Below, one piece after another: positions 1-64,000 of a stretch of DNA of 64,000 bases (its first letter is position 1; each line of letters opens with the position of its first letter). The stretch lies in contig NZ_PEIG01000004.1 in assembly GCF_002749975.1 (NCBI RefSeq), positions 124,001-188,000 on the forward strand, read 5' to 3'. The translations under genes and the position numbers were made by a program. A model generated the notes under the pieces. It saw nothing but the letters and a program-made list of their open reading frames with translations, searched no databases and was not told the origin of the DNA. This DNA is from Gloeocapsopsis sp. IPPAS B-1203. Its GTDB lineage: Bacteria > Cyanobacteriota > Cyanobacteriia > Cyanobacteriales > Chroococcidiopsidaceae.

Positions 1-1125
1 TAAACCTGGAGCAATAACAGCGATTTCTTGCGGTTGAATCTGGTGCGATCGCACCGCTTGAGCAATGGTTTCGGCTGTTTGTTGTAATAAGTCGCGCCGA
101 GAAGTTGTTTGAATGGACTGAAATTCACTTGGTAACGATAATACTCCAGCTGTGTTATCGAGTAATTCGCTAACTGGGAGTGATAAGGTATTGGCAAGGC
201 AATTTAGGAGTGGTTGTGGTAAAAGCTCTACACGACAGCGATCGCGTAACCCTGCCATATAATCGGGATCGGCACCTAATCCTAAACGTACGCGACCATC
301 AGGATTATATGTAAATGCGCCAACAACTTGGCGATCGAGCAAGAAGTCAAACAAATCGCGCATCACTCCTGGATAGTCATCAACGTCATCGGCGAGAACT
401 GCTTGATAACGGCGCAGTAGATGTTGTTGATAGTTGCTATCGGGTAATAAATGTTGATAATACAGCTCAGTAATGATGCCATAAGTCAACAATCCACGTT
501 CTAGACACCAATTTCGCCATTGCAACAGCATTGTCTCTAGTAGAGGCGTTTCTACAATTCCTGTCGTAGTGACTTCTGCTGCGCCAAAACTGCGTTCCAA
601 CAAAGGCGCAATTTCTGCGATCGGCGTTCCACTATAAGCTGCGAGTTGCAAAATATCGAGGATACGACGAATTAACCGATACTCACTTACATCCGTACGG
701 CGTAATTCACTGTCAAAATGCGATCGCCACAACCGAGTTGCTAACTCTTGTTCTGTCTCTGGACGTAATCGTACAGGAAACTGTGCCCTTAAGTTGAGGA
801 TCTGAATCAGGAGAGGCCAAAATAACATCACCTCGTCTTGCAAAAAACCCAAAGGAGTTTTGGCACGAACAGGATATTTTCCTGCGGTGGCACTGACAAT
901 TCTTTCTGCTAGTTCCCGACGATTCTCATCGTTTGCCGCTAAACACAATAGGGCTGGTGCTGTTTGATACTTGCTTAAGTATTCTTGACTATTTACAGCA
1001 TTACGCTGCCTACGGGTATCAGATTGCCCGTTAGTCTTGTCTACCCAGGTGGAAAACTGCACTATCAAGCGAGTAGACTTACCGCTACGACTCGAACCTT
1101 CAATCCAAACCGAATCTGAAAGCAC
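1..1125 (-). CDS. UvrD/AddB-like P-loop ATPase, N-terminal part (runs off the window)
   Basis: The reverse strand is open from a GTG at 1125 to the window edge (375 codons), so the C-terminal part is missing. The start is supported by AGAGG about nine bases upstream and by an in-frame stop a little further up. Near the N-terminus the residues GSSRSGKST form a Walker A loop. Around residue 265 a hydrophobic strand ends in ADDVDD, which resembles the acidic motif II of superfamily 1 helicases. Segments rich in leucine and arginine lie between, as in the helicase-like subunits of AddAB/RecBCD-type enzymes. I infer a cyanobacterial recombination or repair ATPase. The exact family is uncertain because the rest is outside the window. 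It is transcribed divergently from pxcA. Confidence 0.75.
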   Translation of the reverse strand, partial: MLSDSVWIEGSSRSGKSTRLIVQFSTWVDKTNGQSDTRRQRNAVNSQEYLSKYQTAPALLCLAANDENRRELAERIVSATAGKYPVRAKTPLGFLQDEVMLFWPLLIQILNLRAQFPVRLRPETEQELATRLWRSHFDSELRRTDVSEYRLIRRILDILQLAAYSGTPIAEIAPLLERSFGAAEVTTTGIVETPLLETMLLQWRNWCLERGLLTYGIITELYYQHLLPDSNYQQHLLRRYQAVLADDVDDYPGVMRDLFDFLLDRQVVGAFTYNPDGRVRLGLGADPDYMAGLRDRCRVELLPQPLLNCLANTLSLPVSELLDNTAGVLSLPSEFQSIQTTSRRDLLQQTAETIAQAVRSHQIQPQEIAVIAPGL

Positions 1126-1212
1126 TAACTGTAACCTCTGAGATTTGTTAAGATACCTCGTACATTGATTAACTAATAAAAATTACTATACAAGGCTGGA
1201 TAACTGCCTGCC

Positions 1213-2559
1213 ATGAAAAGGTCTATTCCCCAACAAGTTTACTCATTCTTAGTAAAAGCACAGCAGTGGTATTTAGATACACCCGAGCGCTCTTTAGAAG
1301 AAGCATACAAAGCAGCCTTATTAATTAAGGCAATGGAAGATGAGCACTTTAACGGTCAAAAGATAGCACAAAATCCAAATTATGGTAGTAGTGCGATCGC
1401 CTACTTTCAATCAGAACTTAAGAAACATTTAAAAACTATCCGGATGCGCCTTACAGAGTTTAAGGCGAGTCGTTCTTGGATTAATCCAGACTATCAAAAT
1501 ATTACTAAAATTACTAAAAATGATGGCACATTTACTGACAAAGACTCCTTTGCAATTCAAAAAAGAAATAATCAATCACGGATTCTAGAGAAGCTTAGGT
1601 TTATTGATGATATTCTAGCTAAATACGATCCGGAAGCAAGTGTTGATGCTGTTGTTACTGAAACACCCATTGTTCCTGCGAACGTAGCAAACCCAGAGCC
1701 GAAACTTGCGCCTAACGTTGTTGTTAAAAACACTAGTACTGCTAAGAAACCAAAAACTAAGGCTGAAACAACAAGTGTTCTACCACGGTCTATTCTTAGC
1801 ACTATTAATCGCCTTAAAGTTGAGTTAGATCCCCGCGCGGAAACTGAAGTTGTTAAAAATTTTCGTAATTCCCAAAAACGAACATTTATTTCTATTAGGT
1901 TAATCCTTTTACTAATTATAGTACCTTTTCTGACTCAACAGTTATCAAAGAATTTGATTATTAGTCCGATAGTCGAACACTTTCGTAACTCCCAAGAAGT
2001 TGTTATCTTTCTTAATCCAGAGATGGAAGAAAGAGCCTTAATTGAAATGCAAAGGTTTGAAGAACAGCTTAAATTTAGAAATCTTTTGAATGAAGAAATG
2101 CAGCTTTCTCCTATCCAAATTGAACAACAAATGCATGAGAAAGTCAGAGAACTTGTTGAACACTTTCGTCAAGAAAGTTCCAATGCAGTCAAAAATGTAT
2201 TTGCTGATTTATTATCTGTAGGAGCTTTTACATGGTTAATTGTCACAAGTAGAAAAGAGCTAGAAGTCCTTAAAGAATTTATGGATAATGTTGTTTATGG
2301 ATTGAGTGATAGTGCCAAGGCATTTATTATTATTCTATTTACAGACATCTTTGTCGGATTTCACTCAACACACGGCTGGGAGGTTTTATTAGGAACTGCG
2401 TCGCGTCATTTTGGTTTACCTGAAAATAGAGATTTTATTTTCTTATTTATTGCAACATTTCCAGTCATTTTGGATGCTGTGTTTAAGTATTGGATTTTCC
2501 GCTACTTAAATCGGATTTCACCATCAGCTGTTGCAACTTATCGTAATATGAATGAGTAG
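1213..2559 (+). CDS. pxcA: Proton extrusion protein PxcA (CemA family)
   Basis: PxcA is an inner-membrane protein needed for light-induced proton extrusion in cyanobacteria and is related to chloroplast CemA. The 448-residue product has the usual PxcA layout. There is a long soluble N-terminal region with an alanine/proline/lysine-rich linker around residues 150-190. A first membrane segment follows at about 225-247 and a charged glutamate-rich stretch at about 265-320. A C-terminal bundle of three membrane segments contains the conserved region FVGFHSTHGWE and ends ...FRYLNRISPSAVATY. The start is ATG at 1213. It is transcribed divergently from the recombination ATPase at 1-1125, with about 90 bases between the two starts, and no operon partner follows. 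Confidence 0.93.
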   Translation: MKRSIPQQVYSFLVKAQQWYLDTPERSLEEAYKAALLIKAMEDEHFNGQKIAQNPNYGSSAIAYFQSELKKHLKTIRMRLTEFKASRSWINPDYQNITKITKNDGTFTDKDSFAIQKRNNQSRILEKLRFIDDILAKYDPEASVDAVVTETPIVPANVANPEPKLAPNVVVKNTSTAKKPKTKAETTSVLPRSILSTINRLKVELDPRAETEVVKNFRNSQKRTFISIRLILLLIIVPFLTQQLSKNLIISPIVEHFRNSQEVVIFLNPEMEERALIEMQRFEEQLKFRNLLNEEMQLSPIQIEQQMHEKVRELVEHFRQESSNAVKNVFADLLSVGAFTWLIVTSRKELEVLKEFMDNVVYGLSDSAKAFIIILFTDIFVGFHSTHGWEVLLGTASRHFGLPENRDFIFLFIATFPVILDAVFKYWIFRYLNRISPSAVATYRNMNE

Positions 2560-2676
2560 GCTTAGGGGCTAGAAGAGGGGTGAGGAGCGAGTGAAAAGAG
2601 TGACTAATGACTATTAACTGGGAACTAACCAAGGCGCAACGATGCTGGTAGTTTGATTATTTAACCGGAGATGATA

Positions 2677-3360
2677 TTAAATATTCCCTCTTCTTTCTCG
2701 TTCTTGTAGTCGCTCTAAAAAAGCTTCTAAAGAACGCTTACGTGCCAAAAGATATTGCATTTTTTGGAAACGGGCAACTGCAAGACTTACACTAGCTAAC
2801 TGTTCGACAGGACAAGGATAAGACCACTTTTGACCAAAAGTATCAACACCACAAAGGCGATAGCCTGGACGAGGTGATTCACAGGTAACTTCACTTTGAT
2901 TGAACTTATAAGTCTCTGTTATATAGTCTACAGTTATAACTTCTGGTGTAGAATTTTGAGACTGCGACTCTAGCCAACCATCAACAATTGGTCCTTCTTG
3001 ATAAAGATCTTTAATTTGTTGGACAATTTGCCGAATTTGGTTTTTGCACGTAGCCGCATCCATTTTTGGTTTGGGTAGAAATCGCCTGTAAGTTGAGTGA
3101 TTGGTTTTGCGATCGCTGTTACTAGTACTAATAAACTGAGGTAACTGTGGTTCTCTATATGTTTGATCTGAAGCTGAAAACGAGTCGTCAACTTGTGGAG
3201 AGTGATGTGCAGACATTTGTTGCTTCGTCTTGTCGCTGCGAATTTTAAAAGAATAGCTGTGATTCAACGCAGTATCTTGAGGTGAGGCAGAAGTGCTGAT
3301 AATTTTTGCCTGGTGCCGATTTGGCTCTAATTTTCGTAGTTTTGGCTTCATAGTCTCCAT
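2677..3360 (-). CDS. Conserved cyanobacterial hypothetical protein
   Basis: I do not recognise a family. The product is basic and polar. Its N-terminal half is low in complexity (Ser, Gln and Lys rich). Its C-terminal half, from about residue 110, looks folded, with IRQIVQQIKDLYQEGPIVDG and a tail that is strongly helical and arginine rich. There is no signal peptide or membrane segment. The frame stays open up to a TTG at 3396, but ATG at 3360 (reading MET) or the ATG nine bases later, preceded by GGAG, are better starts; I chose 3360. It converges with pxcA and diverges from cobU. Confidence 0.6.
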   Translation of the reverse strand: METMKPKLRKLEPNRHQAKIISTSASPQDTALNHSYSFKIRSDKTKQQMSAHHSPQVDDSFSASDQTYREPQLPQFISTSNSDRKTNHSTYRRFLPKPKMDAATCKNQIRQIVQQIKDLYQEGPIVDGWLESQSQNSTPEVITVDYITETYKFNQSEVTCESPRPGYRLCGVDTFGQKWSYPCPVEQLASVSLAVARFQKMQYLLARKRSLEAFLERLQERERRGNI

Positions 3361-3526
3361 CCGAGGAATCAGCAGCTTGTTTATTTTTAATGTCAAAAAT
3401 GCAGTTATTGAAGAAACTCCTCAAGTATCGCATTTCTAGTCATGATACTGGTGGTAATTTTATCTGTTAGCAGCAGTTAGTACCAAAAATCAGTACAAAA
3501 TATTGTATGACTTAAAATAGATAAGG

Positions 3527-4078
3527 GTGAGTTTGAGCAAAGTAATTCTTGTAACAGGACCAGCAAAATCTGGTAAAAGTGAATGGGCTGAAAACTTGGC
3601 TACTCAGACGGGTAAACCTGTCATTTATGTCGCAACCGCATTAACTGACGAAAATGATACTGAATGGCTGTCTCGAATTGAACAACACCGCCAGCGCCGC
3701 CCTAAAGCTTGGGTAACATGGGAAATTCCACTGCAATTAGTTGATGCAATTACGACGTCTCAAGATAGTTGTCTTTTAATTGATTCATTAGGTACTTGGG
3801 TAGCTAATTTGCTAGAGCAAGATCAGAGTAACTGGGAGCATACTATACAAAACTTGTGCTCAGGGTTGCAAGATGCTGAGCAGGATGTGATTCTGGTAGC
3901 AGAAGAAGTAGGGTGGGGAATAGTTCCTGCTTATCCTGTTGGGAGAACTTTTCGCGATCGCCTAGGTCATTTAGTGCGTCGAATTGCAGCGATCGCTGAT
4001 GTTGTTTACTTGGTTGCTGGCGGCTATGTACTGAATCTTACAGAGTTAGGTTCTCCTTTACCGTCATATAAGCCATGA
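3527..4078 (+). CDS. cobU: Adenosylcobinamide kinase / adenosylcobinamide-phosphate guanylyltransferase
   Basis: This bifunctional enzyme phosphorylates adenosylcobinamide and transfers GMP to it in assembling the nucleotide loop of cobalamin. The 183-residue length matches CobU/CobP. The Walker A loop GPAKSGKS lies at about residues 11-18. The guanylylation-region segment IEQHRQRRP, with its histidine, is at about 51-59. The strand LIDSLGTWVANLL is at about 84-96, and the nucleotide-binding EEVGWGIVP is at about 126-134. The start is GTG at 3527; a TTG two codons later is possible. No other cobalamin gene is nearby, which is common for scattered cobalamin genes in cyanobacteria. Confidence 0.93.
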   Translation: MSLSKVILVTGPAKSGKSEWAENLATQTGKPVIYVATALTDENDTEWLSRIEQHRQRRPKAWVTWEIPLQLVDAITTSQDSCLLIDSLGTWVANLLEQDQSNWEHTIQNLCSGLQDAEQDVILVAEEVGWGIVPAYPVGRTFRDRLGHLVRRIAAIADVVYLVAGGYVLNLTELGSPLPSYKP

Positions 4079-4213
4079 AGCACCTAAGAATGGCTAAGTT
4101 AAGCTTTTCTTCCTAGCCATCTACCAAAGTTATTTGTCACTATTGAGTAGTAGATCAGTATATTTATACAATCCCTCGCCCCTTGCCCCTAATCCCTCAC
4201 CCCTATCTTTGTT

Positions 4214-4642
4214 ATGGCATCAGAACAAGAAGTGAGACAATATCTTGCCTACTGGTTTCAACTAGGCAAGAGAGTTATAGTAAACAACACTCAACAAGTT
4301 ATCAAGCCAAAACTTGTGATTCAAAGTGGTCAGTATAGCCAAGAATTTGAAAATTGTTGGCAGCAACTAAAAGCATCGGATTTAAATGAATCCTACCTAG
4401 AAGGTACAGAACAATCGATTGCTGAACTACTGACGCCTGCTTGGGAGATGAATTCCTGTGCCCGTTGTGCTATGCCTGTACCAATTCCTAGTGTAGGAGT
4501 TCCTTCACTGTCTTGTCCCTGTAATGATTTACCGACTTGGCCTAACACTGAAGTTCCCGCACCGCGATCGCCTGTTAATTCCCAAGCGCAACTTGCAGAT
4601 ATTCGCGATCGCCTTCTTGGTATTCCTCATCAAGGTAACTAG
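4214..4642 (+). CDS. Conserved cyanobacterial hypothetical protein with a cysteine-rich middle
   Basis: The 142-residue product begins with a helical region (QEVRQYLAYWFQLGKRV) and has a central segment with CARCAMP followed by SCPCND, four cysteines that could bind a metal. It ends in a polar tail with the HIP1-encoded residues. No signal peptide or membrane segment is seen. I recognise it only as a type of small protein seen in cyanobacteria and give no function. The start is ATG at 4214. It follows cobU by about 135 bases, which contain a GC-rich dispersed repeat, so co-transcription is not certain. Confidence 0.65.
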   Translation: MASEQEVRQYLAYWFQLGKRVIVNNTQQVIKPKLVIQSGQYSQEFENCWQQLKASDLNESYLEGTEQSIAELLTPAWEMNSCARCAMPVPIPSVGVPSLSCPCNDLPTWPNTEVPAPRSPVNSQAQLADIRDRLLGIPHQGN

Positions 4643-4717
4643 CAAAAATTTATGTCTGTGTTGTCAATACCAGTATTTGTTCACATAGGTTTATATCAAT
4701 CAAATATGACTGGGGTA

Positions 4718-4742
4718 GGGTAGGCATCTTGCTGCCCTGCCT
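4718..4742 (+). repeat. Copy 1 of the GGGTAGGCATCTTGC dispersed repeat
   Basis: The core GGGTAGGCATCTTGC followed by TGCC recurs at 6405-6425 in the same orientation and at 9477-9500 inverted. All three lie between genes of the signalling cluster. The core can fold on itself through GGCA and TGCC. Confidence 0.7.
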
Positions 4743-4918
4743 GTTATTGCTATGACGGTTGCAGTTTTCTGCAATTAACCTGTCTCATTAATGAACGCAC
4801 ATTAGCACTTTATACCAGTGCAGATATCAATTGCTTTCAATTACTTTAGAAGAATGCTTGAGTAATGTACTAATTATTCGTCTATGAGCTAACGCTATAA
4901 AGATAGAAAATTAGCGTT

Positions 4919-5671
4919 TTGCAAGCTTTGTATATTCTTCTATTTATTGCTGTATCAATTGTGACTTTTCAAGATATTGTTTTGTCACTACTTTATTTTA
5001 GTAGTGCAATCTGGTTAGTTGCATCTTACTTGAAAACTCAAAAAGCTTTGCAGTGGTGGTCTTGCAGTCAATCAATTAAGCTTGCTAATGAGGCTAAACA
5101 AATTAGGGGCAGTTTACTACAAGAATCATGCTGTATGCGCCGTAGTATCGAGCGCTCAATTACTGAACCAGGAACTGCTAAAAGTAGTCAAGAATGGATA
5201 CAAACTGTTGAACTGCTACATCATTCTTTAGCTCATTTAGGCGATCGCCTTGCTCCTCCTCATGTAGAATACAGTTTACCCTTAGCCATTGAATTCCTCA
5301 TCGAATCGTGGCAAGCCAAAGCTCAGCTAAACATTAAGATACAACTACCAAAAGTGTGGCGGGACGAACTCCCCGATCGCAGCATCATTATTCTCCAAAT
5401 ATTAGACGAATTACTGAGAATGTTTTCAGTAAAAAATTTAACAAAATTTTCCCTAGAAATTAGCCTAATTCCACTACAATACGAACTCAATGAGCTAGCG
5501 ATTGCAATTTCCTACCCTGATGTTCAAACACTTCTACTCTGTTCCAATTTAAAAGAACTGAAGTATCTTAAACAAACCTTTAGCTTCCTCACTTCTGGAC
5601 AGTGCTTCTGTCGCAGAAAAAATCTCACCGAAACGTTATATTTTCGCTGGCGATCGCCTAAAAGGAGTTAA
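4919..5671 (+). CDS. Membrane protein resembling a degenerate sensor histidine kinase
   Basis: The 250-residue product starts at TTG 4919. Two hydrophobic segments occupy about residues 1-38. A helical region with HHSLAHLGDRLAPPH (about residues 96-110) follows, which resembles the dimerisation helix next to a kinase domain. The rest resembles a HATPase fold (ILDELLRMFSVKNLTKFSLEISL), but I cannot find the N, G1 or G2 boxes, so catalysis is unlikely. The response regulator starts four bases after its stop, so the two are translationally coupled. I infer an accessory or non-catalytic sensor that works with the regulator and with the CHASE2 kinase downstream. Confidence 0.6.
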   Translation: MQALYILLFIAVSIVTFQDIVLSLLYFSSAIWLVASYLKTQKALQWWSCSQSIKLANEAKQIRGSLLQESCCMRRSIERSITEPGTAKSSQEWIQTVELLHHSLAHLGDRLAPPHVEYSLPLAIEFLIESWQAKAQLNIKIQLPKVWRDELPDRSIIILQILDELLRMFSVKNLTKFSLEISLIPLQYELNELAIAISYPDVQTLLLCSNLKELKYLKQTFSFLTSGQCFCRRKNLTETLYFRWRSPKRS

Positions 5672-5674
5672 GCT

Positions 5675-6352
5675 ATGAGCAATAATTTATTACAGCAAAA
5701 GCAAAAAATTCTTGTTATTGACGACCACGAAACTGTGCTTAATGGAACAATTTATGCTCTTAAGCAGCACTATCCAGAAGCAGAAATTCGCACAGCACAA
5801 ACGGCACAACAATTACTAGAACAATTACCCAGTTTCAAACCCGATCTTGTGGTCATGGATCTTTCGATTCCAGAAAAGGTGGGGGAAGATGATAAATCTG
5901 ATGTAGGTATTCAACTACTCAAGACATTAATGCAGCAATATCCTACGCTGAATTTTACAATCCAAAGTAGTTATATGAAAGCTTTAGTACGCATTAAACC
6001 TGCCATTGATGCTCATCAAGGAGGCTTCACTGTAGCAGATAAAAGTCTTTCTACCAAAGAAATGTTAAAGCGAGTGGATTGGGCTTTACAAGGTTTGACC
6101 TATACGAAAGACTTAAAAGCTATACATAATGGATTAGAAATTAAACAAGACTGGCTGACACTATTGCAACTCGCCTTTGAAGAAGAATTACAAGATAAGG
6201 AAATTGCCAAACGAATGTTGGTATCGGATCGTACTGTGCGCCACTACTGGACGAAAGTTCAAGACGTACTTGATGTCTATCCTGATGAAGGCAAAAAGAA
6301 TATCCGCATTCAAACTGAAAAACGTGCCAGAGAAGCAGGGTTAATTGATTAG
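5675..6352 (+). CDS. NarL/LuxR-family response regulator
   Basis: This is a DNA-binding two-component regulator of 225 residues. The receiver domain has the acidic pair in VIDDHE (about residues 15-16), the phospho-acceptor aspartate in VVMDLS (about residue 63) and the conserved lysine in ADKS. The loop after the phosphorylation site carries extra acidic residues (KVGEDDKSD). The C-terminal helix-turn-helix reads ELQDKEIAKRMLVSDRTVRHY. A strong AAGGAG site precedes the ATG at 5675. Its partner is probably the NarX-like CHASE2 kinase encoded 184 bases downstream, and the targets may include the surface-protein genes of the same cluster; both points are inference. Confidence 0.87.
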   Translation: MSNNLLQQKQKILVIDDHETVLNGTIYALKQHYPEAEIRTAQTAQQLLEQLPSFKPDLVVMDLSIPEKVGEDDKSDVGIQLLKTLMQQYPTLNFTIQSSYMKALVRIKPAIDAHQGGFTVADKSLSTKEMLKRVDWALQGLTYTKDLKAIHNGLEIKQDWLTLLQLAFEEELQDKEIAKRMLVSDRTVRHYWTKVQDVLDVYPDEGKKNIRIQTEKRAREAGLID

Positions 6353-6404
6353 TTAGCAATTAGCAATTAGATTACAGCTAACAACAAAAATTGAATAGTG
6401 AGTA

Positions 6405-6425
6405 GGGTAGGCATCTTGCTTGCCC
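6405..6425 (+). repeat. Copy 2 of the GGGTAGGCATCTTGC dispersed repeat
   Basis: This copy has the same core as the copies at 4718 and 9477, here followed by TTGCCC. It lies in the gap between the response regulator and the CHASE2 kinase. Confidence 0.7.
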
Positions 6426-6535
6426 AAGCCCAAGTACATTTCATTAACTTAACTACTGCGCGGAATTATAAGTTGTGAATTACGAACTTTGAATAAAGTT
6501 AACTCAAAACTTAAAACTCAAAAGAAAGGTATTTA

Positions 6536-8419
6536 GTGAAACGCGGTGTTTGGCAAAAAATTCGTAATACATATGCACGCTGGCGGATTGGTGCGCTACC
6601 AGGATTCACTTTTTTGGGATTAATCATTTTTGTACGTTTAACAGGGTTTTTTCAATATCACGAGTGGTTAGTTTTTGATAGTTTCCTGCGTTGGCGCCCA
6701 ACAGAAGAAGTTGATGACCGAATTACGATCATTGGCATTAATGAAACAGATATCCAAAACCTAAAAGCGTATCCAATACCCGATCGCGAACTTGCTTTAT
6801 TAATTAATACATTACAAGAATATCAACCAAGAGCAATTGGTTTAGATATTGTCAGAGATCACCCTGTAGAACCAGGTCATCAAGAACTCACTACTGTATT
6901 TGAGAAGAGTAAAAACCTGTTTGTCGTTGAGAAGGTAATACCACCAGAGACAATTGCCCCACCACCGACAGTATCTACAGCACAGATTGGGTTTATCGAT
7001 GCAGTGTTTGATGAGGATGGACGCTTGCGGCGTAGTTTGCTAGGAACGCCAAATCCACAAAATTCTCAAGACTATAAACACTCATTAACTCTACGTCTAG
7101 CAACAGCTTATTTAGCTTCTGAAGGGATAAGTTTAGAAAACGGCATTCGCGATGTGAAAACAATGCGGTTTGGTGGTGTTGAACTACCGCGCATACATCC
7201 GTATTCTGGTGGATATGTCAGAACAGATGCAGGTGGACTGCAAATTCTACTGAACTATCGTAACAATCAAAACCCATTTCATGCCTTATCTCTTGATGAT
7301 GTCAAAAGTAGGAATTTTGACCCTGCGTGGTTGCGCGATCGCATCATTATTATTGGTATGACTACTCCTAGTGCCAAAGATGTTTTCAATGTTACGGCGA
7401 TCGCCAGCAGTCATTCAGCACCTGGAGAGATTTACGGAGTCGAGGTTCAAGCCCATGCGGTAAGTCAAATTATTAGTACAGTCCTTGATGGGCGATCGCT
7501 GATTTGGACTTGGGCAGATGGATGGGAATATTTATGGATTATCAGCTGGGGTATTGTCGGCATTATTTTAGGATGGCTACCGCTAGCACCACACAAAAAC
7601 TTTATTGGTGTTGGAATCGCCAGCATTTGTCTTGTGGGTGCGAGTTATTTACTGTTGACATGGTGGGGCTTGTGGATTCCTGTTGTACCCACAGTACTTG
7701 TTTTAGTTTTAAATGGTGTGGGACTCACGGCTTTTTATCAATATGACCGCGCGATGCGATCGCGCTTGAATGAGCGTCAGTCAACAATTAATCACACCTA
7801 CACTACTATCCACAATGGACCTTTACAAACGCTGAAATTACTCATTAAACAATCTCGCGATCGCGATATATATCAAGATGAATTAATCTCAAAGTTGACA
7901 CAGATTGATAGTGAATTAAGAGAAGTCTACGAATCTCTCGAAAGAGAAGTTCAAACCCAAGAACACAGTTTACGTATTGGTAGCGGGCAAGAAATTAACC
8001 TAAATGCCCCTCTACACGAAACTTTATACCAAGTTTACAGCCAAACTCTCGAACGCGATTTTCCCTGCTACAAAACACTTCAACTGAAAATACCCAACTT
8101 TGAGCTAATTGATGAAAAACACCTTAGCATTGAGCAAAAACGCAGTCTGTGTCAATTTTTGGAAGAAGCTTTATGCAACGTTGGTAAACACGCCAAGGGA
8201 GTTACCCGCTTAAGAACTGATTGTCTGCAAAAAGAAGACCAATGTATTATACGTGTCAAAGACAACGGTTCAAATTCCAGTGTATCTTCTGAAGGTCGCG
8301 GAACCAAACAAGCCATGCAGCTTGCTCGACAACTACGAGGAAAGTTTCACCGCCAATCATCTCCTGAAGGTACTTTATGTGAATTAACTTGGCGTCCTAA
8401 AAAGTCTTGGTTTAGTTAA
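6536..8419 (+). CDS. CHASE2-domain sensor histidine kinase
   Basis: This is a membrane sensor of 627 residues. One N-terminal membrane segment (about 20-40) is followed by an extracytoplasmic CHASE2 domain (about 45-330; note DDRITIIGINETDI and GVEVQAHAVSQI). Three closely spaced membrane segments come next (about 330-405). The cytoplasmic part has the dimerisation motif TTIHNGPLQTL, whose histidine is the likely phospho-acceptor, as in NarX/LiaS-type kinases. A HATPase domain follows with an N box (EEALCNVGKHAKG), a G1 box (VKDNG) and a G2 box (GRGTKQAM). The start is GTG 6536 with AAAGGT upstream. It probably phosphorylates the NarL-type regulator just upstream. CHASE2 proteins commonly sit near DUF928 and CHAT genes in cyanobacteria. 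Confidence 0.92.
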   Translation: MKRGVWQKIRNTYARWRIGALPGFTFLGLIIFVRLTGFFQYHEWLVFDSFLRWRPTEEVDDRITIIGINETDIQNLKAYPIPDRELALLINTLQEYQPRAIGLDIVRDHPVEPGHQELTTVFEKSKNLFVVEKVIPPETIAPPPTVSTAQIGFIDAVFDEDGRLRRSLLGTPNPQNSQDYKHSLTLRLATAYLASEGISLENGIRDVKTMRFGGVELPRIHPYSGGYVRTDAGGLQILLNYRNNQNPFHALSLDDVKSRNFDPAWLRDRIIIIGMTTPSAKDVFNVTAIASSHSAPGEIYGVEVQAHAVSQIISTVLDGRSLIWTWADGWEYLWIISWGIVGIILGWLPLAPHKNFIGVGIASICLVGASYLLLTWWGLWIPVVPTVLVLVLNGVGLTAFYQYDRAMRSRLNERQSTINHTYTTIHNGPLQTLKLLIKQSRDRDIYQDELISKLTQIDSELREVYESLEREVQTQEHSLRIGSGQEINLNAPLHETLYQVYSQTLERDFPCYKTLQLKIPNFELIDEKHLSIEQKRSLCQFLEEALCNVGKHAKGVTRLRTDCLQKEDQCIIRVKDNGSNSSVSSEGRGTKQAMQLARQLRGKFHRQSSPEGTLCELTWRPKKSWFS

Positions 8420-8691
8420 AATTATGAGTTCTCAGTTTTGAGTGTTGAGTTGAGAAAATTCAAAATAGTTGCCTCCGGCACCTTTGTTCGCTTTCCAAAA
8501 CTCTTTCACTATTGACTGGGTTCACTCACCCCTCGCCCCGCGCTCCTCACCCCTGTTCTAGCCACTTAAGTCTCACTTTGTATTTTTCTGTCATTGCGTT
8601 AGCTCAAATCTGCTATTTCTTTAACATAAAGCACCGATGAAATTGAAATATTTCTCTCATATTGTGAAACTGAAGCGTTGAAGAATCTATT

Positions 8692-9468
8692 ATGTTAAGC
8701 AAACTTACTAAAATTCTCAAAAAACGCATTGATAGCAAGTTAGTCACAAGTTGTATTTTGGTTTACTCTTTAGTTCTCGGTAACACTGTTCTTGCTGAAT
8801 ACAGACCACCTGCTGATCAAAAACCTCCCACAACTAGGACAACTAGTACAGTGACGAGAACAGGGGGATGTCGCGGAGATCAACAAACAACACTAACAGC
8901 TCTTGCGCCTCAAAAACATACTGGACAAACAGTTTCTTCTCATCCAACTTTTGCGTGGTTTGTCCCTGATACAGAATCTCATCCGCTTGAATTTCGGCTT
9001 TATAGATATGAAGCAAGCGGCGATCGCGCACTCATCCAAAAGATTCAATTACAAAGCGATCGCGGGATCATGTCTCTTTCTCTACCGCTTGATACACCAC
9101 CTTTAGTAACGGGACAAAAATACCATTGGCGAGTTGTTCTCTTGTGCAATCCAAATCGTCCTTCTAGTGCTTTAGTCACAGGTGCAGATCTCGATGTTGT
9201 CGCAACACCACATGAGTTGGCAAGCAAACTAGCAACAACTAATAACCCACAACAAAGATCCCATCTCTATGCAAGTGCAGGTTTATGGTACGACGCCCTA
9301 AGTGCAGCTTTAACTGCTACGAATACGCAACAAAGGCTTGAGTTAGAGTTATTAGAAGATTTAGCTCAGTTAGAAGAAGTGGATGATGCACATATGGTCA
9401 AATACAGTAGTCGCATCAGACCTATTATCGAGCTAGAACGACAACAAAATACATCGTACTTGTATTAA
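8692..9468 (+). CDS. DUF928-domain secreted protein
   Basis: The 258-residue product has a signal peptide (a lysine/arginine-rich start, then VTSCILVYSLVLGNTVLA with cleavage after AxA at about residue 35). The DUF928 domain follows, with TRTGGCRGD, the motif HPTFAWFVPD and the strand-rich core YHWRVVLLCNPNRPS. The function of DUF928 is not known. In cyanobacteria it is often encoded beside CHASE2 sensors, CHAT proteins and haemagglutinin-like exoproteins, as here. It starts 272 bases after the kinase gene, on the same strand, and converges with the CHAT gene. Confidence 0.88.
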   Translation: MLSKLTKILKKRIDSKLVTSCILVYSLVLGNTVLAEYRPPADQKPPTTRTTSTVTRTGGCRGDQQTTLTALAPQKHTGQTVSSHPTFAWFVPDTESHPLEFRLYRYEASGDRALIQKIQLQSDRGIMSLSLPLDTPPLVTGQKYHWRVVLLCNPNRPSSALVTGADLDVVATPHELASKLATTNNPQQRSHLYASAGLWYDALSAALTATNTQQRLELELLEDLAQLEEVDDAHMVKYSSRIRPIIELERQQNTSYLY

Positions 9469-9476
9469 GCTGTCTG

Positions 9477-9500
9477 AGAGCAGGCAAGATGCCTACCCCA
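9477..9500 (-). repeat. Copy 3 of the GGGTAGGCATCTTGC dispersed repeat, inverted
   Basis: The reverse complement of the core seen at 4718 and 6405 lies in the short gap between the convergent DUF928 and CHAT genes. It could help separate the two transcripts. Confidence 0.7.
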
Positions 9501-9505
9501 ATTAA

Positions 9506-12103
9506 CTATAACCAATTGCCAATGAGAATAAATGGTGCCCAGTAGGCTGGATGAGTGTATATACCACCTTGTTCAATGAGTGATAATTGGGCTTTTTGGA
9601 GAGCTTGTGCTTTGCTCATTCTAGACTCTTTTAAGCTTTCATAAAATTGTGCGGCTACTTGTGCAGTTGCAGCATCTTCAATTGACCATAGCGATGCTAA
9701 AGCACTTTTTGCACCGGCTTGGACTGCGACGCCAGCAAGACCTAAAGCAGCGCGATCGTCTCCGATCGCAGTTTGACAAGCCGTTAAAGTCAACAGTTCA
9801 ATAGGTTCTGTACTCTTGTTAGTACTGCGGATCAGCGTATCAAGTTCGGTAATTGTTAGCTTCTCTTGATTTCCAGTGACGAGAAACGTATTTTCTGGAA
9901 CAGTGCCAAACACTCCATGAGTGGCAATATGAATAATTGGATAAGTGTTTCCGCTCAACTCTTGTTGCAAACGCGTACGGTTAAACTCTTCGTTTAATAA
10001 AGGTGTACTACCTTTTAAATGTTCTTGAACTTCACCAATTTCTTGTTGTACATAGGGTAGTGGTGCAAATTCTTGACCGTCAATTTCAACTCTTTCGGTT
10101 AATCCTAACGCAAGTGCGCGTAAATTCTGTGGATTTGAGGCTTTTAACTCAGTCAAGCTTAAGCCAGGAGTTGTTGCCACAGCATATTTTTGAATTAAAA
10201 ACTTTTCTCCATCATGCAACGCAGCCATTGGCACACTGCGTAAAATTCCATCTTGGATAAAAACAAGGGTATTAATCTGTGCTTGTTCTAATTCAGCTGT
10301 AAATGGACGAATTAACCAATCATAAACTTTCTGCGCAGATTGAGGATTGTAATCATCAAAAAAGCTTTCAAGTCCTAAACGAAATTCGTTGATTTCTTTC
10401 CTCAGACTTTCATTATCTTTATCCAACCAAGTGATTTTCTTATTACCATTAGGTAAACTAGCAATAATCGCCGTACGTTCATCTAAAATCAACGAACTAA
10501 AAATTGCGGTATTTCTATCTATGCTACCGATATTTACTCCCTGCTGATTGACAACTGTCAAAGCACAGTCATCACCAAAATAATTCTGAAGTTCTGCAAG
10601 TTTAAGTGAATCTGCTGTTGTGAGTACAGAACTAAGATTTTTAGTATTTGCATCTGTTGCAGCTAATAAAATAGCAGGTGGAACATCATCTAGTTTCAGT
10701 GCAATTAACTCGCGATAAATAGGTTCAACATTGTCTCGAAAATCAAATTGGAGATCGCGGTTAGCTGTCAGAATTTCGTCGCGAATTGTTTCAATAGTTG
10801 TTATTGCTTTTTCATACGCACTAATTGCTGCTGGCTTTTGATTTTGTGTTTGATAAATTCTGCCAGTTTGCCATTCCCAAAGATAAAGACTATCTTTATC
10901 TTGTTCGGCTGCCCACCGTGCTTGTTGTGTTAGTTTTAATGCTTGTGTGTAGTCTTGACGACATTCGTAAATATGACCAAGTTCACCTACTGCAAAGGAT
11001 AAGGCACGATTATCTTGAGTTTTTTGGGCAATGCTAGTAGCCTGTTTCAGCAATGCGATCGCATTTGGTTGAACTTCTGCATTTAGGCATTCTAAGGGTG
11101 AATTGATACTTGATTGTTTTTTAGCTAGGTCAATTGCTGTGTAAATTTTGTTGCGGTTATCAGGTAGTTGCTGCCATAGTGCAAGTGCTTGTTGATTTGC
11201 TTGCGCGGCAGCAATGGAGTTTTTTTGACGATAATATAATGGAATTAAATTGATGTAAGCACGAGTTTGATTTATTCGATCGTTTTGTTGCTGTGCTAGT
11301 CTTAGGCTATTTTGAAAAAATTCTACAGCTTTTGTATTGTTACTTACTACTTCTTGTCGTAATTGATTTGCTTGTTCGCTTTCGCCAAGCTGTTCTGCAG
11401 ATTTTGCCTGGCGATCGCCTACCTGGCTCAGATTACTATAAGTATTCCCTAAGCTATTCAAAGCAGAGATATGCAGTTGCGGATTAGCGATTTCAGCGGC
11501 AATTTTTAAGCTATTTTGCAGATAGTTGATGGCTTGTAAATAATCACCGCGAATGCGATAAGCTTCGCCTAAACTTCCCCAAGCTGCGGCTTCTCCTAAT
11601 AAATCTTTGTGCGATCGCGCAATACTCACTGCTGTTTGGGGAAGACATTCTTGGTTTGGTTGTACTGCACCACATAAAAGGGCGATCGCCTGACGGTTTT
11701 GCCCCATACTGCTATAAGATTGGGCTTGTTCGGTGAAGAGTCTTCCTGTTTGTTGTCGATCAATCGGGCGGTAGTAGGCGATCGCTTGTTCCCAGTATTG
11801 AATTGCTTGGTTGCTTTGACCAAGTTGTTGATAAGTTCGGGCTAAATTTTCTGCTACTATTGCTACTTCTTGCTGACTATTGTTAGCTTTTTGATATAAG
11901 ATTAACGCTCTGTGCCAAGGTGCGATCGCGCCGTTATAGTCTCCTGCTTGATAACGTTCAATTCCTTGCTGAACAAACTGATCAGCATAAGGAGGCGTCT
12001 GTGCTTTTAAGGGGATACCCCACCATAAGCAAATAGTCAAACTACTGAGGAACAAAAGTCCTAAGAAGCGACGAACGCGAATTTTACGGTAACTACTTAA
12101 CAT
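9506..12103 (-). CDS. TPR-CHAT protein (caspase-like peptidase domain)
   Basis: The 865-residue product has an N-terminal signal or anchor (FLGLLFLSSLTICLWWGIPLKAQ, about residues 13-35). An array of TPR repeats follows (about 37-430; for example IERYQAGDYNGAIAPWHRAL), and then a C-terminal CHAT domain (about 560-865). The CHAT catalytic pair is present: histidine in HIATHG (about residue 729) and cysteine in TACQTA (about residue 776), so a protease is expected. The secreted form suggests action in the periplasm or at the surface. It converges with DUF928 and diverges from the exoprotein gene. Processing of the neighbouring exoprotein is an attractive but untested role. Confidence 0.92.
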   Translation of the reverse strand: MLSSYRKIRVRRFLGLLFLSSLTICLWWGIPLKAQTPPYADQFVQQGIERYQAGDYNGAIAPWHRALILYQKANNSQQEVAIVAENLARTYQQLGQSNQAIQYWEQAIAYYRPIDRQQTGRLFTEQAQSYSSMGQNRQAIALLCGAVQPNQECLPQTAVSIARSHKDLLGEAAAWGSLGEAYRIRGDYLQAINYLQNSLKIAAEIANPQLHISALNSLGNTYSNLSQVGDRQAKSAEQLGESEQANQLRQEVVSNNTKAVEFFQNSLRLAQQQNDRINQTRAYINLIPLYYRQKNSIAAAQANQQALALWQQLPDNRNKIYTAIDLAKKQSSINSPLECLNAEVQPNAIALLKQATSIAQKTQDNRALSFAVGELGHIYECRQDYTQALKLTQQARWAAEQDKDSLYLWEWQTGRIYQTQNQKPAAISAYEKAITTIETIRDEILTANRDLQFDFRDNVEPIYRELIALKLDDVPPAILLAATDANTKNLSSVLTTADSLKLAELQNYFGDDCALTVVNQQGVNIGSIDRNTAIFSSLILDERTAIIASLPNGNKKITWLDKDNESLRKEINEFRLGLESFFDDYNPQSAQKVYDWLIRPFTAELEQAQINTLVFIQDGILRSVPMAALHDGEKFLIQKYAVATTPGLSLTELKASNPQNLRALALGLTERVEIDGQEFAPLPYVQQEIGEVQEHLKGSTPLLNEEFNRTRLQQELSGNTYPIIHIATHGVFGTVPENTFLVTGNQEKLTITELDTLIRSTNKSTEPIELLTLTACQTAIGDDRAALGLAGVAVQAGAKSALASLWSIEDAATAQVAAQFYESLKESRMSKAQALQKAQLSLIEQGGIYTHPAYWAPFILIGNWL

Positions 12104-12411
12104 AGGAATGTTTGATGATTTAATTACAACTATGTCTTGAAACTAAAATCATTAAAAGAGTCTTTAAGTATCTCCTTTTCACAAAAAATATGTTACTCAT
12201 CTTTGAATAAACACTTAAACTATTGTTAGCCTTTAAAGCTTGCAATATAGTTTAAAGCTAATTAAGGGTGGTAAAAGCTTAAGAACTGTTAAACATTTTT
12301 AATCATAAAAACTTAATTAAAAATAATCGAAATTATCATTTCGTTAATCGTCATTTATTTCATTGAAAATAGCTGTATTGATCCCAATAGGACTTTTGGA
12401 GAGAGGCAGAA
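12104..12411. promoter_or_regulatory. Divergent promoter region between the CHAT gene and the exoprotein gene
   Basis: This is 308 bases without a gene and very rich in A and T. It must hold the promoters of both divergent genes. A GAGAGG ribosome site lies at 12401-12406 before the exoprotein ATG. I see no clear operator. Confidence 0.55.
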
Positions 12412-12414
12412 TTG

Positions 12415-15400
12415 ATGAAGAATGATATAGCCCAAATTAGGGGCTGGCTAAAAGTAGCTAGTACGTTAGCGGTTAGTGGTGCGATCGCGTTGTCTGGAGG
12501 AGATGTCTTAGCTCAGCAAAGCAACATTGTACCTGATAGTACACTAGGCAATGAAAGTTCGATTGTTGTGCCCAACTTTCTAGGTCTTCCTATTGAAATA
12601 ATTGATGGTGGCGCTGAACGCGGTCAGAATCTGTTTCACAGTTTTCAGGAATTTAACGTTAGTGAAGGAAGAGCCGCTTATTTCTATAGTCCGAGTGCAG
12701 CAATTCAAAATATTTTGTCACGAGTAACAGGTGGAAACCCTTCTACAATTCTTGGTACGCTTGGTACCTTTGGCGAATCGAATCCTAACTTATTTTTAAT
12801 TAACCCTCATGGAATTATTTTTGGAGAAGATGCCAGTTTAGATGTAGGTGGTTCATTTGTAGCAACAACTGCCAGTGGAATTCGATTAGGAAATAACGGA
12901 ATATTCAACGCTTTTGAACCTGCAGCAAGCAATCTACTTACGGTAACGCCATCTGCGCTCTTTTTTAATGCTCTAACTAATCAGGGAAAAATTGTTAACC
13001 GCTCCACTGCAACTTCCACGGCACTACTAGGAATTTCTTTTAGAGAGTTATGGTCAAGTGGTTCTATTGTTTTTCCTAACATTAGTGGACTTCAGGTTCC
13101 AGAGAATCAGAGTTTATTTTTAGTAGGCGGTGATGTCAGCTTAGAGGGCGGAATTTTATCTGCGCTAGGGGGGCAAATTGAGTTAGGAGGCTTGGCAGAG
13201 GTAGGGGTAGTAGGACTAAATGTAGATAGCAACACTCTTAGTTTGAGTTTTCCAGATGGTGTAGATCGAGCAGATGTATCTCTCACTGATGGCTCTCAAG
13301 TGAATGTAACCGCTGGAGGTGGAGGGAGTGTAGCGATCAACGCTCGGAATTTGAATATTTCAGGTTACAGTTCTCTATTTGCAGGAATTGATGAAGGGTT
13401 GGGAGCATCTGGCTCTCAGGCAGGAAATATTACACTTAATACTACAGGAGCTACAACAATTGTAAATAGTATAATTTTAAACAATGTGGCATCTGAAGCT
13501 GTAGGTAAGGGCGGTGATATTAACATTAATACACAGGAACTATCCCTAACTAATGGCAGTATTGTAAGTGCTAGAACGTTTGGACTGGGAGATGCGGGTG
13601 ACGTAACAATTGATACTGGGCGATTGATTGTCCAGGATGGGTCATTTATCTCAGCTTCTACAGCTGATCAAGGTCAAGCAGGAACTTTGAAGGTGATGGC
13701 GTCAGACTCTATAGAACTAGTTGGTACTAGAGCAATTAATACTCCTGAGGGCTTAGTTACCCGACCTAGTAGCTTACTGGCTCAAACTTTTGGTAACGGA
13801 ACGGGGGGCAATTTAATAGTTGAAACTAAAAATTTAACTATCCAAGACGGGGCAGGAATATCAGTATCTACTTTTAACGAGGGTCAGGGAGGAACTTTGA
13901 TGGTAAATGCCTCAGATACAGTAGAACTAATTGGCACATCCTCATCTATAACCTCAGCGGTGGGTACTCCCTTGGCTAGCCTGTTACTAGCTGCAACTTT
14001 TGGCTCTGGAGACGCTGGGAATTTGCGAATTGACACTAATAAGTTGATTGTACGAGATGGGGCACAAATCCAAGCTACCACTGGAGGCGAGGGTCAAGGA
14101 GGAACTATAGAGATAACTGCTTTAGAGTTTGTAGAACTGATTGGTACTTCCTCAGTAGGCGGCTTTTCTAGTGGCTTGTTTACTGAGGCTTTGCGCTTGC
14201 CTAATACTGCAGATGGTGGAAATGCTGGAAAGTTGACAATTGAAACTGGAAACTTAATGCTCCAGGATGGAGCGCGGGTATCAACAGCTACTTCTGCAAG
14301 CGGTAACGGTGGCGATATTGATATCAAGGTGGGTTCAGCTTCCGTATTTAATGGCGCGCAAATTAATGCTAGTACCAATGGAGAAGGCAGAGCTGGGAGC
14401 ATCAATATCGATGCACGTGATACTGTTACACTTGATGGAAACAATACTGGACTGTTTGCTAACACTTCTGGACAACAAGATGCAGGAAACTTAACCATTG
14501 ATACTCAGGAACTAGCAGTCCGTAATGGCGCAAAAGTAGAGGTTCGCACGGCTGGAAGTGGTGATGCGGGATCTTTGACTGTTCGGGCTTCTCAAGCAGT
14601 AGAAGTGAGTGGCGAATCAGCAGATGGTGATTTCAGTTTTTTGTCCACCGCAACTGAGAGTAGTGGAAATGCAGGAAAGTTGACGATTGAAACTGGGCGG
14701 TTAGTTGTTCGAGACGGAGGTGTTGTATCAACTAGTACCTTTTTTGGTGGTGAAGGAAAAGGAGGAAATTTACACATTAGTGCTGCTGAATCGGTAGAGA
14801 TTATTGGAACGACAGCAGATGGTCAGTCTCCCAGTGGTTTAAGTGCTGAAACACGTGGTTTTGGAGATGCAGGTAACTTAACAATTGACACTGGACGATT
14901 AATTATTCGTGACGGAGGAACCGTAACTGCAGAAACCTTTGGAGAGGGCAATGGGGGAAATCTCACTGTTAACGCTTCTGAGTTGGTGGAAGTAACTGGT
15001 GGTGCACCGGATGCTTCTTTTTCTAGTGGATTATCTGCAGAAACACGCGGTTTTGGAGATGCAGGAAACTTAGAGATTATAACTAGTCATTTAGTTGCAC
15101 AAGATGGAGGATTTGTAGCAGCTAGTGCGCGGGAAGGCAGTACAGGAAACGCAGGAAGTATTACAATCAAAGCCTCTGATTTAGTGGAAGTTATTGGCAT
15201 GACTCCAGATGGAGATTTTTCTAGCGGTATATCAACCGCAGTGGAAGAAAATACTGAAGGAAATGGGGGAGATTTAACAATTCAAACACAAAGGTTGAGC
15301 ATCAGAAATGGAGCAATTGTCTCTGCTTCAACTGCTGGAAGTGGTCGGGGAGGTGATATTGATATCCAAGCAGGGGTAGTAAGTTTAAGCGATCGCGCTG

Positions 15401-16134
15401 AGATCTCTGCTCAAAGTGTTGGAACTGGTACAGCAGGAAATATTAACATTCGTGCTGATGAATCTGTAAATGCTAATAACAGTGATATTGCTACTTCTGC
15501 TAATCAATCTGTTGGTGGTGGTATTAATATTGTCGCTGGAAATATTCGCCTGCGTGGTGACAGTGATATTCGTACTAATGTTGCTAGTGGTGCGGGTGGC
15601 GGAGGTAATATTACCTTAAGTGCTAACTCTGTTCTGGCTTTCGATGACAGCGATATTCTAGCATTTGCCCGCGATGGTCAAGGTGGCAATATTTTATTGA
15701 ATACACCTGTATTCTTTGCCGAAAACTTTCAACCTGCTGCATTTAACACGAACCCAGATAACTTAGATAATAATAACCGTGCTGATGTCAACGCAAGTGG
15801 TGCTGTAGCTGGAGTTGTCACAATACCTGATGTGAGTTTTATTCAAAATAGTCTGACAGATTTGCCAGAAAACCCTATCAATACTGATACTTTAATTGCC
15901 AATAGCTGTATCGCCCGCAGTCCTCAGCAAGGAGGAAATTTCTTAGTTACAGGTGCGGGTGGCTTACCATTGCGCCCTGGAGATTCTGTATCTGCATATC
16001 CGACAGGAACTGTGCAGTCTCTTCCTGACGATACATCCTCGCGTCCTTGGCGATTAGGCGATCCTATTGTAGAACCACAAGGAGCCTATCGCTTGACAAA
16101 TGGACGATTACTATTAAGTCGCGAGTGTTTTTGA
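12415..16134 (+). CDS. Filamentous haemagglutinin-type two-partner secretion exoprotein
   Basis: The 1239-residue product (ATG 12415; a TTG directly precedes it) has a signal peptide ending GGDVLAQ. A TPS secretion domain (about 35-290) follows, containing NLFLINPHGIIFGE, which corresponds to the NPNGI motif of this family. The rest is a long right-handed beta-helix built from about 18 imperfect repeats with signatures such as GNAGKLTIETGRLVVRDGG and SFSSGLSAETRGFGDAGNL. It should be exported through an outer-membrane TpsB/FhaC-like pore, but no such gene is in the window. The gene ends exactly where the TnpB element begins, so its stop codon may derive from the element. Confidence 0.93.
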   Translation: MKNDIAQIRGWLKVASTLAVSGAIALSGGDVLAQQSNIVPDSTLGNESSIVVPNFLGLPIEIIDGGAERGQNLFHSFQEFNVSEGRAAYFYSPSAAIQNILSRVTGGNPSTILGTLGTFGESNPNLFLINPHGIIFGEDASLDVGGSFVATTASGIRLGNNGIFNAFEPAASNLLTVTPSALFFNALTNQGKIVNRSTATSTALLGISFRELWSSGSIVFPNISGLQVPENQSLFLVGGDVSLEGGILSALGGQIELGGLAEVGVVGLNVDSNTLSLSFPDGVDRADVSLTDGSQVNVTAGGGGSVAINARNLNISGYSSLFAGIDEGLGASGSQAGNITLNTTGATTIVNSIILNNVASEAVGKGGDININTQELSLTNGSIVSARTFGLGDAGDVTIDTGRLIVQDGSFISASTADQGQAGTLKVMASDSIELVGTRAINTPEGLVTRPSSLLAQTFGNGTGGNLIVETKNLTIQDGAGISVSTFNEGQGGTLMVNASDTVELIGTSSSITSAVGTPLASLLLAATFGSGDAGNLRIDTNKLIVRDGAQIQATTGGEGQGGTIEITALEFVELIGTSSVGGFSSGLFTEALRLPNTADGGNAGKLTIETGNLMLQDGARVSTATSASGNGGDIDIKVGSASVFNGAQINASTNGEGRAGSINIDARDTVTLDGNNTGLFANTSGQQDAGNLTIDTQELAVRNGAKVEVRTAGSGDAGSLTVRASQAVEVSGESADGDFSFLSTATESSGNAGKLTIETGRLVVRDGGVVSTSTFFGGEGKGGNLHISAAESVEIIGTTADGQSPSGLSAETRGFGDAGNLTIDTGRLIIRDGGTVTAETFGEGNGGNLTVNASELVEVTGGAPDASFSSGLSAETRGFGDAGNLEIITSHLVAQDGGFVAASAREGSTGNAGSITIKASDLVEVIGMTPDGDFSSGISTAVEENTEGNGGDLTIQTQRLSIRNGAIVSASTAGSGRGGDIDIQAGVVSLSDRAEISAQSVGTGTAGNINIRADESVNANNSDIATSANQSVGGGINIVAGNIRLRGDSDIRTNVASGAGGGGNITLSANSVLAFDDSDILAFARDGQGGNILLNTPVFFAENFQPAAFNTNPDNLDNNNRADVNASGAVAGVVTIPDVSFIQNSLTDLPENPINTDTLIANSCIARSPQQGGNFLVTGAGGLPLRPGDSVSAYPTGTVQSLPDDTSSRPWRLGDPIVEPQGAYRLTNGRLLLSRECF

Positions 16135-17505
16135 CATACTCCCTGACTATCACGGTGCAGGGATTCTAGTTCTTGGTTCGCAGAAGTCCACTTGCTATAT
16201 CAGATTGCTCATCAATAGTAGAGGTGGTCTTCTCCCCAAGCTTTCGCTCAATAGAGCCAGATTCCTCTTGCCCAGAGGTACTGTTGCTTTGCCACTCAAC
16301 ACCTAACACCTTCATGCCCTTTTTTAAAATATTGATTGCCGCATTTGTATCACGACATATCTCAACCTTGCATCTAGGGCATGAGTGAGTCCTAGTACTA
16401 AGTGACTTTTTCACCCGATGACCGCAAGACGAACAATCCTGGGATGTGTAGTTGGGAGGTACAGCTACCACTGCTTTGTCCCAAATCTTACCGTAGTAGT
16501 CTAACCATTGAGTGAACTGATACCAACTAACGTCAGAAATTGATTTAGCCAAGTGATGATTCTTGACCATGTTCGCAATCTTTAGATCCTCATATACAAC
16601 CACATCGTTAGAGTGGACTACGCACCGAGCAGTCTTTATTGCCCAGTCTTTACGCTGTCTTTGGATTTTTAGATGAACTCTACCACATCTATTTCTTGCT
16701 TTGTGGTAGTTGTTCGATTGAGGTTTTTTACCCTTAACAAACTTCTTACTTAAACGCTTTTGAGCCTTTTTAAGCCTGCGTTCTGACTTTCTTAGGAATT
16801 GAGGATAACTGACTGCGTTATCATTTTGGTCTTTAGTGAAGTATTTTAACCCTAAGTCCAAGCCGACTACATTGCCAGTGTATTGACCAACTTCCTTGCG
16901 GTCAGCATCAAAGCAAAATTGAGCGTAATAACCGTCAGCACGACGCACTACACGCACACGATTGATTTTTAATCTCAATAAGTCTTCCCTTGTTTCTTTG
17001 TTGCAGTACAAAGATAAGGAACCTATTTTAAATCCATCGGTGAAGACAATACTCATGCCATCGTCTGACAACTTCCAGCCAGATACCTTGTATTCGACAG
17101 AACGACAATGTTTTTTAAATTTAGGATATCCTTTCTTTTTCTCCCCTTTTTTGCAACGAGTATAGAAGTTAGAGATTGATGCCCAAGCTCTTTCGGCACT
17201 GGCTTGACGGGCGGCAGAGTTTAATGCATGAGCAAAACTAAACTCTTTGGCTAAGTCCTTGCACAGCTTATACAAGTCTGCTTTACCAACGTTTTGATTA
17301 TCTATCCAATAACGGACTGCTTTATTTCTAATAAATTGAGCAGTCTTGATGGCATCATCAATAGCTTGGTATTGTGACTTCGTTCCGTTTAGTAGCTTGG
17401 CTTCTCTTACTATCATGCTATTATTTTATCATGCATTATTGCAGATAAAACAATACAATAAAATAAAAAGTCCCCCTTCTAGGGGGAGGCTTTAGACCCA
17501 ATTTT
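16131..17505 (-). mobile_element. IS200/IS605-type element carrying only tnpB
   Basis: The boundaries are approximate and rest on the structured ends. In the direction of tnpB, the left end holds a hairpin made of CCCCCTAGAAGGGGG (plus-strand 17469-17485). The right end holds CCCTG and CAGGG arms around 16138-16159 and finishes in GTATGTCAA. No tnpA transposase is present, so the element is of the tnpB-only kind and needs a TnpA in trans to move. By analogy with other TnpB elements the right end should also specify the guide (omega) RNA, whose guide would read into the exoprotein gene. Confidence 0.75.
16166..17416 (-). CDS. tnpB: RNA-guided nuclease TnpB (OrfB family)
   Basis: TnpB is the RuvC-type, RNA-guided DNA nuclease of IS200/IS605 elements and an ancestor of Cas12. 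The 416-residue product keeps the expected RuvC residues: D187 in GLDLGLKYF, E276 in VVYEDLKI and D356 in CRDTNAA. Its zinc ribbon is made of C328, C331, C346 and C349. The N-terminal helix-turn-helix and wedge-like regions occupy about residues 1-170. It appears intact and probably active. It faces the 3' end of the exoprotein gene, with its own stop about 32 bases from that gene's stop. Confidence 0.94.
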   Translation of the reverse strand: MIVREAKLLNGTKSQYQAIDDAIKTAQFIRNKAVRYWIDNQNVGKADLYKLCKDLAKEFSFAHALNSAARQASAERAWASISNFYTRCKKGEKKKGYPKFKKHCRSVEYKVSGWKLSDDGMSIVFTDGFKIGSLSLYCNKETREDLLRLKINRVRVVRRADGYYAQFCFDADRKEVGQYTGNVVGLDLGLKYFTKDQNDNAVSYPQFLRKSERRLKKAQKRLSKKFVKGKKPQSNNYHKARNRCGRVHLKIQRQRKDWAIKTARCVVHSNDVVVYEDLKIANMVKNHHLAKSISDVSWYQFTQWLDYYGKIWDKAVVAVPPNYTSQDCSSCGHRVKKSLSTRTHSCPRCKVEICRDTNAAINILKKGMKVLGVEWQSNSTSGQEESGSIERKLGEKTTSTIDEQSDIASGLLRTKN

Positions 17506-17595
17506 TCGGTAAAAAGAAAGACAAATTAATATTTATGTTCTTTAAAACCAGCTACTCGATGCAGAAGTCAAAATAATTTTATAGAGAAAACAAAA

Positions 17596-19428
17596 ATGCT
17601 AGCTAGCTCTCGTCGCAACAATGAGTATTTTTCTGTTGCTAGTGCTAATGAGTCTTTAGAAAAATTACGTTCAACGTCTAAAGTACTTGAGTCAGGAATT
17701 TTACCAGAATTTGACGATTCACTATTAAACAGTAGGACATCTTATAGTTCAAGTATCTCTAATTCAGTAACACCACTTGCACCTGATCCTGGGAGTACTT
17801 TGGGTACTGCATACAATCTCGGTACTCTCAATCGTCCGTTTACCCTCACTGATTTTGTCGGCAATAAAAATGTTTCTGATATTTATCGCTTTAACTTAGC
17901 AAGTACTAGTAGTTTCAACTTATCTCTAAACGGCTTAACCGCAGATGTTAATGTCGAATTACTTAATGGTAGTGGTACGCGCATTAGATTTTCTAACGCT
18001 TCTGGCACAACCTCAGAATGGATAGACAGTATCCTAAATACAGGGACTTACTATGTTAAGGTCTTTCAGCACAGTGGCAACACGAACTACCGATTAAGCT
18101 TATCTGCTACACCAATTGTCAATGGTGTCCGTACTGTTTTAGGAAACTTAGGCGCAGATACATTTACTTGGCAATCTGGCTTTAATCGTACAGTCATTTC
18201 TGGCAATGGCAATGTGGATTTTGGTAGTGGAGGATTAGATACACTGAATCTTGCTCTTGCTAACATTTCCTCAACTACAACTAGATTAAATCTTGCCAAT
18301 GCTAATGGAGGAGGGGTGCTTTATAACCCTGGAAACGGTGTGCGTGTATTTGATGCGATCGCACTTAACAATAACAATCAAATTCTATTTGAAGGAATTG
18401 ATCGCATTCGCTTTGCAGATCGAACAATTAACCGCTTTGTCAGACCTAATGATCCCTTGTTTAATCAACAGTGGAATTTACACATGATGGGTGTGCATAA
18501 TGCTTGGTACTTTACTAAAGGTTCCACAAATGTCCTGATTGGCGTTCAAGATACAGGGTTGGGAGTTAATAACAATGGTAATGTTCACCCTGAACTACGC
18601 GCAGGCAATACTATTAGATTTGATAATAACTACCGCGATGAGTTTACAGGTGGAGACTATTACACTTCCCACGGTAGTGCAGTTCAAGGCATTATTGCAG
18701 CGAGAAGTAATAATGGCATGGGAATGAGTGGCATCAACTGGAATTCTCCGGTTTTTAATATTGATGTATTAGGCGGAAATCACGCAGATTATAACTTGGC
18801 TGACGCTACCAAAGTCATGATTAATCAAGCTAATAGTCAGGGGCGAAAGCTGATCGTTAATATGAGTTTAGGAGGGGGAGGTCGTGATTTTGCATTTGAG
18901 CAATTAATTGCTAACAATCAATCAAATGCTTTGTTTGTTATTTCCTCTGGTAACAGTGATATCAATAGTATTTCTTACCCTGCTAACTTAGCTTCAATTT
19001 ATAGCAATGTCATCGCAGTAGGTGCTTCTTGGGGTACTCGTAATGCAAACAATGGTGCAACCACACCAGGCGATCGCATCTCATATCCAGAGATCTGGGG
19101 TTCTCAGTATGGAACTGGACTTACTTTGATGGGACCATCAGAGGTTATCGCACCTTATGCTAATCTCAATGGACAATTTAGGTACTGGGGAACAGGAAGC
19201 ACTCCTGGATTTAATGGCACTTCAGCCTCAGCACCAAACGTCGCAGGTGTCGCATCTTTAGTATGGAGTGCTAATCGCAATCTTTCGGCTACCCGAATCA
19301 AGCAAATATTATCACAAACAGCTTTTGATTTAGGTGCAAGAGGCTACGATACAGTTCATGGTCATGGATTTGTCAATGCTGATGCTGCTGTCCGACGCGC
19401 AATGGCAATTGGACGAGGTGCTGCATAA
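17596..19428 (+). CDS. Subtilisin-like (S8) peptidase with N-terminal PPC-type domain
   Basis: The 610-residue product has a polar N-terminal leader without a classical signal peptide. A PPC-type beta domain follows (about 65-172), then a region with calcium-repeat-like sequence (about 180-285), then the S8 catalytic domain (about 288-605). The triad is visible as D319 in VQDTGLG, H359 in SHGSAVQG and S543 in NGTSASAPNVAG. The oxyanion-hole asparagine is in SSGNSD. It may be secreted by a non-Sec route or act at the cell surface. It stands alone between the TnpB element and a convergent SDR gene. Confidence 0.92.
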   Translation: MLASSRRNNEYFSVASANESLEKLRSTSKVLESGILPEFDDSLLNSRTSYSSSISNSVTPLAPDPGSTLGTAYNLGTLNRPFTLTDFVGNKNVSDIYRFNLASTSSFNLSLNGLTADVNVELLNGSGTRIRFSNASGTTSEWIDSILNTGTYYVKVFQHSGNTNYRLSLSATPIVNGVRTVLGNLGADTFTWQSGFNRTVISGNGNVDFGSGGLDTLNLALANISSTTTRLNLANANGGGVLYNPGNGVRVFDAIALNNNNQILFEGIDRIRFADRTINRFVRPNDPLFNQQWNLHMMGVHNAWYFTKGSTNVLIGVQDTGLGVNNNGNVHPELRAGNTIRFDNNYRDEFTGGDYYTSHGSAVQGIIAARSNNGMGMSGINWNSPVFNIDVLGGNHADYNLADATKVMINQANSQGRKLIVNMSLGGGGRDFAFEQLIANNQSNALFVISSGNSDINSISYPANLASIYSNVIAVGASWGTRNANNGATTPGDRISYPEIWGSQYGTGLTLMGPSEVIAPYANLNGQFRYWGTGSTPGFNGTSASAPNVAGVASLVWSANRNLSATRIKQILSQTAFDLGARGYDTVHGHGFVNADAAVRRAMAIGRGAA

Positions 19429-19451
19429 CTGCAATGCAACAATGCCTACTA

Positions 19452-20222
19452 CTAACTACGGCGATGAACTAAAGTTGCACTAGACTGATCTGTTGCTAAA
19501 ACGACTAATTCACTAATGTTAACGTGTGGCGGGCGACTGGCACAGAATAAGACAATATCTGCAATATCTTCGGCAGTGAGAGGAGTTATTCCTTGGTAGA
19601 CTTTCTTTGCTCGTTCCACATCTCCATGAAAGCGAACTTGACTAAACTCAGTTTCCACCATACCAGGATCTACCGAACTAACACGTATAGGAGTACCGAG
19701 TAAATCCATCTTTAAACCTTCTGAGAGTGCTCTTACCGCTGCTTTTGTAGCACAATAGACACTACCACCTGGGTAAGCTTGATGTCCGGCAATTGAACCA
19801 ATATTGATGATATGTCCTCGTTCGCGATCAACCATTCCTGGTACAAGTAAGCGAGTCATGTAGAGCAAACCCTTAATATTAGTATCAATCATCTCCTCCC
19901 AGTCTTGAATATCGGCTTCGTACAGTTTGTCTAAACCTCGGCTTAAACCAGCGTTGTTAATTAAAACATCAACATTTATCCAAGGTTCAGGAAGAGATTT
20001 CAGTGCTGATTCTACTGAGGAGCGATCGCATACATCTAAGGACAAACAATGAACCTGAGTAGCTTGCTTAAGTTCACTGGCTAGTTCCTCTAAGCGATCT
20101 AAACGACGGGCTACAAGAATCAATTTTGCTTTTTCTTGAGCAAAAGCTTTAGCACAAGCTGCCCCAATTCCACTACTTGCTCCTGTAATGAGAACAACTT
20201 TGTCTTGAATTGAAAATCCCAT
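19452..20222 (-). CDS. Short-chain dehydrogenase/reductase (YdfG-like)
   Basis: This is a classical SDR of 256 residues. The nucleotide-binding motif TGASSGIG is at about residues 14-21. The following ARRLDR points to NADP preference. NNAG is at about 88-91, the catalytic serine is in GSIAG, and the catalytic tyrosine and lysine are in YCATK (about 155-159). The C-terminal part (VDPGMVETEFSQVRFHGD) resembles the YdfG group, which oxidises serine and 3-hydroxy acids; the true substrate is not known. The start is ATG 20222. A structured dispersed repeat separates it from the HAD gene upstream. Confidence 0.9.
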   Translation of the reverse strand: MGFSIQDKVVLITGASSGIGAACAKAFAQEKAKLILVARRLDRLEELASELKQATQVHCLSLDVCDRSSVESALKSLPEPWINVDVLINNAGLSRGLDKLYEADIQDWEEMIDTNIKGLLYMTRLLVPGMVDRERGHIINIGSIAGHQAYPGGSVYCATKAAVRALSEGLKMDLLGTPIRVSSVDPGMVETEFSQVRFHGDVERAKKVYQGITPLTAEDIADIVLFCASRPPHVNISELVVLATDQSSATLVHRRS

Positions 20223-20253
20223 GTGGTTGTGTTTAATGAATATATGGCTGCTT

Positions 20254-20378
20254 TTAAGCCCTCCGACTAAAGTCGAGGCTACTTAAACGAAGTGTACGAA
20301 GGTACACTAATCAGGAAAATTATCAGTAATTCCACGGAGGTGAACTTTGTTTTTTAGCTGCGAATTTATTCGCACTCG
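20254..20378 (+). repeat. Four-hairpin dispersed repeat, copy B
   Basis: Starting with the palindromic core CGACTAAAGTCG, this stretch contains a second hairpin AGTGTAC-gaag-GTACACT and a weaker third hairpin ending near CTTTGTTTTTTAGCTGCG. A fourth is GCGAAT-tt-ATTCGC. The order and spacing match the copy at 57387-57513, although the stem sequences differ. It fills most of the gap between the SDR and HAD genes. Confidence 0.75.
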
Positions 20379-20381
20379 CTC

Positions 20382-21098
20382 CTAAGCTACCAACTGATTG
20401 CGGTTAGTGTAAACTTGCTGTACGTATTCTAGGTCTAGATCGCATAAGTAATCGACAACCCAGTTGGCTTGTCGTTGCAACATATGAAATGGATAAGTAT
20501 TTGCTATACCAACAACAGGAATTCCAGCACTTTTAGCTGCGGTGATTCCGGCTGGGGTATCTTCAATTGCCAAACACTCTGTTGGTTGTAAGTTTAAATC
20601 AGGTTCTAGTTCGTTTAGTTTTTCTACAGCAAGGAGATAACCATCTGGTTCGGGTTTACTTGTCGCGATATCATCGCCTGCAACAATGACAGAGAAGTAT
20701 TCAGTTAAACCAAGACGATTTAAAACAAGTTCCACTTCAGAACGTAATGCACCACTGACAACTGCTAGTTTGAGATGATGCGATCGCAATTGAAAAATGA
20801 GATCTTCTAACCCTGGGTATGTGGGCAACTTTTCTAGTTTTTCTAGTTCTTGTTGATATGCTTCAGCTTTTCGTTGAATAATGCGAGTGAGATATTCATC
20901 ACTGACAACTCGACCTCGACGCTGCAATAATTCGCGGATACAAGCGCGATCGCTGCGTCCTAAGCAGACTTGGCGATACTCTCCTGGCTTGGGGCGCAGA
21001 TTCTCTGCAATTAAAACTTGATCGATGAGTTGCTGGTGAATGGGTTCATCGTTAATAATCACACCATTGAAATCAAATAAAATCGCTTTTAAAGTCAT
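20382..21098 (-). CDS. HAD-superfamily phosphatase (beta-phosphoglucomutase-like)
   Basis: The 238-residue product has HAD motif I as FDFNGVI (the usual second aspartate position is asparagine-glycine preceded by phenylalanine, DFNG), motif II in AVVSGA, the lysine of motif III in SKPEPDGYL and motif IV in AIEDTPAG. A helical cap lies at about residues 15-85. This is the subgroup with beta-phosphoglucomutase and related sugar phosphatases. I chose ATG 21098; a TTG at 21113 touches the stop of the methyltransferase gene and is a worse start. The two genes probably form an operon. Confidence 0.88.
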   Translation of the reverse strand: MTLKAILFDFNGVIINDEPIHQQLIDQVLIAENLRPKPGEYRQVCLGRSDRACIRELLQRRGRVVSDEYLTRIIQRKAEAYQQELEKLEKLPTYPGLEDLIFQLRSHHLKLAVVSGALRSEVELVLNRLGLTEYFSVIVAGDDIATSKPEPDGYLLAVEKLNELEPDLNLQPTECLAIEDTPAGITAAKSAGIPVVGIANTYPFHMLQRQANWVVDYLCDLDLEYVQQVYTNRNQLVA

Positions 21099-21113
21099 AC
21101 TGCACTGCCTCAA

Positions 21114-21980
21114 CTAAGCTGGAGAAGGTATCCACCCTTCAAGCGGAATGTCTTCTTCAGTGCAATTGCTCACTCCTTCCTTTTGTATTATCGGTTTTAC
21201 CCCGCGAGTGACTTGATGAATGAACCATAAATCTTTTGTCTGCACAGCTCCAAACCCTGCTGCACCCATCCAAGCATCAACACTTGCTGCTGCAAAGTCA
21301 CGGATGTACGGTTCTTCAAATACGTTATTGAGCCAATCTAGTTGACGCAGTGTTTTTTGATTTCCATCGAGAATTAACACTTCACCTCCGGTGGTGAGTA
21401 AGCGAAAGCTTTCTTGCAAAATGGCTTGAGAAACAGCTGATGGTGTCTCGTGGAACAGTAATGAAGCTGTGACAACATCAAAACTAGCATCAGGAAATCC
21501 TGTATGTTCCGCATTCCCATGACGCCATTTGATATCTAGATGAGCAGTTTTTGCCTTATGCTCTGCCATCACTAACATATACGGCGATAAATCTAAACCA
21601 ATCACCTCAGCAGAAGGAAACGCCTGTTTGAGCATTAGTGTTGTTGATCCAGTACCGCAGCCTAAATCAAGAATGCGTCGTGGATGACTTTGAATTGTGT
21701 CAATTAGTCCCTGACGTATCAGAGTTTCGTTCGGCGGTAATACATATTGCGTAATCGGATCGTAAGATACAGCTGCGCCAGGGTTGAGATAGCCCCGCTC
21801 AATGCCGTGGAAGTTTTGACTGCTGTAATATAAAGGTGTTTCTACATCCGCTCGCCGAAATCTTGCTGCTTCTTGCTGCCAATCAATACTCTCATAAAAT
21901 TGCCGCAACTCTTTTTCATTAATAAATGAACGGACAATAGGTGAGAGAAAACGTTCCCAAATGGTATCTTGCCTCGGCAT
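21114..21980 (-). CDS. Class I SAM-dependent methyltransferase
   Basis: The 288-residue product has the SAM-binding motif I ILDLGCGTGSTT (about residues 103-114), motif II VIGLDLSPYML with the acidic residue, the post-II segment HGNAEHTGFPDASFDVVTASLLFHE and an N-terminal extension of about 95 residues. The substrate cannot be told from sequence. Its stop lies about 15 bases before the HAD gene start, so the two are probably co-transcribed. The start is ATG 21980. Confidence 0.88.
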   Translation of the reverse strand: MPRQDTIWERFLSPIVRSFINEKELRQFYESIDWQQEAARFRRADVETPLYYSSQNFHGIERGYLNPGAAVSYDPITQYVLPPNETLIRQGLIDTIQSHPRRILDLGCGTGSTTLMLKQAFPSAEVIGLDLSPYMLVMAEHKAKTAHLDIKWRHGNAEHTGFPDASFDVVTASLLFHETPSAVSQAILQESFRLLTTGGEVLILDGNQKTLRQLDWLNNVFEEPYIRDFAAASVDAWMGAAGFGAVQTKDLWFIHQVTRGVKPIIQKEGVSNCTEEDIPLEGWIPSPA

Positions 21981-22303
21981 AGGAATTAATCTAAATAAGC
22001 GTGGATGGCGATCGCATTAAGGTTTATACCCTTTCTTTACAAATTGTAATATACAACTGCTAAGAACTGCTCTAATTGTCAGCGTAATTTCTAGCACTAA
22101 TTATATAAGTTTTAAATTTTTACATGAAATATTCAACTCAATTAATAAAGAGTACATTTCCTTCTTTTGGGTGATGCATTTTTTTTATTAACTTTACCTA
22201 ACAAAAATGATAGCAATATTAAATTGAATGAAACTAGAAAATGACAAATATTATGCCTATCTAATCAGACAATAAGTTTATCATCTACTCAAAGGATCAA
22301 ATC
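21981..22303. other. AT-rich intergenic region
   Basis: These 323 bases between two divergent genes hold one HIP1-like site near 22010, several A/T runs, and an AAAGGATC ribosome site just before 22304. Nothing else is recognisable. Confidence 0.5.
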
Positions 22304-23077
22304 ATGCTACATCGCCAAGAAACAGCAGGACTTGTTGTAATTACTCAACCTACACATTCTTGGATTGCTGGTTGTCTAGCAAGGATGTGGGGAGAACAAT
22401 GTGGTTTTGCTCCTAGAGAAGAAGTTTGTCTTGCAGCTGAACAGCATGATATTGGCTGGGTAGGATGGGAAACTGCACCCACTTTAAATTTTGAAACAGG
22501 ATACCCCCACAACTTCATGGAATTGCCAACTGAGATACATACGCAGATATGGTCAGGTGCCAAAAAATTAGCATTACCCTTTGGTAGGTATGCAACCCTT
22601 CTTGTCTCACTGCATGGTACTGGATTATTTGAGCGTTTCCGTAATTGGCAAGAGTCACCCACATCTTCTCAGTTAGTTAAAGCTTATTTAGAGCAAGAAT
22701 ATGATTTTCAAGAACAGTTGATTGCTAACCTAAAGAACGACTCACATTATGCATCTTATGCTACTCCAGAAATTATTGATCGTAACCGTTCTCTAGTTGC
22801 GCTTTGGGATACGCTTTCGCTGACTTTATGTATGGGGCTACGCGAAGAGAGGCAATTTTATCAAGCCCCTATAGGATCAGGTGAAATGACACTTACTTTA
22901 ACTCCTATAGAGAATGACATAATAAAAGTAAATCCTTGGGTATTTGAACAAAATGAAGTAACACTTGTCTATGAAGGGCGACTATTACAGGAAAAGTTTG
23001 TCGATGAAACCACAATGCGTAATGCGTTAGAAAATGCAACGTGGGTAAGTATTGTTAATAGATTAATTCCAGCCTAA
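22304..23077 (+). CDS. DUF3891 family protein
   Basis: The 257-residue product matches the DUF3891 pattern. It has an early TQPTHSWIAGCLARMWGE, then AAEQHDIGWVGWE with a histidine-aspartate pair that recalls HD-domain metal sites, and later SLHGTGLFERF and LVALWDTLSL. The function of this family is not established; a metal-dependent phosphohydrolase is suggested only by the HD-like pair. There is no signal peptide or membrane segment. The start is ATG 22304 with AAAGGA upstream. The Uma2 gene follows 27 bases after its stop. Confidence 0.85.
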   Translation: MLHRQETAGLVVITQPTHSWIAGCLARMWGEQCGFAPREEVCLAAEQHDIGWVGWETAPTLNFETGYPHNFMELPTEIHTQIWSGAKKLALPFGRYATLLVSLHGTGLFERFRNWQESPTSSQLVKAYLEQEYDFQEQLIANLKNDSHYASYATPEIIDRNRSLVALWDTLSLTLCMGLREERQFYQAPIGSGEMTLTLTPIENDIIKVNPWVFEQNEVTLVYEGRLLQEKFVDETTMRNALENATWVSIVNRLIPA

Positions 23078-23104
23078 TTAAATTTTTAATAAAAGCGATC
23101 GCTC

Positions 23105-23665
23105 ATGGTAAAACTATCAACACAAAACCTCACTCTAGAAGAGTTTCTCAAGCTGCCTGAAACTAAACCAGCTAGCGAATATGTTAACGGTCAAATTATC
23201 CAGAAGCCCATGCCCCAAGGAAAGCATAGTAAGTTACAAGGTAAGTTAGTTACTGCTATCAATGAGTTAGCTGAGCCGCAAAAGATTGCCCTTGCCTTTC
23301 CAGAACTTCGCTGTACCTTTGGTGGGCGCTCAATAGTACTTGATGTTGCTGTATTTAGCTGGGATCGTATACCTGTTGATGAAAATGGAGATATTGCTAA
23401 TGTATTTACATCTGCTCCCGACTGGACAATTGAGATTTTTTCTCCTGATCAAAGCCCAACTAAAGTAATTAGTAATATTTTACATTGTCTAACACATGAT
23501 TGTAAATTAGGTTGGCTAATTGATCCAGATGAGAAATCAGTTATAGTTTATCCACCAGGAAAACAACCAATTTATTTTGAGGAAGCAAAAGACTTACTCA
23601 CTGTACCTGAGTTTTTAGAACTAAAACTTAAAGTAGAAGATTTATTTAATTGGTTAAGAATATAG
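23105..23665 (+). CDS. Uma2 family (DUF820) endonuclease-like protein
   Basis: Uma2 proteins have the PD-(D/E)XK nuclease fold and are greatly expanded in cyanobacteria; their biological role is unclear. The 186-residue product shows the family features LTLEEFLKLPETKPASEYVNG, QGKHSKLQGKL, RSIVLDVAVFSWDR (catalytic aspartate) and PDWTIEIFSPDQS (catalytic glutamate). A C-terminal GWLIDPDEKSVIVY follows. It is intact, unlike the Uma2 copy at 29887. The start is ATG 23105. Confidence 0.92.
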   Translation: MVKLSTQNLTLEEFLKLPETKPASEYVNGQIIQKPMPQGKHSKLQGKLVTAINELAEPQKIALAFPELRCTFGGRSIVLDVAVFSWDRIPVDENGDIANVFTSAPDWTIEIFSPDQSPTKVISNILHCLTHDCKLGWLIDPDEKSVIVYPPGKQPIYFEEAKDLLTVPEFLELKLKVEDLFNWLRI

Positions 23666-23808
23666 AAAATAGTTTTGGGTTTGGTTTTGGCTAGCTACTA
23701 GCTATTTTTTATATTTAAGTAATTTCTCAGTAGTCTTTACTATGCTTAGTCAGCTAAAACGTTATATCAGTTAAAAAGACAGATATTAGCGATAACGGAA
23801 TACAAAAA

Positions 23809-25015
23809 ATGGCATACAGTAAAGGTGTAGCACAATTAGGATTATTTAGTGCAAGCATCTTGACATTCTTTTGTACTACTGCAATACCAGAAAAGTACTA
23901 GCTGAAGATAGTCTAAGCACAAATAATTTAACTAATTTAGAGACAAGCGATCGCTTAGACAATTTGAAGTTGCACACTTCTCAGGAATTGAAATTAGAGA
24001 AGAATATCGCAACAGTATTAGTTAATCAGTCTGTTAATGAAAATGACTTTACGACTACAGAAGTCGATAGCTCAAAGTTCAATGACAGCAACGTGAATAA
24101 TAAATACCAAATTACATTAAGTACAAATTCTCAGCAAATAGAAGTTTCTCGCAATGCAGTAGATTTGTTGGCAGAAAATAGTTTAGAAAAGCAGTTCTTG
24201 ATAGGTAAACTTGGTTTAGATACACTTTGTCGTGCTTTTCCGTTAAATTCACGCTGTACCGACTACCAAACCTCAGAACAACAAGCACAACGGTCTATAT
24301 AACTCAGACAACGCTTATCACCATCAGAAGTAGAACGACAAAACTTAGAAACACGCTTATTAGAAAGATTAGCAGTTGCATCAGAAGCACCTGTGCGGAG
24401 TAGTTTTGCACTAGGAGCTAAAGTGAGTGCTTTAGGTGTTGGTCTTGAGGGTATTGGTGCAATTTCACCAATTTTAATGGCAGAGTAGGATTTAATTATT
24501 TGGGATTCAGTAGTGGTTTTACACAAAATGAGATTGATTACGACGGTGATTTACAACTACTAAACGCTACTGGAATGCTTGATTGGTTTCCTTCAAGTAC
24601 AAGTGGTTTTCGAGTGACTGGTGGTGTAGTCTATCAAAACAATCGAGTTGATGCGATCGCGCGTCCGGCTGAAGTCTTAGAAATTGGTGGTATTGAATTT
24701 CCGCTAGCTGTAGTTGGTCAACTTGAGGGTTCATTAACATTTCCTAACACAATTGCACCTTATATTGGCATTGGTTACGGCAATCCGGTGAGACGCGGTA
24801 GTGCATTCAGCTTTAATATCGATTTAGGTGTTTTATTTCCAGGTTCACCACAAGCAGATTTGCAAGCAACAGGTCCAGGTGTAGATATTATTGGCGGAAT
24901 TCCTATATTAAATAATTTACTAGAGGATGCGATCGCCCAGGAAGAACAGGATATTGAAGATAACGTCAGTTGGCTTGGCGTGTATCCAGTACTTTCTATC
25001 GGAGTTTCTTATTAG
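23809..25015 (+). pseudogene. Broken outer-membrane beta-barrel protein gene
   Basis: An ATG at 23809 begins a signal peptide (MAYSKGVAQLGLF...). The frame ends at a TAG at 23899, although the next frame continues with VLAEDSLSTNN, as expected after a cleavage site. That frame has a nonsense TAA at 24300 and runs to 24488. From about 24476 a third frame takes over (FNGRVGFNYLGFSSGFTQNE) and runs to 25015, ending in the aromatic GVSY typical of outer-membrane barrels. The frames fit two single-base losses, one in a run of A near 23891 and one in AATTTT near 24476. This is decay or, less likely, sequencing error. Confidence 0.8.
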
Positions 25016-25071
25016 TTTTAATGACAAATTGGTGCTGGCAATTCTTTCAGCAATGATTACACCTGCTGTGC

Positions 25072-25238
25072 TCATTGTTGCTCTTTTTCACATTCAAAAG
25101 CCTCTGTTTTAGCGCGGTATAATGCAGCATCCGCAGCACGAAGGAGTTCTTCTGGAGTATGACCATTTTCTGGAAAACAGGCAACTCCTAGAGAAAGAGT
25201 AATGTTATTAAGTAACTGCTGACTGTACTGTACTCTAG
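25072..25238 (-). pseudogene. C-terminal remnant of a GGDEF (diguanylate cyclase) gene
   Basis: On the reverse strand the frame ending in TGA at 25072 reads NNITLSLGVACFPENGHTP, then ELLRAADAALYRAKTE. This is the typical end of a GGDEF domain, after the active site. The GGDEF motif and everything upstream are missing. No start codon is nearby, so this is a truncated relic. Confidence 0.8.
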
Positions 25239-25462
25239 AATGACTTGTTAATCAGTTAATCAGCACCCTGGTCAATTGTTGCCGCATTTTAGCTTCTATC
25301 AACACCTTGCGCTATACTTTGCTACAAATGGGAAGCAGAGGGAGCAGAGGAAGAAATTAACTATAGTTCTTATAAGAGTGAAATGGTATTACACCTTCCA
25401 AAGCAAAATTTGGATGTGGCAGTGCACATAGCATGTCAATCACAAACACAAGCTATCAGTGA

Positions 25463-25540
25463 TTATGGTTGCGATGCTTGCACTTCGCTTCTCACAATCT
25501 CTACAAGTACAGCATTGATTTTATTAGAGTCTAGTTGACT
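25463..25540 (-). CDS. Possible 26-residue ORF overlapping the rhodopsin 3' end
   Basis: An ATG at 25540, with AAGGA seven bases upstream, opens a 26-codon frame reading MSQLDSNKINAVLVEIV and on to SEVQASQP. It overlaps the last codons of the rhodopsin gene in another frame. It may be a small coupled peptide or the start of a lost gene. There is no family match that I recognise. Confidence 0.25.
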   Translation of the reverse strand, partial: SQLDSNKINAVLVEIVRSEVQASQP

Positions 25541-26490
25541 CATTATGAGTGTTCCTTTCGATGTATTCTTGACTAGCACCACCACCGTCAATTTGTACTT
25601 GAATTGCTGGTTCGTAGCCTTCTGCTGCACTACGGATTTGTGCCACACTCGATAGCAATACGCCGTAAACTACTTTAGAGAAAATATCTGCCATCGTGTA
25701 GAGAAATTGTCGCGTTACGGCTGCCCACGCACCCCATGCGGGAAAAGCCTTCCAAGCCCAAGGTACCAAGTAGGCTAAGGGATAAAGCGTCCAAGAAATC
25801 AAGATTAACCACCAAATTGTCCCCATGGTTTTATAGGCTTGGCGAGGTAAATTTTCACGTGATTTGAAGATCCAATTCCCCATCATATAGAGAATGTAAA
25901 CGTAGAAAACGGTACTTACCGCACCCCAAAAGAGAAACCAACCAGTGTTTGTAATTTCAAAGTATTGTCCGATATATCCGGTGTAAATCATTAATAAACC
26001 AGCAGTGATGAAGCGAAACCGCAGCTTGCGGAAACGTCCTGGCGTGACATCAATCACAAATAACATCTGAGTTAGCAAACATGGTACATCAATTGACCAA
26101 TTAAGGTAACGATAACCATTCGAGAACGTGCTTTCTGTAATATCTGCCTGCTGTACCAACACCCAGCCCCCAAACTGTTCCATCAAAGGCAAATGCTGAC
26201 AGCCACTCTACTAGTTGCAAACCTAGAATTAAGAAAGCTGACACCATGACGACAGCAGATAGCGTCGATGATGGTTGAAATCGCGGCAACGAGCGACTGT
26301 TAGTTGTAATAAAGTATACAAACCCTACTGCCATCACACTCACACCAAGTGTTAATAAATGCGATATTAATTGGTGCTGTACTGGCGAGTAAGTGAGTAA
26401 GTTTTCCATAATCGTACCTTCTGGTACGACTACAGTCTGTGCTATTAAATTTTGTATAAAGGAAGTTGTCAGCACTCCTAAATCAAACAT
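25524..26490 (-). pseudogene. Microbial rhodopsin with NDQ motif (sodium-pump type), frameshifted
   Basis: Two overlapping frames, 26490-26101 and 26192-25524, together encode one seven-helix rhodopsin. The first holds helices A and B (SHLLTLGVSVMAVGFVYF; TLSAVVMVSAFLILG). The second holds helices C-G. Helix C reads NGYRYLNWSIDVPCLLTQ, with N at 26100-26102, D at 26088-26090 and Q at 26067-26069. This is the NDQ spacing (4 and 7) of the sodium pump KR2. The retinal lysine is in ADIFSKVVYG (codon 25674-25676). Removing one base from the run of five C (plus strand) at 26167-26171 joins the frames as ...FDGTVWGWVLVQQAD. It is therefore broken by one base, by mutation, slippage or a sequencing error. 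No retinal-synthesis gene is nearby. Confidence 0.9.
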
Positions 26491-26820
26491 TAATTATCCT
26501 CATTAATTGAACAGTAAAACAAGTAAAAAATATTTTTTACTCTATATTTATTTATTATTAGAATATCAGCTTGTTGCAGTATCAATTGCTCAAGTTCTCT
26601 TGAGAGTATTATCTCTAATAAATATATAACCAACTCTATCTCAAGATATATTTCATTTTGAAGAATGTGTATAGTATAAAACTAAAATCCCTAATAATAC
26701 TAGTACGACTTGACAAACAGACTAATAACAGTAGTATACACAGGCAGGTTAACAAGATTAGATTTAGATGATATAGAGGGGCAGCTATTTGCATATTCAA
26801 TGCGTTAACTTACTGTGCAA
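26491..26820. other. AT-rich intergenic region upstream of the rhodopsin gene
   Basis: These 330 bases lie between csaB and the rhodopsin gene, both on the reverse strand. They presumably carry the rhodopsin promoter. I see long A/T tracts but no clear operator or RNA structure. Confidence 0.5.
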
Positions 26821-27864
26821 TTAACTTGCGAATAGAACTTGATGTAGCAAATCTCGATGAATGGTTGCTCGATCTACTAAAGATTGAATTTGATCAGGAG
26901 TAAGAGAATCACCGTTTGCATAATGTTCAAGCAATGTATTATAAATTACATGATATTTATCAGGAATTTCAGTTAAATTCCATCCTGGCATATCAAGTTC
27001 TGCCATCAATTTACTCACTTTAGGATCGTAACTTAAGGCAAAACAGCGACATCCTTCAGCCGCAGCCATAATTAAACTGTGAAGGCGCATACCGATCGCC
27101 ATTTCAACACCTCGAAATACACCTTTTAAAGCTTTAGGATCTTGCAAAGACAAAATTTTATGAACTCCAGGAAGTTGCGGTGCGATCGCTTCAGCAATGG
27201 CTAAATCTTGACTTTGTTGAAATGGCACAAGCAAAATACAAGTTTGTGTTGCTTTTTGAAAATCAACTAAAGCACGGGTGAGATTATTGAGGCGAGTTGA
27301 TGTTAATTCAGGATGCGATCGCAATGTGACTGCAACTCTAGGTGCAGGTAAATCCCATAACCCAGGTACAGGCGAAGCTTCTAACGCCCATACTGGATCA
27401 GGGGCGAGAGTACATGAAATTCCCCATTTAGACAACAAAGCCGCACTACCTCGATCGCGAACACTCACTGCGGTACACTTTTTAAAAGTCCGTCGTGCCA
27501 ATTGCTGTGTCATGTCGCGCTTAAGTGGACCAATTCCTTGCGCCCAAGCGATTGTTTTTAAGCCAAGTTGTTGTGCTGCAATCATCAAGCCGCCGTAATA
27601 CAAAGGGCTAATCGCACTCGTCACATCTTGCATCAAACTTCCACCACCCCAAATGAACGCATCCGACTTGCGCAAAGTTTGAAGTACGCTGAATAATCCC
27701 ATGCGATCGCACGCTTCCACATGATAGCGATCGCGCGTCTCCTGCGGATTACCCGAAAGTACAATTGGTGTCACATGATCTGGTAACATTTGCAAAAGTG
27801 TTGCTAATAAAGCCTCATCGCCACCATTGCCTTTACCATAGTATCCACACAAAACCGCCCGCAT
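26821..27864 (-). CDS. csaB: Polysaccharide pyruvyl transferase CsaB
   Basis: CsaB adds ketal-linked pyruvate to cell-wall-associated polysaccharide, which can anchor S-layer-type proteins. The product (347 residues from ATG 27864, reading MRAVLCGYYGKGNGGDEA) has the family's glycine-rich N-terminal motif, the central IWGGGSLMQDVTS, AWAQGIGPL, SVRDRGSA and the C-terminal IGMRLHSLIMAA with its conserved histidine. A GTG three codons upstream is an alternative start. In this window a secreted haemagglutinin-like protein lies about 11 kb away, but no direct link is shown. Confidence 0.93.
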   Translation of the reverse strand: MRAVLCGYYGKGNGGDEALLATLLQMLPDHVTPIVLSGNPQETRDRYHVEACDRMGLFSVLQTLRKSDAFIWGGGSLMQDVTSAISPLYYGGLMIAAQQLGLKTIAWAQGIGPLKRDMTQQLARRTFKKCTAVSVRDRGSAALLSKWGISCTLAPDPVWALEASPVPGLWDLPAPRVAVTLRSHPELTSTRLNNLTRALVDFQKATQTCILLVPFQQSQDLAIAEAIAPQLPGVHKILSLQDPKALKGVFRGVEMAIGMRLHSLIMAAAEGCRCFALSYDPKVSKLMAELDMPGWNLTEIPDKYHVIYNTLLEHYANGDSLTPDQIQSLVDRATIHRDLLHQVLFAS

Positions 27865-27990
27865 CTTGCCCACGTTATTACCTCAGATAACATAACAAAA
27901 ACTCTATCCGAGATGTGCCATTAATTGAATCTGAGCCTTACGATAAAAAAGCACCAATCAATTGCATACCCTCACCCCTCGCCCCTCATT

Positions 27991-28365
27991 ATGCACGCCC
28001 TCTCAATTCCAACTTGGATTATTCACGTCTCTAGCGTCATTGAATGGATTGCCGCGATTTGGTTAATCTGGATCTATGGTGAAGTGACTCGTAACCGTAG
28101 CTGGTGGGCTTTATCTCTGGCGATGTTACCTGCACTTGTGAGTGCAATGTGTGCGTGTACGTGGCACTTTTTCGACAATGCAAAATCGTTAGAGTGGTTA
28201 GTGACACTTCAAGCGACAATGACTGTTGTTGGTAACTTCACGCTGTTAATTGCTGCATGGATAATTTGGCGTTCTACAACTGAAGAAGAGGTCAGGAATC
28301 AGGGATCAGGGGTCAGGGATAGAAAAAATGAACTAAAACTCAGGGAGACAAGAGAGAAACTTTGA
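27991..28365 (+). CDS. DUF2499 (Ycf49-like) membrane protein
   Basis: From ATG 27991 the product is 124 residues with three membrane segments (about 8-28, 34-60 and 68-90) and the signature ALSIPTWIIHVSSVIEWIAA and WHFFDNAKSLEWLV, as in plastid Ycf49. The role is unknown. A TTG at 27925 would add 22 residues encoded by a GC-rich dispersed repeat, so I reject it. The C-terminal tail EVRNQGSGVRDRKNELKLR is encoded by another dispersed repeat (near 28290-28320) and looks like a recent addition. It is followed by DUF3593, its usual neighbour. Confidence 0.87.
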   Translation: MHALSIPTWIIHVSSVIEWIAAIWLIWIYGEVTRNRSWWALSLAMLPALVSAMCACTWHFFDNAKSLEWLVTLQATMTVVGNFTLLIAAWIIWRSTTEEEVRNQGSGVRDRKNELKLRETREKL

Positions 28366-28463
28366 TTGACATTAGCCGCAGCGCGAGAATCAAAACTGTA
28401 GAAATTCTCCGATTCCTGATCTCTGCCTCCTTTTCATTCCAGTGTTAGCCAAAAGGCAAACTT

Positions 28464-28805
28464 ATGATTCAAGACGTCTCCTTTCTTTTGCATCCTTCCA
28501 AAGAAACCTTATTTGCTTTATCATTGTTTCCCTACTTGGGTTTCTTATGGTTTCTCACTCGTACTCCCCAAATGCCACGTTTAGCATTGATTGGCTTTTA
28601 CTGTACTTTGGTATTTGTTGGTGTGACAATTCCAGCAGGAATTTATGCACAAATTCACTATGGTGAATCATTAGCAAACGTTGATTGGTTGCATGGGAGT
28701 GCAGAATTTTTCTTAACGCTATCGAATATTTTTGTTGTGCTAGGCTTCAGACAAGCAGTCATAGGGGCGAGGGGTGTTAGCGCAGCGGGACGAAGTCCGG
28801 AGTGA
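28464..28805 (+). CDS. DUF3593 membrane protein
   Basis: The 113-residue product has three hydrophobic segments (about 16-32, 43-62 and 78-98) and the DUF3593 features ETLFALSLFPYLGFLWFL and HGSAEFFLTLSNIF. The function is unknown; it is usually encoded beside DUF2499 in cyanobacteria and the two may form a complex. The last residues, GARGVSAAGRSPE, are encoded by a dispersed repeat (about 28767-28805) that has replaced or extended the natural end. The start is ATG 28464. Confidence 0.87.
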   Translation: MIQDVSFLLHPSKETLFALSLFPYLGFLWFLTRTPQMPRLALIGFYCTLVFVGVTIPAGIYAQIHYGESLANVDWLHGSAEFFLTLSNIFVVLGFRQAVIGARGVSAAGRSPE

Positions 28806-28863
28806 GGAGTGAGGGAGAAGAAGGTTATGGTTTGGGAGTTGTGTAGTTGTCATTCATAGATGT

Positions 28864-29661
28864 ATGGAAGTTATACCAGCGATAGATTTACTTGCAGGCA
28901 AATGCGTACGGTTATATCAAGGAGATTATGCGCGATCGCAAGTTTTTAACGATAACCCTGCAGATATGGCGCATCAATGGGTAGAACAAGGCGCAACGCG
29001 ACTACATGTCGTCGATCTAGATGGGGCAAAGCAAGGTAAGGTTGTCAATTTAGCGGCAATTGAAGCAATTACTTCAGCAGTATCGATACCACTTCAAGTT
29101 GGTGGAGGATTACGCGATGCCTGCGGCACGGGCAAAGCCCTACGCACTAGCGTTACCCAGTTATTAAACTTAGGCGTACAGCGCGTGATTTTAGGAACCG
29201 TTGCTGTTGAACAACCGCAATTAGTCGCAGATTTATGTCAAGAGTTTCCTGGGCAAATCATTGTTGGGATTGATGCACGCAATGGTAGAGTTGCAACGCA
29301 CGGTTGGTTAGAAACATCGGAAGTGTTAGCAACGCAACTCGCAACGCAGATGCAAGAATTGGGTGTTGCTGCAATCATTTATACTGATATTCACCGTGAT
29401 GGTACGCTATCAGGACCTAATTTAGAAGCGCTTAGAGAACTAGCAGCAGAAATCTCAATTCCGGTGATAGCATCAGGTGGTGTAAGTTCTATCACTGATT
29501 TATTAAGTTTACTCGCGCTTGAATCGTTGGGAGTTACAGGCGCGATTGTTGGTCGTGCGTTATACACTGGAGATATTTCGCTCAAAAGTGCAATTCAAGC
29601 TGTCGGACAAGGTAGATTACAAGATATACCACCCGATTTAGGATTTTCAGCGTTTGCTTGA
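28864..29661 (+). CDS. hisA: Phosphoribosylformimino-5-aminoimidazole carboxamide ribotide isomerase (HisA)
   Basis: HisA catalyses the Amadori-type isomerisation in histidine synthesis. The (beta/alpha)8 barrel is complete in 265 residues, with catalytic D8 in VIPAIDLL, the second aspartate in [11 protein letters not shown] and phosphate-binding loops in GGGLRD and ASGGVSS. About twelve residues ([11 protein letters not shown]) are inserted right after GGGLRD. They are encoded by a 36-base dispersed repeat, making the protein longer than usual. The insertion keeps the frame and sits beside the substrate loop, so activity may be altered. The start is ATG 28864. Confidence 0.93.
29118..29153 (+). 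repeat. Small dispersed repeat inserted in frame in hisA
   Basis: This GC-rich segment of about 36 bases has the internal palindrome GGGCAAAGCCC and interrupts an otherwise conserved part of hisA without breaking the frame. The edges are inferred from the position of the extra residues. Related palindromic, GC-rich sequence occurs near 28775-28800 and 59490-59590. Confidence 0.65.
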
Positions 29662-29674
29662 TTTTATCTGTGAT

Positions 29675-29852
29675 TGGTAATGGGTAATTGGTAATGAAAT
29701 TTAACTAAAAATTAGCGCCCAACAACATTGGTTTAAATTGAATAATGGAAAATCAAAAATTGATACTATCTACCTACGTACTAGTTACCTATTACCAGCC
29801 TTTAAGTTAGTACGAGTTGATATTCGCGTTAGTTACCAATTACCCATTACCA
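29675..29852. repeat. Perfect 20-bp inverted repeats, about 138 bases apart
   Basis: The segment 29675-29694 is the exact reverse complement of 29833-29852 (core GGTAATGGGTAATTGG). A degenerate extra copy (ACTAGTTACCTATTACCAG) lies inside at about 29783. The structure occupies the gap between hisA and the Uma2 pseudogene and looks like a small non-autonomous element or two opposed copies of a dispersed repeat. Confidence 0.7.
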
Positions 29853-29886
29853 GCATTGAAGTTGAGTCGATTTTCACTCGGTTACT

Positions 29887-30432
29887 ATGGAAACATTGGC
29901 AAAGTGGACAGTAGAAGATTACCACCGGATGATTGCATCTGGTATTTTAGACGATCGCCGCGTTGAATTGTTGGCGGAAGAAATTCACGAAATGACACCA
30001 GAAGCACCAATACACGCGTTTTGTGGAGGAAGCTTAGCTGATTATTTCCGCACCTGCCTCAATCGTCAAGCCTTAGTTCGCGAAGCCCGCCCCATTACAC
30101 TTGAAACTTCAGAACCAGAGCCAGATATTGCCATTGTACGGGGTTCTTGGAGCGATTACCGAGAGCGTCACCCTGGATCTGATGACATCTATCTGGTGGT
30201 AGAGATATCTAATTCAAGTTTAACCAAAGATTTAGAACAAAAGCAGCCCATATATGCAGCAGCAGGAATTTAAGAGTATTGGATATTAGATCTTACTACG
30301 CTACAGCTAATTGTGTTTCGCGATCCTCAAGAAAACGAGTATCAATCGCGGCAAGACATTAAAACTGGAATAGTCTCTCCATTAGCGTTTCCAGAGATTA
30401 CTATATCAATTGAGCAATTATTTTCGGTTTAA
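29887..30432 (+). pseudogene. Uma2 family gene interrupted by a stop codon
   Basis: The frame starting at ATG 29887 encodes a Uma2 protein (VEDYHRMIASGILDDRRVEL; SEPEPDIAIVRGSW; IYLVVEISNSS) but meets TAA at 30271-30273. The same frame continues with EYWILDLTTLQLIVFRDP and on to TAA at 30430-30432. The stop probably replaced CAA in the common AGIQEYW, so a single substitution inactivated it. The catalytic residues precede the stop, so a truncated product of 128 residues could still be made. Its 3' end overlaps the next gene by four bases. Confidence 0.85.
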
Positions 30433-30704
30433 TAGCGATCGCGCCCTTCAATCCAAGCCAAAATTTGTTCTTGGGAAACATGATAAATTCCACGTTTGGT
30501 GATTGGATCGTAAGCACTCCACCAAATATTACCCTGGCGATCGCAAATAGACCAAACTTGCAGTTCTGATGATATGAGAAAATATTTGCGTAGCACTTGC
30601 CAAACGCTGTGTAGCCTGAATCGAAAACCTTGTTGAGTACATTTATCGAGTTGATTTTCGTTCATTTTCCTTCGTTGAGATTTTTGCCAATTGACTAAAT
30701 TCAT
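30429..30704 (-). CDS. Small conserved hypothetical protein
   Basis: The 91-residue product has the look of a folded beta-rich domain (LQVWSICDRQGNIWWSAYDP, then TKRGIYHVSQEQILAWIEGR). No signal peptide or membrane segment is seen. I do not recognise a named family. The start may be ATG 30704 or the ATG at residue 14 (30665). It converges with the Uma2 pseudogene. Confidence 0.6.
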   Translation of the reverse strand: MNLVNWQKSQRRKMNENQLDKCTQQGFRFRLHSVWQVLRKYFLISSELQVWSICDRQGNIWWSAYDPITKRGIYHVSQEQILAWIEGRDRY

Positions 30705-30881
30705 CGTGTAAACTCTAAATTTCTTGTCCTAAAGATAGTAAAATCTGACTAATGTCTGAACATGACTTTATTGCTTTGATTGAGCAACAAACAAATCAGA
30801 AATTGAATCACGTCTATCAGTAAATTTGATAGATGATTTTTGTATTTTTGCGACAATGCAGATAGTGCTGATGTATTCGTT

Positions 30882-31775
30882 ATGGGTTTTGACTACCAAA
30901 GCCAACTCAAGCTGTCTCAACTGCAAGTTTTAATCGCAGTCGCTGATTGTGGTAGTTTTAGTGAGGCTGCTTTGCAGATGCAAATGTCACAATCAGCAGT
31001 AAGTTATGCGATCGCAACTTTAGAAGAAGAATTAGGCATTTTACTTTTTATGCGAGGGCGTTATGGTGCGCATCTTACTCCTGTAGGCGAGCAAATTGTA
31101 GATCGGGCGCGTCAGATTTTGTACTTGATGGCAGATATTGTTAAACAAGCTAACTTAGCCAAAGGATTAGAAGGCGGCTTAGTGCGGATCTCTGCATTTC
31201 GCAGTGCGGGAACGCATATTCTCCCAAGAATCATTGCACAATTTTGCCAGCGCTATCCGGCGATCGCGGTGAGTATTGCAGAGTACGACGATCGCGCGGA
31301 TGTAGAAGATGATTTACGTAAAGGACGTGCGGATATTGGGATTACGTATTTACCAACAAGCCATGAATTTGAAACTTGGGAATTGATGCATGATGAATTC
31401 GTAGTACTATTTCCTCCCAGCTTTGAGCCAAAATCCACTCAGCTGAGTTGGGAAGACTTAAAAGTTTATCCTTTGATTGTGCCTCCCGACGGCTGTGACT
31501 GCGATACGATGATGTACGCTCATTGTGCTAAATATGGTGTAACGCTACAGGCAGCGTATAAAATTCGCTCTGATACCACAATAGTTAACATGGTTGCACA
31601 AGGATTAGGAACTGCGATTAGTCCTCGCCTTGCTGCTGAACCAATTCCAGAAGGGGTACAAGTTTTTAGTCTTCCAGTACCTTTTTTTCGCACGATTAGT
31701 GCTGCTATACTCGCAGACGCGTTACTAACTCCTGCTGGATTTGCTTTGCTCGATCTTCTTAAAAGTAGTTGGTAG
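30882..31775 (+). CDS. LysR-family transcriptional regulator
   Basis: From ATG 30882 (a TTG at 30840 is less likely) the product is 297 residues. The N-terminal winged helix-turn-helix (about 8-67) reads LQVLIAVADCGSFSEAA, then MQMSQSAVSYAIATLEEELG. A linker helix and a two-lobed substrate-binding domain follow (about 95-290; RISAFRSAGTHILPRII). A CDCDTMMYAHCAKYG segment gives an unusual group of cysteines in the effector domain, which could make it redox responsive; that is inference. The neighbouring genes are broken, so its target is not evident. Confidence 0.92.
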   Translation: MGFDYQSQLKLSQLQVLIAVADCGSFSEAALQMQMSQSAVSYAIATLEEELGILLFMRGRYGAHLTPVGEQIVDRARQILYLMADIVKQANLAKGLEGGLVRISAFRSAGTHILPRIIAQFCQRYPAIAVSIAEYDDRADVEDDLRKGRADIGITYLPTSHEFETWELMHDEFVVLFPPSFEPKSTQLSWEDLKVYPLIVPPDGCDCDTMMYAHCAKYGVTLQAAYKIRSDTTIVNMVAQGLGTAISPRLAAEPIPEGVQVFSLPVPFFRTISAAILADALLTPAGFALLDLLKSSW

Positions 31776-31784
31776 TGCTAAATA

Positions 31785-32500
31785 AGTAATGATGCATTGT
31801 AATAGTGGACAAAATACCAAATCGCACCAATGTGATTCTCTCATGATTTGGAAAAAGACAATGTTGTTCGTACCAAACCAGACACTCGTTGCCTAAGTGT
31901 GTTGTTTCATCGTTCAATGTCGCCAGTCTTACGGGTCTCTTGTCCTAGAGCACGATGCCTCTTGCTTGGTAGAACTGTTGCATAGGCAGACCCAAAAGTC
32001 CGTGTCAGCAACTGCACACTGGCGATAGGCAGGTGGTAAGGAGTGCCATAAACAGTGGGTGCGCCTTTTTCATCTCTGGCACCAAGATAAACACCAATAA
32101 TCTCACCAGTAGAGGCATCAAGTGCCAACCACACCCACTGTTTATCAGCCTTGTGCTCCACAAATGACCATCACTCATCGCATTGAATCGTCAGTTTCCC
32201 CTTGTTTTGGCGCTCAGCTCAACTTGACGTGGCACCCGTGCAGACTTGTCGTTGACATAGGTGTGCAGCCATTGCTCACAAATCTGTACGGCGCGGGCAA
32301 TTCCCGCCTGGGATCTACGTTCTAACAACAACCTATCAACCAATCGCGTCTTCTGGTCAATCACTCTTTTGTCCCGATGTTCCACAAATTGCCGACCACA
32401 TTCACGGCACAGAAAGCGTTGCTTAGCGTTATGAATCCGACCATTTTTAACAGGCACCCAGAGCAATTGGGACAAGCCGGCATCGGACGTGAACAATCCA
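31785..32500 (-). pseudogene. Degenerate IS1-family element (insA/insB remnants)
   Basis: On the reverse strand the sequence begins with MPACPNCSGC (ATG 32483). After a frameshift it continues as VKNGRIHNAKQRFLCRECGRQF, then a helix-turn-helix. Another shift leads to GKLTIQCDE, where a TGA replaces the usual methionine, followed by WSFVEHKADKQWVWLALD of the DDE transposase. A further frameshift near 31907 leads to NTLRQRVSGLVRTTLSFSKS, a stop, and ENHIGAIWYFVHYYNASL. At least three frame breaks and two stops make it inactive. It abuts the truncated GMC gene. Confidence 0.85.
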
Positions 32501-33970
32501 TCACTCTACCCTCATTACTTCTATGGCACTACCCGCTCATGGATGCCTTATAGTAGCTGGCCTTTCACTAAGGCAGAGTTAAACCCGTACTACGAGCGAT
32601 CGCAAAAAGTTTGTGGGTTGGAACGTTTTGATTACGAGTTTGCTGATTGGGAAAACGATTTAAGACGTCAGCATCGTTTTAATCTGTCACTATCACAAGA
32701 GCGAGTTGTTACTTATATTTTTCAAGTCATGTCGCGGGAACGGTTGCGCTTCGGTGAAGTTTACAAAGCAGAATTTGTGCAGGCAGCAAACATTAACATC
32801 TACCTTCATGCAAATGTTGTAGACATTGAAACCAACAATACTGCTAAAGCTGTAACGCGGCTATGTGTTGCTAATTTAGCAGGTCGCAAATTGTGGGTAT
32901 CAGCAAAAATCTTTATTCTCGCGTGTGGTGGAATCGAGAATCCCCGCCTTTTGCTAGCCTCAAACAGCGTTTGCAACAACGGATTAGGAAATCAATATGA
33001 CCTTGTGGGGAGATTTTTTATGGAGCATCCTTATATTAGGTCAGGCAAAGTTTTATTGACAAAGCCAAATGCTTTATATCCCACAGGTCCGCAGCAAAAG
33101 ATTCAAGTTGCGCAAACTCGTCTATTTACAGTCTTAGCTCTTTCTAAAACAGTTCAAGAACACGAACAAATTCTCAATTTTGCGATTAGACTCGTGCCGA
33201 TTGTTCCAGAATGGCTGAAAGCTTTGCAACGCCTTAAGAGTCGAGATTGGCAGAAAAAAAAGCTTGGCGATCGCTTATCTGCTGTTGGTGACTTGAGCAA
33301 AGTTATTGCTAATCTAGATGAGGTCATGGCGCGAATTTGGGTAAAACAGATTAAACATCCGCCATTTCCCCAGCAATTTTTTGAAACTCACCTGATATCA
33401 GAGCAAGCTCCTAATCCTGATAGTCGCGTTATGCTTAGCTCTGAACGTGACAAGTTGGGAATTCCTCGGATTCAACTGGACTGGCGTTTGAGTTCGATCG
33501 ATAAGTATACAATTTACCGATCACAGCAGTTAATTCAAGAAGAACTAGCACGGACTCGGCTGGGGAGCATGCAAATTGAACTGGCAGATGATGCTTCTTG
33601 GCGATCTCTTCTTGAACGCTCGCAGCAGATTTTGACGCGCGCGATCGCGCGTTCTGATTCGCGTCAGCTTGAAATCGTACTGCATGAAGATAAATATTGG
33701 CAATCACTGCGCGGCGGTTCCTACCATCACATCGGTACAACCCGCATGAGTACTAACCCTAAACTTGGTGTTGTCAATGCAGATTGTCAAGTTCACGGAA
33801 TTAGCAATTTATATGTCATCGGTAGCTCTGTTTTCCCGACAAGTGGTCTTTCTAATCCGACACTCACTATTGTGGCACTAGCGATCCGGCTTGCTGACCA
33901 CATTAAAGATCGGATGCAAGTTGGAGTTTATCAGGAAGCGATACCGTTTTGCTATCAAGTAGATCCATAA
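32489..33970 (+). pseudogene. GMC-family FAD oxidoreductase lacking its N-terminus
   Basis: The frame contains most of a GMC oxidoreductase: RSWMPYSSWPFTKAELNPYY, ILACGGIENPRLLL, and the C-terminal GGSYHHIGTTRMSTNP and SVFPTSGLSNPTLTIVALA. The catalytic histidines are in SYHHIGTTRM. The N-terminal part with the FAD-binding GxGxxG motif is missing. Similarity begins at about 32500, right at the IS1 remnant, so insertion and deletion removed the 5' end. The ATG at 32489 is fortuitous. A non-functional fragment is most likely. Confidence 0.82.
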
Positions 33971-34272
33971 CTGGCTTTAAGATGTTTGGTGTTAGAGGTA
34001 ATTTTGATCTTTAATACTTGGAAGTGCGATCGCAGATTTTTTTAAACATTAAATAACTATATAAATATGATGTTTAATTTGTGCAGTTTTTACATTTGTT
34101 TCTGCTTTGTATGTAGTAAAAGACAGAAATAATATGCTATTGTAGAAAGACATGAGAGTAAAATTCGGTTGCAGCGTTTGTTTTTAGAATTGATGGGCTT
34201 TTTCCTTTTAGTTTTGACAGGCTTCTCTCCGAAATCTAGATCTCTACACCTTTCTGATTTAGGAGATAAAGT
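33971..34272. promoter_or_regulatory. Upstream region of the RRM gene, probable long 5' leader
   Basis: These 302 bases hold no gene. The last 130 or so (from about 34140) are T-rich with little secondary structure and end in GGAG at 34262. Long leaders are typical of the cold-induced rbp genes of cyanobacteria. That it is a leader here is inference. Confidence 0.45.
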
Positions 34273-34581
34273 ATGTCAGTTTATGTAGGTAATTTATCCT
34301 ACGAGGTTTCACAAGAAGACCTCAGTGCAGTTTTTGCAGAATATGGTTCTGTAAAGCGCGTTCAGCTACCTACTGACCGTGAAACAGGTCGGGTACGTGG
34401 CTTTGGTTTCGTAGAAATGGATACAGATGCAGAAGAAGACTTAGCAATTGATGCGCTAGATGGTGCAGAATGGATGGGTCGGACTTTGAGAGTTAACAAA
34501 GCAAAGCCCAGAGAAGACAGAGGCTCATTTAATGGCGGGGGCGGAAACCGCAGAAACAATAGTTTTTCGGCTCGCTACTAA
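34273..34581 (+). CDS. RNA-binding protein with one RRM domain (RbpA type)
   Basis: The 102-residue product is a single RRM of the cyanobacterial Rbp family. RNP-2 is SVYVGNLSY and RNP-1 is RGFGFVEM, followed by a short glycine/arginine/asparagine tail (NGGGGNRRNN). Such proteins bind U-rich RNA, are often cold induced and help localise thylakoid mRNAs. The start is ATG 34273 with GGAG upstream, and an intrinsic terminator follows about 105 bases after the stop. Confidence 0.93.
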   Translation: MSVYVGNLSYEVSQEDLSAVFAEYGSVKRVQLPTDRETGRVRGFGFVEMDTDAEEDLAIDALDGAEWMGRTLRVNKAKPREDRGSFNGGGGNRRNNSFSARY

Positions 34582-34686
34582 AGATAGCAAACTAGTGCAA
34601 TAACGCAGCACTACTGGATTTGCCTTTGCATTCCTGAAGGCTAGTGCAAACTGTATTAGTTGTAAAAACCAAATTTAATATTTAAG

Positions 34687-34719
34687 AGGCTTAGGTAATG
34701 TTGCTTGAGCCTTTTTTTT
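34687..34719 (+). terminator. Intrinsic terminator of the RRM gene
   Basis: A stem formed by AGGCTTAGG and GCTTGAGCCT (with G-T pairs) is followed by eight T. It lies downstream of the RRM gene on the same strand. Confidence 0.8.
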
Positions 34720-34844
34720 GTACGAGTGTCGCATATTGTGTAAGTATCTAACTGCATCAAGCTAGCGTTTCACGATTTCAGAAGCACAAAGTGTAAACTC
34801 AGATGTTGCGATCGCAAAATTCTAAAATGACGGAGATTTAAATC

Positions 34845-35486
34845 TTGGGTATAGAATTACGCAGTTATGTATTTCTAGACAGGTTGCAGCCTCAGCACGC
34901 AGCTTATATGGGAACAGTAGCTTTAGGGTTTTTGCCCTTGCCAGGTGATGCCTCACTTTGGATTGAAATTTCGCCAGGTATTGAAATTAACCGAATTATG
35001 GACATTGCTTTAAAAGCTACCTCTGTACGTCCAGGAGTGCAAGTTGTCGAACGACTTTACGGGCTTCTCGAAGTTCATTCGAGCAAACAAGGCGATACAC
35101 GAACGGCAGGTAAAGCTATTTTAGACGCATTGGGTGTCCGCGAGCGAGAGCGGCTCAAACCTTACATTATGTCTAGCCAAATTATCCGTAACATTGATCC
35201 CCATCATACGCAATTAATCAATCGTACCCGCAGAGGACAAATGATTTTAGCAGGACAAACGCTGTATGTACTAGAAGTTCAACCAGCTGCTTACGCTGCT
35301 TTAGCAGCAAATGAAGCTGAGAAAGCGGCTTTGATTAATATCTTAGAAATTCAGGCTGTTGGTAGCTTTGGACGCCTCTATTTAGGTGGAGAAGAAAGAG
35401 ATATCTTAGCAGGTTCGAGTGCTGCATTGACAGCAATTGAAAATGTAGTTGGACGTGAAAACCCTGCAAGTGGGCGTAAGGAATAG
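34845..35486 (+). CDS. ccmP: Carboxysome shell protein CcmP (tandem BMC trimer)
   Basis: CcmP is a minor beta-carboxysome shell protein made of two fused BMC domains. It forms pseudohexameric trimers, with a gated pore thought to pass larger metabolites. The 213-residue length equals that of known CcmP. The first domain reads [20 protein letters not shown] and the second has [20 protein letters not shown]-like sequence ending [13 protein letters not shown]. The start is TTG 34845 with GGAG upstream. It lies apart from any ccmK-N operon, as ccmP usually does. Confidence 0.88.
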
Positions 35487-35544
35487 CCTTGTGTTTGTTA
35501 AAGTTGAAAGTTGGTGCTGCTTGATTGACTGAAGGAGAATTTGG

Positions 35545-36378
35545 ATGGCGAATATCGAGCATCTTGCATTACTACAGCAGGGTGCAGTAAAGTGGCTTGA
35601 GTGGAGAAAGAAAAACATCCAAATAAAACCAGACCTTAGTGAAGCTGATTTAAGTGAAGCAAACTTTAGAGGTGCCAATTTAATCGCAGTCAACCTCCGC
35701 AGAGCCGATCTCAGTAAGACTAAACTGATTGCAGCTAACCTCACTAAAGCTAACTTAAGCGCAGCTAATCTCAACAAATCTGAACTCATCGATGCTAATC
35801 TGCAACAAGTCGAACTTGTTGATGCTCAGTTAACAGAAGCTCAGCTAACTGGAGCCAATTTGAGCTATGCCAATCTTATTGGAGCCGATCTCAAAGGCGC
35901 AGACTTAAGACGAGTAGATCTCACTCACGCCAACTTAATTGCAACTGAGTTGCGATGGGCTAACTTAAAAGAGGCAGATTTAAGTACGGCAGATTTAAGA
36001 CGCGCTAATCTCAGTTATGCTAATTTGATGGCAGCTAATTTGAGCCATGCGAACTTGAGTCATGCGAATCTGTATGAAGCTGAGTTGATTGGTGCTTACT
36101 TGCATTTAGCTCATCTTGAGCAAATTAATCTCAGTGAAGCTCATCTCAACGGTGCTTATATGTTCGGCGCTAACCTTAGCGGTGCTAATCTGTTCAAAGC
36201 AGATTTGCGGTGGACGAATCTCAGTAAAGCTAATTTTGCTGGTGCTGATTTGAGCCAAGCTAATTTTACTGGTGCTAACTTGAGTCGGGCTAATTTTACT
36301 GGCGCTATTCTCAATCAAGTTAACTTTACAGGAGCAAACTTGAGTAAAGCCAACTTTGGAGAGGCAACTGATGTCTAA
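35545..36378 (+). CDS. Pentapeptide-repeat protein
   Basis: The 277-residue product has a short helical N-terminus (IEHLALLQQGAVKWLEWRKK). From about residue 30 to the end it is an almost unbroken series of A(D/N)LSx repeats, for example SGANLFKADLRWTNLSKANF. This makes a right-handed quadrilateral beta-helix of about 12 turns. Such proteins are abundant in cyanobacteria, mostly without known function. No signal peptide is seen, so it is probably cytoplasmic. The start is ATG 35545 after GAAGGAG. It may be co-transcribed with ccmP (58-base gap). Confidence 0.93.
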   Translation: MANIEHLALLQQGAVKWLEWRKKNIQIKPDLSEADLSEANFRGANLIAVNLRRADLSKTKLIAANLTKANLSAANLNKSELIDANLQQVELVDAQLTEAQLTGANLSYANLIGADLKGADLRRVDLTHANLIATELRWANLKEADLSTADLRRANLSYANLMAANLSHANLSHANLYEAELIGAYLHLAHLEQINLSEAHLNGAYMFGANLSGANLFKADLRWTNLSKANFAGADLSQANFTGANLSRANFTGAILNQVNFTGANLSKANFGEATDV

Positions 36379-36571
36379 ATGTAAGCAATATACTTGTCTT
36401 ATAAGAAGTTTTGGTTGAATTTGCCTCTAAACCAGTAGTAGTGAGAAGCTTCAGCAGCCGATTTATTTTTGCGTACCTTGTTCTGCCCAAGCACCTTATT
36501 ACCAAATTGAGTGGCAATTTAAGGGTTAATTTATAATGTTAACACTTGCTTTCAGTAAAAAAAATGATAAA

Positions 36572-37123
36572 TTAATCTTCTTTACTATAGAGAAAAATAG
36601 AATTATTATCTATCTGGAGATTAGGATATAAAGTAATTAATTCTTTTGTTACATGACAGTAATAGTTTTCTATAGGAATATCAATAATTTTATTGCGTGT
36701 TAAAATAGCAAACAAGTATTGAAATAATGAAATACTACGTGGAATTTTATTATATGAAGTTGAGTGAATTTCTGTTTTTATTTTTTTAATAATTTCTGCA
36801 ATATTGTTTTCTTTTTTTGCATGAGTAACAAGACTATATAAGTTATCACAAAAACGGTTCGTGTCTTTTGGTTGTAACTCATCAGGAATGTTACCTTGTT
36901 CAAATAGCTTGTTAATTTCACAGGCTAACTGACGTTTTATTTTTATATCAGAAAAACTATTTTCTTGAATAATAAGAGAGGTTTTTTCAAAAGCAAGAAT
37001 AAGTGTATCTAGTTGTTCAACGTTTGCTTTAATCTGTGCTGCCAAACGTAATCTTTTCCAGTCAATTTCAGAATTTTTATATACCAGATCGTGAGTTGAA
37101 AATGAGATGTCTGTTTTACACAT
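36572..37123 (-). CDS. Hypothetical protein, mostly helical
   Basis: The 183-residue product is AT-rich in coding sequence, largely alpha-helical and charged (DWKRLRLAAQIKANVEQLD; NNIAEIIKKIKTEIHST). It has no signal peptide, membrane segment or motif I recognise. Its composition differs from its neighbours (many ATT, AAA and TTT codons, no HIP1), which suggests acquisition. It is the last intact gene before the integration site of the island. The start is ATG 37123. Confidence 0.6.
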   Translation of the reverse strand: MCKTDISFSTHDLVYKNSEIDWKRLRLAAQIKANVEQLDTLILAFEKTSLIIQENSFSDIKIKRQLACEINKLFEQGNIPDELQPKDTNRFCDNLYSLVTHAKKENNIAEIIKKIKTEIHSTSYNKIPRSISLFQYLFAILTRNKIIDIPIENYYCHVTKELITLYPNLQIDNNSIFLYSKED

Positions 37124-37165
37124 CCTTTAAATAGCTTTGGCAAAGTTAACGTCACTATATTTTTA

Positions 37166-37402
37166 TTAGACTGCTAACTTTTCTTCCAAGCTTCAATAAA
37201 TTTCATCTAAAGACACGGACATTACAGACTTACCTTGAACAATAAAAGCGCTCGCATCCACATCAAACTCTACAAGATCGAGTGATTGCTTCCTACCGAC
37301 TACTAGCAAGACTAATCGTTAGCGCGATAAATTGATGCTCTTTTTCCTTGATCTGTTTTTCAGTTGCAGCTACTACCTCGAAGCTCAACCTAACTGCATA
37401 AC
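37166..37402 (-). pseudogene. Remnant of an unidentified gene
   Basis: On the reverse strand the reading AVRLSFEVVAATEKQIKEKE, then HQFIALTISLASSR, passes by a frame change into QSLDLVEFDVDASAFIVQG and KSVMSVSLDEIY. A TGA follows, then SLEEKLAV and a TAA. The coding look over about 75 residues, with one frameshift and one stop, indicates a decayed gene. The family is not recognised. Confidence 0.45.
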
Positions 37403-37441
37403 CTTAACCGAATGAGTATAAAGGAGTATTGTTATTCTTGA

Positions 37442-37489
37442 AATGTATGGAGAATAGGGAACTCGAATCCCTGACCTCTGCGGTGCGAT
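37442..37489. repeat. Attachment site attL (tRNA-Ala 3' fragment)
   Basis: These 48 bases are identical to 54045-54092 and correspond to the T arm, variable loop and part of the anticodon arm of tRNA-Ala(CGC). The match stops inside the HIP1 octamer of the anticodon arm (GCGAT then AAC here, against GCGATCGC at the intact gene). Confidence 0.93.
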
Positions 37490-37593
37490 AACACACACCA
37501 ACGTATTATGGTTATCCTACAGCTTCAAACTTCCATGTATACCCGTGTTTTGTACACGCCTGAGTATACCATCTTGTGAGTGCTACTCTTCCA

Positions 37594-37782
37594 CTAAACA
37601 AGCATCGCCAACGCTATATTTGGGTCTAGGGTTCGACGTTGCTCTAACGAATTCCTGCATCGATAGCGGTATCGCTTTATCTTGAAATAACTCGAAATAC
37701 TGACAACCCAAGCGTAGGTAAATGCTGTTACTCGACCGAGAATAAATTTTGTTACAAACTGTAATAAGTTTCTAAGTTTCAT
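37594..37782 (-). CDS. Small hypothetical basic protein
   Basis: A 62-residue frame begins at ATG 37782 with AAGGAG upstream, 12 bases after the stop of the preceding open frame, so it looks coupled. The N-terminal part (LRNLLQFVTKFILGRVTAFT) is amphipathic or membrane seeking and the rest is arginine rich. There is no known family. Confidence 0.4.
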   Translation of the reverse strand: MKLRNLLQFVTKFILGRVTAFTYAWVVSISSYFKIKRYRYRCRNSLEQRRTLDPNIALAMLV

Positions 37783-37793
37783 TGCTATTCTCC

Positions 37794-38036
37794 TTAGTTA
37801 TAGCTGTAACCATCTTTGCGATGGATTGCTGTAAAGTATCTGTGATTTGAACTTTGTCGCTTACCACCAATTTTGAAATCAAACGAACCGCTAGCCTGAC
37901 AGATTAGTCGTGCGACGTAGGTTTTACCTGCATTACGTCCTTTGGAGTTAGTAGGAAATACAATTTTGGCAATGTTTCCGTTCTTAAATCCGTAATAGAC
38001 TGGGTTACGTTGTTTATGTGCAATCGGGAACCCAAC
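37794..38036 (-). pseudogene. Open frame without a start, probable decayed gene
   Basis: Eighty codons on the reverse strand encode a plausible beta-rich basic domain (NGNIAKIVFPTNSKGRNAGK, SFDFKIGGKRQSS). There is no ATG or GTG at its head. The sequence just upstream in another frame (MCKTNKLG) could be joined by one base, so a frameshift is likely. Function unknown. Confidence 0.4.
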
Positions 38037-38129
38037 TTATTTGTTTTGCACATTTGCCTACAACCGTATCCCATTGCCCGAATGGTTAGCGGTTTAACGC
38101 CGTTGATATCAAGCAGACCAATCTATAAA

Positions 38130-38714
38130 TTAGCTTTTCCTTCGACTAAAAGCAGTTTTAATCCTCCCTATGGGGCGTTGCTTCCAACTAAATCGAAGAG
38201 AAGAAACCAGCTTATGAATATCATTAGCCTCCTTTTTTAAATTAGGTAAAGAACTTTGGTAGACACCTAGTAATCTCTTTGGTATTTCCTCACCTTCTTT
38301 GGCACAAAGTTCCATAATTGCATAATATGCTCTCAGACCTTCAACTAGAATCTTGAACGAAATAAGCTTCTCAGTGATTGTTGTCCGACCCCTCTCAAAT
38401 TCCCATTCGGAAAATTGTTCCAAAATACGCTCAAAATTTTCAGGTAATGTGGGTGTAGGGTACGGAAGCCTTTTTATCCAGAATTCATCATCAAGGTCTA
38501 CCATTCCCTTCAAAGTCTCTAGTCCACCAACATCTCTGTAGATGCGCTCAAACTCCAAACTAAAGCGAAACTTTGATATGGACAAATCGAGTTGAGTAAA
38601 TAATTTTCGCTGTCGTTTTTTCTCATCCCGAAACTCTTTTAACAGAATTGTTAGGGTACTTAGTAACCAACCAAGCATAACGAGAGCTATTTTTTCTACA
38701 ACATCGTTACTCAC
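38130..38714 (-). CDS. Membrane-anchored helical protein, unknown function
   Basis: The 194-residue product has one N-terminal membrane segment (about residues 8-26, IALVMLGWLLSTLTILL) and then a charged helical cytoplasmic part (KEFRDEKKRQRKLFTQLDLS). The C-terminus is very basic (FSWKQRPIGRIKTAFSRRKS). It overlaps the upstream coiled-coil gene by four bases (ATGA), so the two are translationally coupled. No family is recognised. Confidence 0.65.
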   Translation of the reverse strand: MSNDVVEKIALVMLGWLLSTLTILLKEFRDEKKRQRKLFTQLDLSISKFRFSLEFERIYRDVGGLETLKGMVDLDDEFWIKRLPYPTPTLPENFERILEQFSEWEFERGRTTITEKLISFKILVEGLRAYYAIMELCAKEGEEIPKRLLGVYQSSLPNLKKEANDIHKLVSSLRFSWKQRPIGRIKTAFSRRKS

Positions 38715-39076
38715 TGCCTGATGCTCCTAGTATCTTCCAAAGTCCTGTAGTTGGCTTGTTGTAAGTTCTCCTTCTCAGCTTCAGTTTGTCTTAGCTTACG
38801 TTCTGCTCTTGACACTTTCTCCTCAAGTTCTAGAATGTATTCGTGATGTGCAGTGTCAGCACTTCTTAGCGCTTGTTCCCTACGTTCCCTGTTGAAATGC
38901 TCTAACCAGTCCTTCTCACAACTTTGACGCCTCTCAGGTTGCTGCATTTGTCGTTGTTGTTCTACTTGTTGCTGGTCATAACGTTGCTACCAGTCTAAGG
39001 CTTCATTAGCAAACACTGGCGTTGCTACTAATACGCTATTAACGATTAAAGCTGAAACTTTTAATAAAGCTTTCAT
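38711..39076 (-). pseudogene. Secreted coiled-coil protein gene with an in-frame amber codon
   Basis: ATG 39076 begins a good signal peptide (MKALLKVSALIVNSVLVATP, cleavage after VFA). The frame continues EALDW, has TAG at 38987-38989, then QRYDQQQVEQQRQ and a charged coiled coil (ELEEKVSRAERKLRQTEAEK) to the stop at 38711. Without the TAG it would be a 120-residue periplasmic protein. An ATG at 38947 could restart translation and give a 78-residue cytoplasmic form. The TAG probably replaced CAG. Either the gene is dead, or readthrough or restart occurs. Confidence 0.7.
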
Positions 39077-39256
39077 TTCACTATCCCTCCTTTATTTGTG
39101 CAAACAATTAAACCGACTCTTACTGCTGTTTCCTGGCAATCAAATCCGTTAAGTACAAGTGATGTCGAGAGTGAAAGAACGTTTAGTCCTCCATAGATGA
39201 CACCACTTAGAGTTAGTCCTACAGTTTTTCTTTTGAAATAGTTTTAAACATTTGAT

Positions 39257-39811
39257 TTACTCCTGTACTGGGCATAGGTGAGCTGCTGCAGCCCACACAG
39301 TTGAATCAATTAAAACCTTGACATCTTCTATCATTTGGTCATCGGAATCATGAGCTGGAAGGTTGCTTATAAAGGTTGATTGCATCTTGTCCGATACGTA
39401 CTGTGGTGTAGAGCTTGGGTTATCAACCATTTCTTTACAAGCTGTATTGCCTAAGTTGTGAATCATCTCAGAGCCGTCACTGAAGCGACTAACGTAGTAA
39501 TCAAACGAAACGTCACTTGAATCAGTAAGGATGTTGGCTGAGGCATAGAATTTATCACGGTTCTCTTCTTTCATTGCCCGTACAGTTGATACTGGTTCCG
39601 TTGGAGCTGTAGCTGTTTCCGGCTCTACTTCTTCAGGTATCGGTTCCTCAACAACTTCTGCTTGCTGTGGTTCCTGATTTTGTGCAGTATCTGGTGTTTC
39701 GTTTTCATTATCTGATGCTAGTTGACCGCACGTAACTAACAACAACAGTACTCCGAGTACGATAGCGAATTTCTTGGTTCTTTTATCAGCAGCGCTTGTA
39801 TCACGTTTCAT
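39257..39811 (-). CDS. Lipoprotein, unknown function
   Basis: The 184-residue product has a basic N-terminus, the hydrophobic segment FAIVLGVLLLLVTC and a cysteine in a lipobox-like LLVTCGQ (about residue 28). A Glu/Pro/Thr-rich linker (about 35-78) and a folded C-terminal domain of about 100 residues with cysteines in NTACKEM and AAHLCPV follow. A membrane-tethered extracytoplasmic protein is expected. The family is not recognised. It lies in the island with other small envelope proteins. Confidence 0.68.
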   Translation of the reverse strand: MKRDTSAADKRTKKFAIVLGVLLLLVTCGQLASDNENETPDTAQNQEPQQAEVVEEPIPEEVEPETATAPTEPVSTVRAMKEENRDKFYASANILTDSSDVSFDYYVSRFSDGSEMIHNLGNTACKEMVDNPSSTPQYVSDKMQSTFISNLPAHDSDDQMIEDVKVLIDSTVWAAAAHLCPVQE

Positions 39812-39844
39812 TGTTTAACTCGTAGTTAAAAGTGTTTACGCAAC

Positions 39845-39979
39845 TTAAGATTTAATTGCTACTCCTAGAACAGTCCCAGTTGCTATCCCTGTAACAAAAC
39901 CGAAGGTAAGCGTACCTGGGGATTTAGTGATAACTAAAAGAGAGATTGCTGATACTGCTGCGATAATGATGTATTTCAT
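39845..39979 (-). CDS. 44-residue membrane protein
   Basis: ATG 39979 opens a frame reading MKYIIIAAVSAISLLVITK, then SPGTLTFGFVTGIATGTVLG and VAIKS. Two hydrophobic segments are separated by a short polar turn. It lies between the lipoprotein gene and the SAP-like gene on the same strand, with operon-like spacing. The function is unknown. Confidence 0.5.
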   Translation of the reverse strand: MKYIIIAAVSAISLLVITKSPGTLTFGFVTGIATGTVLGVAIKS

Positions 39980-40011
39980 GTTGATACTTATGTGTGATTA
40001 ACTCTACAAAT

Positions 40012-40434
40012 TTATTGAGCAAGGGCTTGGATTAAGTCAGACTTGCGCATATTGCCGTACCTGGGGATGTGTCGCTCCTTAGCTTTTGACTTAAGCTCCC
40101 TAATGGTTAACGCTCCTAGCTTGTTGTTAGACTCAGGTGCTATCTCTTGCGCGTTTACGTAACTAAGTAGTTCAATATGTGCTAAATCCCAACGATATGT
40201 GTTGAGCAATTCTGCTGTGTCCATAGAAATTACTTCATAGTTTTGAGGTTCTAACGGAAGCTGTGGTGATTTATCTGTGGCTTCTATTTCATAACTATCA
40301 AGAGCTAATTCAGTTGAGTTTAGTTTTACCCACTCTTCATACAAACCACACACTAGATTTGCAATTGATAGTGTTGTGTAACCAATACAGATAATATTGA
40401 ATGCTAATGTCAGTAATGCTTGTGTGCTTTCCAT
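40012..40434 (-). CDS. Membrane protein with C-terminal SAP/Rho-N-like domain
   Basis: The 140-residue product has one N-terminal membrane segment (about residues 6-28), an acidic middle and a C-terminal helix-extended-loop-helix (LTIRELKSKAKERHIPRYGN, then MRKSDLIQALAQ). The last part is like SAP, LEM or Rho N-terminal domains, which bind nucleic acids and occur in mobile elements of cyanobacteria. A membrane-tethered DNA- or RNA-binding role is inferred. Confidence 0.68.
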   Translation of the reverse strand: MESTQALLTLAFNIICIGYTTLSIANLVCGLYEEWVKLNSTELALDSYEIEATDKSPQLPLEPQNYEVISMDTAELLNTYRWDLAHIELLSYVNAQEIAPESNNKLGALTIRELKSKAKERHIPRYGNMRKSDLIQALAQ

Positions 40435-40790
40435 CTCTTTATCCTCATGAAGCGATATTGTTGGTAGCCTGTGGGCTGTAGATAAGCGTCGTGTACGACG
40501 GCTAAGTACAACCGTTTAGCAATCTTGAATCGAGTGAAGAAATTTCATCTTTTCCTTCCCTGGTAGGTTCCCGTGCTTCCGTTGGTTCGGGGCGTTTCCG
40601 TCATCCAGTTCAGTAGTATTCAGTTTTTGGAGTTCTTTTGGTTGGGTTGTTCTGTGATTCCCTTCCTCTGATGAATCTAATCTAACAGCTAACTGATACA
40701 GTAACAAGAAGATGTAATGTTTTTTTACAGCTAGCTGATACGAATATGGTAGGATGAAGCTGTAACGATGACAGGGATTGAGGTTGAATT
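40435..40790. promoter_or_regulatory. Control region upstream of the XRE repressor with repeated operators
   Basis: These 356 bases have no convincing gene. A palindrome CGTCGTGTACGACG lies at about 40487-40500. Two nearly identical 15-mers, ACAGCTAACTGATAC (40685-40699) and ACAGCTAGCTGATAC (40727-40741), are 42 bases apart, four helical turns. A related inverted GTTACAGCTTC follows near 40755. The arrangement next to a repressor gene suggests phage-like operators. Confidence 0.6.
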
Positions 40791-41012
40791 GTGAGGAGAG
40801 TTAAATCACATCTGGCTAGATTAATAGACGAACAATATCCGCATTTAAGTCAGAGGAGATTAGCTCGTGAAACAGGTCTGTCCCCTACTACTATCAACCT
40901 GATATACCTGAATAAATTTAATCGAATAGACAACACAACACTTGAGAAGCTTTGTGGCTACTTTGGTATTGAGGTAGGTGAATTACTTTATTTGGAAGAA
41001 ACAAAAGATTAA
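40791..41012 (+). CDS. XRE-family helix-turn-helix regulator
   Basis: The 73-residue product is essentially one HTH domain. SQRRLARETGLSPTTINLIY is the recognition region, and LEKLCGYFGIEVGELLYLEE is the typical end of an HTH_26/Cro-like protein. The start is GTG 40791. It is the first gene of the rightward arm of the island and probably represses it, or controls the divergent arm, through the repeats at 40685-40741. Confidence 0.87.
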   Translation: MRRVKSHLARLIDEQYPHLSQRRLARETGLSPTTINLIYLNKFNRIDNTTLEKLCGYFGIEVGELLYLEETKD

Positions 41013-41052
41013 GGATATGGTTTTAAGTTCCATACCCTTAATAAGTTATAGA

Positions 41053-41220
41053 TTATTCATCTTCTTCTTTTGATTTAACCGCAATAATACCAATAGTTTC
41101 TAATAACAACGGGTAGTTATCCCGAAGTTCGGCAAGTTTCGGAGATTGTATACCAAAAGCCGAACTCAGTAATACGTAGGCAATAGGTAAAAGCAGAAAG
41201 AATTTGCTCAATTTACTCAT
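41053..41220 (-). CDS. 55-residue membrane protein
   Basis: ATG 41220 opens a frame reading MSKLSKFFLLLPIAYVLLSS, then AFGIQSPKLAELRDNYPL and an acidic tail. One N-terminal hydrophobic segment could be a signal peptide or an anchor. It lies opposite in direction to the HTH gene. The function is unknown. Confidence 0.45.
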   Translation of the reverse strand: MSKLSKFFLLLPIAYVLLSSAFGIQSPKLAELRDNYPLLLETIGIIAVKSKEEDE

Positions 41221-41448
41221 GAAGATGCTCACTTGTTAGTGTTCATCAATTACCTTGTAAAGCTATCTATTTTGCTTAGCAGATAGTGACGTTCATATCC
41301 TTAAAGGTTCTGAAGTTGATGTATACAGTCATAACCTTGGTTTAGGTTATCACTTCTGTACCTATGTTTCTCCTGAGGAGAAGGAGATAGTAATGGTAAT
41401 GTTGCACAAGTCTGCATTCGAGTAATGAAACAAAAAATAACTTCAGAA

Positions 41449-41471
41449 CCCGCCAAGTAGCGGGTATTTTT
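41449..41471 (+). terminator. Terminator-like hairpin before a small gene
   Basis: CCCGC and GCGGG form a stem with a six-base loop, followed by TATTTTTAT. It ends directly at the ATG at 41472, so it may be a terminator for leftover upstream transcription or an attenuator for the arm that follows. Confidence 0.55.
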
Positions 41472-41618
41472 ATGGATACGTATAAGTTTCAAATAAGTGG
41501 CACGGAGATTGAGATTGAAGCAGAAAGCGAAAGTGATGCTATGGAACAGCTAAAGGATATCATCACAATGCTTTCATTAATGTTTCCAGGAGATTGTACA
41601 GAGATAGGAGAAGAATAA
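41472..41618 (+). CDS. 48-residue acidic protein
   Basis: The frame from ATG 41472 reads MDTYKFQISGTEIEIEAESE, then SDAMEQLKDIITMLSLMFPG. A beta-hairpin followed by one helix is likely. Its stop is one base before the next ATG, so the two genes are coupled. The function is unknown. Confidence 0.5.
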   Translation: MDTYKFQISGTEIEIEAESESDAMEQLKDIITMLSLMFPGDCTEIGEE

Positions 41619-41619
41619 T

Positions 41620-42090
41620 ATGAAAACTAGTGAATTGATAGGCATATCTGAACAGATAGCAGCCATATCTCTACAACTATCTAACTTGCAGAGAGTAATT
41701 GATTCATCAATAGAGAGAGCGCCCACATATGAGTCTGCAAAAGATAGAGCAGAGAGTTTAAGGAGGGAAACTAAAGGAGTATTTTCACCTAATATAAAAC
41801 CAGTCCCCGCTCAAGAGCTAATGTTTAAAAGCTTACATCTACTGTTGTTTGACTTAAACATAAAATGGGCATCAGCTTCCGACATAAGAAAAGCTCAGAT
41901 GTTGATAACAAATAGTGACAAGGAAAAGTGCCATCAATCTAATCTCAGAGTTATAAATAGGATAGGTGAAGCTTACATTACAAAGAATAAGCCTACTGAA
42001 AACTCTAGGTCTAGTGTCAGGTATACATTGACTGAAAAAGGAATAGAAAGAGCAAGAGAAATTCTAGGAATTAAAGAAGATGAAATCTGA
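41620..42090 (+). CDS. Hypothetical protein with winged-helix-like C-terminus
   Basis: The 156-residue product starts with a helix pair (SELIGISEQIAAISLQLSNL). A C-terminal region resembles a winged helix (SNLRVINRIGEAYITKNKPT, then VRYTLTEKGIERAREILGI, as in MarR/PadR-type wings). A DNA-binding role in the element is inferred. It overlaps the next gene by 11 bases. Confidence 0.6.
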   Translation: MKTSELIGISEQIAAISLQLSNLQRVIDSSIERAPTYESAKDRAESLRRETKGVFSPNIKPVPAQELMFKSLHLLLFDLNIKWASASDIRKAQMLITNSDKEKCHQSNLRVINRIGEAYITKNKPTENSRSSVRYTLTEKGIERAREILGIKEDEI

Positions 42091-42820
42091 AGTTATGGGT
42101 GAAGCTTGGAAGGTTAATGCCAAGTACATAGGAGTTGATGATGGTTCAGGTGAGTTTGAAGCTAACAAAATTAAGCAACCTAAGTTATTACCTCCATCAT
42201 CTAGCGCTGTAGTTCAGGACTTAGAGTACGGTAGTCATGAGTGGATAAAACGCACTCATGATATGGCAATGTTATTTGAGGGAATGGCTCATACTTACAA
42301 GATGGACATGGGTCAGTTCCTACGTAGTAAAAAAGAAAAACGTGGATGGTTGAAGTTTGCTGAAACCTTACCGTTTTGTCGTAGGACAGCAGACGACTAC
42401 ATAGTGTACTACGAAAAAGAAAAAGGTTTGCCTCACCTAAATCTAAATAATGAGATTAAGAAGGACGTGGCAGATGGTTCCACGTCCTCAGAATCCTTGG
42501 AAAATAAGGACTCTTCAAATGAAAAGTTCGGGGAAATAGTAAAAGAAGCTTCAACTTTAACTGACATGGCAGTAGTTAGAGACTATGAGCAAGTAGCTTC
42601 TGGTAAGGATGCCAACAGGAAAGAAAACAAGTATAAACGTCAGAAAGATGACAAGGAAAGAGGTAGGGTAGAAGTTTCTACTACTCCAGAAATAAAAGAA
42701 TCAATCAAGGTAAGAAGAATTCAACTAGGTTACAAAACAGATTGTGACTATTTACTACATCTAGTTTTTCAAGACTTGTTAAAAGCAGGTTATACACTAC
42801 CAGAACAGAATGAACAATAG
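42080..42820 (+). CDS. Hypothetical protein of the island
   Basis: The 246-residue product has an N-terminal globular part with a helical WIKRTHDMAMLFEGMAHTYK and a central LPFCRRTADDYIVYYEK. That segment is reminiscent of helix-turn-helix DNA-binding segments in plasmid proteins. A long charged, low-complexity linker (about 130-205) and a C-terminal TTPEIKESIKVRRIQLGYKT follow. The C-terminal part looks like a ribbon-helix-helix (a strand and two helices). A DNA-binding maintenance or replication-control protein is a reasonable guess. Confidence 0.55.
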   Translation: MKSEVMGEAWKVNAKYIGVDDGSGEFEANKIKQPKLLPPSSSAVVQDLEYGSHEWIKRTHDMAMLFEGMAHTYKMDMGQFLRSKKEKRGWLKFAETLPFCRRTADDYIVYYEKEKGLPHLNLNNEIKKDVADGSTSSESLENKDSSNEKFGEIVKEASTLTDMAVVRDYEQVASGKDANRKENKYKRQKDDKERGRVEVSTTPEIKESIKVRRIQLGYKTDCDYLLHLVFQDLLKAGYTLPEQNEQ

Positions 42821-43070
42821 AATATTCACGTTACGCTTCTACCGTCCTATTAAGAATGACTGGTTATCCTACCTAAGTTACTTAATAGGATGGGTACTCG
42901 GTTACAACATGGACTTATCACATGTTGCTATCGAGTGGGACGGTGGGATAGTCGGTATCACACTGTTTGGTATTGAGTTGTACAACAAAGAAACTGAAGC
43001 AGAGTATCGTTCGCCTGACATAATTTTGTACTTCGAGGTTGACGATGCAGCTAATCGTCTATGGATATAA
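42810..43070 (+). CDS. Small hypothetical protein
   Basis: The 86-residue product reads MNNRIFTLRFYRPIKNDWLS, then YLSYLIGWVLGYNMDLSHVA and IEWDGGIVGITLFGIELYNK. The pattern HVAIEWDG is reminiscent of papain-like NlpC/P60-type enzymes of phages, but no catalytic cysteine is present. It overlaps the upstream gene by 11 bases and the convergent gene by 20 bases at its 3' end. The function is unknown. Confidence 0.5.
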   Translation: MNNRIFTLRFYRPIKNDWLSYLSYLIGWVLGYNMDLSHVAIEWDGGIVGITLFGIELYNKETEAEYRSPDIILYFEVDDAANRLWI

Positions 43071-43575
43071 AACCTGCCATAGCATACTGTAAAAATACTT
43101 CTGGTGGATAAATCTTCATCAATCCACTTCTAAGCCGCTCTTGTACACCATCTTTTATTGCTACGTCCTTTTCCCAAAGTTTTACACCTTCACAAATACC
43201 TCTGCAAAAATTATCTACTTGTAGCTGAGCAGTAAAATGACCGCCAGCCTTCACCATGTTATTATCTGCACTTACAAACTCCGACGGTTTGGTGAAACAA
43301 AAACGCTTCGACACATCACGAGCCTTTTTATCACTAATATCGTCCGAACCCGAATGTAAGTAGGCACACCGCAAAAGATAAAAATCTTCGGTAGAGGGAA
43401 AACTGTTCTGGTTTCCTATATACTTCCTAAACCAATCTTTATAACGTTCACCAGTCCTCTTATTAGGATGTTCTAACCATCCACAGATATCAGGAAGTGT
43501 AAGAGCAAGTGCTAAAGCTGCGTACCAGTTCTGTTGTGCTAGTGCTTGTTCTACAGCTTCAATAAGGTGTTGCAT
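43051..43575 (-). CDS. Conserved hypothetical protein, possibly HEPN-like
   Basis: The 174-residue product belongs to a widespread but uncharacterised type with the signature NWYAALALALTLPDICG, YKDWFRKYI and LLRCAYLHSGSDDI. A C-terminal QLQVDNFCRGICEGVKLWE follows. The helical layout and the R-x4-H arrangement (RCAYLH) resemble HEPN domains, which often act in RNA cleavage and defence. That link is inference. It is monocistronic and faces the rightward arm of the island. Confidence 0.55.
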   Translation of the reverse strand: MQHLIEAVEQALAQQNWYAALALALTLPDICGWLEHPNKRTGERYKDWFRKYIGNQNSFPSTEDFYLLRCAYLHSGSDDISDKKARDVSKRFCFTKPSEFVSADNNMVKAGGHFTAQLQVDNFCRGICEGVKLWEKDVAIKDGVQERLRSGLMKIYPPEVFLQYAMAGFISIDD

Positions 43576-43847
43576 ATTCTTTAAAGATAAACACTTTTAT
43601 TTTCTACCTCATTGTGTGTGCGGGACACTTAAAATCTACCCAACTTCTTGATTTCTTGATTAACGCTTCAAAAATTACAACTACTTTGTAAAGTTGTTTA
43701 GTCTGATGTGACAGTTGAGGTACACAATGTCCACGACTGTGGACAAACGTTAGAGTCTAATCAGGAAGAGGGTTCAGGTGATTACATCACTATTAAAAAT
43801 ATTTTTGCCTATTTCTCTATGCTGTCTTAAAGTGATGTAATCACCAC

Positions 43848-44189
43848 CTAATTCTTAATAATGCTTCTATATCCGTCGTAGTGCAATTGTGGCAATGTAC
43901 CATAATTCTTCTTGCCATCATAATGCAGCTTATTGCTGTAATCTGTATGACTCATCGACTGTTTCCGTTCACTCCTCTCCCACATCTCTGCAAGTCTATC
44001 GTAATGTTGCTGGCTAATCAGCTCCACCTCACGCCGGAGTGCTGATACCTCTCTGCCAGTAATCAATCTCAAATCACAATGGGTATCGCTGCAGTGCAGT
44101 ACTTCGCCAAGATAAGAGACAACAGTAGCTACCTTGTTGCCATCATTTGCCCAGCCAACTCTACGATAGATACACTTAGGTTTAGCCAT
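43848..44189 (-). CDS. Hypothetical protein preceded by a palindromic operator
   Basis: From ATG 44189 the product is 113 residues (MAKPKCIYRRVGWANDGNKV...). It has cysteines in HCSDTHCD, a helical middle and a polar tail rich in Tyr, His and Lys. An upstream ATG at 44234 would place the operator palindrome inside the gene, so I prefer 44189. The palindrome TATCTG-t-CAGATA begins nine bases upstream. No family is recognised. Confidence 0.5.
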   Translation of the reverse strand: MAKPKCIYRRVGWANDGNKVATVVSYLGEVLHCSDTHCDLRLITGREVSALRREVELISQQHYDRLAEMWERSERKQSMSHTDYSNKLHYDGKKNYGTLPQLHYDGYRSIIKN

Positions 44190-44197
44190 TAAACATA

Positions 44198-44210
44198 TAT
44201 CTGTCAGATA
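44198..44210. promoter_or_regulatory. Operator-like palindrome, copy 1
   Basis: TATCTG-T-CAGATA is a perfect 6-bp inverted repeat with a one-base centre. It sits just upstream of the gene that starts at 44189. Confidence 0.65.
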
Positions 44211-44377
44211 CATATTGACACTAGCAAATAACATCTATATACTAAAAATTCTTCTTTTTGCTTAGTTGCAGCGTTGAGAGTTTTTAGGACATAATTTTCT
44301 CTCTTAAATCAAAAAAAAGCTAACTAAGTTTTTCTTCTGTTTTGATGTATCCCAGTCTTGCCCCGAAGGGGTAAATA

Positions 44378-44390
44378 TATCTGACAGATA
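44378..44390. promoter_or_regulatory. Operator-like palindrome, copy 2
   Basis: TATCTG-A-CAGATA has the same half-sites as the copy at 44198, exactly 180 bases away. The AT context (ATA before, TAT after) extends the symmetry. Confidence 0.65.
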
Positions 44391-44564
44391 TATGCAATTA
44401 ATTGAGTATAGTTCCCTGCATAGCTAGACCAAGAACTTTAGAGGTATTAAAAAATAAATATCTTTTACCAGGTCTTAGGCATCGTAGATGCCATGCTTTA
44501 GCTTAGGAATCAAATAGAATTACAAGACCGGATTGAGTATAGATACAACGCATCATAGATACAA

Positions 44565-44596
44565 AAAACCTCAGAGGTGTTATTCCCTGAGGTTTT
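44565..44596 (-). terminator. Terminator of the eight-gene operon
   Basis: AAAACCTCAG and CTGAGGTTTT form a perfect 10-bp stem with a 12-base loop. On the reverse strand it ends in six T. It lies about 100 bases after the last gene of the leftward operon and could work in both directions. Confidence 0.8.
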
Positions 44597-44693
44597 CTGC
44601 TCTTCTTTTACTTAGCACTAGTATAGCAGAAATATTTTTAATAGTGATGTAACCACCATAGGTGTATGCCCTTTGGGCTGTATTCACCAAGAA

Positions 44694-45008
44694 TTAGAAA
44701 CTACTGAAAAACTGGTACTGAATTACTGCTGATGCAGCTTGCTCAATCACTCTCACCTGTGCGCCAGGGAATAAATCTAGCCGTACCATACCATCAGCAG
44801 GTACTTGTTTGAATCCTAATCCTGTAGCTCCAGTAGTGGGAGTAGAGCCGTTAATCGTATAGTTGATAGCACCAGATTCAACACTCAGGAATAATCCACT
44901 ACCATTAGCTGGCACAGTAAGTGTCACGGCACTTGAGAGTGCAGCATTCCTAGTATGAGTGCCTAGCATCCGAACACTAAACTGAGATTTACCTAATTGT
45001 CTAGTCAT
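44694..45008 (-). CDS. Small beta-rich protein, last gene of the unknown operon
   Basis: The 104-residue product is rich in Thr, Ser, Gly and Val with alternating strand patterns (SSAVTLTVPANGSGLFLSVE, GAQVRVIEQAASAVIQYQFF). The pattern resembles a phage decoration or head-fibre type beta-sandwich, but this is only a resemblance. It is separated from the previous gene by about 160 bases that include a possible tiny leader frame after AGGAGG (reverse strand near 45075). It may be strongly expressed. Confidence 0.55.
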   Translation of the reverse strand: MTRQLGKSQFSVRMLGTHTRNAALSSAVTLTVPANGSGLFLSVESGAINYTINGSTPTTGATGLGFKQVPADGMVRLDLFPGAQVRVIEQAASAVIQYQFFSSF

Positions 45009-45169
45009 TTTCTTATTTGATTCCTATCAGTAATTCTACCAAACATAACGTTGACAAATGTTAGAATAGAAGCATATGAAACCTCCTAGTTTTTGTATAA
45101 CATAAGTTTTCTTCCTGTCCACCTTGCCTCCACTCGGTGGAATTTTTGTGTTTAGAAACATACGCCACA

Positions 45170-46207
45170 TCAACGATTTAAATCTACTAGGCGATGCTGG
45201 TACGCATAGAGAATTCTATCTGCATTAGCTTCATATTCTGCTTGGCTCATTGCACTGATTTCTGATTGTTTAAATCGAGTCTTAATTTGTTTAGGCTGAT
45301 TGCTGGAACTCTTACCAGCATTGCGTTTCTCGTTCCATTTACCTTCAAGATAATTCAGTATCTTTCTTGCACCTTCTGGTGTATCATATTGCTTTTTTTT
45401 AGCAGGTGGCATCTGATGGTAAACGTCCATCATGCTACTAAGATAATAATCCCAAGTAGCAGAATCAAGCTTAGCCCATTTAGGATTACTGTTTTTAATA
45501 CTGTTAAATTCCTTGGCGTAGTATTCCGCTTGCGCTTGTACATCTAGGTCTTCTCGTTCTACTGGTCTAGTCTTTAATTGTTGTTTTAGTTTCTCGTTCT
45601 CTTCTTTTAAAAGTTTCTTTTCCCAGTCAATAATTCTTGTATCTTCATACTCAGTTTCTTCCTCTTGAGTTGGTTGTACAGTTTGCGGTAACGGCTCAAT
45701 CTTCGGCTTTCTATTGAGGAGTGTATCGGCAAATAGCTGTACAGCATTATCATCGAATCCAAAGTAAGCAATAGCGTGTTTAGCAGTGTCTGCATCAACG
45801 CCAAAGGTACGCTCTAAGGCATTAGCAAACTCTGGCGCTAACTCAATGGCATCAGCTTCAGCAAAATACTCATCAGATTCTAGATATTCCTGGAATCCTT
45901 TATCCTCAGCCAGAGTGTAGATGGTATTAGCTACTGCCCCGCCATACTGTGATTGATAATCAGGTTCTGTTAGTTCCTTCTGTTGCCTTGAAATTGCAGA
46001 TTCATAAGCAGCAATCTCACCTTCAATATCTCGCTCAGCGGTATCGTCTACACCTCTACCAGGTTCAAACTGTTCTCTGCCATCAGTAACGTAAGCGTCA
46101 GGGAAATCATTCTTCCATACGTACTCCTCTGGTTTGTCTGGTGCAGAAGAGTAAGCATGATGCTCAGGAGTTGCTGGTGCTAGTGCAGATAAATCATATT
46201 CAGCCAT
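45170..46207 (-). CDS. Acidic protein with coiled coil, unknown function
   Basis: The 345-residue product is strongly acidic in its N-terminal two thirds. It has a coiled coil at about residues 195-215 (WEKKLLKEENEKLKQQLKTR) and a basic C-terminal region. The build (acidic, helical, coiled, basic end) resembles phage scaffolding proteins, and it precedes a small beta-rich protein. No sequence match is recalled, so this is weak inference. Its start is two bases after the stop of the upstream gene. Confidence 0.5.
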   Translation of the reverse strand: MAEYDLSALAPATPEHHAYSSAPDKPEEYVWKNDFPDAYVTDGREQFEPGRGVDDTAERDIEGEIAAYESAISRQQKELTEPDYQSQYGGAVANTIYTLAEDKGFQEYLESDEYFAEADAIELAPEFANALERTFGVDADTAKHAIAYFGFDDNAVQLFADTLLNRKPKIEPLPQTVQPTQEEETEYEDTRIIDWEKKLLKEENEKLKQQLKTRPVEREDLDVQAQAEYYAKEFNSIKNSNPKWAKLDSATWDYYLSSMMDVYHQMPPAKKKQYDTPEGARKILNYLEGKWNEKRNAGKSSSNQPKQIKTRFKQSEISAMSQAEYEANADRILYAYQHRLVDLNR

Positions 46208-46209
46208 AT

Positions 46210-46866
46210 CTATGCCGCTCCATCTAGTAATGTTCCATTCATTCTCTTGCGGTCGTTTAGTTCAGCCGCTCGATTGTACTTTGCTTCAATATCTGCCATA
46301 CGGTTATCAGGCTTTAATGGCGGCATCACACGACGTAAGAAGAATCTATCTATCGCTTGGTCTAAGACGTCCTGAGACTTCATTTGGAAGGCACTGGATA
46401 GATTAATTAGAGTCACTAGCAGGGAGGTTTGCAAGCTCACTACTAAACTCTCCATATCCTGCGTTGCTGGTACAGATTTATTTCTCATCTCACCAGCTAC
46501 CTCAGGCAGTGGCAGATACTTCCGGTCAACCTTGGAAACTACTTTGATGGTTGCATTCTTACCGTTAACAATGGTCTTGACTAACGGATACTCAACTGTT
46601 TTGCTGTACCAAGTTTCTTTAGGTGCAGGTTCAGGTAATGGTAAACCTTCACAATCACTGAATAGCTGTTCGAGTATTTGTTCTACTATGTGTCCGGCTG
46701 GGACAGATTCAGCATTAGCTAGCTTCTGTATCCTGGCAACATCAGTTTTATGTGCTTTAAATGAGTAAGTTTTAAAGTTCTTTAGTGGTTCACTCTTGCC
46801 TTCATTCTTCTGTAATTCTTTCTCTCTAGTAGCCTCTAGATTTTTCTGTAGCTTCGTTACGGGCAT
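46210..46866 (-). CDS. Hypothetical protein, possible ribbon-helix-helix
   Basis: The 218-residue product has a charged start and then FKTYSFKAHKTDVARIQKLA and NAESVPAGHIVEQILEQLFS, a strand followed by two helices, compatible with a ribbon-helix-helix fold. The middle is proline and lysine rich. The C-terminal half (SLQTSLLVTLINLSSAFQMK) is helical. The two-base gaps on both sides place it in the operon. Confidence 0.5.
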   Translation of the reverse strand: MPVTKLQKNLEATREKELQKNEGKSEPLKNFKTYSFKAHKTDVARIQKLANAESVPAGHIVEQILEQLFSDCEGLPLPEPAPKETWYSKTVEYPLVKTIVNGKNATIKVVSKVDRKYLPLPEVAGEMRNKSVPATQDMESLVVSLQTSLLVTLINLSSAFQMKSQDVLDQAIDRFFLRRVMPPLKPDNRMADIEAKYNRAAELNDRKRMNGTLLDGAA

Positions 46867-46868
46867 AA

Positions 46869-47171
46869 TTAGTCATCACTCCCTTTATCTGATGGTGTTT
46901 CTCTAAACGATTGAATGCTCACACCACCTTTAACATCAATACCGTTAGCGTATTGTTGCCAGTGTGGAGGTAAATTACTTTTGTGGTAAGGCTTGCCACC
47001 AATTTCGATATAGTATTGTCTGTCTTCCTCTGCATAATCCTCGATAGTGGTACGCTTAGGCTTTTCGTGACTAGCAACTGTGTACTCACCTGAGAAATAA
47101 TTTCCACCCAAATCAGAAGTGTCACTTCCGTTTTTAGTCGTTTGTTTTGTCGTGCTTCGTTTCCGTGGCAT
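46869..47171 (-). CDS. Small hypothetical protein of the operon
   Basis: The 100-residue product is polar, with a basic Thr-rich start (MPRKRSTTKQTTKNGSDTSD) and the hydrophilic GGKPYHKSNLPPHWQQYANG. It overlaps the upstream gene by 38 bases and ends two bases before the next. No family is recognised. Confidence 0.45.
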   Translation of the reverse strand: MPRKRSTTKQTTKNGSDTSDLGGNYFSGEYTVASHEKPKRTTIEDYAEEDRQYYIEIGGKPYHKSNLPPHWQQYANGIDVKGGVSIQSFRETPSDKGSDD

Positions 47172-47370
47172 TGTCCTGTAATCCTTTGTAGATTTTCTCT
47201 CTGAACTGTTCCATCTCTGGGCTATAACGCTCTATTCTTGGCTGTTTTTGTACTTCCTCCCGTGGTGTATCATCTGGCTTATCTCTGCCTACAATGCGTG
47301 GTTTTTTTGGTTGCGGTGGATTCGATACTTCAGCAAGATTCTTGATGTGTTTGAGTTTTGAACTACCCAT
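47134..47370 (-). CDS. Small basic hypothetical protein of the operon
   Basis: The 78-residue product is proline, lysine and arginine rich (NPPQPKKPRIVGRDKPDDTP) with a helical C-terminal half (IERYSPEMEQFREKIYKGLQ). It shares one base with the upstream gene at 47370 (ATG overlapping the previous stop), a sign of coupling. Confidence 0.45.
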   Translation of the reverse strand: MGSSKLKHIKNLAEVSNPPQPKKPRIVGRDKPDDTPREEVQKQPRIERYSPEMEQFREKIYKGLQDNATETKHDKTND

Positions 47371-47603
47371 TATCTCTCCTGCATTACTTGAAGGAAATTA
47401 CGGCTGAAACCATTCCAGAATGTGGAGTTCTTTGTTTCACTCGCAGGGATAGGAGATTTAACAGGTGGAGTTATATCAATGCCACAGTTACGCTTGAATG
47501 TGGCTAGCATCTCAGGAGTCATCTGACTTTCGTGAGTTTTGACGTTATCAATCAGCCACCAACCACCGCCAAGACTAGTACAAAAGCTAGGGTTAATACT
47601 CAT
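47370..47603 (-). CDS. Small hypothetical protein of the operon
   Basis: The 77-residue product reads MSINPSFCTSLGGGWWLIDN, then VKTHESQMTPEMLATFKRNC and GIDITPPVKS. There is a compact glycine/tryptophan start and a helical end. It overlaps the upstream gene by four bases. No family is recognised. Confidence 0.45.
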   Translation of the reverse strand: MSINPSFCTSLGGGWWLIDNVKTHESQMTPEMLATFKRNCGIDITPPVKSPIPASETKNSTFWNGFSRNFLQVMQER

Positions 47604-48163
47604 TTCAGTCCAAGCTCCTTATTGAATATTGCTTTCTGTTCTTTGGTCATGCCAGAGATTAGTCTCAAGAGATTCTCTCGTGCTGCATCATCACCGTATT
47701 GCTTTAGCTTGTACTGATTCTCAATGAACTCTTGATGCTTCTTAGCTACGTAATCATCGTGTGGTTTCTTGAGTCGTTTTAATTGGGCAACTTCCTCAGC
47801 TTCTAATGGTCTGAGTCTGGCTCTCTCTTCCTCATTTCTAGGTGTTACCAATCTCCGGCTAAGCTTGCCTTGTGATATTTCAGGGTCAGCATTTATTTCA
47901 TCCAGCTTCTCCTGTGCAAGTCGTGCAGCTTTCTCTGCTTTAGTTTTCTCTATGCGTTGCTGTTTCTCGTATAAAGATTTTACGTAGTTAGCACTTTGCT
48001 CTGCCTCAGTAACTCTATCTGCATTCAGCAACTCAGGACTATCCATGCGAATGCTATGAGAGTTAACAGTACTAGGCGTTTCATACTCTTGTATGCTTTC
48101 TTTTCTCCATATCCCATATTTATCTTTCTGGTATCCGTAATCTTCTGGATTAGCTGTTGTCAT
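47600..48163 (-). CDS. Helical hypothetical protein of the operon
   Basis: The 187-residue product is mostly charged helix with probable coiled coil (ESANYVKSLYEKQQRIEKTK-like region; residues about 55-150). It begins with GYQKDKYGIWRKESIQEYET. It overlaps its upstream and downstream neighbours by four bases each. No family is recognised. Confidence 0.5.
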   Translation of the reverse strand: MTTANPEDYGYQKDKYGIWRKESIQEYETPSTVNSHSIRMDSPELLNADRVTEAEQSANYVKSLYEKQQRIEKTKAEKAARLAQEKLDEINADPEISQGKLSRRLVTPRNEEERARLRPLEAEEVAQLKRLKKPHDDYVAKKHQEFIENQYKLKQYGDDAARENLLRLISGMTKEQKAIFNKELGLK

Positions 48164-48501
48164 ACTATTCTTCCTTGTGAAATCATATTGTTTAAATTAG
48201 CTTGCAAGTTCTCGTAGTCATGTCTAGTCCTAGATAATTCAGACCTGAGACTACGATTCTGTTCATCAACTAGAAACTTCTCTTGCTGCAGTTGCCTGTA
48301 CTTGCTAACACCAAACTGTTTAACATCCCTCAAGCTGACATCATTCTCTTTCACATACTCAATCAGTAAGTCCCTGATTAGCGTTGATATTGGTGAAGTA
48401 TAGTTAGTCTTCTCTCGTGCCAGGTTGACAGCTTCACGTAATGTCTTGCTCAAGTAAAAGCAATACCTTGACTGTGATTCATCTTCAAATACCTTAGGCA
48501 T
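48160..48501 (-). CDS. Ribbon-helix-helix protein with coiled-coil tail, first gene of the operon
   Basis: From ATG 48501 the product is 113 residues. A strand and two helices (SQSRYCFYLSKTLREAVNLA, then ISTLIRDLLIEYVKENDVSL) fit a ribbon-helix-helix DNA-binding fold. A coiled coil at about 60-105 follows. An ATG at 48546 is possible, but the inverted repeat TACAC-AA-GTGTA at 48531-48542 would then lie inside the gene; as an operator it fits the later start. Autoregulation of the operon is inferred. Confidence 0.6.
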   Translation of the reverse strand: MPKVFEDESQSRYCFYLSKTLREAVNLAREKTNYTSPISTLIRDLLIEYVKENDVSLRDVKQFGVSKYRQLQQEKFLVDEQNRSLRSELSRTRHDYENLQANLNNMISQGRIV

Positions 48502-48530
48502 ATTAATGAGTGTATATGCACCTATCCATG

Positions 48531-48542
48531 TACACAAGTGTA
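48531..48542. promoter_or_regulatory. Inverted repeat before the unknown operon
   Basis: TACAC-AA-GTGTA has perfect 5-bp arms and lies 30 bases before the probable start at 48501. It is a candidate operator for the ribbon-helix-helix protein. Confidence 0.5.
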
Positions 48543-48546
48543 ACAT

Positions 48547-49103
48547 CTATTGCATACTGATTGCACAAGACCTGTATTTCACACCTTAAAGCGAGCAAAG
48601 CTCGCAGGTACTACTGTGAATGCATGAGTGAGTATTCAGATGTTATGAGTGTTTAGTGGATTTGATGTGCCTATCCAATAGAGTACGCCATTCTCTATGA
48701 TAAATAGCTTTACCATAGAGAATACTCTATAATTCCTATCTCAGCTATTCGCTGGTAGTAGCATCAAAGATGCATGCTCTACGAGCTGTACGATTCATTA
48801 TTAATAACATCATGTGTATTCTCAATAACTATGTATGTCTAGAACTGTAGAATTACAGACATATTGTTTACATTAATATCTCTAGCTATGAATAATACTT
48901 GATTAAAGTATGATTCTAATTCCTGTAGAAAAAGACTTAGCTTTGTAATTCCTAGCAGAGCTAGGGTACGGGGTGGTACGCTGTAGGTTCTCTATAGTAC
49001 ATTCAAATTAAATTATTTTGACAGCACTATAACGTACATCAACTTACAAATTATTGGCAACATAAGCGTAAGCATGGCATCAGCAATCGAAGATTGCATA
49101 CCT
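48547..49103. other. 557-base non-coding region rich in palindromes
   Basis: There is no convincing gene. It holds a perfect 10-bp inverted repeat ATTCTCTATG / CATAGAGAAT (48690-48699 and 48714-48723). Outer arms ATAGAGT and ACTCTAT extend it. CTGTA-gaat-TACAG lies near 48845 and CCTAG-cagag-CTAGG near 48950. It is AT rich and sits between the replication genes and the unknown operon. It could be a replication origin, a structured RNA or the operon's control region. Confidence 0.5.
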
Positions 49104-49535
49104 TTAGGTTCTTACATGGCACTTGCTATCGAGTGTTACAGCACATAACCAGTGGGGATGACCATCCCAATACCCTACCCCGACATTAATTCCAGTGAAG
49201 GGGATAGTGTAAACACCTTCTTCTTTAGCCATTTCAGTGGGATTAAAGGGGTCAGTGACACAACTGACAACTATGCGATTGATGCTGAAATACTTCATCA
49301 GATACACGTACAGCATAATTATCCAGTTGTTTAGCCTACGTGCTGCTACTTCATTTGGTGCATTCAGGAAAATGTAGGAACCCAAGCCAGTGTCATGTAT
49401 CTCAAACCCACCACTATAAACTACTGACTTGAAAGCATCTTGAAGCATATCTTCTTTAATCGACTGAATACACTTCTCCAATGCAACTCTGTGTAGTGTT
49501 GTCAGTGGCGAAACAACGCTAGTCTGATTAATCAT
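49104..49535 (-). CDS. Hypothetical protein
   Basis: The 143-residue product has helices at the start (LHRVALEKCIQSIKEDMLQD) and a beta-rich remainder (FEIHDTGLGSYIFLNAPNEV, IPFTGINVGVGYWDG). There is no signal peptide. It follows the small gene at 49568 on the same strand, with a 32-base gap. No family is recognised. Confidence 0.5.
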   Translation of the reverse strand: MINQTSVVSPLTTLHRVALEKCIQSIKEDMLQDAFKSVVYSGGFEIHDTGLGSYIFLNAPNEVAARRLNNWIIMLYVYLMKYFSINRIVVSCVTDPFNPTEMAKEEGVYTIPFTGINVGVGYWDGHPHWLCAVTLDSKCHVRT

Positions 49536-49567
49536 TCTTGCTATACTTCCCTGTCCCAGTGGTTACA

Positions 49568-49927
49568 TCACTCTAACACCTCTACTTTGTCTTTTACCTC
49601 AGTATTTTTCTCAAATGTTCCTTCTGACGTGTAGCAAGCTGCTTCAGTAGGCACGCTGTTGTAAGTAATGTCGTGTAAATAATCTGAAGTGTCAGTACTG
49701 TCAGTAGCACTGACAATAAAGTGTCTGTGGTACTCTTCGGCTGAAACCAGCTCGTAGTCTACATCCTGGCTGTTTAAGTCCCATTTGTCAGTGTTGTCAG
49801 TGCTTTTTATGGGAATAAAATATTTTCCTTTTTGCTTTAAATACATTTTATTTTCTCCCAAAAAAGTATAGTGAATGAATTTACAATCTAAATCATCCAT
49901 GTACCACTCTTGTTCTATTATTTCCAT
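49568..49927 (-). CDS. Hypothetical acidic protein
   Basis: From ATG 49927, preceded by a strong AAGGAG, the product is 119 residues. It is acidic and beta rich (DDLDCKFIHYTFLGENKMYL, ISADSTDTSDY-like region). A GTG at 50023 extends the frame but lacks a ribosome site. It lies just downstream of the primase gene in a probable operon. The function is unknown. Confidence 0.5.
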   Translation of the reverse strand: MEIIEQEWYMDDLDCKFIHYTFLGENKMYLKQKGKYFIPIKSTDNTDKWDLNSQDVDYELVSAEEYHRHFIVSATDSTDTSDYLHDITYNSVPTEAACYTSEGTFEKNTEVKDKVEVLE

Positions 49928-50036
49928 TGGTCTACTCCTTAATTGGTAAAGTACTATTATTCTCTTTATAGTGGTTAAAGGATAAATGATGTAATCATAA
50001 GATAAGTAATTATACTTAACCACTGGTAAAGACTAA

Positions 50037-52568
50037 CTAAATAAATCTGTTTAGTCGTGTCGTTGGTATTACTGGAATATCTTTTTCTTCCTCTGTAGAA
50101 GAACCTGGTAAAAGTCCAATAATATTTTTATTTTCCCTAGAAGCACTGACATTACTGACATTTTGTGTTTTTAGAGGCTCAACTCCATACGGGGTATAGG
50201 TTTCATCGAAATTTTCCTCACTTACATCTTCCTGACAGTTATTGACATTACTGACAGTTGAGGTTGTTTGGGTAAAAGTTATAGTTCTTCCAGCCTTGGA
50301 CAGTGTGCCATAGTTTAGTTTTGCTAGTTGTTCAAACCTACTGACAACTTCTTTTGTGGTGACTCCCTTCTGCTTGTCATAAGACCGTATAACGTCACGC
50401 GCAGAGATACTACCACCTTTCTTCTCACAAACCTCAAGAATTCTCACTAGTTCCGGTGCTAGTTCCTCTCTCAAACTGGAGAACATAGCCTTGAACTCGT
50501 TGATGTAAAACATGGAAAGCTTGATAGCTTTTGCCATAGTTTCACCACTGACAGTTGTATCTATGTCAACTCCATAAATGAATTGATTCTTGGGTTGCTT
50601 ATCTAACTCAAACAACACGTGCAAATTAAGTGCTAATCGTCCTGTCAGTCCCTCATGCTTGGCGTAGACGTTAGCTAATGCCCCATAGGAGTGAAACTTA
50701 TGTTGCTCCAGTTGGTTGTAGTACTCTTGATACAGCTTGAATGCTTCTCGTGACAGTTTAAGTTCAAGCACTGGCTGTCGGTCAATGCGTTTGTAAAACC
50801 ATTTCAACTCCTCCACGATGTCAATATTGGAGTCACTACTATCTTCGTCTGGTAGCTTTGCTATCCTACGAGGCTGATTAATTAATAGAAATCTTGACCA
50901 AAAACCATCAGCGTCAGATTTATCAGCAAAGACTTCCTTGAGTTTCTCAGGTTGGATTGTTCCATAGATTGATAAAGAGGAGTTATCGACGTTGACTGTT
51001 ACCCCTTCTTTGCGCAAAACAGTTATGGATGAACCATTGTAAGCCTCTAGAAATGTTTCCCTGTCATCACCTTTTCCACCTTTATATTGTCCTAGGGAAC
51101 CAACAAAACCCGATAACTCATCTCGGTAATACAGCAACCCCTTCGTTGGATGTGCAGCAAACTGCGCCGTAATACCTTCGACTGTAGCGTTGGTGATTAT
51201 GTACAGCTTTAGTTTTGGTTCTTTAGGTTGTCCGTCGGGGAATTGTTCCAACAAGTCATTAACAGCGCTTTTGGAATCTTTTTTCGCAGCCTTATACTGG
51301 AATGTGGATTCTGTATAGTCGCGCTGTGCCTCAAGGAATTCCTCATTAGCTGTTTTAATTAAGTCAGCCAGAGGTTTCATCATCATGGTTTGTGCAGTTG
51401 GTGATTTTATTTCTCCACTGGCTGCGACATTTGCTGCATAGAGGTTAGCTGGTACAGTAAATCTTGACTTACGCAGCAGAGTTATGTTTGTGTCGGTGTG
51501 ATGCAGGGAAGCAGTAACGCAAAGGAATGGGTTAATTGTTGCCTCAGCTCGTAGTGTTGTGTACTTCGCAAATAGATTTAACGCTCTTGCTACAGAACGT
51601 GGAAACACTTCAAACAGATTAAGTTTGTTACTCGCTAGCTTGCGGTACTCCTCAACATCAGCTTTAAGTAAATTCAGTTCGTCATCATCGTCATCACTTA
51701 GTTCCTGTCTTTCGTCCTCGTGCTTTTTTACGAAGTAGTTCAGCGTTCCAAGCGTGACCCCATGTGATTTATGGTTAAAGCTTTCCCACTTCTTAATACA
51801 GCAATCTTCTTCGTACTTATCCGATAACTGGCTCCAAGTATCCCAAGCTTGTAACAGTGAAGCATCCCCTACAGAATGTAATGCCATTCCCACTTTTAAC
51901 CAGGTTTCATAGTCATCAGCATAGGAGGCTGGTAGGCTGTACAATGCAGCCATAATATCAATCCGCTTTTGTGGTGATAGTTCCTCGTCACTAAATCTAT
52001 ACTTGGAAACACCGCGGTTGGGCTTTAACATCTTGTCAATAACCCAAGCGGGACAGCTTTGAATAGGCGAGTTTTTGGGGCTGTTTACCCAACTGTAAGA
52101 CCCAGTTATTGGATGCTCACCAAAGATAACTGACTGTGAACCACTCCATCGAAACTCTAGTTGCTGACCTGGTTTATCAGTAGAAACTCTCGTAGTGCTA
52201 ATTAAATCCCAATACTTTTGGTCAACATAAAAAAACTGTGAAAATCTTCCTGTTCGTCCTGACGTCACAGTTATTGTTTCCACAGCTATATTGTCTTGAT
52301 TTGACAGTTGTTTTGCTAATTCTTGCGCTGCTTCGCCATCAAAGTCTACACAAACCAAGCCACCTGATTTAACGCCTAACTGCACACCAACAGCCGCTAT
52401 AGGTGAGTTTGGTTTATCGATTTCCTTAATGATATCTGCTTTAGTAAAATGCCTTTCACTCCAGTTAGAAATGTATGGCGCTTTATTCGCTCCCACTGGT
52501 ACTAATACCCAGTTATTTGGTATGTATTCGAGGTTCTCTTTCAGACTTTCTAATGTTACTCTAGACAT
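50037..52568 (-). CDS. Primase-polymerase / DUF3987 replication protein
   Basis: This is a multidomain replication protein of 843 residues. The N-terminal prim-pol domain (about 10-185) has the catalytic acidic pair in GLVCVDFDGEA (D75, D77) and the later FRWSGSQSVIFGEHP. A PriCT-like domain (about 205-285; YADDYETWLKVGMALHSVGD) follows. The central part (about 320-640) is a DUF3987-type region with RDELSGFVGSLGQYKGGKGD, where helicase-like proteins of this kind sit. A winged-helix-like part is near 690-740 and the C-terminal tail is disordered. It presumably initiates replication of the island when excised. DUF3987 genes are typical of plasmids and mobile islands. Confidence 0.82.
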   Translation of the reverse strand: MSRVTLESLKENLEYIPNNWVLVPVGANKAPYISNWSERHFTKADIIKEIDKPNSPIAAVGVQLGVKSGGLVCVDFDGEAAQELAKQLSNQDNIAVETITVTSGRTGRFSQFFYVDQKYWDLISTTRVSTDKPGQQLEFRWSGSQSVIFGEHPITGSYSWVNSPKNSPIQSCPAWVIDKMLKPNRGVSKYRFSDEELSPQKRIDIMAALYSLPASYADDYETWLKVGMALHSVGDASLLQAWDTWSQLSDKYEEDCCIKKWESFNHKSHGVTLGTLNYFVKKHEDERQELSDDDDDELNLLKADVEEYRKLASNKLNLFEVFPRSVARALNLFAKYTTLRAEATINPFLCVTASLHHTDTNITLLRKSRFTVPANLYAANVAASGEIKSPTAQTMMMKPLADLIKTANEEFLEAQRDYTESTFQYKAAKKDSKSAVNDLLEQFPDGQPKEPKLKLYIITNATVEGITAQFAAHPTKGLLYYRDELSGFVGSLGQYKGGKGDDRETFLEAYNGSSITVLRKEGVTVNVDNSSLSIYGTIQPEKLKEVFADKSDADGFWSRFLLINQPRRIAKLPDEDSSDSNIDIVEELKWFYKRIDRQPVLELKLSREAFKLYQEYYNQLEQHKFHSYGALANVYAKHEGLTGRLALNLHVLFELDKQPKNQFIYGVDIDTTVSGETMAKAIKLSMFYINEFKAMFSSLREELAPELVRILEVCEKKGGSISARDVIRSYDKQKGVTTKEVVSRFEQLAKLNYGTLSKAGRTITFTQTTSTVSNVNNCQEDVSEENFDETYTPYGVEPLKTQNVSNVSASRENKNIIGLLPGSSTEEEKDIPVIPTTRLNRFI

Positions 52569-52643
52569 AGGTATCTCTTGTTGTATTATTTGCTGTAGTA
52601 CAAGTTTTGTGTAGTGCCTTGAATTCTCTTCAGGGCACTATTT

Positions 52644-52820
52644 TTATTCATTGGTTGTTGCTTCTAAACGCTTCTCTCGTGCCTTTAATTGCCTTGAAAA
52701 TCCCTTAGCTAAGGCTTCATTAACCAAGGTTGATTTAGGTCTTTTTGTCTTTGCTGCTTGCTCTTCAATCAATTGATATATAGGTAAATCGATTGAGAAA
52801 CTCATGTTAACTTTAGCCAT
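52644..52820 (-). CDS. Ribbon-helix-helix protein
   Basis: From ATG 52820 the product is 58 residues: a strand NMSFSIDLPIYQLIEEQAAK, then TKRPKSTLVNEALAKGFSRQ. This is a typical CopG/Arc-type fold. A longer frame from 52937 has a hydrophobic, non-homologous start and is rejected. It lies between the integrase and the primase and may control excision or copy number. Confidence 0.75.
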   Translation of the reverse strand: MAKVNMSFSIDLPIYQLIEEQAAKTKRPKSTLVNEALAKGFSRQLKAREKRLEATTNE

Positions 52821-52944
52821 ATCTGTTATCTGTAACCTCCTAGTTTGTTTGTTATAAGTTTTACTTATATGAAACATATTAAAGGAGAATACACAACTTG
52901 TCAGCAACGTCAAGTTAAATGTGTTATAACTACACAAAAGTTAA

Positions 52945-53994
52945 CTAAAACATTTGTGGTAGTTCAGGACAATCAATTAGATTCGCGTAGTTCTTCATCA
53001 GAACCTTGATATCGTGTCCTAATATTTGTGCAACTGCGACAGGTGAAACACCAGCCTCTAGGAACCGAGTAGCAGCAGTATGTCTAGTGCAGTAGAACGG
53101 ACGATACTCAATGGAACACGTTTCTAGGACGACTTTCCAATACCTATTGTTGAAGTTGTTTAAATTGACCTTGTGTCCCTCAAACGTTTTAAACACCAAG
53201 TCAGTAGACTTAGCATCACTAGGCTTGATGTGTTTCAGTAGTTCCTGGAGATTCTCCGGTAATGGTATTCGCCTAGCCTTGTTGGTTTTTGTTGAAAGAA
53301 TCCAGCAAGTCTTAAATTCAGTGCTGATGCTACCCCAAGTTAGGTTTACTTGCTCACCTGACCTACAGCCAGTTTGAAAAGCAAATTTAACAAAGGGTAG
53401 ATAGTGCGGATACCAGTCCTCAAACTCAGAGATAATCATATTTACTTCGTGTTTGGAGAACGCATCCCTAGGCTGCTTTGGTGTGACCTTGATAAGGTTT
53501 TGTGCCTCAACCCAAGGATTAACAGGTGCTTTAAGCCACTTGTAGCACGCCCCAAGGATGCAAACCTTATCTTTTACTGTGATAGGCTCAGCATTCTCTA
53601 AGAGTTTCAAAACAAACTTCTCTGCATCTTCCTCAGTAACGCTGAGATAACACTTATTGCCTAGCTTGGAGTTCTTCAGGATATTGATTAGTGCCCAGTA
53701 TTTGTAGAGTGTTCCTTGTTCTACACGCTTGGTTTTGTAAGCTGTAAACGACTCGAAGGCTGTTAACAGACTTTTGTTATCTTTTGGCTTATCTACCTTG
53801 TACCGTTTTAAAGTCCGGTCAAATTCACCAGTATCGATATCTGTTTCAATCTGTCGCTTTAGCAGTTCTGCACGTAGGAGGTTATCTGAGGTATAGCCTA
53901 GACCTGGATAAAATGCCTGTTGCTTACCATCAACTCTAAATCTAAGTCTGATGGTGTCTTTAATTCTTTCCACGGTAACTTTTCCTTTTGCCAT
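52945..53994 (-). CDS. int: Tyrosine-type site-specific integrase
   Basis: The 349-residue product has a SAM-like N-terminal core-binding domain (about 75-170) and a catalytic domain (about 175-345). The catalytic residues are R211 in TGCRSGE, K236 in STKTNKARR, R304 and H305 in CTRHTAAT, H327 in LGHD and tyrosine Y336 in KNYAN. The first position of the usual HxxR box is tyrosine (YCTRH), a tolerated variant. It lies 50 bases from the right attachment repeat and tRNA-Ala, reading away from the tRNA into the island, as expected for the element's own integrase. Confidence 0.93.
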   Translation of the reverse strand: MAKGKVTVERIKDTIRLRFRVDGKQQAFYPGLGYTSDNLLRAELLKRQIETDIDTGEFDRTLKRYKVDKPKDNKSLLTAFESFTAYKTKRVEQGTLYKYWALINILKNSKLGNKCYLSVTEEDAEKFVLKLLENAEPITVKDKVCILGACYKWLKAPVNPWVEAQNLIKVTPKQPRDAFSKHEVNMIISEFEDWYPHYLPFVKFAFQTGCRSGEQVNLTWGSISTEFKTCWILSTKTNKARRIPLPENLQELLKHIKPSDAKSTDLVFKTFEGHKVNLNNFNNRYWKVVLETCSIEYRPFYCTRHTAATRFLEAGVSPVAVAQILGHDIKVLMKNYANLIDCPELPQMF

Positions 53995-54044
53995 TGTTTA
54001 CATTTGTCTACCGACTCAGGCAAAGGTATACTTGGAAACTCTAG

Positions 54045-54092
54045 AATGTATGGAGAATAGGGAACTCGAATCCCTGACCTCTGCGGTGCGAT
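54045..54092. repeat. Attachment site attR (3' end of tRNA-Ala)
   Basis: These 48 bases are identical to 37442-37489. They cover the last 42 nucleotides of the tRNA gene plus six bases beyond it. Confidence 0.93.
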
Positions 54093-54123
54093 CGCAGCGC
54101 TCTACCAGCTGAGCTAATTCCCC
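54051..54123 (-). tRNA. tRNA-Ala(CGC)
   Basis: The reverse strand folds into a 73-nt cloverleaf. The acceptor stem is GGGGAAT/ATTCTCC, including the G3-U70 pair that defines alanine identity. The D arm is GCTC/GAGC. The anticodon stem CTGCG/CGCAG has loop ATCGCAC, giving anticodon CGC. The T arm is AGGGA-TTCGAGT-TCCCT. CCA is not encoded. The anticodon arm contains a HIP1 octamer. It is the integration target of the island, which lies on its 3' side. Confidence 0.95.
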
Positions 54124-54254
54124 TAATTTCTTCACTATCTTAGCATTTCATAATACTGCTTTTTTCAACGCTATGCGTGCGTTCTGGCATCGCTTATAGG
54201 TAATTATTTTATGCCTCTTGCCTGCGCTGATGTAATTTCTGGGTAAATAGTCGG

Positions 54255-55187
54255 TTAATTTTTGTTCAGCAATTCGTCTGGTATCTCAATGACTCCTTCA
54301 CTCACCATAACAGATTGACCGCCGACTCTCACTGCTACTATTTGCCCATCTACCTTCTGGGCTTGCACATTTATTATGCTAGGACGGTTCATTTCAAAAC
54401 CTTGCTCGACTATCCACTGAATTACACCATCAGAGATAGAATTGCGATCGCCAAGATATCCAGCCAAAGCAGATGCAGCCGCACCTGTTGCCGGATCTTC
54501 TTCAATACCCATTGCAGGTGCAAACATGCGTGCTCGTAAATCTGAGCCTGGAAGTTCTGGATCGAAGCAGAACACGTACAGATGAGGTGCCCAAAACGTT
54601 TTTAGGTAGCTGTTCCAATGTTCGCGGCTTACGGATGCTTGACGAAGTGCATTGCGATCGCGTACTGGAACAAACAGAAAAGGAACACCACACGACACAG
54701 CAGCTGAACTCCACTCTCCTACGAGAAGATCGTCTTCATGTAGTCCGAGAATTGCCGCAAGAATCGACGGTTCAGGAGGATTTGGACCAACTTGAGGTAA
54801 TTGAGCAGCACTTAGATATGCAGAGACAGGTTGACCATTTTGTGCATAGATGACAACATTGACTGGACCAACTCCTTCCTCAAAAATAACTGTTGTTTCT
54901 TCTTCTAAAAGAATCTCGCCAATAGCAGCTAAAACGTGTGCTGTGCCAATCGTCGGATGTCCTGCAAAAGGTAATTCAGTACCAGGCGTGAAAATTCTAA
55001 GTTGCTTGGTGCGATCGGATTGTACAGGTGGAAACACAAAAGCTGTCTCAGATAAATTAAATTCTCTAGCTATTTTCTGCATTAAACTATCAGGAATTCC
55101 TCGTGCATCTGGAAACACTGCCAATTGGTTTCCGCCAAAAATTACATCAGTAAATACATCAGCAGTATAAAATCTGTATTTTGCCAT
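54255..55187 (-). CDS. PhzF-family isomerase-like protein
   Basis: PhzF-type enzymes share a diaminopimelate-epimerase-like fold and isomerise various small molecules. From ATG 55187 (after AAGAGGAG) the product is 310 residues. The N-terminal half has [20 protein letters not shown] and [11 protein letters not shown] with the catalytic glutamate. The C-terminal half has the symmetric [19 protein letters not shown]. The true substrate is not known. A frame open up to 55247 adds 20 residues without a good start. It is the first host gene right of the tRNA. Confidence 0.9.
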
Positions 55188-55448
55188 TTGAACTCCTCTT
55201 GATTTAAGGTTACAAACCGAGGAAATAACTAAATCAAAGTTGCCCAATAAAAAGCCTATGAAGTTTTAGTAGATTTCTTGAAGATGTCGCAACCTATTAC
55301 CTTGTATTCGTTAAAGTACTTGAGTATTGTAGGCTTGTCATTACAGCAATTCTCTGTACTTCGCATGCTCTAGTCTCAACCCATCTCAGAAAACCACAGG
55401 TTGACTCAGCTTCACGGCTATTATTTGTTTTTTCATACTTCTACGGAA

Positions 55449-55580
55449 TAGCAATTTCAAATGGATAGCCTGTGTAAATATCAAGCACGAGTTTTTCAAT
55501 CGTCACAGTTTGATAGAATTGTAACAATACAATCCTAATTTACAGCATCACATCTGCATTGCTGCCATTTGAAATGACTA
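55449..55580. repeat. 132-bp MITE-like element with 16-bp inverted repeats
   Basis: TAGCAATTTCAAATGG at 55449-55464 pairs with CCATTTGAAATGACTA at 55565-55580; 14 of 16 positions are complementary, including an unbroken 11-mer. The interior has no coding capacity. A non-autonomous transposon derivative is likely. Confidence 0.6.
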
Positions 55581-55598
55581 AGTTTTTATAAATGAATT

Positions 55599-55620
55599 GT
55601 AGAGTGCGATCGCACTCTAC
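55599..55620. repeat. 22-bp perfect palindrome centred on HIP1
   Basis: GTAGAGT flanks the octamer GCGATCGC and is followed by its complement ACTCTAC. It lies downstream of the sulfotransferase-like gene and could form its terminator stem, but no T run follows. Confidence 0.65.
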
Positions 55621-55671
55621 GTCTAATGAAGATTTTCCTAAAAGTTAATGCCTGAGCTTACAATCAACACT

Positions 55672-56322
55672 CTAAAAGTTGCGTACTATGTCTCTCACCA
55701 TTTTCTTGACTGTCCGTAACTTACCTTGCGATTGACTCTTATGTTGAATAGAAGTTACAGATATTTGAGTACTGTTATATTTTGTTGACCATACATCTAT
55801 TGCTGCGGAAAAATCTCCTTGTGCGTCGATTCTCTGCCAAAACTCACAAAAGTCATTGGTTGCATTTTCTAGCTTGAAGGTCATCTGTTTAGATTTATCT
55901 TTTAGAAAGAATTTAATATTTGTGTTGATAGTATCGCAGTAGTCCTTACAAATACTAAGTTGTTCTTTCTCTTTTTCCTCATCACGCATTAATATATCGC
56001 GTGCATAACCACGAATAATACTTTTTTTGTATTGCCAACGGCTGTTAAAACTTTCTGCTGTGTCGTTTTGATTTCTAATTAAATGAACATAAAAAGCGCG
56101 ATCGCCAAACTTTTCATCTAATCTGCCCAAAAACCAAGATAACCGATTATCAGCTTCTATATGATTTTCTGGGTAATTAAGCCGCTCGTTTCCTAAAAGA
56201 GAAATTCTAGATTCATGAGCTGCCGTATAGTTTGAAATATGCTGACATGCTTGAATAAAAGTAGTAGAGCCACAGCGCCCTGTACATAAAATAAAAATAT
56301 TCACACTGAGTTCATTGCTCAA
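55672..56322 (-). CDS. Sulfotransferase-like P-loop protein
   Basis: The 216-residue product begins with FILCTGRCGSTTFIQACQ, the 5'-phosphosulfate-binding loop of PAPS-dependent sulfotransferases. FYVHLIRNQNDTAESFNSRW then corresponds to the 3'-phosphate-binding region with its arginine and serine. Helical C-terminal parts are charged. Acceptor unknown; polysaccharide or a small molecule is possible. The start is TTG 56322; a GTG at 56304 is the alternative and would place the P-loop closer to the N-terminus. Confidence 0.72.
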   Translation of the reverse strand: MSNELSVNIFILCTGRCGSTTFIQACQHISNYTAAHESRISLLGNERLNYPENHIEADNRLSWFLGRLDEKFGDRAFYVHLIRNQNDTAESFNSRWQYKKSIIRGYARDILMRDEEKEKEQLSICKDYCDTINTNIKFFLKDKSKQMTFKLENATNDFCEFWQRIDAQGDFSAAIDVWSTKYNSTQISVTSIQHKSQSQGKLRTVKKMVRDIVRNF

Positions 56323-56394
56323 CTTAAATTTGCCTCAGTTATAGTATCCGTTTTGCAAATTTAAGCAAGTAAAGGTGATTACAATGTTAGTCAA

Positions 56395-57342
56395 CTAATG
56401 TCCTACAAATTTGTCTGTTGCTTCAATTAAAGCCGTGCGAATTCCTGGTTCGCTCATGGAATGTCCAGCATCAGGAACGACTATAAATTCTGCTTCTTGC
56501 CAAGCACGGTGTAATTCCCATGCTGAAATCATCGGGCATACTACATCATAGCGTCCTTGCACAATGACCGCCCGAATGTGCCGAATTCGGTCTACATTAA
56601 GGAGTAGTTGTTCTTCGGTATCAACAAAACCTTTGTTAATAAAATAATGGCACTCAATTCGGGCAAAAGCGTCTGCGAAATTATCTTCACCAAATGTTTG
56701 GATCAAATTTGGATCGGGATAAAGTCTACTTGTACTTGCTTCCCAAATTGACCAAGCACGGGCTGCTTTTAGCCGCGTTTGGGCGTCAGAACTCGTAAGG
56801 CGTTTGTAATAAGCAACTAGTAAATCGTCGCGTTCGGCTTCAGGAATTGGTTTAACATATTCTTCCCAAGCATCAGGGAATATATAGCTAGCACCTTCTT
56901 GATAAAACCAGTGCAACTCTTTTTGGCGTAATAGAAAAATACCACGGAGAATGAGTTCTGTACAGCGATCAGGATGCGTTTGACTATAGGCTAAGGACAA
57001 AGTACTTCCCCAGCTACCACCAAAAACTGCCCAGCGTTCGATCTGCAAGTGTTTGCGTAATTTTTCAATATCACTGACTAAATCCCATGTTGTATTTTCA
57101 CGGAGTTCTGCATGAGGTATACTTCTACCACAACCCCGTTGATCAAACATCACGATTCGCCACTTTTCGGGGTGAAAATATTGGCGATAAAATGGCGGAC
57201 ACCCGCCACCAGGTCCGCCGTGGAGTAAAACGACGGGTTTACCCTGTGGATTGCCTGACTCTTCATAGTAAATTGTATGCAAGTCAGAAACTTGTAGATT
57301 TCCTTCGTTGTAGGGTGCAACGAGTGAGTAAAGTTCTCGCAT
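56395..57342 (-). CDS. pip: Proline iminopeptidase
   Basis: This alpha/beta-hydrolase removes N-terminal proline from peptides. From ATG 57342 (MRELYSLVAPYNEGNLQVSD) it has 315 residues. The oxyanion motif is HGGPGGG, and a MFDQRGCGRS segment is typical of the family. The nucleophile serine is in GGSWGSTLSL, the acid in GRYDVVCP and the histidine in DAGHSMSEPG. A frame open to 57429 adds 29 residues encoded next to the dispersed repeat and is rejected. Confidence 0.94.
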   Translation of the reverse strand: MRELYSLVAPYNEGNLQVSDLHTIYYEESGNPQGKPVVLLHGGPGGGCPPFYRQYFHPEKWRIVMFDQRGCGRSIPHAELRENTTWDLVSDIEKLRKHLQIERWAVFGGSWGSTLSLAYSQTHPDRCTELILRGIFLLRQKELHWFYQEGASYIFPDAWEEYVKPIPEAERDDLLVAYYKRLTSSDAQTRLKAARAWSIWEASTSRLYPDPNLIQTFGEDNFADAFARIECHYFINKGFVDTEEQLLLNVDRIRHIRAVIVQGRYDVVCPMISAWELHRAWQEAEFIVVPDAGHSMSEPGIRTALIEATDKFVGH

Positions 57343-57386
57343 GAGAGTACTAATTATTAAGATGTTATTGATTAATCTTAAAAAGA

Positions 57387-57513
57387 GAAGCCTAGCGACT
57401 AAAGTCGCGGCTTCATGAACAAAGTCCACCTTCGTGGACTAAATTATGCTTGTAGAAACCTGTGAAGACAGGTTTTGTTTTTGTAGCTGCGGTTTCAACC
57501 GCTAGACTGATTA
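57387..57513 (+). repeat. Four-hairpin dispersed repeat, copy A
   Basis: This copy starts with GAAGCC...GCGACTAAAGTCGC...GGCTTC. Next come AGTCCAC-cttc-GTGGACT and AACCTGT-gaag-ACAGGTT followed by a T-rich stretch. Last is GCGGTT-tc-AACCGC. The layout equals the copy at 20254-20378 with different stem bases. The third hairpin plus T run could end the pip-side or ilvC-side transcripts. Confidence 0.8.
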
Positions 57514-57538
57514 TCCGTGCCATCACAGGACGTACGCC

Positions 57539-58576
<1,038 letters not shown>

Positions 58577-58638
58577 TTAATCTTACCCCAAAATTGACAG
58601 CCAAATTCTGGTTAGTAACAACTCTACAGATAAATGAG

Positions 58639-59406
58639 TTACTGTGCAGTGTAACCGCCATCAATGATTAATTCTGAGCCAGTGACAAATTTAGATTCAT
58701 CTGAGGCTAGGTAAAGAATACCATAGGCAATATCATCTGGATCGCCCACATGACCAATTGGATGCAAACTATCTAACTTTTGGCGTGCAGACTCAACATC
58801 ACCTTGCTGTTTGAGAAATGACTCTACCATTGGTGTCCAAATAAAACCAGGATGCACTGAATTAACGCGAATCTGATTTTTGGCATATAGCAGGGCGTCA
58901 TTTTTACTCATCAATCGTACTGCACCTTTTGAGGCATGATACGGTGGACTATCTGCTGCACCAACAAGCCCGTAAATTGAAGATAAATTGATAATACTGC
59001 CGCCACTTGCATTGATCATCGCGGGAATTGCGTGTTTAGTGCAGAAAAAAACACCATTGACGTTAACCGCCATTAAAGAATTCCATTCTTTTTCTGTAAT
59101 TTCATGAGTAGGTTTGTTGACTCCAGAAATTCCAGCATTATTGACTAAAACATCAATTTTTCCCCACTTTTGCAGAACCTCTGTAAAAACTTTTTTGACT
59201 TCTGCTTCTTGAGAAACATCAAGATGCCAATATGCTGCTTCGCCACCGTTGTTTATGATGTCTTCTACAAGCGTTTTACCTTGTTCGTTTAAGATGTCTG
59301 TTACTGCAACTTTGGCACCTTCTTTTGCTAGTAAAATGCACGTTGCTTTTCCAATACCGGCTGCACCGCCTGTGACAATAACGACTTTATCTTTGACTCG
59401 GTTCAT
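58639..59406 (-). CDS. Short-chain dehydrogenase/reductase (glucose dehydrogenase-like group)
   Basis: This is a classical SDR of 255 residues. It has TGGAAGIG (about 12-19), an aspartate in VAVTDI favouring NAD, NNAG (about 89-92), the catalytic serine in INLSSIYG, tyrosine and lysine in YHASKGAV, and a C-terminal TGSELIIDGGYTAQ. This group contains glucose, cyclohexanol and 3-alpha-hydroxysteroid dehydrogenases; the substrate cannot be predicted. The start is ATG 59406. Confidence 0.9.
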   Translation of the reverse strand: MNRVKDKVVIVTGGAAGIGKATCILLAKEGAKVAVTDILNEQGKTLVEDIINNGGEAAYWHLDVSQEAEVKKVFTEVLQKWGKIDVLVNNAGISGVNKPTHEITEKEWNSLMAVNVNGVFFCTKHAIPAMINASGGSIINLSSIYGLVGAADSPPYHASKGAVRLMSKNDALLYAKNQIRVNSVHPGFIWTPMVESFLKQQGDVESARQKLDSLHPIGHVGDPDDIAYGILYLASDESKFVTGSELIIDGGYTAQ

Positions 59407-59489
59407 GATAGATGCTCCTGATTTGTGAAAAGAAGGAATAGAAAATGTAGCAAGCTTGTTTGAGTGATGGATTCTTTTTTGAAACGTAG

Positions 59490-59592
59490 ACGGGGAGCGG
59501 TGAGCAGCGCGTTGGGCGGCTCTGCCGACTTGAAGCGACTGCGAACCCGAAGGGCATGCCGTAGGCTACCGCTCCAGACGCAGAGAACGCGG
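59490..59592. repeat. GC-rich palindromic dispersed repeat
   Basis: This stretch holds several GC-rich self-complementary blocks (for example GGGCATGCCGTAGGC and GGGCGGCTCTGCC). It is unlike the AT-rich flanks. It opens a spurious frame on the plus strand. Its style matches the insertion in hisA. Confidence 0.5.
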
Positions 59593-59617
59593 AGGAATAG
59601 AGATAGGGAGAGATATT

Positions 59618-60499
59618 TTAGAAAAACTTTAGGATTGCTGTATCACTTGGGATGTTTGTCTTTGAATTGGAAATTCCTAGAAATTCTGCTTGTTCAAGTG
59701 TGGCTTGGAAGGATTCAAAGTATTGTGTGCCGAAGTTGTAACCTAGAGTGACTTGTGAGGGAATAGTGTAACCGTTGAAGTTGCGTTCTGCTAGGAATTC
59801 ACCACCTATAGGAATGTAAGTCCAATCTGTGTCTTTGGTAAGATCGCTCCAACGCAGGAAAGAAAGCTTGATGAGTTTACCTTCAGCGTCGATTGTTAAG
59901 GTTAGCGTGACAGGTTCGCTATCTACTTTTAAACTTGCTTGAATTGTGTTTTCGTCAATTGCTTGCCAACTTACTCTATTTTGGGGAAGTAAGGCTGATG
60001 GTAGCCAAATGTATTCTGCAACTAATCGCCCAATGCTTGAGCGCGTGATGTTAGGGTTACTAGCATTAACTATGGGTAAGAGTCCCCACAGTGCAAATTG
60101 CACTCTACCCGTACCATTAGCACAAGAATCGGCTCCTTTGAATTGCAATAAGCCGCGTCCTATTGTTGCTTGCCAAACGAAGCCTTTTACTGAAATAATT
60201 TCTTTTGCTCGCATCGGGAGCCAAGGTTGATCTTGCCCCATTCTCAAGCTACCACTCATTTGTAAACGCACAGATGTTGCAAGGGGAGTTCCTGGAGTTA
60301 TAGCGTGTAAAAAGTAGCGCTGTACGGGTGTAGGTAAGGTTGCGATCGTTTTTTGGGTAAAATACTTACTTTCTGGTTGAGTTTCTAATGATTGCCAAGT
60401 TTGGTTTAGATGTTGTTTTTGTTTAGTTTGCCAGATCGCGAGAACAACAAAAGCGATCGCCCCTAATGCACAAACACTTAGAAATACTATAGTTAACAT
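59618..60499 (-). CDS. DUF6544-like membrane-anchored protein
   Basis: From ATG 60499 the product is 293 residues. One N-terminal membrane segment (about 2-22) is followed by the pattern TLPTPVQRYFLHAITPGTPL, MRAKEIISVKGFVWQATIG, SIGRLVAEYIWLPSALL and VSWQAIDENTIQASL. This corresponds to the uncharacterised DUF6544/DUF6920 type. The large extracytoplasmic domain is beta rich. An 11-residue longer start at 60532 is possible. The function is unknown. Confidence 0.75.
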   Translation of the reverse strand: MLTIVFLSVCALGAIAFVVLAIWQTKQKQHLNQTWQSLETQPESKYFTQKTIATLPTPVQRYFLHAITPGTPLATSVRLQMSGSLRMGQDQPWLPMRAKEIISVKGFVWQATIGRGLLQFKGADSCANGTGRVQFALWGLLPIVNASNPNITRSSIGRLVAEYIWLPSALLPQNRVSWQAIDENTIQASLKVDSEPVTLTLTIDAEGKLIKLSFLRWSDLTKDTDWTYIPIGGEFLAERNFNGYTIPSQVTLGYNFGTQYFESFQATLEQAEFLGISNSKTNIPSDTAILKFF

Positions 60500-60687
60500 T
60501 TCCCTTGCCTCTTTGATGGTTTGAGTCCTCAAAAGTTCTTGTCACCATCTCTGCGTATCTACAAGTTAGGAAAAAATCGTGAGGAATTTGTGAGGCGAAG
60601 GTACTTTGAAAATCTATCGATAGAAGATTCCTCGCATCCTTTCATTTGCGCTACGGTTACAAATAAAGACTTTTGCTACATTGCCCT

Positions 60688-62964
60688 ATGGATACTAACC
60701 CACAGTTCAAACCACCGTTTGACGAAACTAATGAGAATACACCTGAAATAGGTGGTGGGCTACCTGTGATTGAGTATTGGGCAAAACATACGCTGTCTCC
60801 AGAAGGTCCTAAACTTTGGCAAACGCTGCTTCACCATAGTGCTTGTTTGTCGTGTTCTTGGGGGACTGGTGGGCAAAAGGGTGGATTTACAAACGAAGTT
60901 GGTGAAAAGCTGCAACGTTGCATGAAAAGTGTCGAAGCAATCTCAGCCGAAATTCAACCTCCAGTACCAAAACATTTCTTTGAAACTCATTCAATTGCCG
61001 AACTGCAACAATTATCTTCTCTAGAAGCCGATCGCTTGGGAAGACTGAGTTTTCCAGTAATTTTACGGGCGGGTAGTTCGTACTACGATCGCATTTCTTG
61101 GGAAGAAATTTATGCGATCGCAACGAACGCATTTCAGAAACCACCTGAAAGAATTGCATCTTATAGTTCTGGGCGTGGTTCTAATGAAGCAGCGTTTTTA
61201 CTGCAACTAATGCTGCGAACGCTGGGTTCTAATAATTTGGCAGATTGTTCAGATTTGTGTCATGCGCCGTCAACAACAGCACTCAAAGCAATGTTTGGCA
61301 CAAACACCTCAATCGTTAGCTTAGAAAGCCTGAAACAAGCAGATTGTGTGGTGTTAGCAGGAGCAAATTCTGCCTACAACCATCCGCGTTTGATGAATGA
61401 ATTAATTAAAATACGCGATCGCGGCGGTAAAGTTATCGTGATTAATCCAGTGATGGAAATTGGATTAGTCAAGTTTGGTTCTCCTGCTTTTCCTGTCAAA
61501 TCTTTAATTCCTGGTTCGGAAATTGCTTCGCTGTATCTCCAGCCGATTCCTGGTAGTGATGTAGCTTTGTTTATTGGTATTCAAAAAGCGTTAATAGAAA
61601 AAGGATATATTGACCAAGCATTTTTGCAAGCACACACCGAAGGATGGGAAGCAGTAGTAGAAGACGCGCGATCGCTTTCTTGGGAAACTATTACAGCTAC
61701 CTGTGGAGTCTCGCAAGCAGAAATTGAAACAGCAGCAACAATTATTAGCACATCCAAGAACGTTGTCTTTGGTTGGGCGATGGGTATCACGCAACATACT
61801 AATGGCGTTGATAATGTCTATAGCATTGCCAATACGGCATTAATCAGCGGTCAGATTGCTAAAATGGGAGCCGGTGTGATGCCTGTACGAGGACATTCTA
61901 ACGTGCAAGGCTTTGGTTCTATGGGTGTGACAGTCAAACTCAAAGAAGAAATTAAGCAAGCTTTAGAACAACTTTTAGGGCGATCGCTGAATTTACCAAA
62001 AGGTTATCACACTCGCGATTTGATCGAAGCTGCAGAAGCAGGTAAAGTGGATACTCTGATTTGCGTTGGTGGTAATCTCTACGGTGCTAATCCTGACTCG
62101 ACACAAGCAAAACGCGCTTTGGGTAACATCGACACGATTATTTATCTTGCGACGAAACCTAATATTGGACACTTTCACGGACTAGCAAAAACTAACACAA
62201 TTATTATTCCTGTCCTCAATCGTTTTGAAAACCCACACAAAACCACAGTTGAATCAGGTAATAACTTTGTCAGACTTAATGATGAAGGTAAAACGCATTT
62301 AAAAGATGCCGATCTGATTTCAGAAGTGGAATTTTTAACAGAACTAGCACATCGATTACTAGGCGACTATCCTGTTGAGTGGCGCAAGCTGCAAGATACT
62401 CGCTATGTACGGCAATTGATTGCAAAAACCATTCCAGGGTATGAAAAAATCGGGACTATCGATGACACCAAAGAAGAATTTACCATCTCTGGGCGCATTG
62501 TCACCGAACCTCACTTTAAAACCCCATCAGGAAAGGCACAGATGTTTGCAACACCTCTCCCTTATCTCACCCTACCTGAAGCCAAAGATTTTGCCAAAGA
62601 TTTTAGTATTGAAGCTGTTAATAGTCTCGTTCTCGCTTTAATGACTGGGCGTAGCTACTCGCAACACAACACCGTTGTCTATAAAATTGGCGATCGCTAT
62701 CGTGGAATGCCTCATCGCCACTGCATTCTGATGAACCGCAGCGATGCTGAAAAAATAAATTTGGCACAAGGCGATCGCGTCACTGTACAAGGTGATGCTG
62801 GAAAATTAGACAACATAGAAGTCATTTACGGTGCAGTGCGAGAAGGTGCAGCGTTGATGTTTTATCCAGAAGTCAACGTCATCTTTAAGGCAAGAACTGA
62901 AACGCGATCTGGGACACCTGCTTATAAGCGAGTACCAGTATTAGTTTATAACAATCAGAAATAA
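60688..62964 (+). CDS. FdhF/YdeP-type molybdopterin oxidoreductase
   Basis: The product (758 residues from ATG 60688) is a molybdopterin enzyme of the YdeP group, related to formate dehydrogenase alpha subunits. The N-terminal SACLSCSWGTGGQKGG is typical of YdeP proteins, which keep few cysteines of the usual iron-sulfur motif. Cofactor-binding segments follow, such as SSGRGSNEAAFLLQLMLRTL, ADCSDLCHAPS, VINPVMEIGLVKFGSPAFPV and GVMPVRGHSNVQGFGSMGV. The C-terminal aspartate-decarboxylase-like fold contains ALMTGRSYSQHNTVVYKIGD. The substrate is unknown; YdeP of E. coli is linked to acid resistance. A TTG at 60673 is a worse start. Confidence 0.92.
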   Translation: MDTNPQFKPPFDETNENTPEIGGGLPVIEYWAKHTLSPEGPKLWQTLLHHSACLSCSWGTGGQKGGFTNEVGEKLQRCMKSVEAISAEIQPPVPKHFFETHSIAELQQLSSLEADRLGRLSFPVILRAGSSYYDRISWEEIYAIATNAFQKPPERIASYSSGRGSNEAAFLLQLMLRTLGSNNLADCSDLCHAPSTTALKAMFGTNTSIVSLESLKQADCVVLAGANSAYNHPRLMNELIKIRDRGGKVIVINPVMEIGLVKFGSPAFPVKSLIPGSEIASLYLQPIPGSDVALFIGIQKALIEKGYIDQAFLQAHTEGWEAVVEDARSLSWETITATCGVSQAEIETAATIISTSKNVVFGWAMGITQHTNGVDNVYSIANTALISGQIAKMGAGVMPVRGHSNVQGFGSMGVTVKLKEEIKQALEQLLGRSLNLPKGYHTRDLIEAAEAGKVDTLICVGGNLYGANPDSTQAKRALGNIDTIIYLATKPNIGHFHGLAKTNTIIIPVLNRFENPHKTTVESGNNFVRLNDEGKTHLKDADLISEVEFLTELAHRLLGDYPVEWRKLQDTRYVRQLIAKTIPGYEKIGTIDDTKEEFTISGRIVTEPHFKTPSGKAQMFATPLPYLTLPEAKDFAKDFSIEAVNSLVLALMTGRSYSQHNTVVYKIGDRYRGMPHRHCILMNRSDAEKINLAQGDRVTVQGDAGKLDNIEVIYGAVREGAALMFYPEVNVIFKARTETRSGTPAYKRVPVLVYNNQK

Positions 62965-62992
62965 AATCATAATTGACAAGCTAATCTATACA

Positions 62993-63247
62993 ATGGATAT
63001 TTCTAATCTAAGTTCTGATATTGACCGCATTATTGAAATGGCATGGGAAGATCGTACGCCTTTTGAAGCGATTACTCTTCAATTTGGGCTAACAGAACAA
63101 CAAGTAATTGCCTTGATGCGGCGTGAAATGAAAGAATCGAGTTTTAAGATGTGGCGTAAGCGCGTTAGTGGACGTCAGACAAAACACCTCAAGCAACGCG
63201 GTTTTGATCGAGGACGATTTAGATCTCAAAATCAAAAGGGATCTTAG
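62993..63247 (+). CDS. TIGR03643 family protein
   Basis: The 84-residue product fits this family of unknown function: DRIIEMAWEDRTPFEAITLQ, FGLTEQQVIALMRREMK, then SSFKMWRKRVSGRQTKH. The middle looks like a helix-turn-helix and the C-terminus is basic, so nucleic-acid binding is plausible. It starts 28 bases after the oxidoreductase gene and is probably co-transcribed. Confidence 0.85.
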   Translation: MDISNLSSDIDRIIEMAWEDRTPFEAITLQFGLTEQQVIALMRREMKESSFKMWRKRVSGRQTKHLKQRGFDRGRFRSQNQKGS

Positions 63248-63278
63248 TGCAATATCAAAAATTAGAGGAAACGTAAAA

Positions 63279-63572
63279 ATGACATCAGTTGATAACGAAC
63301 GCCCTGACAACTTAATGCCAACACTATTAGAGATTCGCGACAGTGGTCAGTGTCGTACACTAGAGTTTTCTTGTGTCGTTAATACACTAAAAACGACAGG
63401 TCATGAAGATGTCGCTGTTTGGTTAGAAAATCATCAAGCAAGCTATCATGAAATCGTGACGCAAGACTTTGCGCAATGGCTCAAAGATCATTTTCCTGAC
63501 GAACCAGAATCTATCGCCCAAGACGCAGCCGCAGCCACAGGCTTAGATATGCCAGAAGATTCTTTTAGTTAA
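63279..63572 (+). CDS. Small conserved hypothetical protein
   Basis: From ATG 63279 (after GAGG) the product is 97 residues and acidic. It has a LLEIRDSGQCRTLEFSCVVN segment and a helical C-terminal half (DFAQWLKDHFPDEPESIAQD). A longer frame from 63168 overlaps the TIGR03643 gene and is rejected. It follows that gene by 31 bases. No family name is recalled. Confidence 0.6.
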   Translation: MTSVDNERPDNLMPTLLEIRDSGQCRTLEFSCVVNTLKTTGHEDVAVWLENHQASYHEIVTQDFAQWLKDHFPDEPESIAQDAAAATGLDMPEDSFS

Positions 63573-63874
63573 TTGCAATAGTAGGAGTTGAGCGATCTCT
63601 TTTCAATTTGCCCAAATGCGATCTACTTCAGTTGCTAAACGCAGCCCAAATAGTACATAAATTTACTGAATAATCTTCTGTGTTAGTGTGCGCTCGTCAA
63701 CTTTGTTTGGATAGCCCCGACTTTAGTCGCAGGGCACCTTATTAAGCAATATTACTTACACACTTTAGTAATTTTGTCAATCCCCATTCATCCTAATGAT
63801 AGATGTCCAAAGCTAAAAGTAAACAATAATATACAAAAGGTTGCATCTATAGCTTTGTAGTTATTTATCGCAGT
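63573..63874. other. Intergenic region with a partial copy of the four-hairpin repeat
   Basis: In these 302 bases the palindrome CGACTTTAGTCG with arms AGCCC and GGGC lies near 63711-63736. Next to it is a CAACTTTGTTTGGAT stretch, matching the first part of the 20254 and 57387 repeats in reverse orientation. Nothing else is seen. Confidence 0.55.
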
Positions 63875-63967
63875 ATGAATAAACTTTTGAATAACAGACT
63901 TTACTTGTGGATAGGCGTAGTGTCATTTCTAGTGCTGTACTGGGTTGCAGCTAATGTATTTTTGTAA
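63875..63967 (+). CDS. 30-residue single-span membrane protein
   Basis: ATG 63875 opens a frame reading MNKLLNNRLYLWIGVVSFLV, then LYWVAANVFL. This is a positively charged start and one membrane span. Very small membrane proteins of this kind are common in photosynthetic complexes, but I cannot match it to a known subunit. No strong ribosome site is visible. Confidence 0.4.
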   Translation: MNKLLNNRLYLWIGVVSFLVLYWVAANVFL

Positions 63968-64000
63968 TCTTTGATGAGGAGATGGAAGTACTAGCCTTTT

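Follow-up and report, generated by a model that had tools for sequence, protein, structure and literature searches.

What kind of rhodopsin is encoded by a cyanobacterial gene whose coding sequence is spread over two reading frames, and does the interruption record the loss of a protein that related strains have kept? This question is raised by a microbial rhodopsin gene in a 64,000-nucleotide stretch of DNA from Gloeocapsopsis sp. IPPAS B-1203 (the window; its genome is designated G000), the features of which are listed in Table 1. The locus probably represents a light-driven sodium pump of NDQ Subgroup 1 that was inherited vertically and has recently been disrupted. Frame A begins with an ATG at 26490, a few bases downstream of a GAGG motif, and frame B is open from a TTG at 26192, with homology starting near 26,140. 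The two frames align with residues 15–118 and 119–322 of the intact orthologue P0001 without overlap and with 93% identity each, and they are offset by one net base, which bears out the broken frame implied when the preliminary description spoke of a frame-corrected protein. The start codon at the homologous place is ATG in Gloeocapsopsis crepidinum (G001), a member of the same genus, and GTG in G002, G004, and G010; in the latter three genomes the seven-helix frame, interrupted in the window copy, is open. A programmed frame shift was considered and is thought unlikely because the frames of the intact relatives run through without a break. Two promoter-like matches were counted, below the 4.1 expected from shuffled sequence, and no promoter is claimed.

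Table 1. Coordinates of the rhodopsin gene, its two frames, the codons of its key residues, and the upstream neighbour in the window
Feature	Position	Strand	Basis
NDQ rhodopsin gene with frame shift in the B–C helix loop near 26,140	25524..26490	-	two adjoining frames compared with intact P0001
Frame A: N-terminus, helices A and B, 129 aa; out-of-frame stop at end	26101..26490	-	
Frame B: helices C–G, NDQ motif, retinal lysine, 222 aa	25524..26192	-	
Asn equivalent to KR2 N112, codon AAT	26100..26102	-	alignment with KR2
Asp equivalent to KR2 D116, codon GAT	26088..26090	-	alignment with KR2
Gln equivalent to KR2 Q123, codon CAG	26067..26069	-	alignment with KR2
Helix-G Asp equivalent to KR2 D251, codon GAT	25686..25688	-	alignment with KR2
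Retinal-binding Lys equivalent to KR2 K255, codon AAA	25674..25676	-	alignment with KR2
Polysaccharide pyruvyl transferase, upstream neighbour; conserved landmark next to the rhodopsin in six genomes	26821..27873	-	

The Asn, Asp, and Gln residues of helix C are separated by 4 and 7 positions, and helix G contains both the retinal lysine and the second counterion aspartate, exactly as had been proposed from the sequence at the outset. Frame B matches the Pfam Bac_rhodopsin family with 104.9 bits (E 5.6e-30), and frame A scores 20.8 bits (E 3e-4), which by itself is under the 24.6-bit cut-off. The best solved matches of frame B are chain 8jh0, IaNaR by its entry title (2.8e-49), followed by KR2 chains from 3.7e-45; for P0001 they are IaNaR (8.1e-67) and KR2 (4e-62), with ClR at 5.5e-57. 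Most of the KR2-like text named in the preliminary description was recovered, LSAVVMVSAFL in frame A, and TGYIGQ and LISWTLYP, together with RYLNWSIDVPCLLTQ, in frame B; the helix-G region, however, had been given as ADxSSKVxYG and reads ADIFSKVVYG. The assignment of the window gene to the NDQ (sodium-pump) kind of microbial rhodopsin is confirmed at the level of sequence.

A search of 388 genomes of the order with P0001 found matches in 24, half of which were of the NDQ type, defined by at least 48% identity to P0001 with remnants included (G000, G001, G002, G003, G004, G009, G010, G014, G248, G277, G336, and G357), and the other 12 showed 26–31% identity. A phylum-wide sample of 386 genomes gave 11 with a match, three of which were of the NDQ type (G000, G001, and G277), none of them additional to the order-level set. 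A scan of GTDB contigs returned seven loci, six from cyanobacteria (two of these from G. crepidinum) and one from Chloroflexota (Bellilinea); a plasmid search gave three records at 24.6–26.4% identity, and no relative turned up when viral contigs were scanned with the Bellilinea protein. In G000, G001, G002, G004, G010, and G014, the gene adjoins a common polysaccharide pyruvyl transferase, and the genes further out on that side are also shared; the opposite flank is common to G000, G001, and G002 only (within 20 kb). The copies in G357, G248, G336, Vasconcelosia, and Phormidium tanganyikae lie in neighbourhoods that are not shared. Based on the common neighbourhood in six genomes, the gene of the window group was therefore most likely inherited from the common ancestor of two genera. 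Elsewhere in the order-level set, G277 contains an open-frame NDQ rhodopsin (L044; G277:C5:301388-302176) with Gly in place of KR2 D251 and Asn in place of H30; as a pump without the second counterion it would be odd, or it would be a decaying gene.

The copy in G. crepidinum contains a TAA in helix A, and that in G014 has no match for its first third and carries two stops and one frame change; both differ from the frame shift in the window. Because these two genomes carry other lesions, loss is regarded as common in the group, and separate losses of an inherited sodium-pump gene appear to have taken place in related species. Among the three full-length copies (G002, G004, and G010), dN/dS values of 0.032, 0.040, and 0.044 were obtained with a Nei–Gojobori script, excluding stop codons and the rhodopsin codons before P0001 position 18, and the same three pairs gave 0.118–0.136 for the transferase, 0.059–0.085 for HisA, and 0.034–0.041 for a DUF3593 protein. 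The intact pump is under strong purifying selection, tighter than that on the transferase and HisA and equal to that on the DUF3593 protein. Between G000 and G001, the rhodopsin value was 0.147 versus 0.152 for the transferase, 0.093 for HisA, and 0.161 for the DUF3593 protein; being near those of its neighbours, it makes the lesions in G000 and G001 look recent, and no relaxation of selection can be claimed from it.

A sequencing or assembly error, under which the strain would possess a complete and working NDQ sodium pump, is unlikely but is the strongest of the alternatives. The two frames are separated by one net base, the remainder of the window protein is 90–92% identical to the three intact copies, and its dN/dS relative to G. 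crepidinum is no higher than that of two of the three neighbouring genes. Against this, the nearest relative, G. crepidinum, is broken by a different lesion and G014 by a third kind, and the window genome is rated 99.91% complete. Furthermore, when 16 ORFs of G002 (at least 150 aa and at least 80% covered) were compared with the window, only the rhodopsin changed frame and one other contained a stop; a 17th, partial in that comparison, changes frame in G000 and is intact in G001. We infer that the lesion in the window is a real mutation, and a copy disrupted in this way would yield no working pump.

The partial and the stop-bearing ORF of this comparison are the two other genes in the vicinity that are broken in G000. 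The convergent neighbour of the rhodopsin gene (window 23865-25018, plus strand) occupies two frames with stops and is intact in G001; its counterpart in G002 is a 402-aa protein with no Pfam match. A further gene (window 29887-30429, plus strand), which presumably belongs to the Uma2 family, is interrupted by a stop in both the window and G010 and has none in G001 and G014, and in G004 it was matched by a 40-residue piece only. These two genes fit local gene decay, but local errors could also explain them. Rhodopsins of other types are split or stop-bearing in the same family (L017/L029 in G006, L018/L030 in G011, L027 in G013, and L021 in G018), G011 and G018 being incomplete genomes (73% and 65%); rhodopsin decay in the family may for this reason extend beyond sodium pumps. 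Two metagenome-assembled genomes contain NDQ rhodopsins with damage of their own: in Phormidium tanganyikae (L064), helix A contains a stop and helix C is garbled, and in Rivularia sp. MS3 (L068), the frame changes near the N-terminus.

What the intact form would do can be judged from the residues that have been retained. An alignment with KR2 shows that E11, H30, S64, V67, S70, Q78, R109, N112, D116, Q123, E160, R243, D251, S254, and K255 are conserved in the window protein. The O-state sodium site (Ser70, Val67, Asn112, and Asp116) and the Ser64/Gln123 gate, with positions as in PMC7195465, are thus preserved, and the window protein shares these residues, the NDQ motif, and the Asp251/Lys255 pair with both KR2 and IaNaR. 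It differs from both in overall identity (44–46%), in a longer B–C loop, and in its interrupted frame, and from KR2 in having Ser for Asn61, Ile for Leu74, Ser for Asp102, Phe for Ser253, and Ser for Gly263. Ile at position 74 agrees with the Leu or Ile that characterizes Subgroup 1, to which KR2 belongs (PMC11006869). Within the window group, Ser occupies position 61, and Ser or Thr is found at both 102 and 263. Position 253 is Phe in all 10 rows of the window group, broken copies included, versus Thr or Ser in the other NDQ rows; it may matter because a change there in one flavobacterial pump is listed with a functional effect in a review (PMC10608830).

By homology with KR2, the helix-G lysine of the intact protein would be the site of retinal binding, and isomerization of the retinal by light would transfer the Schiff-base proton to the helix-C aspartate. 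Sodium could then enter from the cytoplasm through the Ser64/Gln123 gate, bind transiently at Ser70, Asn112, and Asp116, and be released outward upon return of the proton. The window genome contains RPE65-family genes at three places (four matches), and one of them, compared with solved structures, is closest to apocarotenoid-15,15'-oxygenase 2biw (E 1.9e-71). The search for a carotenoid 15,15'-oxygenase suggested in the preliminary description thus yields an apocarotenoid-15,15'-oxygenase homologue, and the strain can probably make retinal. It is unlikely, yet less so than the possibilities discussed below, that the ion moved in the cell by intact members of the clade is not sodium but the proton or potassium. 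According to PMC7195465, KR2 itself pumps protons unless sodium is in large excess, and the filter positions have changed from N61 to Ser and from G263 to Ser or Thr, with Phe at 253 throughout the window group. However, the sodium-site and gate residues are kept, and IaNaR, a sodium pump by its PDB title, likewise has Ser at 61, with Thr at 263.

Two trees were used to place the proteins. NDQ proteins and ClR form one clade relative to cyanobacterial xanthorhodopsin-like proteins, with support of 100/99 in a 29-row tree and 100/100 in a 24-row tree, and the window gene lies within that clade, as the preliminary description had required of an NDQ rhodopsin. Together with the IaNaR and KR2 structure matches and the conserved KR2 positions, this placement upholds the original view that the resemblance to KR2 extends beyond the motif. 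In the 29-row tree, the window gene clusters with further sequences from cyanobacteria (support 90/90, 11 rows), and in the 24-row tree, a similar cyanobacterial set is unseparated from KR2, IaNaR, and ClR (12 rows at 81/91). The 29-row tree used the engineered ClR chain 5g2c, which has Asp in the motif, and the 24-row tree used the wild-type letter of ClR as for 5fjg and omitted the ASR-like row, L013, L072, the P. tanganyikae row, and the G014 fragment; L070 has no row in the locus set, its pattern matching no frame. An AlphaFold model of P0001 (mean pLDDT 81.9, from an 11-sequence alignment) gave KR2 as its first Foldseek match (E 5.9e-19), with a TM-score of 0.90 by target length. The suggestion that the gene came from marine Bacteroidetes finds no support: the two references of flavobacterial type, 44–46% identical to the window protein, fall on their own branch (100/100), and donors were sparsely sampled, the non-cyanobacterial NDQ/ClR rows being only Bellilinea, KR2, IaNaR, and ClR.

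It is highly improbable that the gene encodes a chloride pump, or a proton pump, of a kind known from cyanobacteria (ClR, XLR, CyR, or CyHR). Both trees place ClR within the NDQ set, and ClR chains come near the KR2 score against the second-group protein P0004 described below and exceed KR2 against L066 of the same group. Helix C of the window protein nevertheless reads N-D-Q, with Asp replacing the Thr of the N-T-Q of wild-type ClR, and it lacks the D-T-E of cyanobacterial xanthorhodopsin-like proton pumps; moreover, KR2 outscores ClR against P0001. The ClR and XLR identities are ruled out by motif and tree, and for CyR and CyHR the comparison consists of two other cyanobacterial rhodopsins in the 29-row tree (the ASR-like protein of the window genome and L013 of G015), which are far from the window gene. 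Equally improbable is a split pump whose two chains, helices A–B and helices C–G, would assemble with retinal so that the break is not fatal, for which the good preservation of both pieces is the sole tested point in favour, bacteriorhodopsin cut in the same loop being able to reassemble from two pieces in vitro.

In addition to its broken copy of the window-group gene, G. crepidinum possesses a full-length NDQ rhodopsin, P0004, with Glu at the position of KR2 Leu74. Remnants of this second group occur in two other genomes of the family, 49 residues at 81.6% identity to P0004 in G003 and 59 residues at 78.0% in G009; in G003 the N-terminal and C-terminal ends are adjacent and the middle is absent, and the remnant in G009 carries a stop. 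The 19 family genomes (G000 to G018) thus contain three full-length and three broken copies of the first group and one full-length copy and two remnants of the second. With the 24-row set, a test of whether both cyanobacterial NDQ groups belong to a single clade gave p-AU 0.139, which neither establishes nor refutes a common origin. Two second-group NDQ rhodopsins (L022, G001:C74; and L066) begin with a long hydrophobic extension that ends near AQ and resembles a signal peptide. The window genome has one other rhodopsin (L001; G000:C14:137120-137794), which is intact, carries Pro where helix G would have Asp (IPFFSK), and is taken by us to resemble Anabaena sensory rhodopsin. In PMC11006869, which describes 219 NaR sequences below 90% identity, Glu at the Leu74 position marks NDQ Subgroup 2, that of ErNaR. 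The second rhodopsin of G. crepidinum and its kin share this extra Glu with ErNaR, a protein absent from the two trees; in contrast, the window gene, with Ile at the position, is a member of the other cyanobacterial group. Both published NDQ subgroups are represented in a single genus, and decayed copies of both are present in the family, which was less expected.

The sodium-pump type proposed for this cyanobacterium holds, and its claim to be notable is weakened by earlier reports. NaR accounts for 1 of 56 cyanobacterial rhodopsin genes in Hasegawa 2020 (PMC7541481) and for 6 of 102 in Hasegawa-Takano 2024 (PMC11528372), these being Na+-pump-clade rhodopsins like the one described here, and the authors of both papers regard cyanobacterial NaR as of non-cyanobacterial origin or acquired by horizontal transfer. 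Since cyanobacterial NaR genes are already in print in these sources, the window gene is a damaged example of a published protein group. Gloeocapsopsis is not named in the main text of PMC11528372, and the clade described here may be among the genes counted in the two papers. The literature search found no paper on parallel decay or side-by-side subgroups of cyanobacterial NDQ rhodopsins, none pairing Gloeocapsopsis with rhodopsin, and none joining rhodopsin, gene loss, cyanobacteria, and a Na+ pump. NDQ rhodopsins in cyanobacteria are already known, and what is added is their parallel decay and the occurrence of two subgroups side by side.

For the biology of these organisms, the disrupted gene points to a lineage in which a predicted light-driven sodium pump was retained and later damaged in the window strain and two relatives, which offers a test of the worth of such a pump beside chlorophyll. 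The window genome encodes one Sbt_1 family protein, which we take to be of the family of the SbtA sodium/bicarbonate transporter and which could be a user of the sodium gradient. For biophysical work on the cyanobacterial clade, the Phe at KR2 position 253 offers a simple target, and the occurrence of both intact and broken copies at a single chromosomal locus makes the value of the pump testable by growth.
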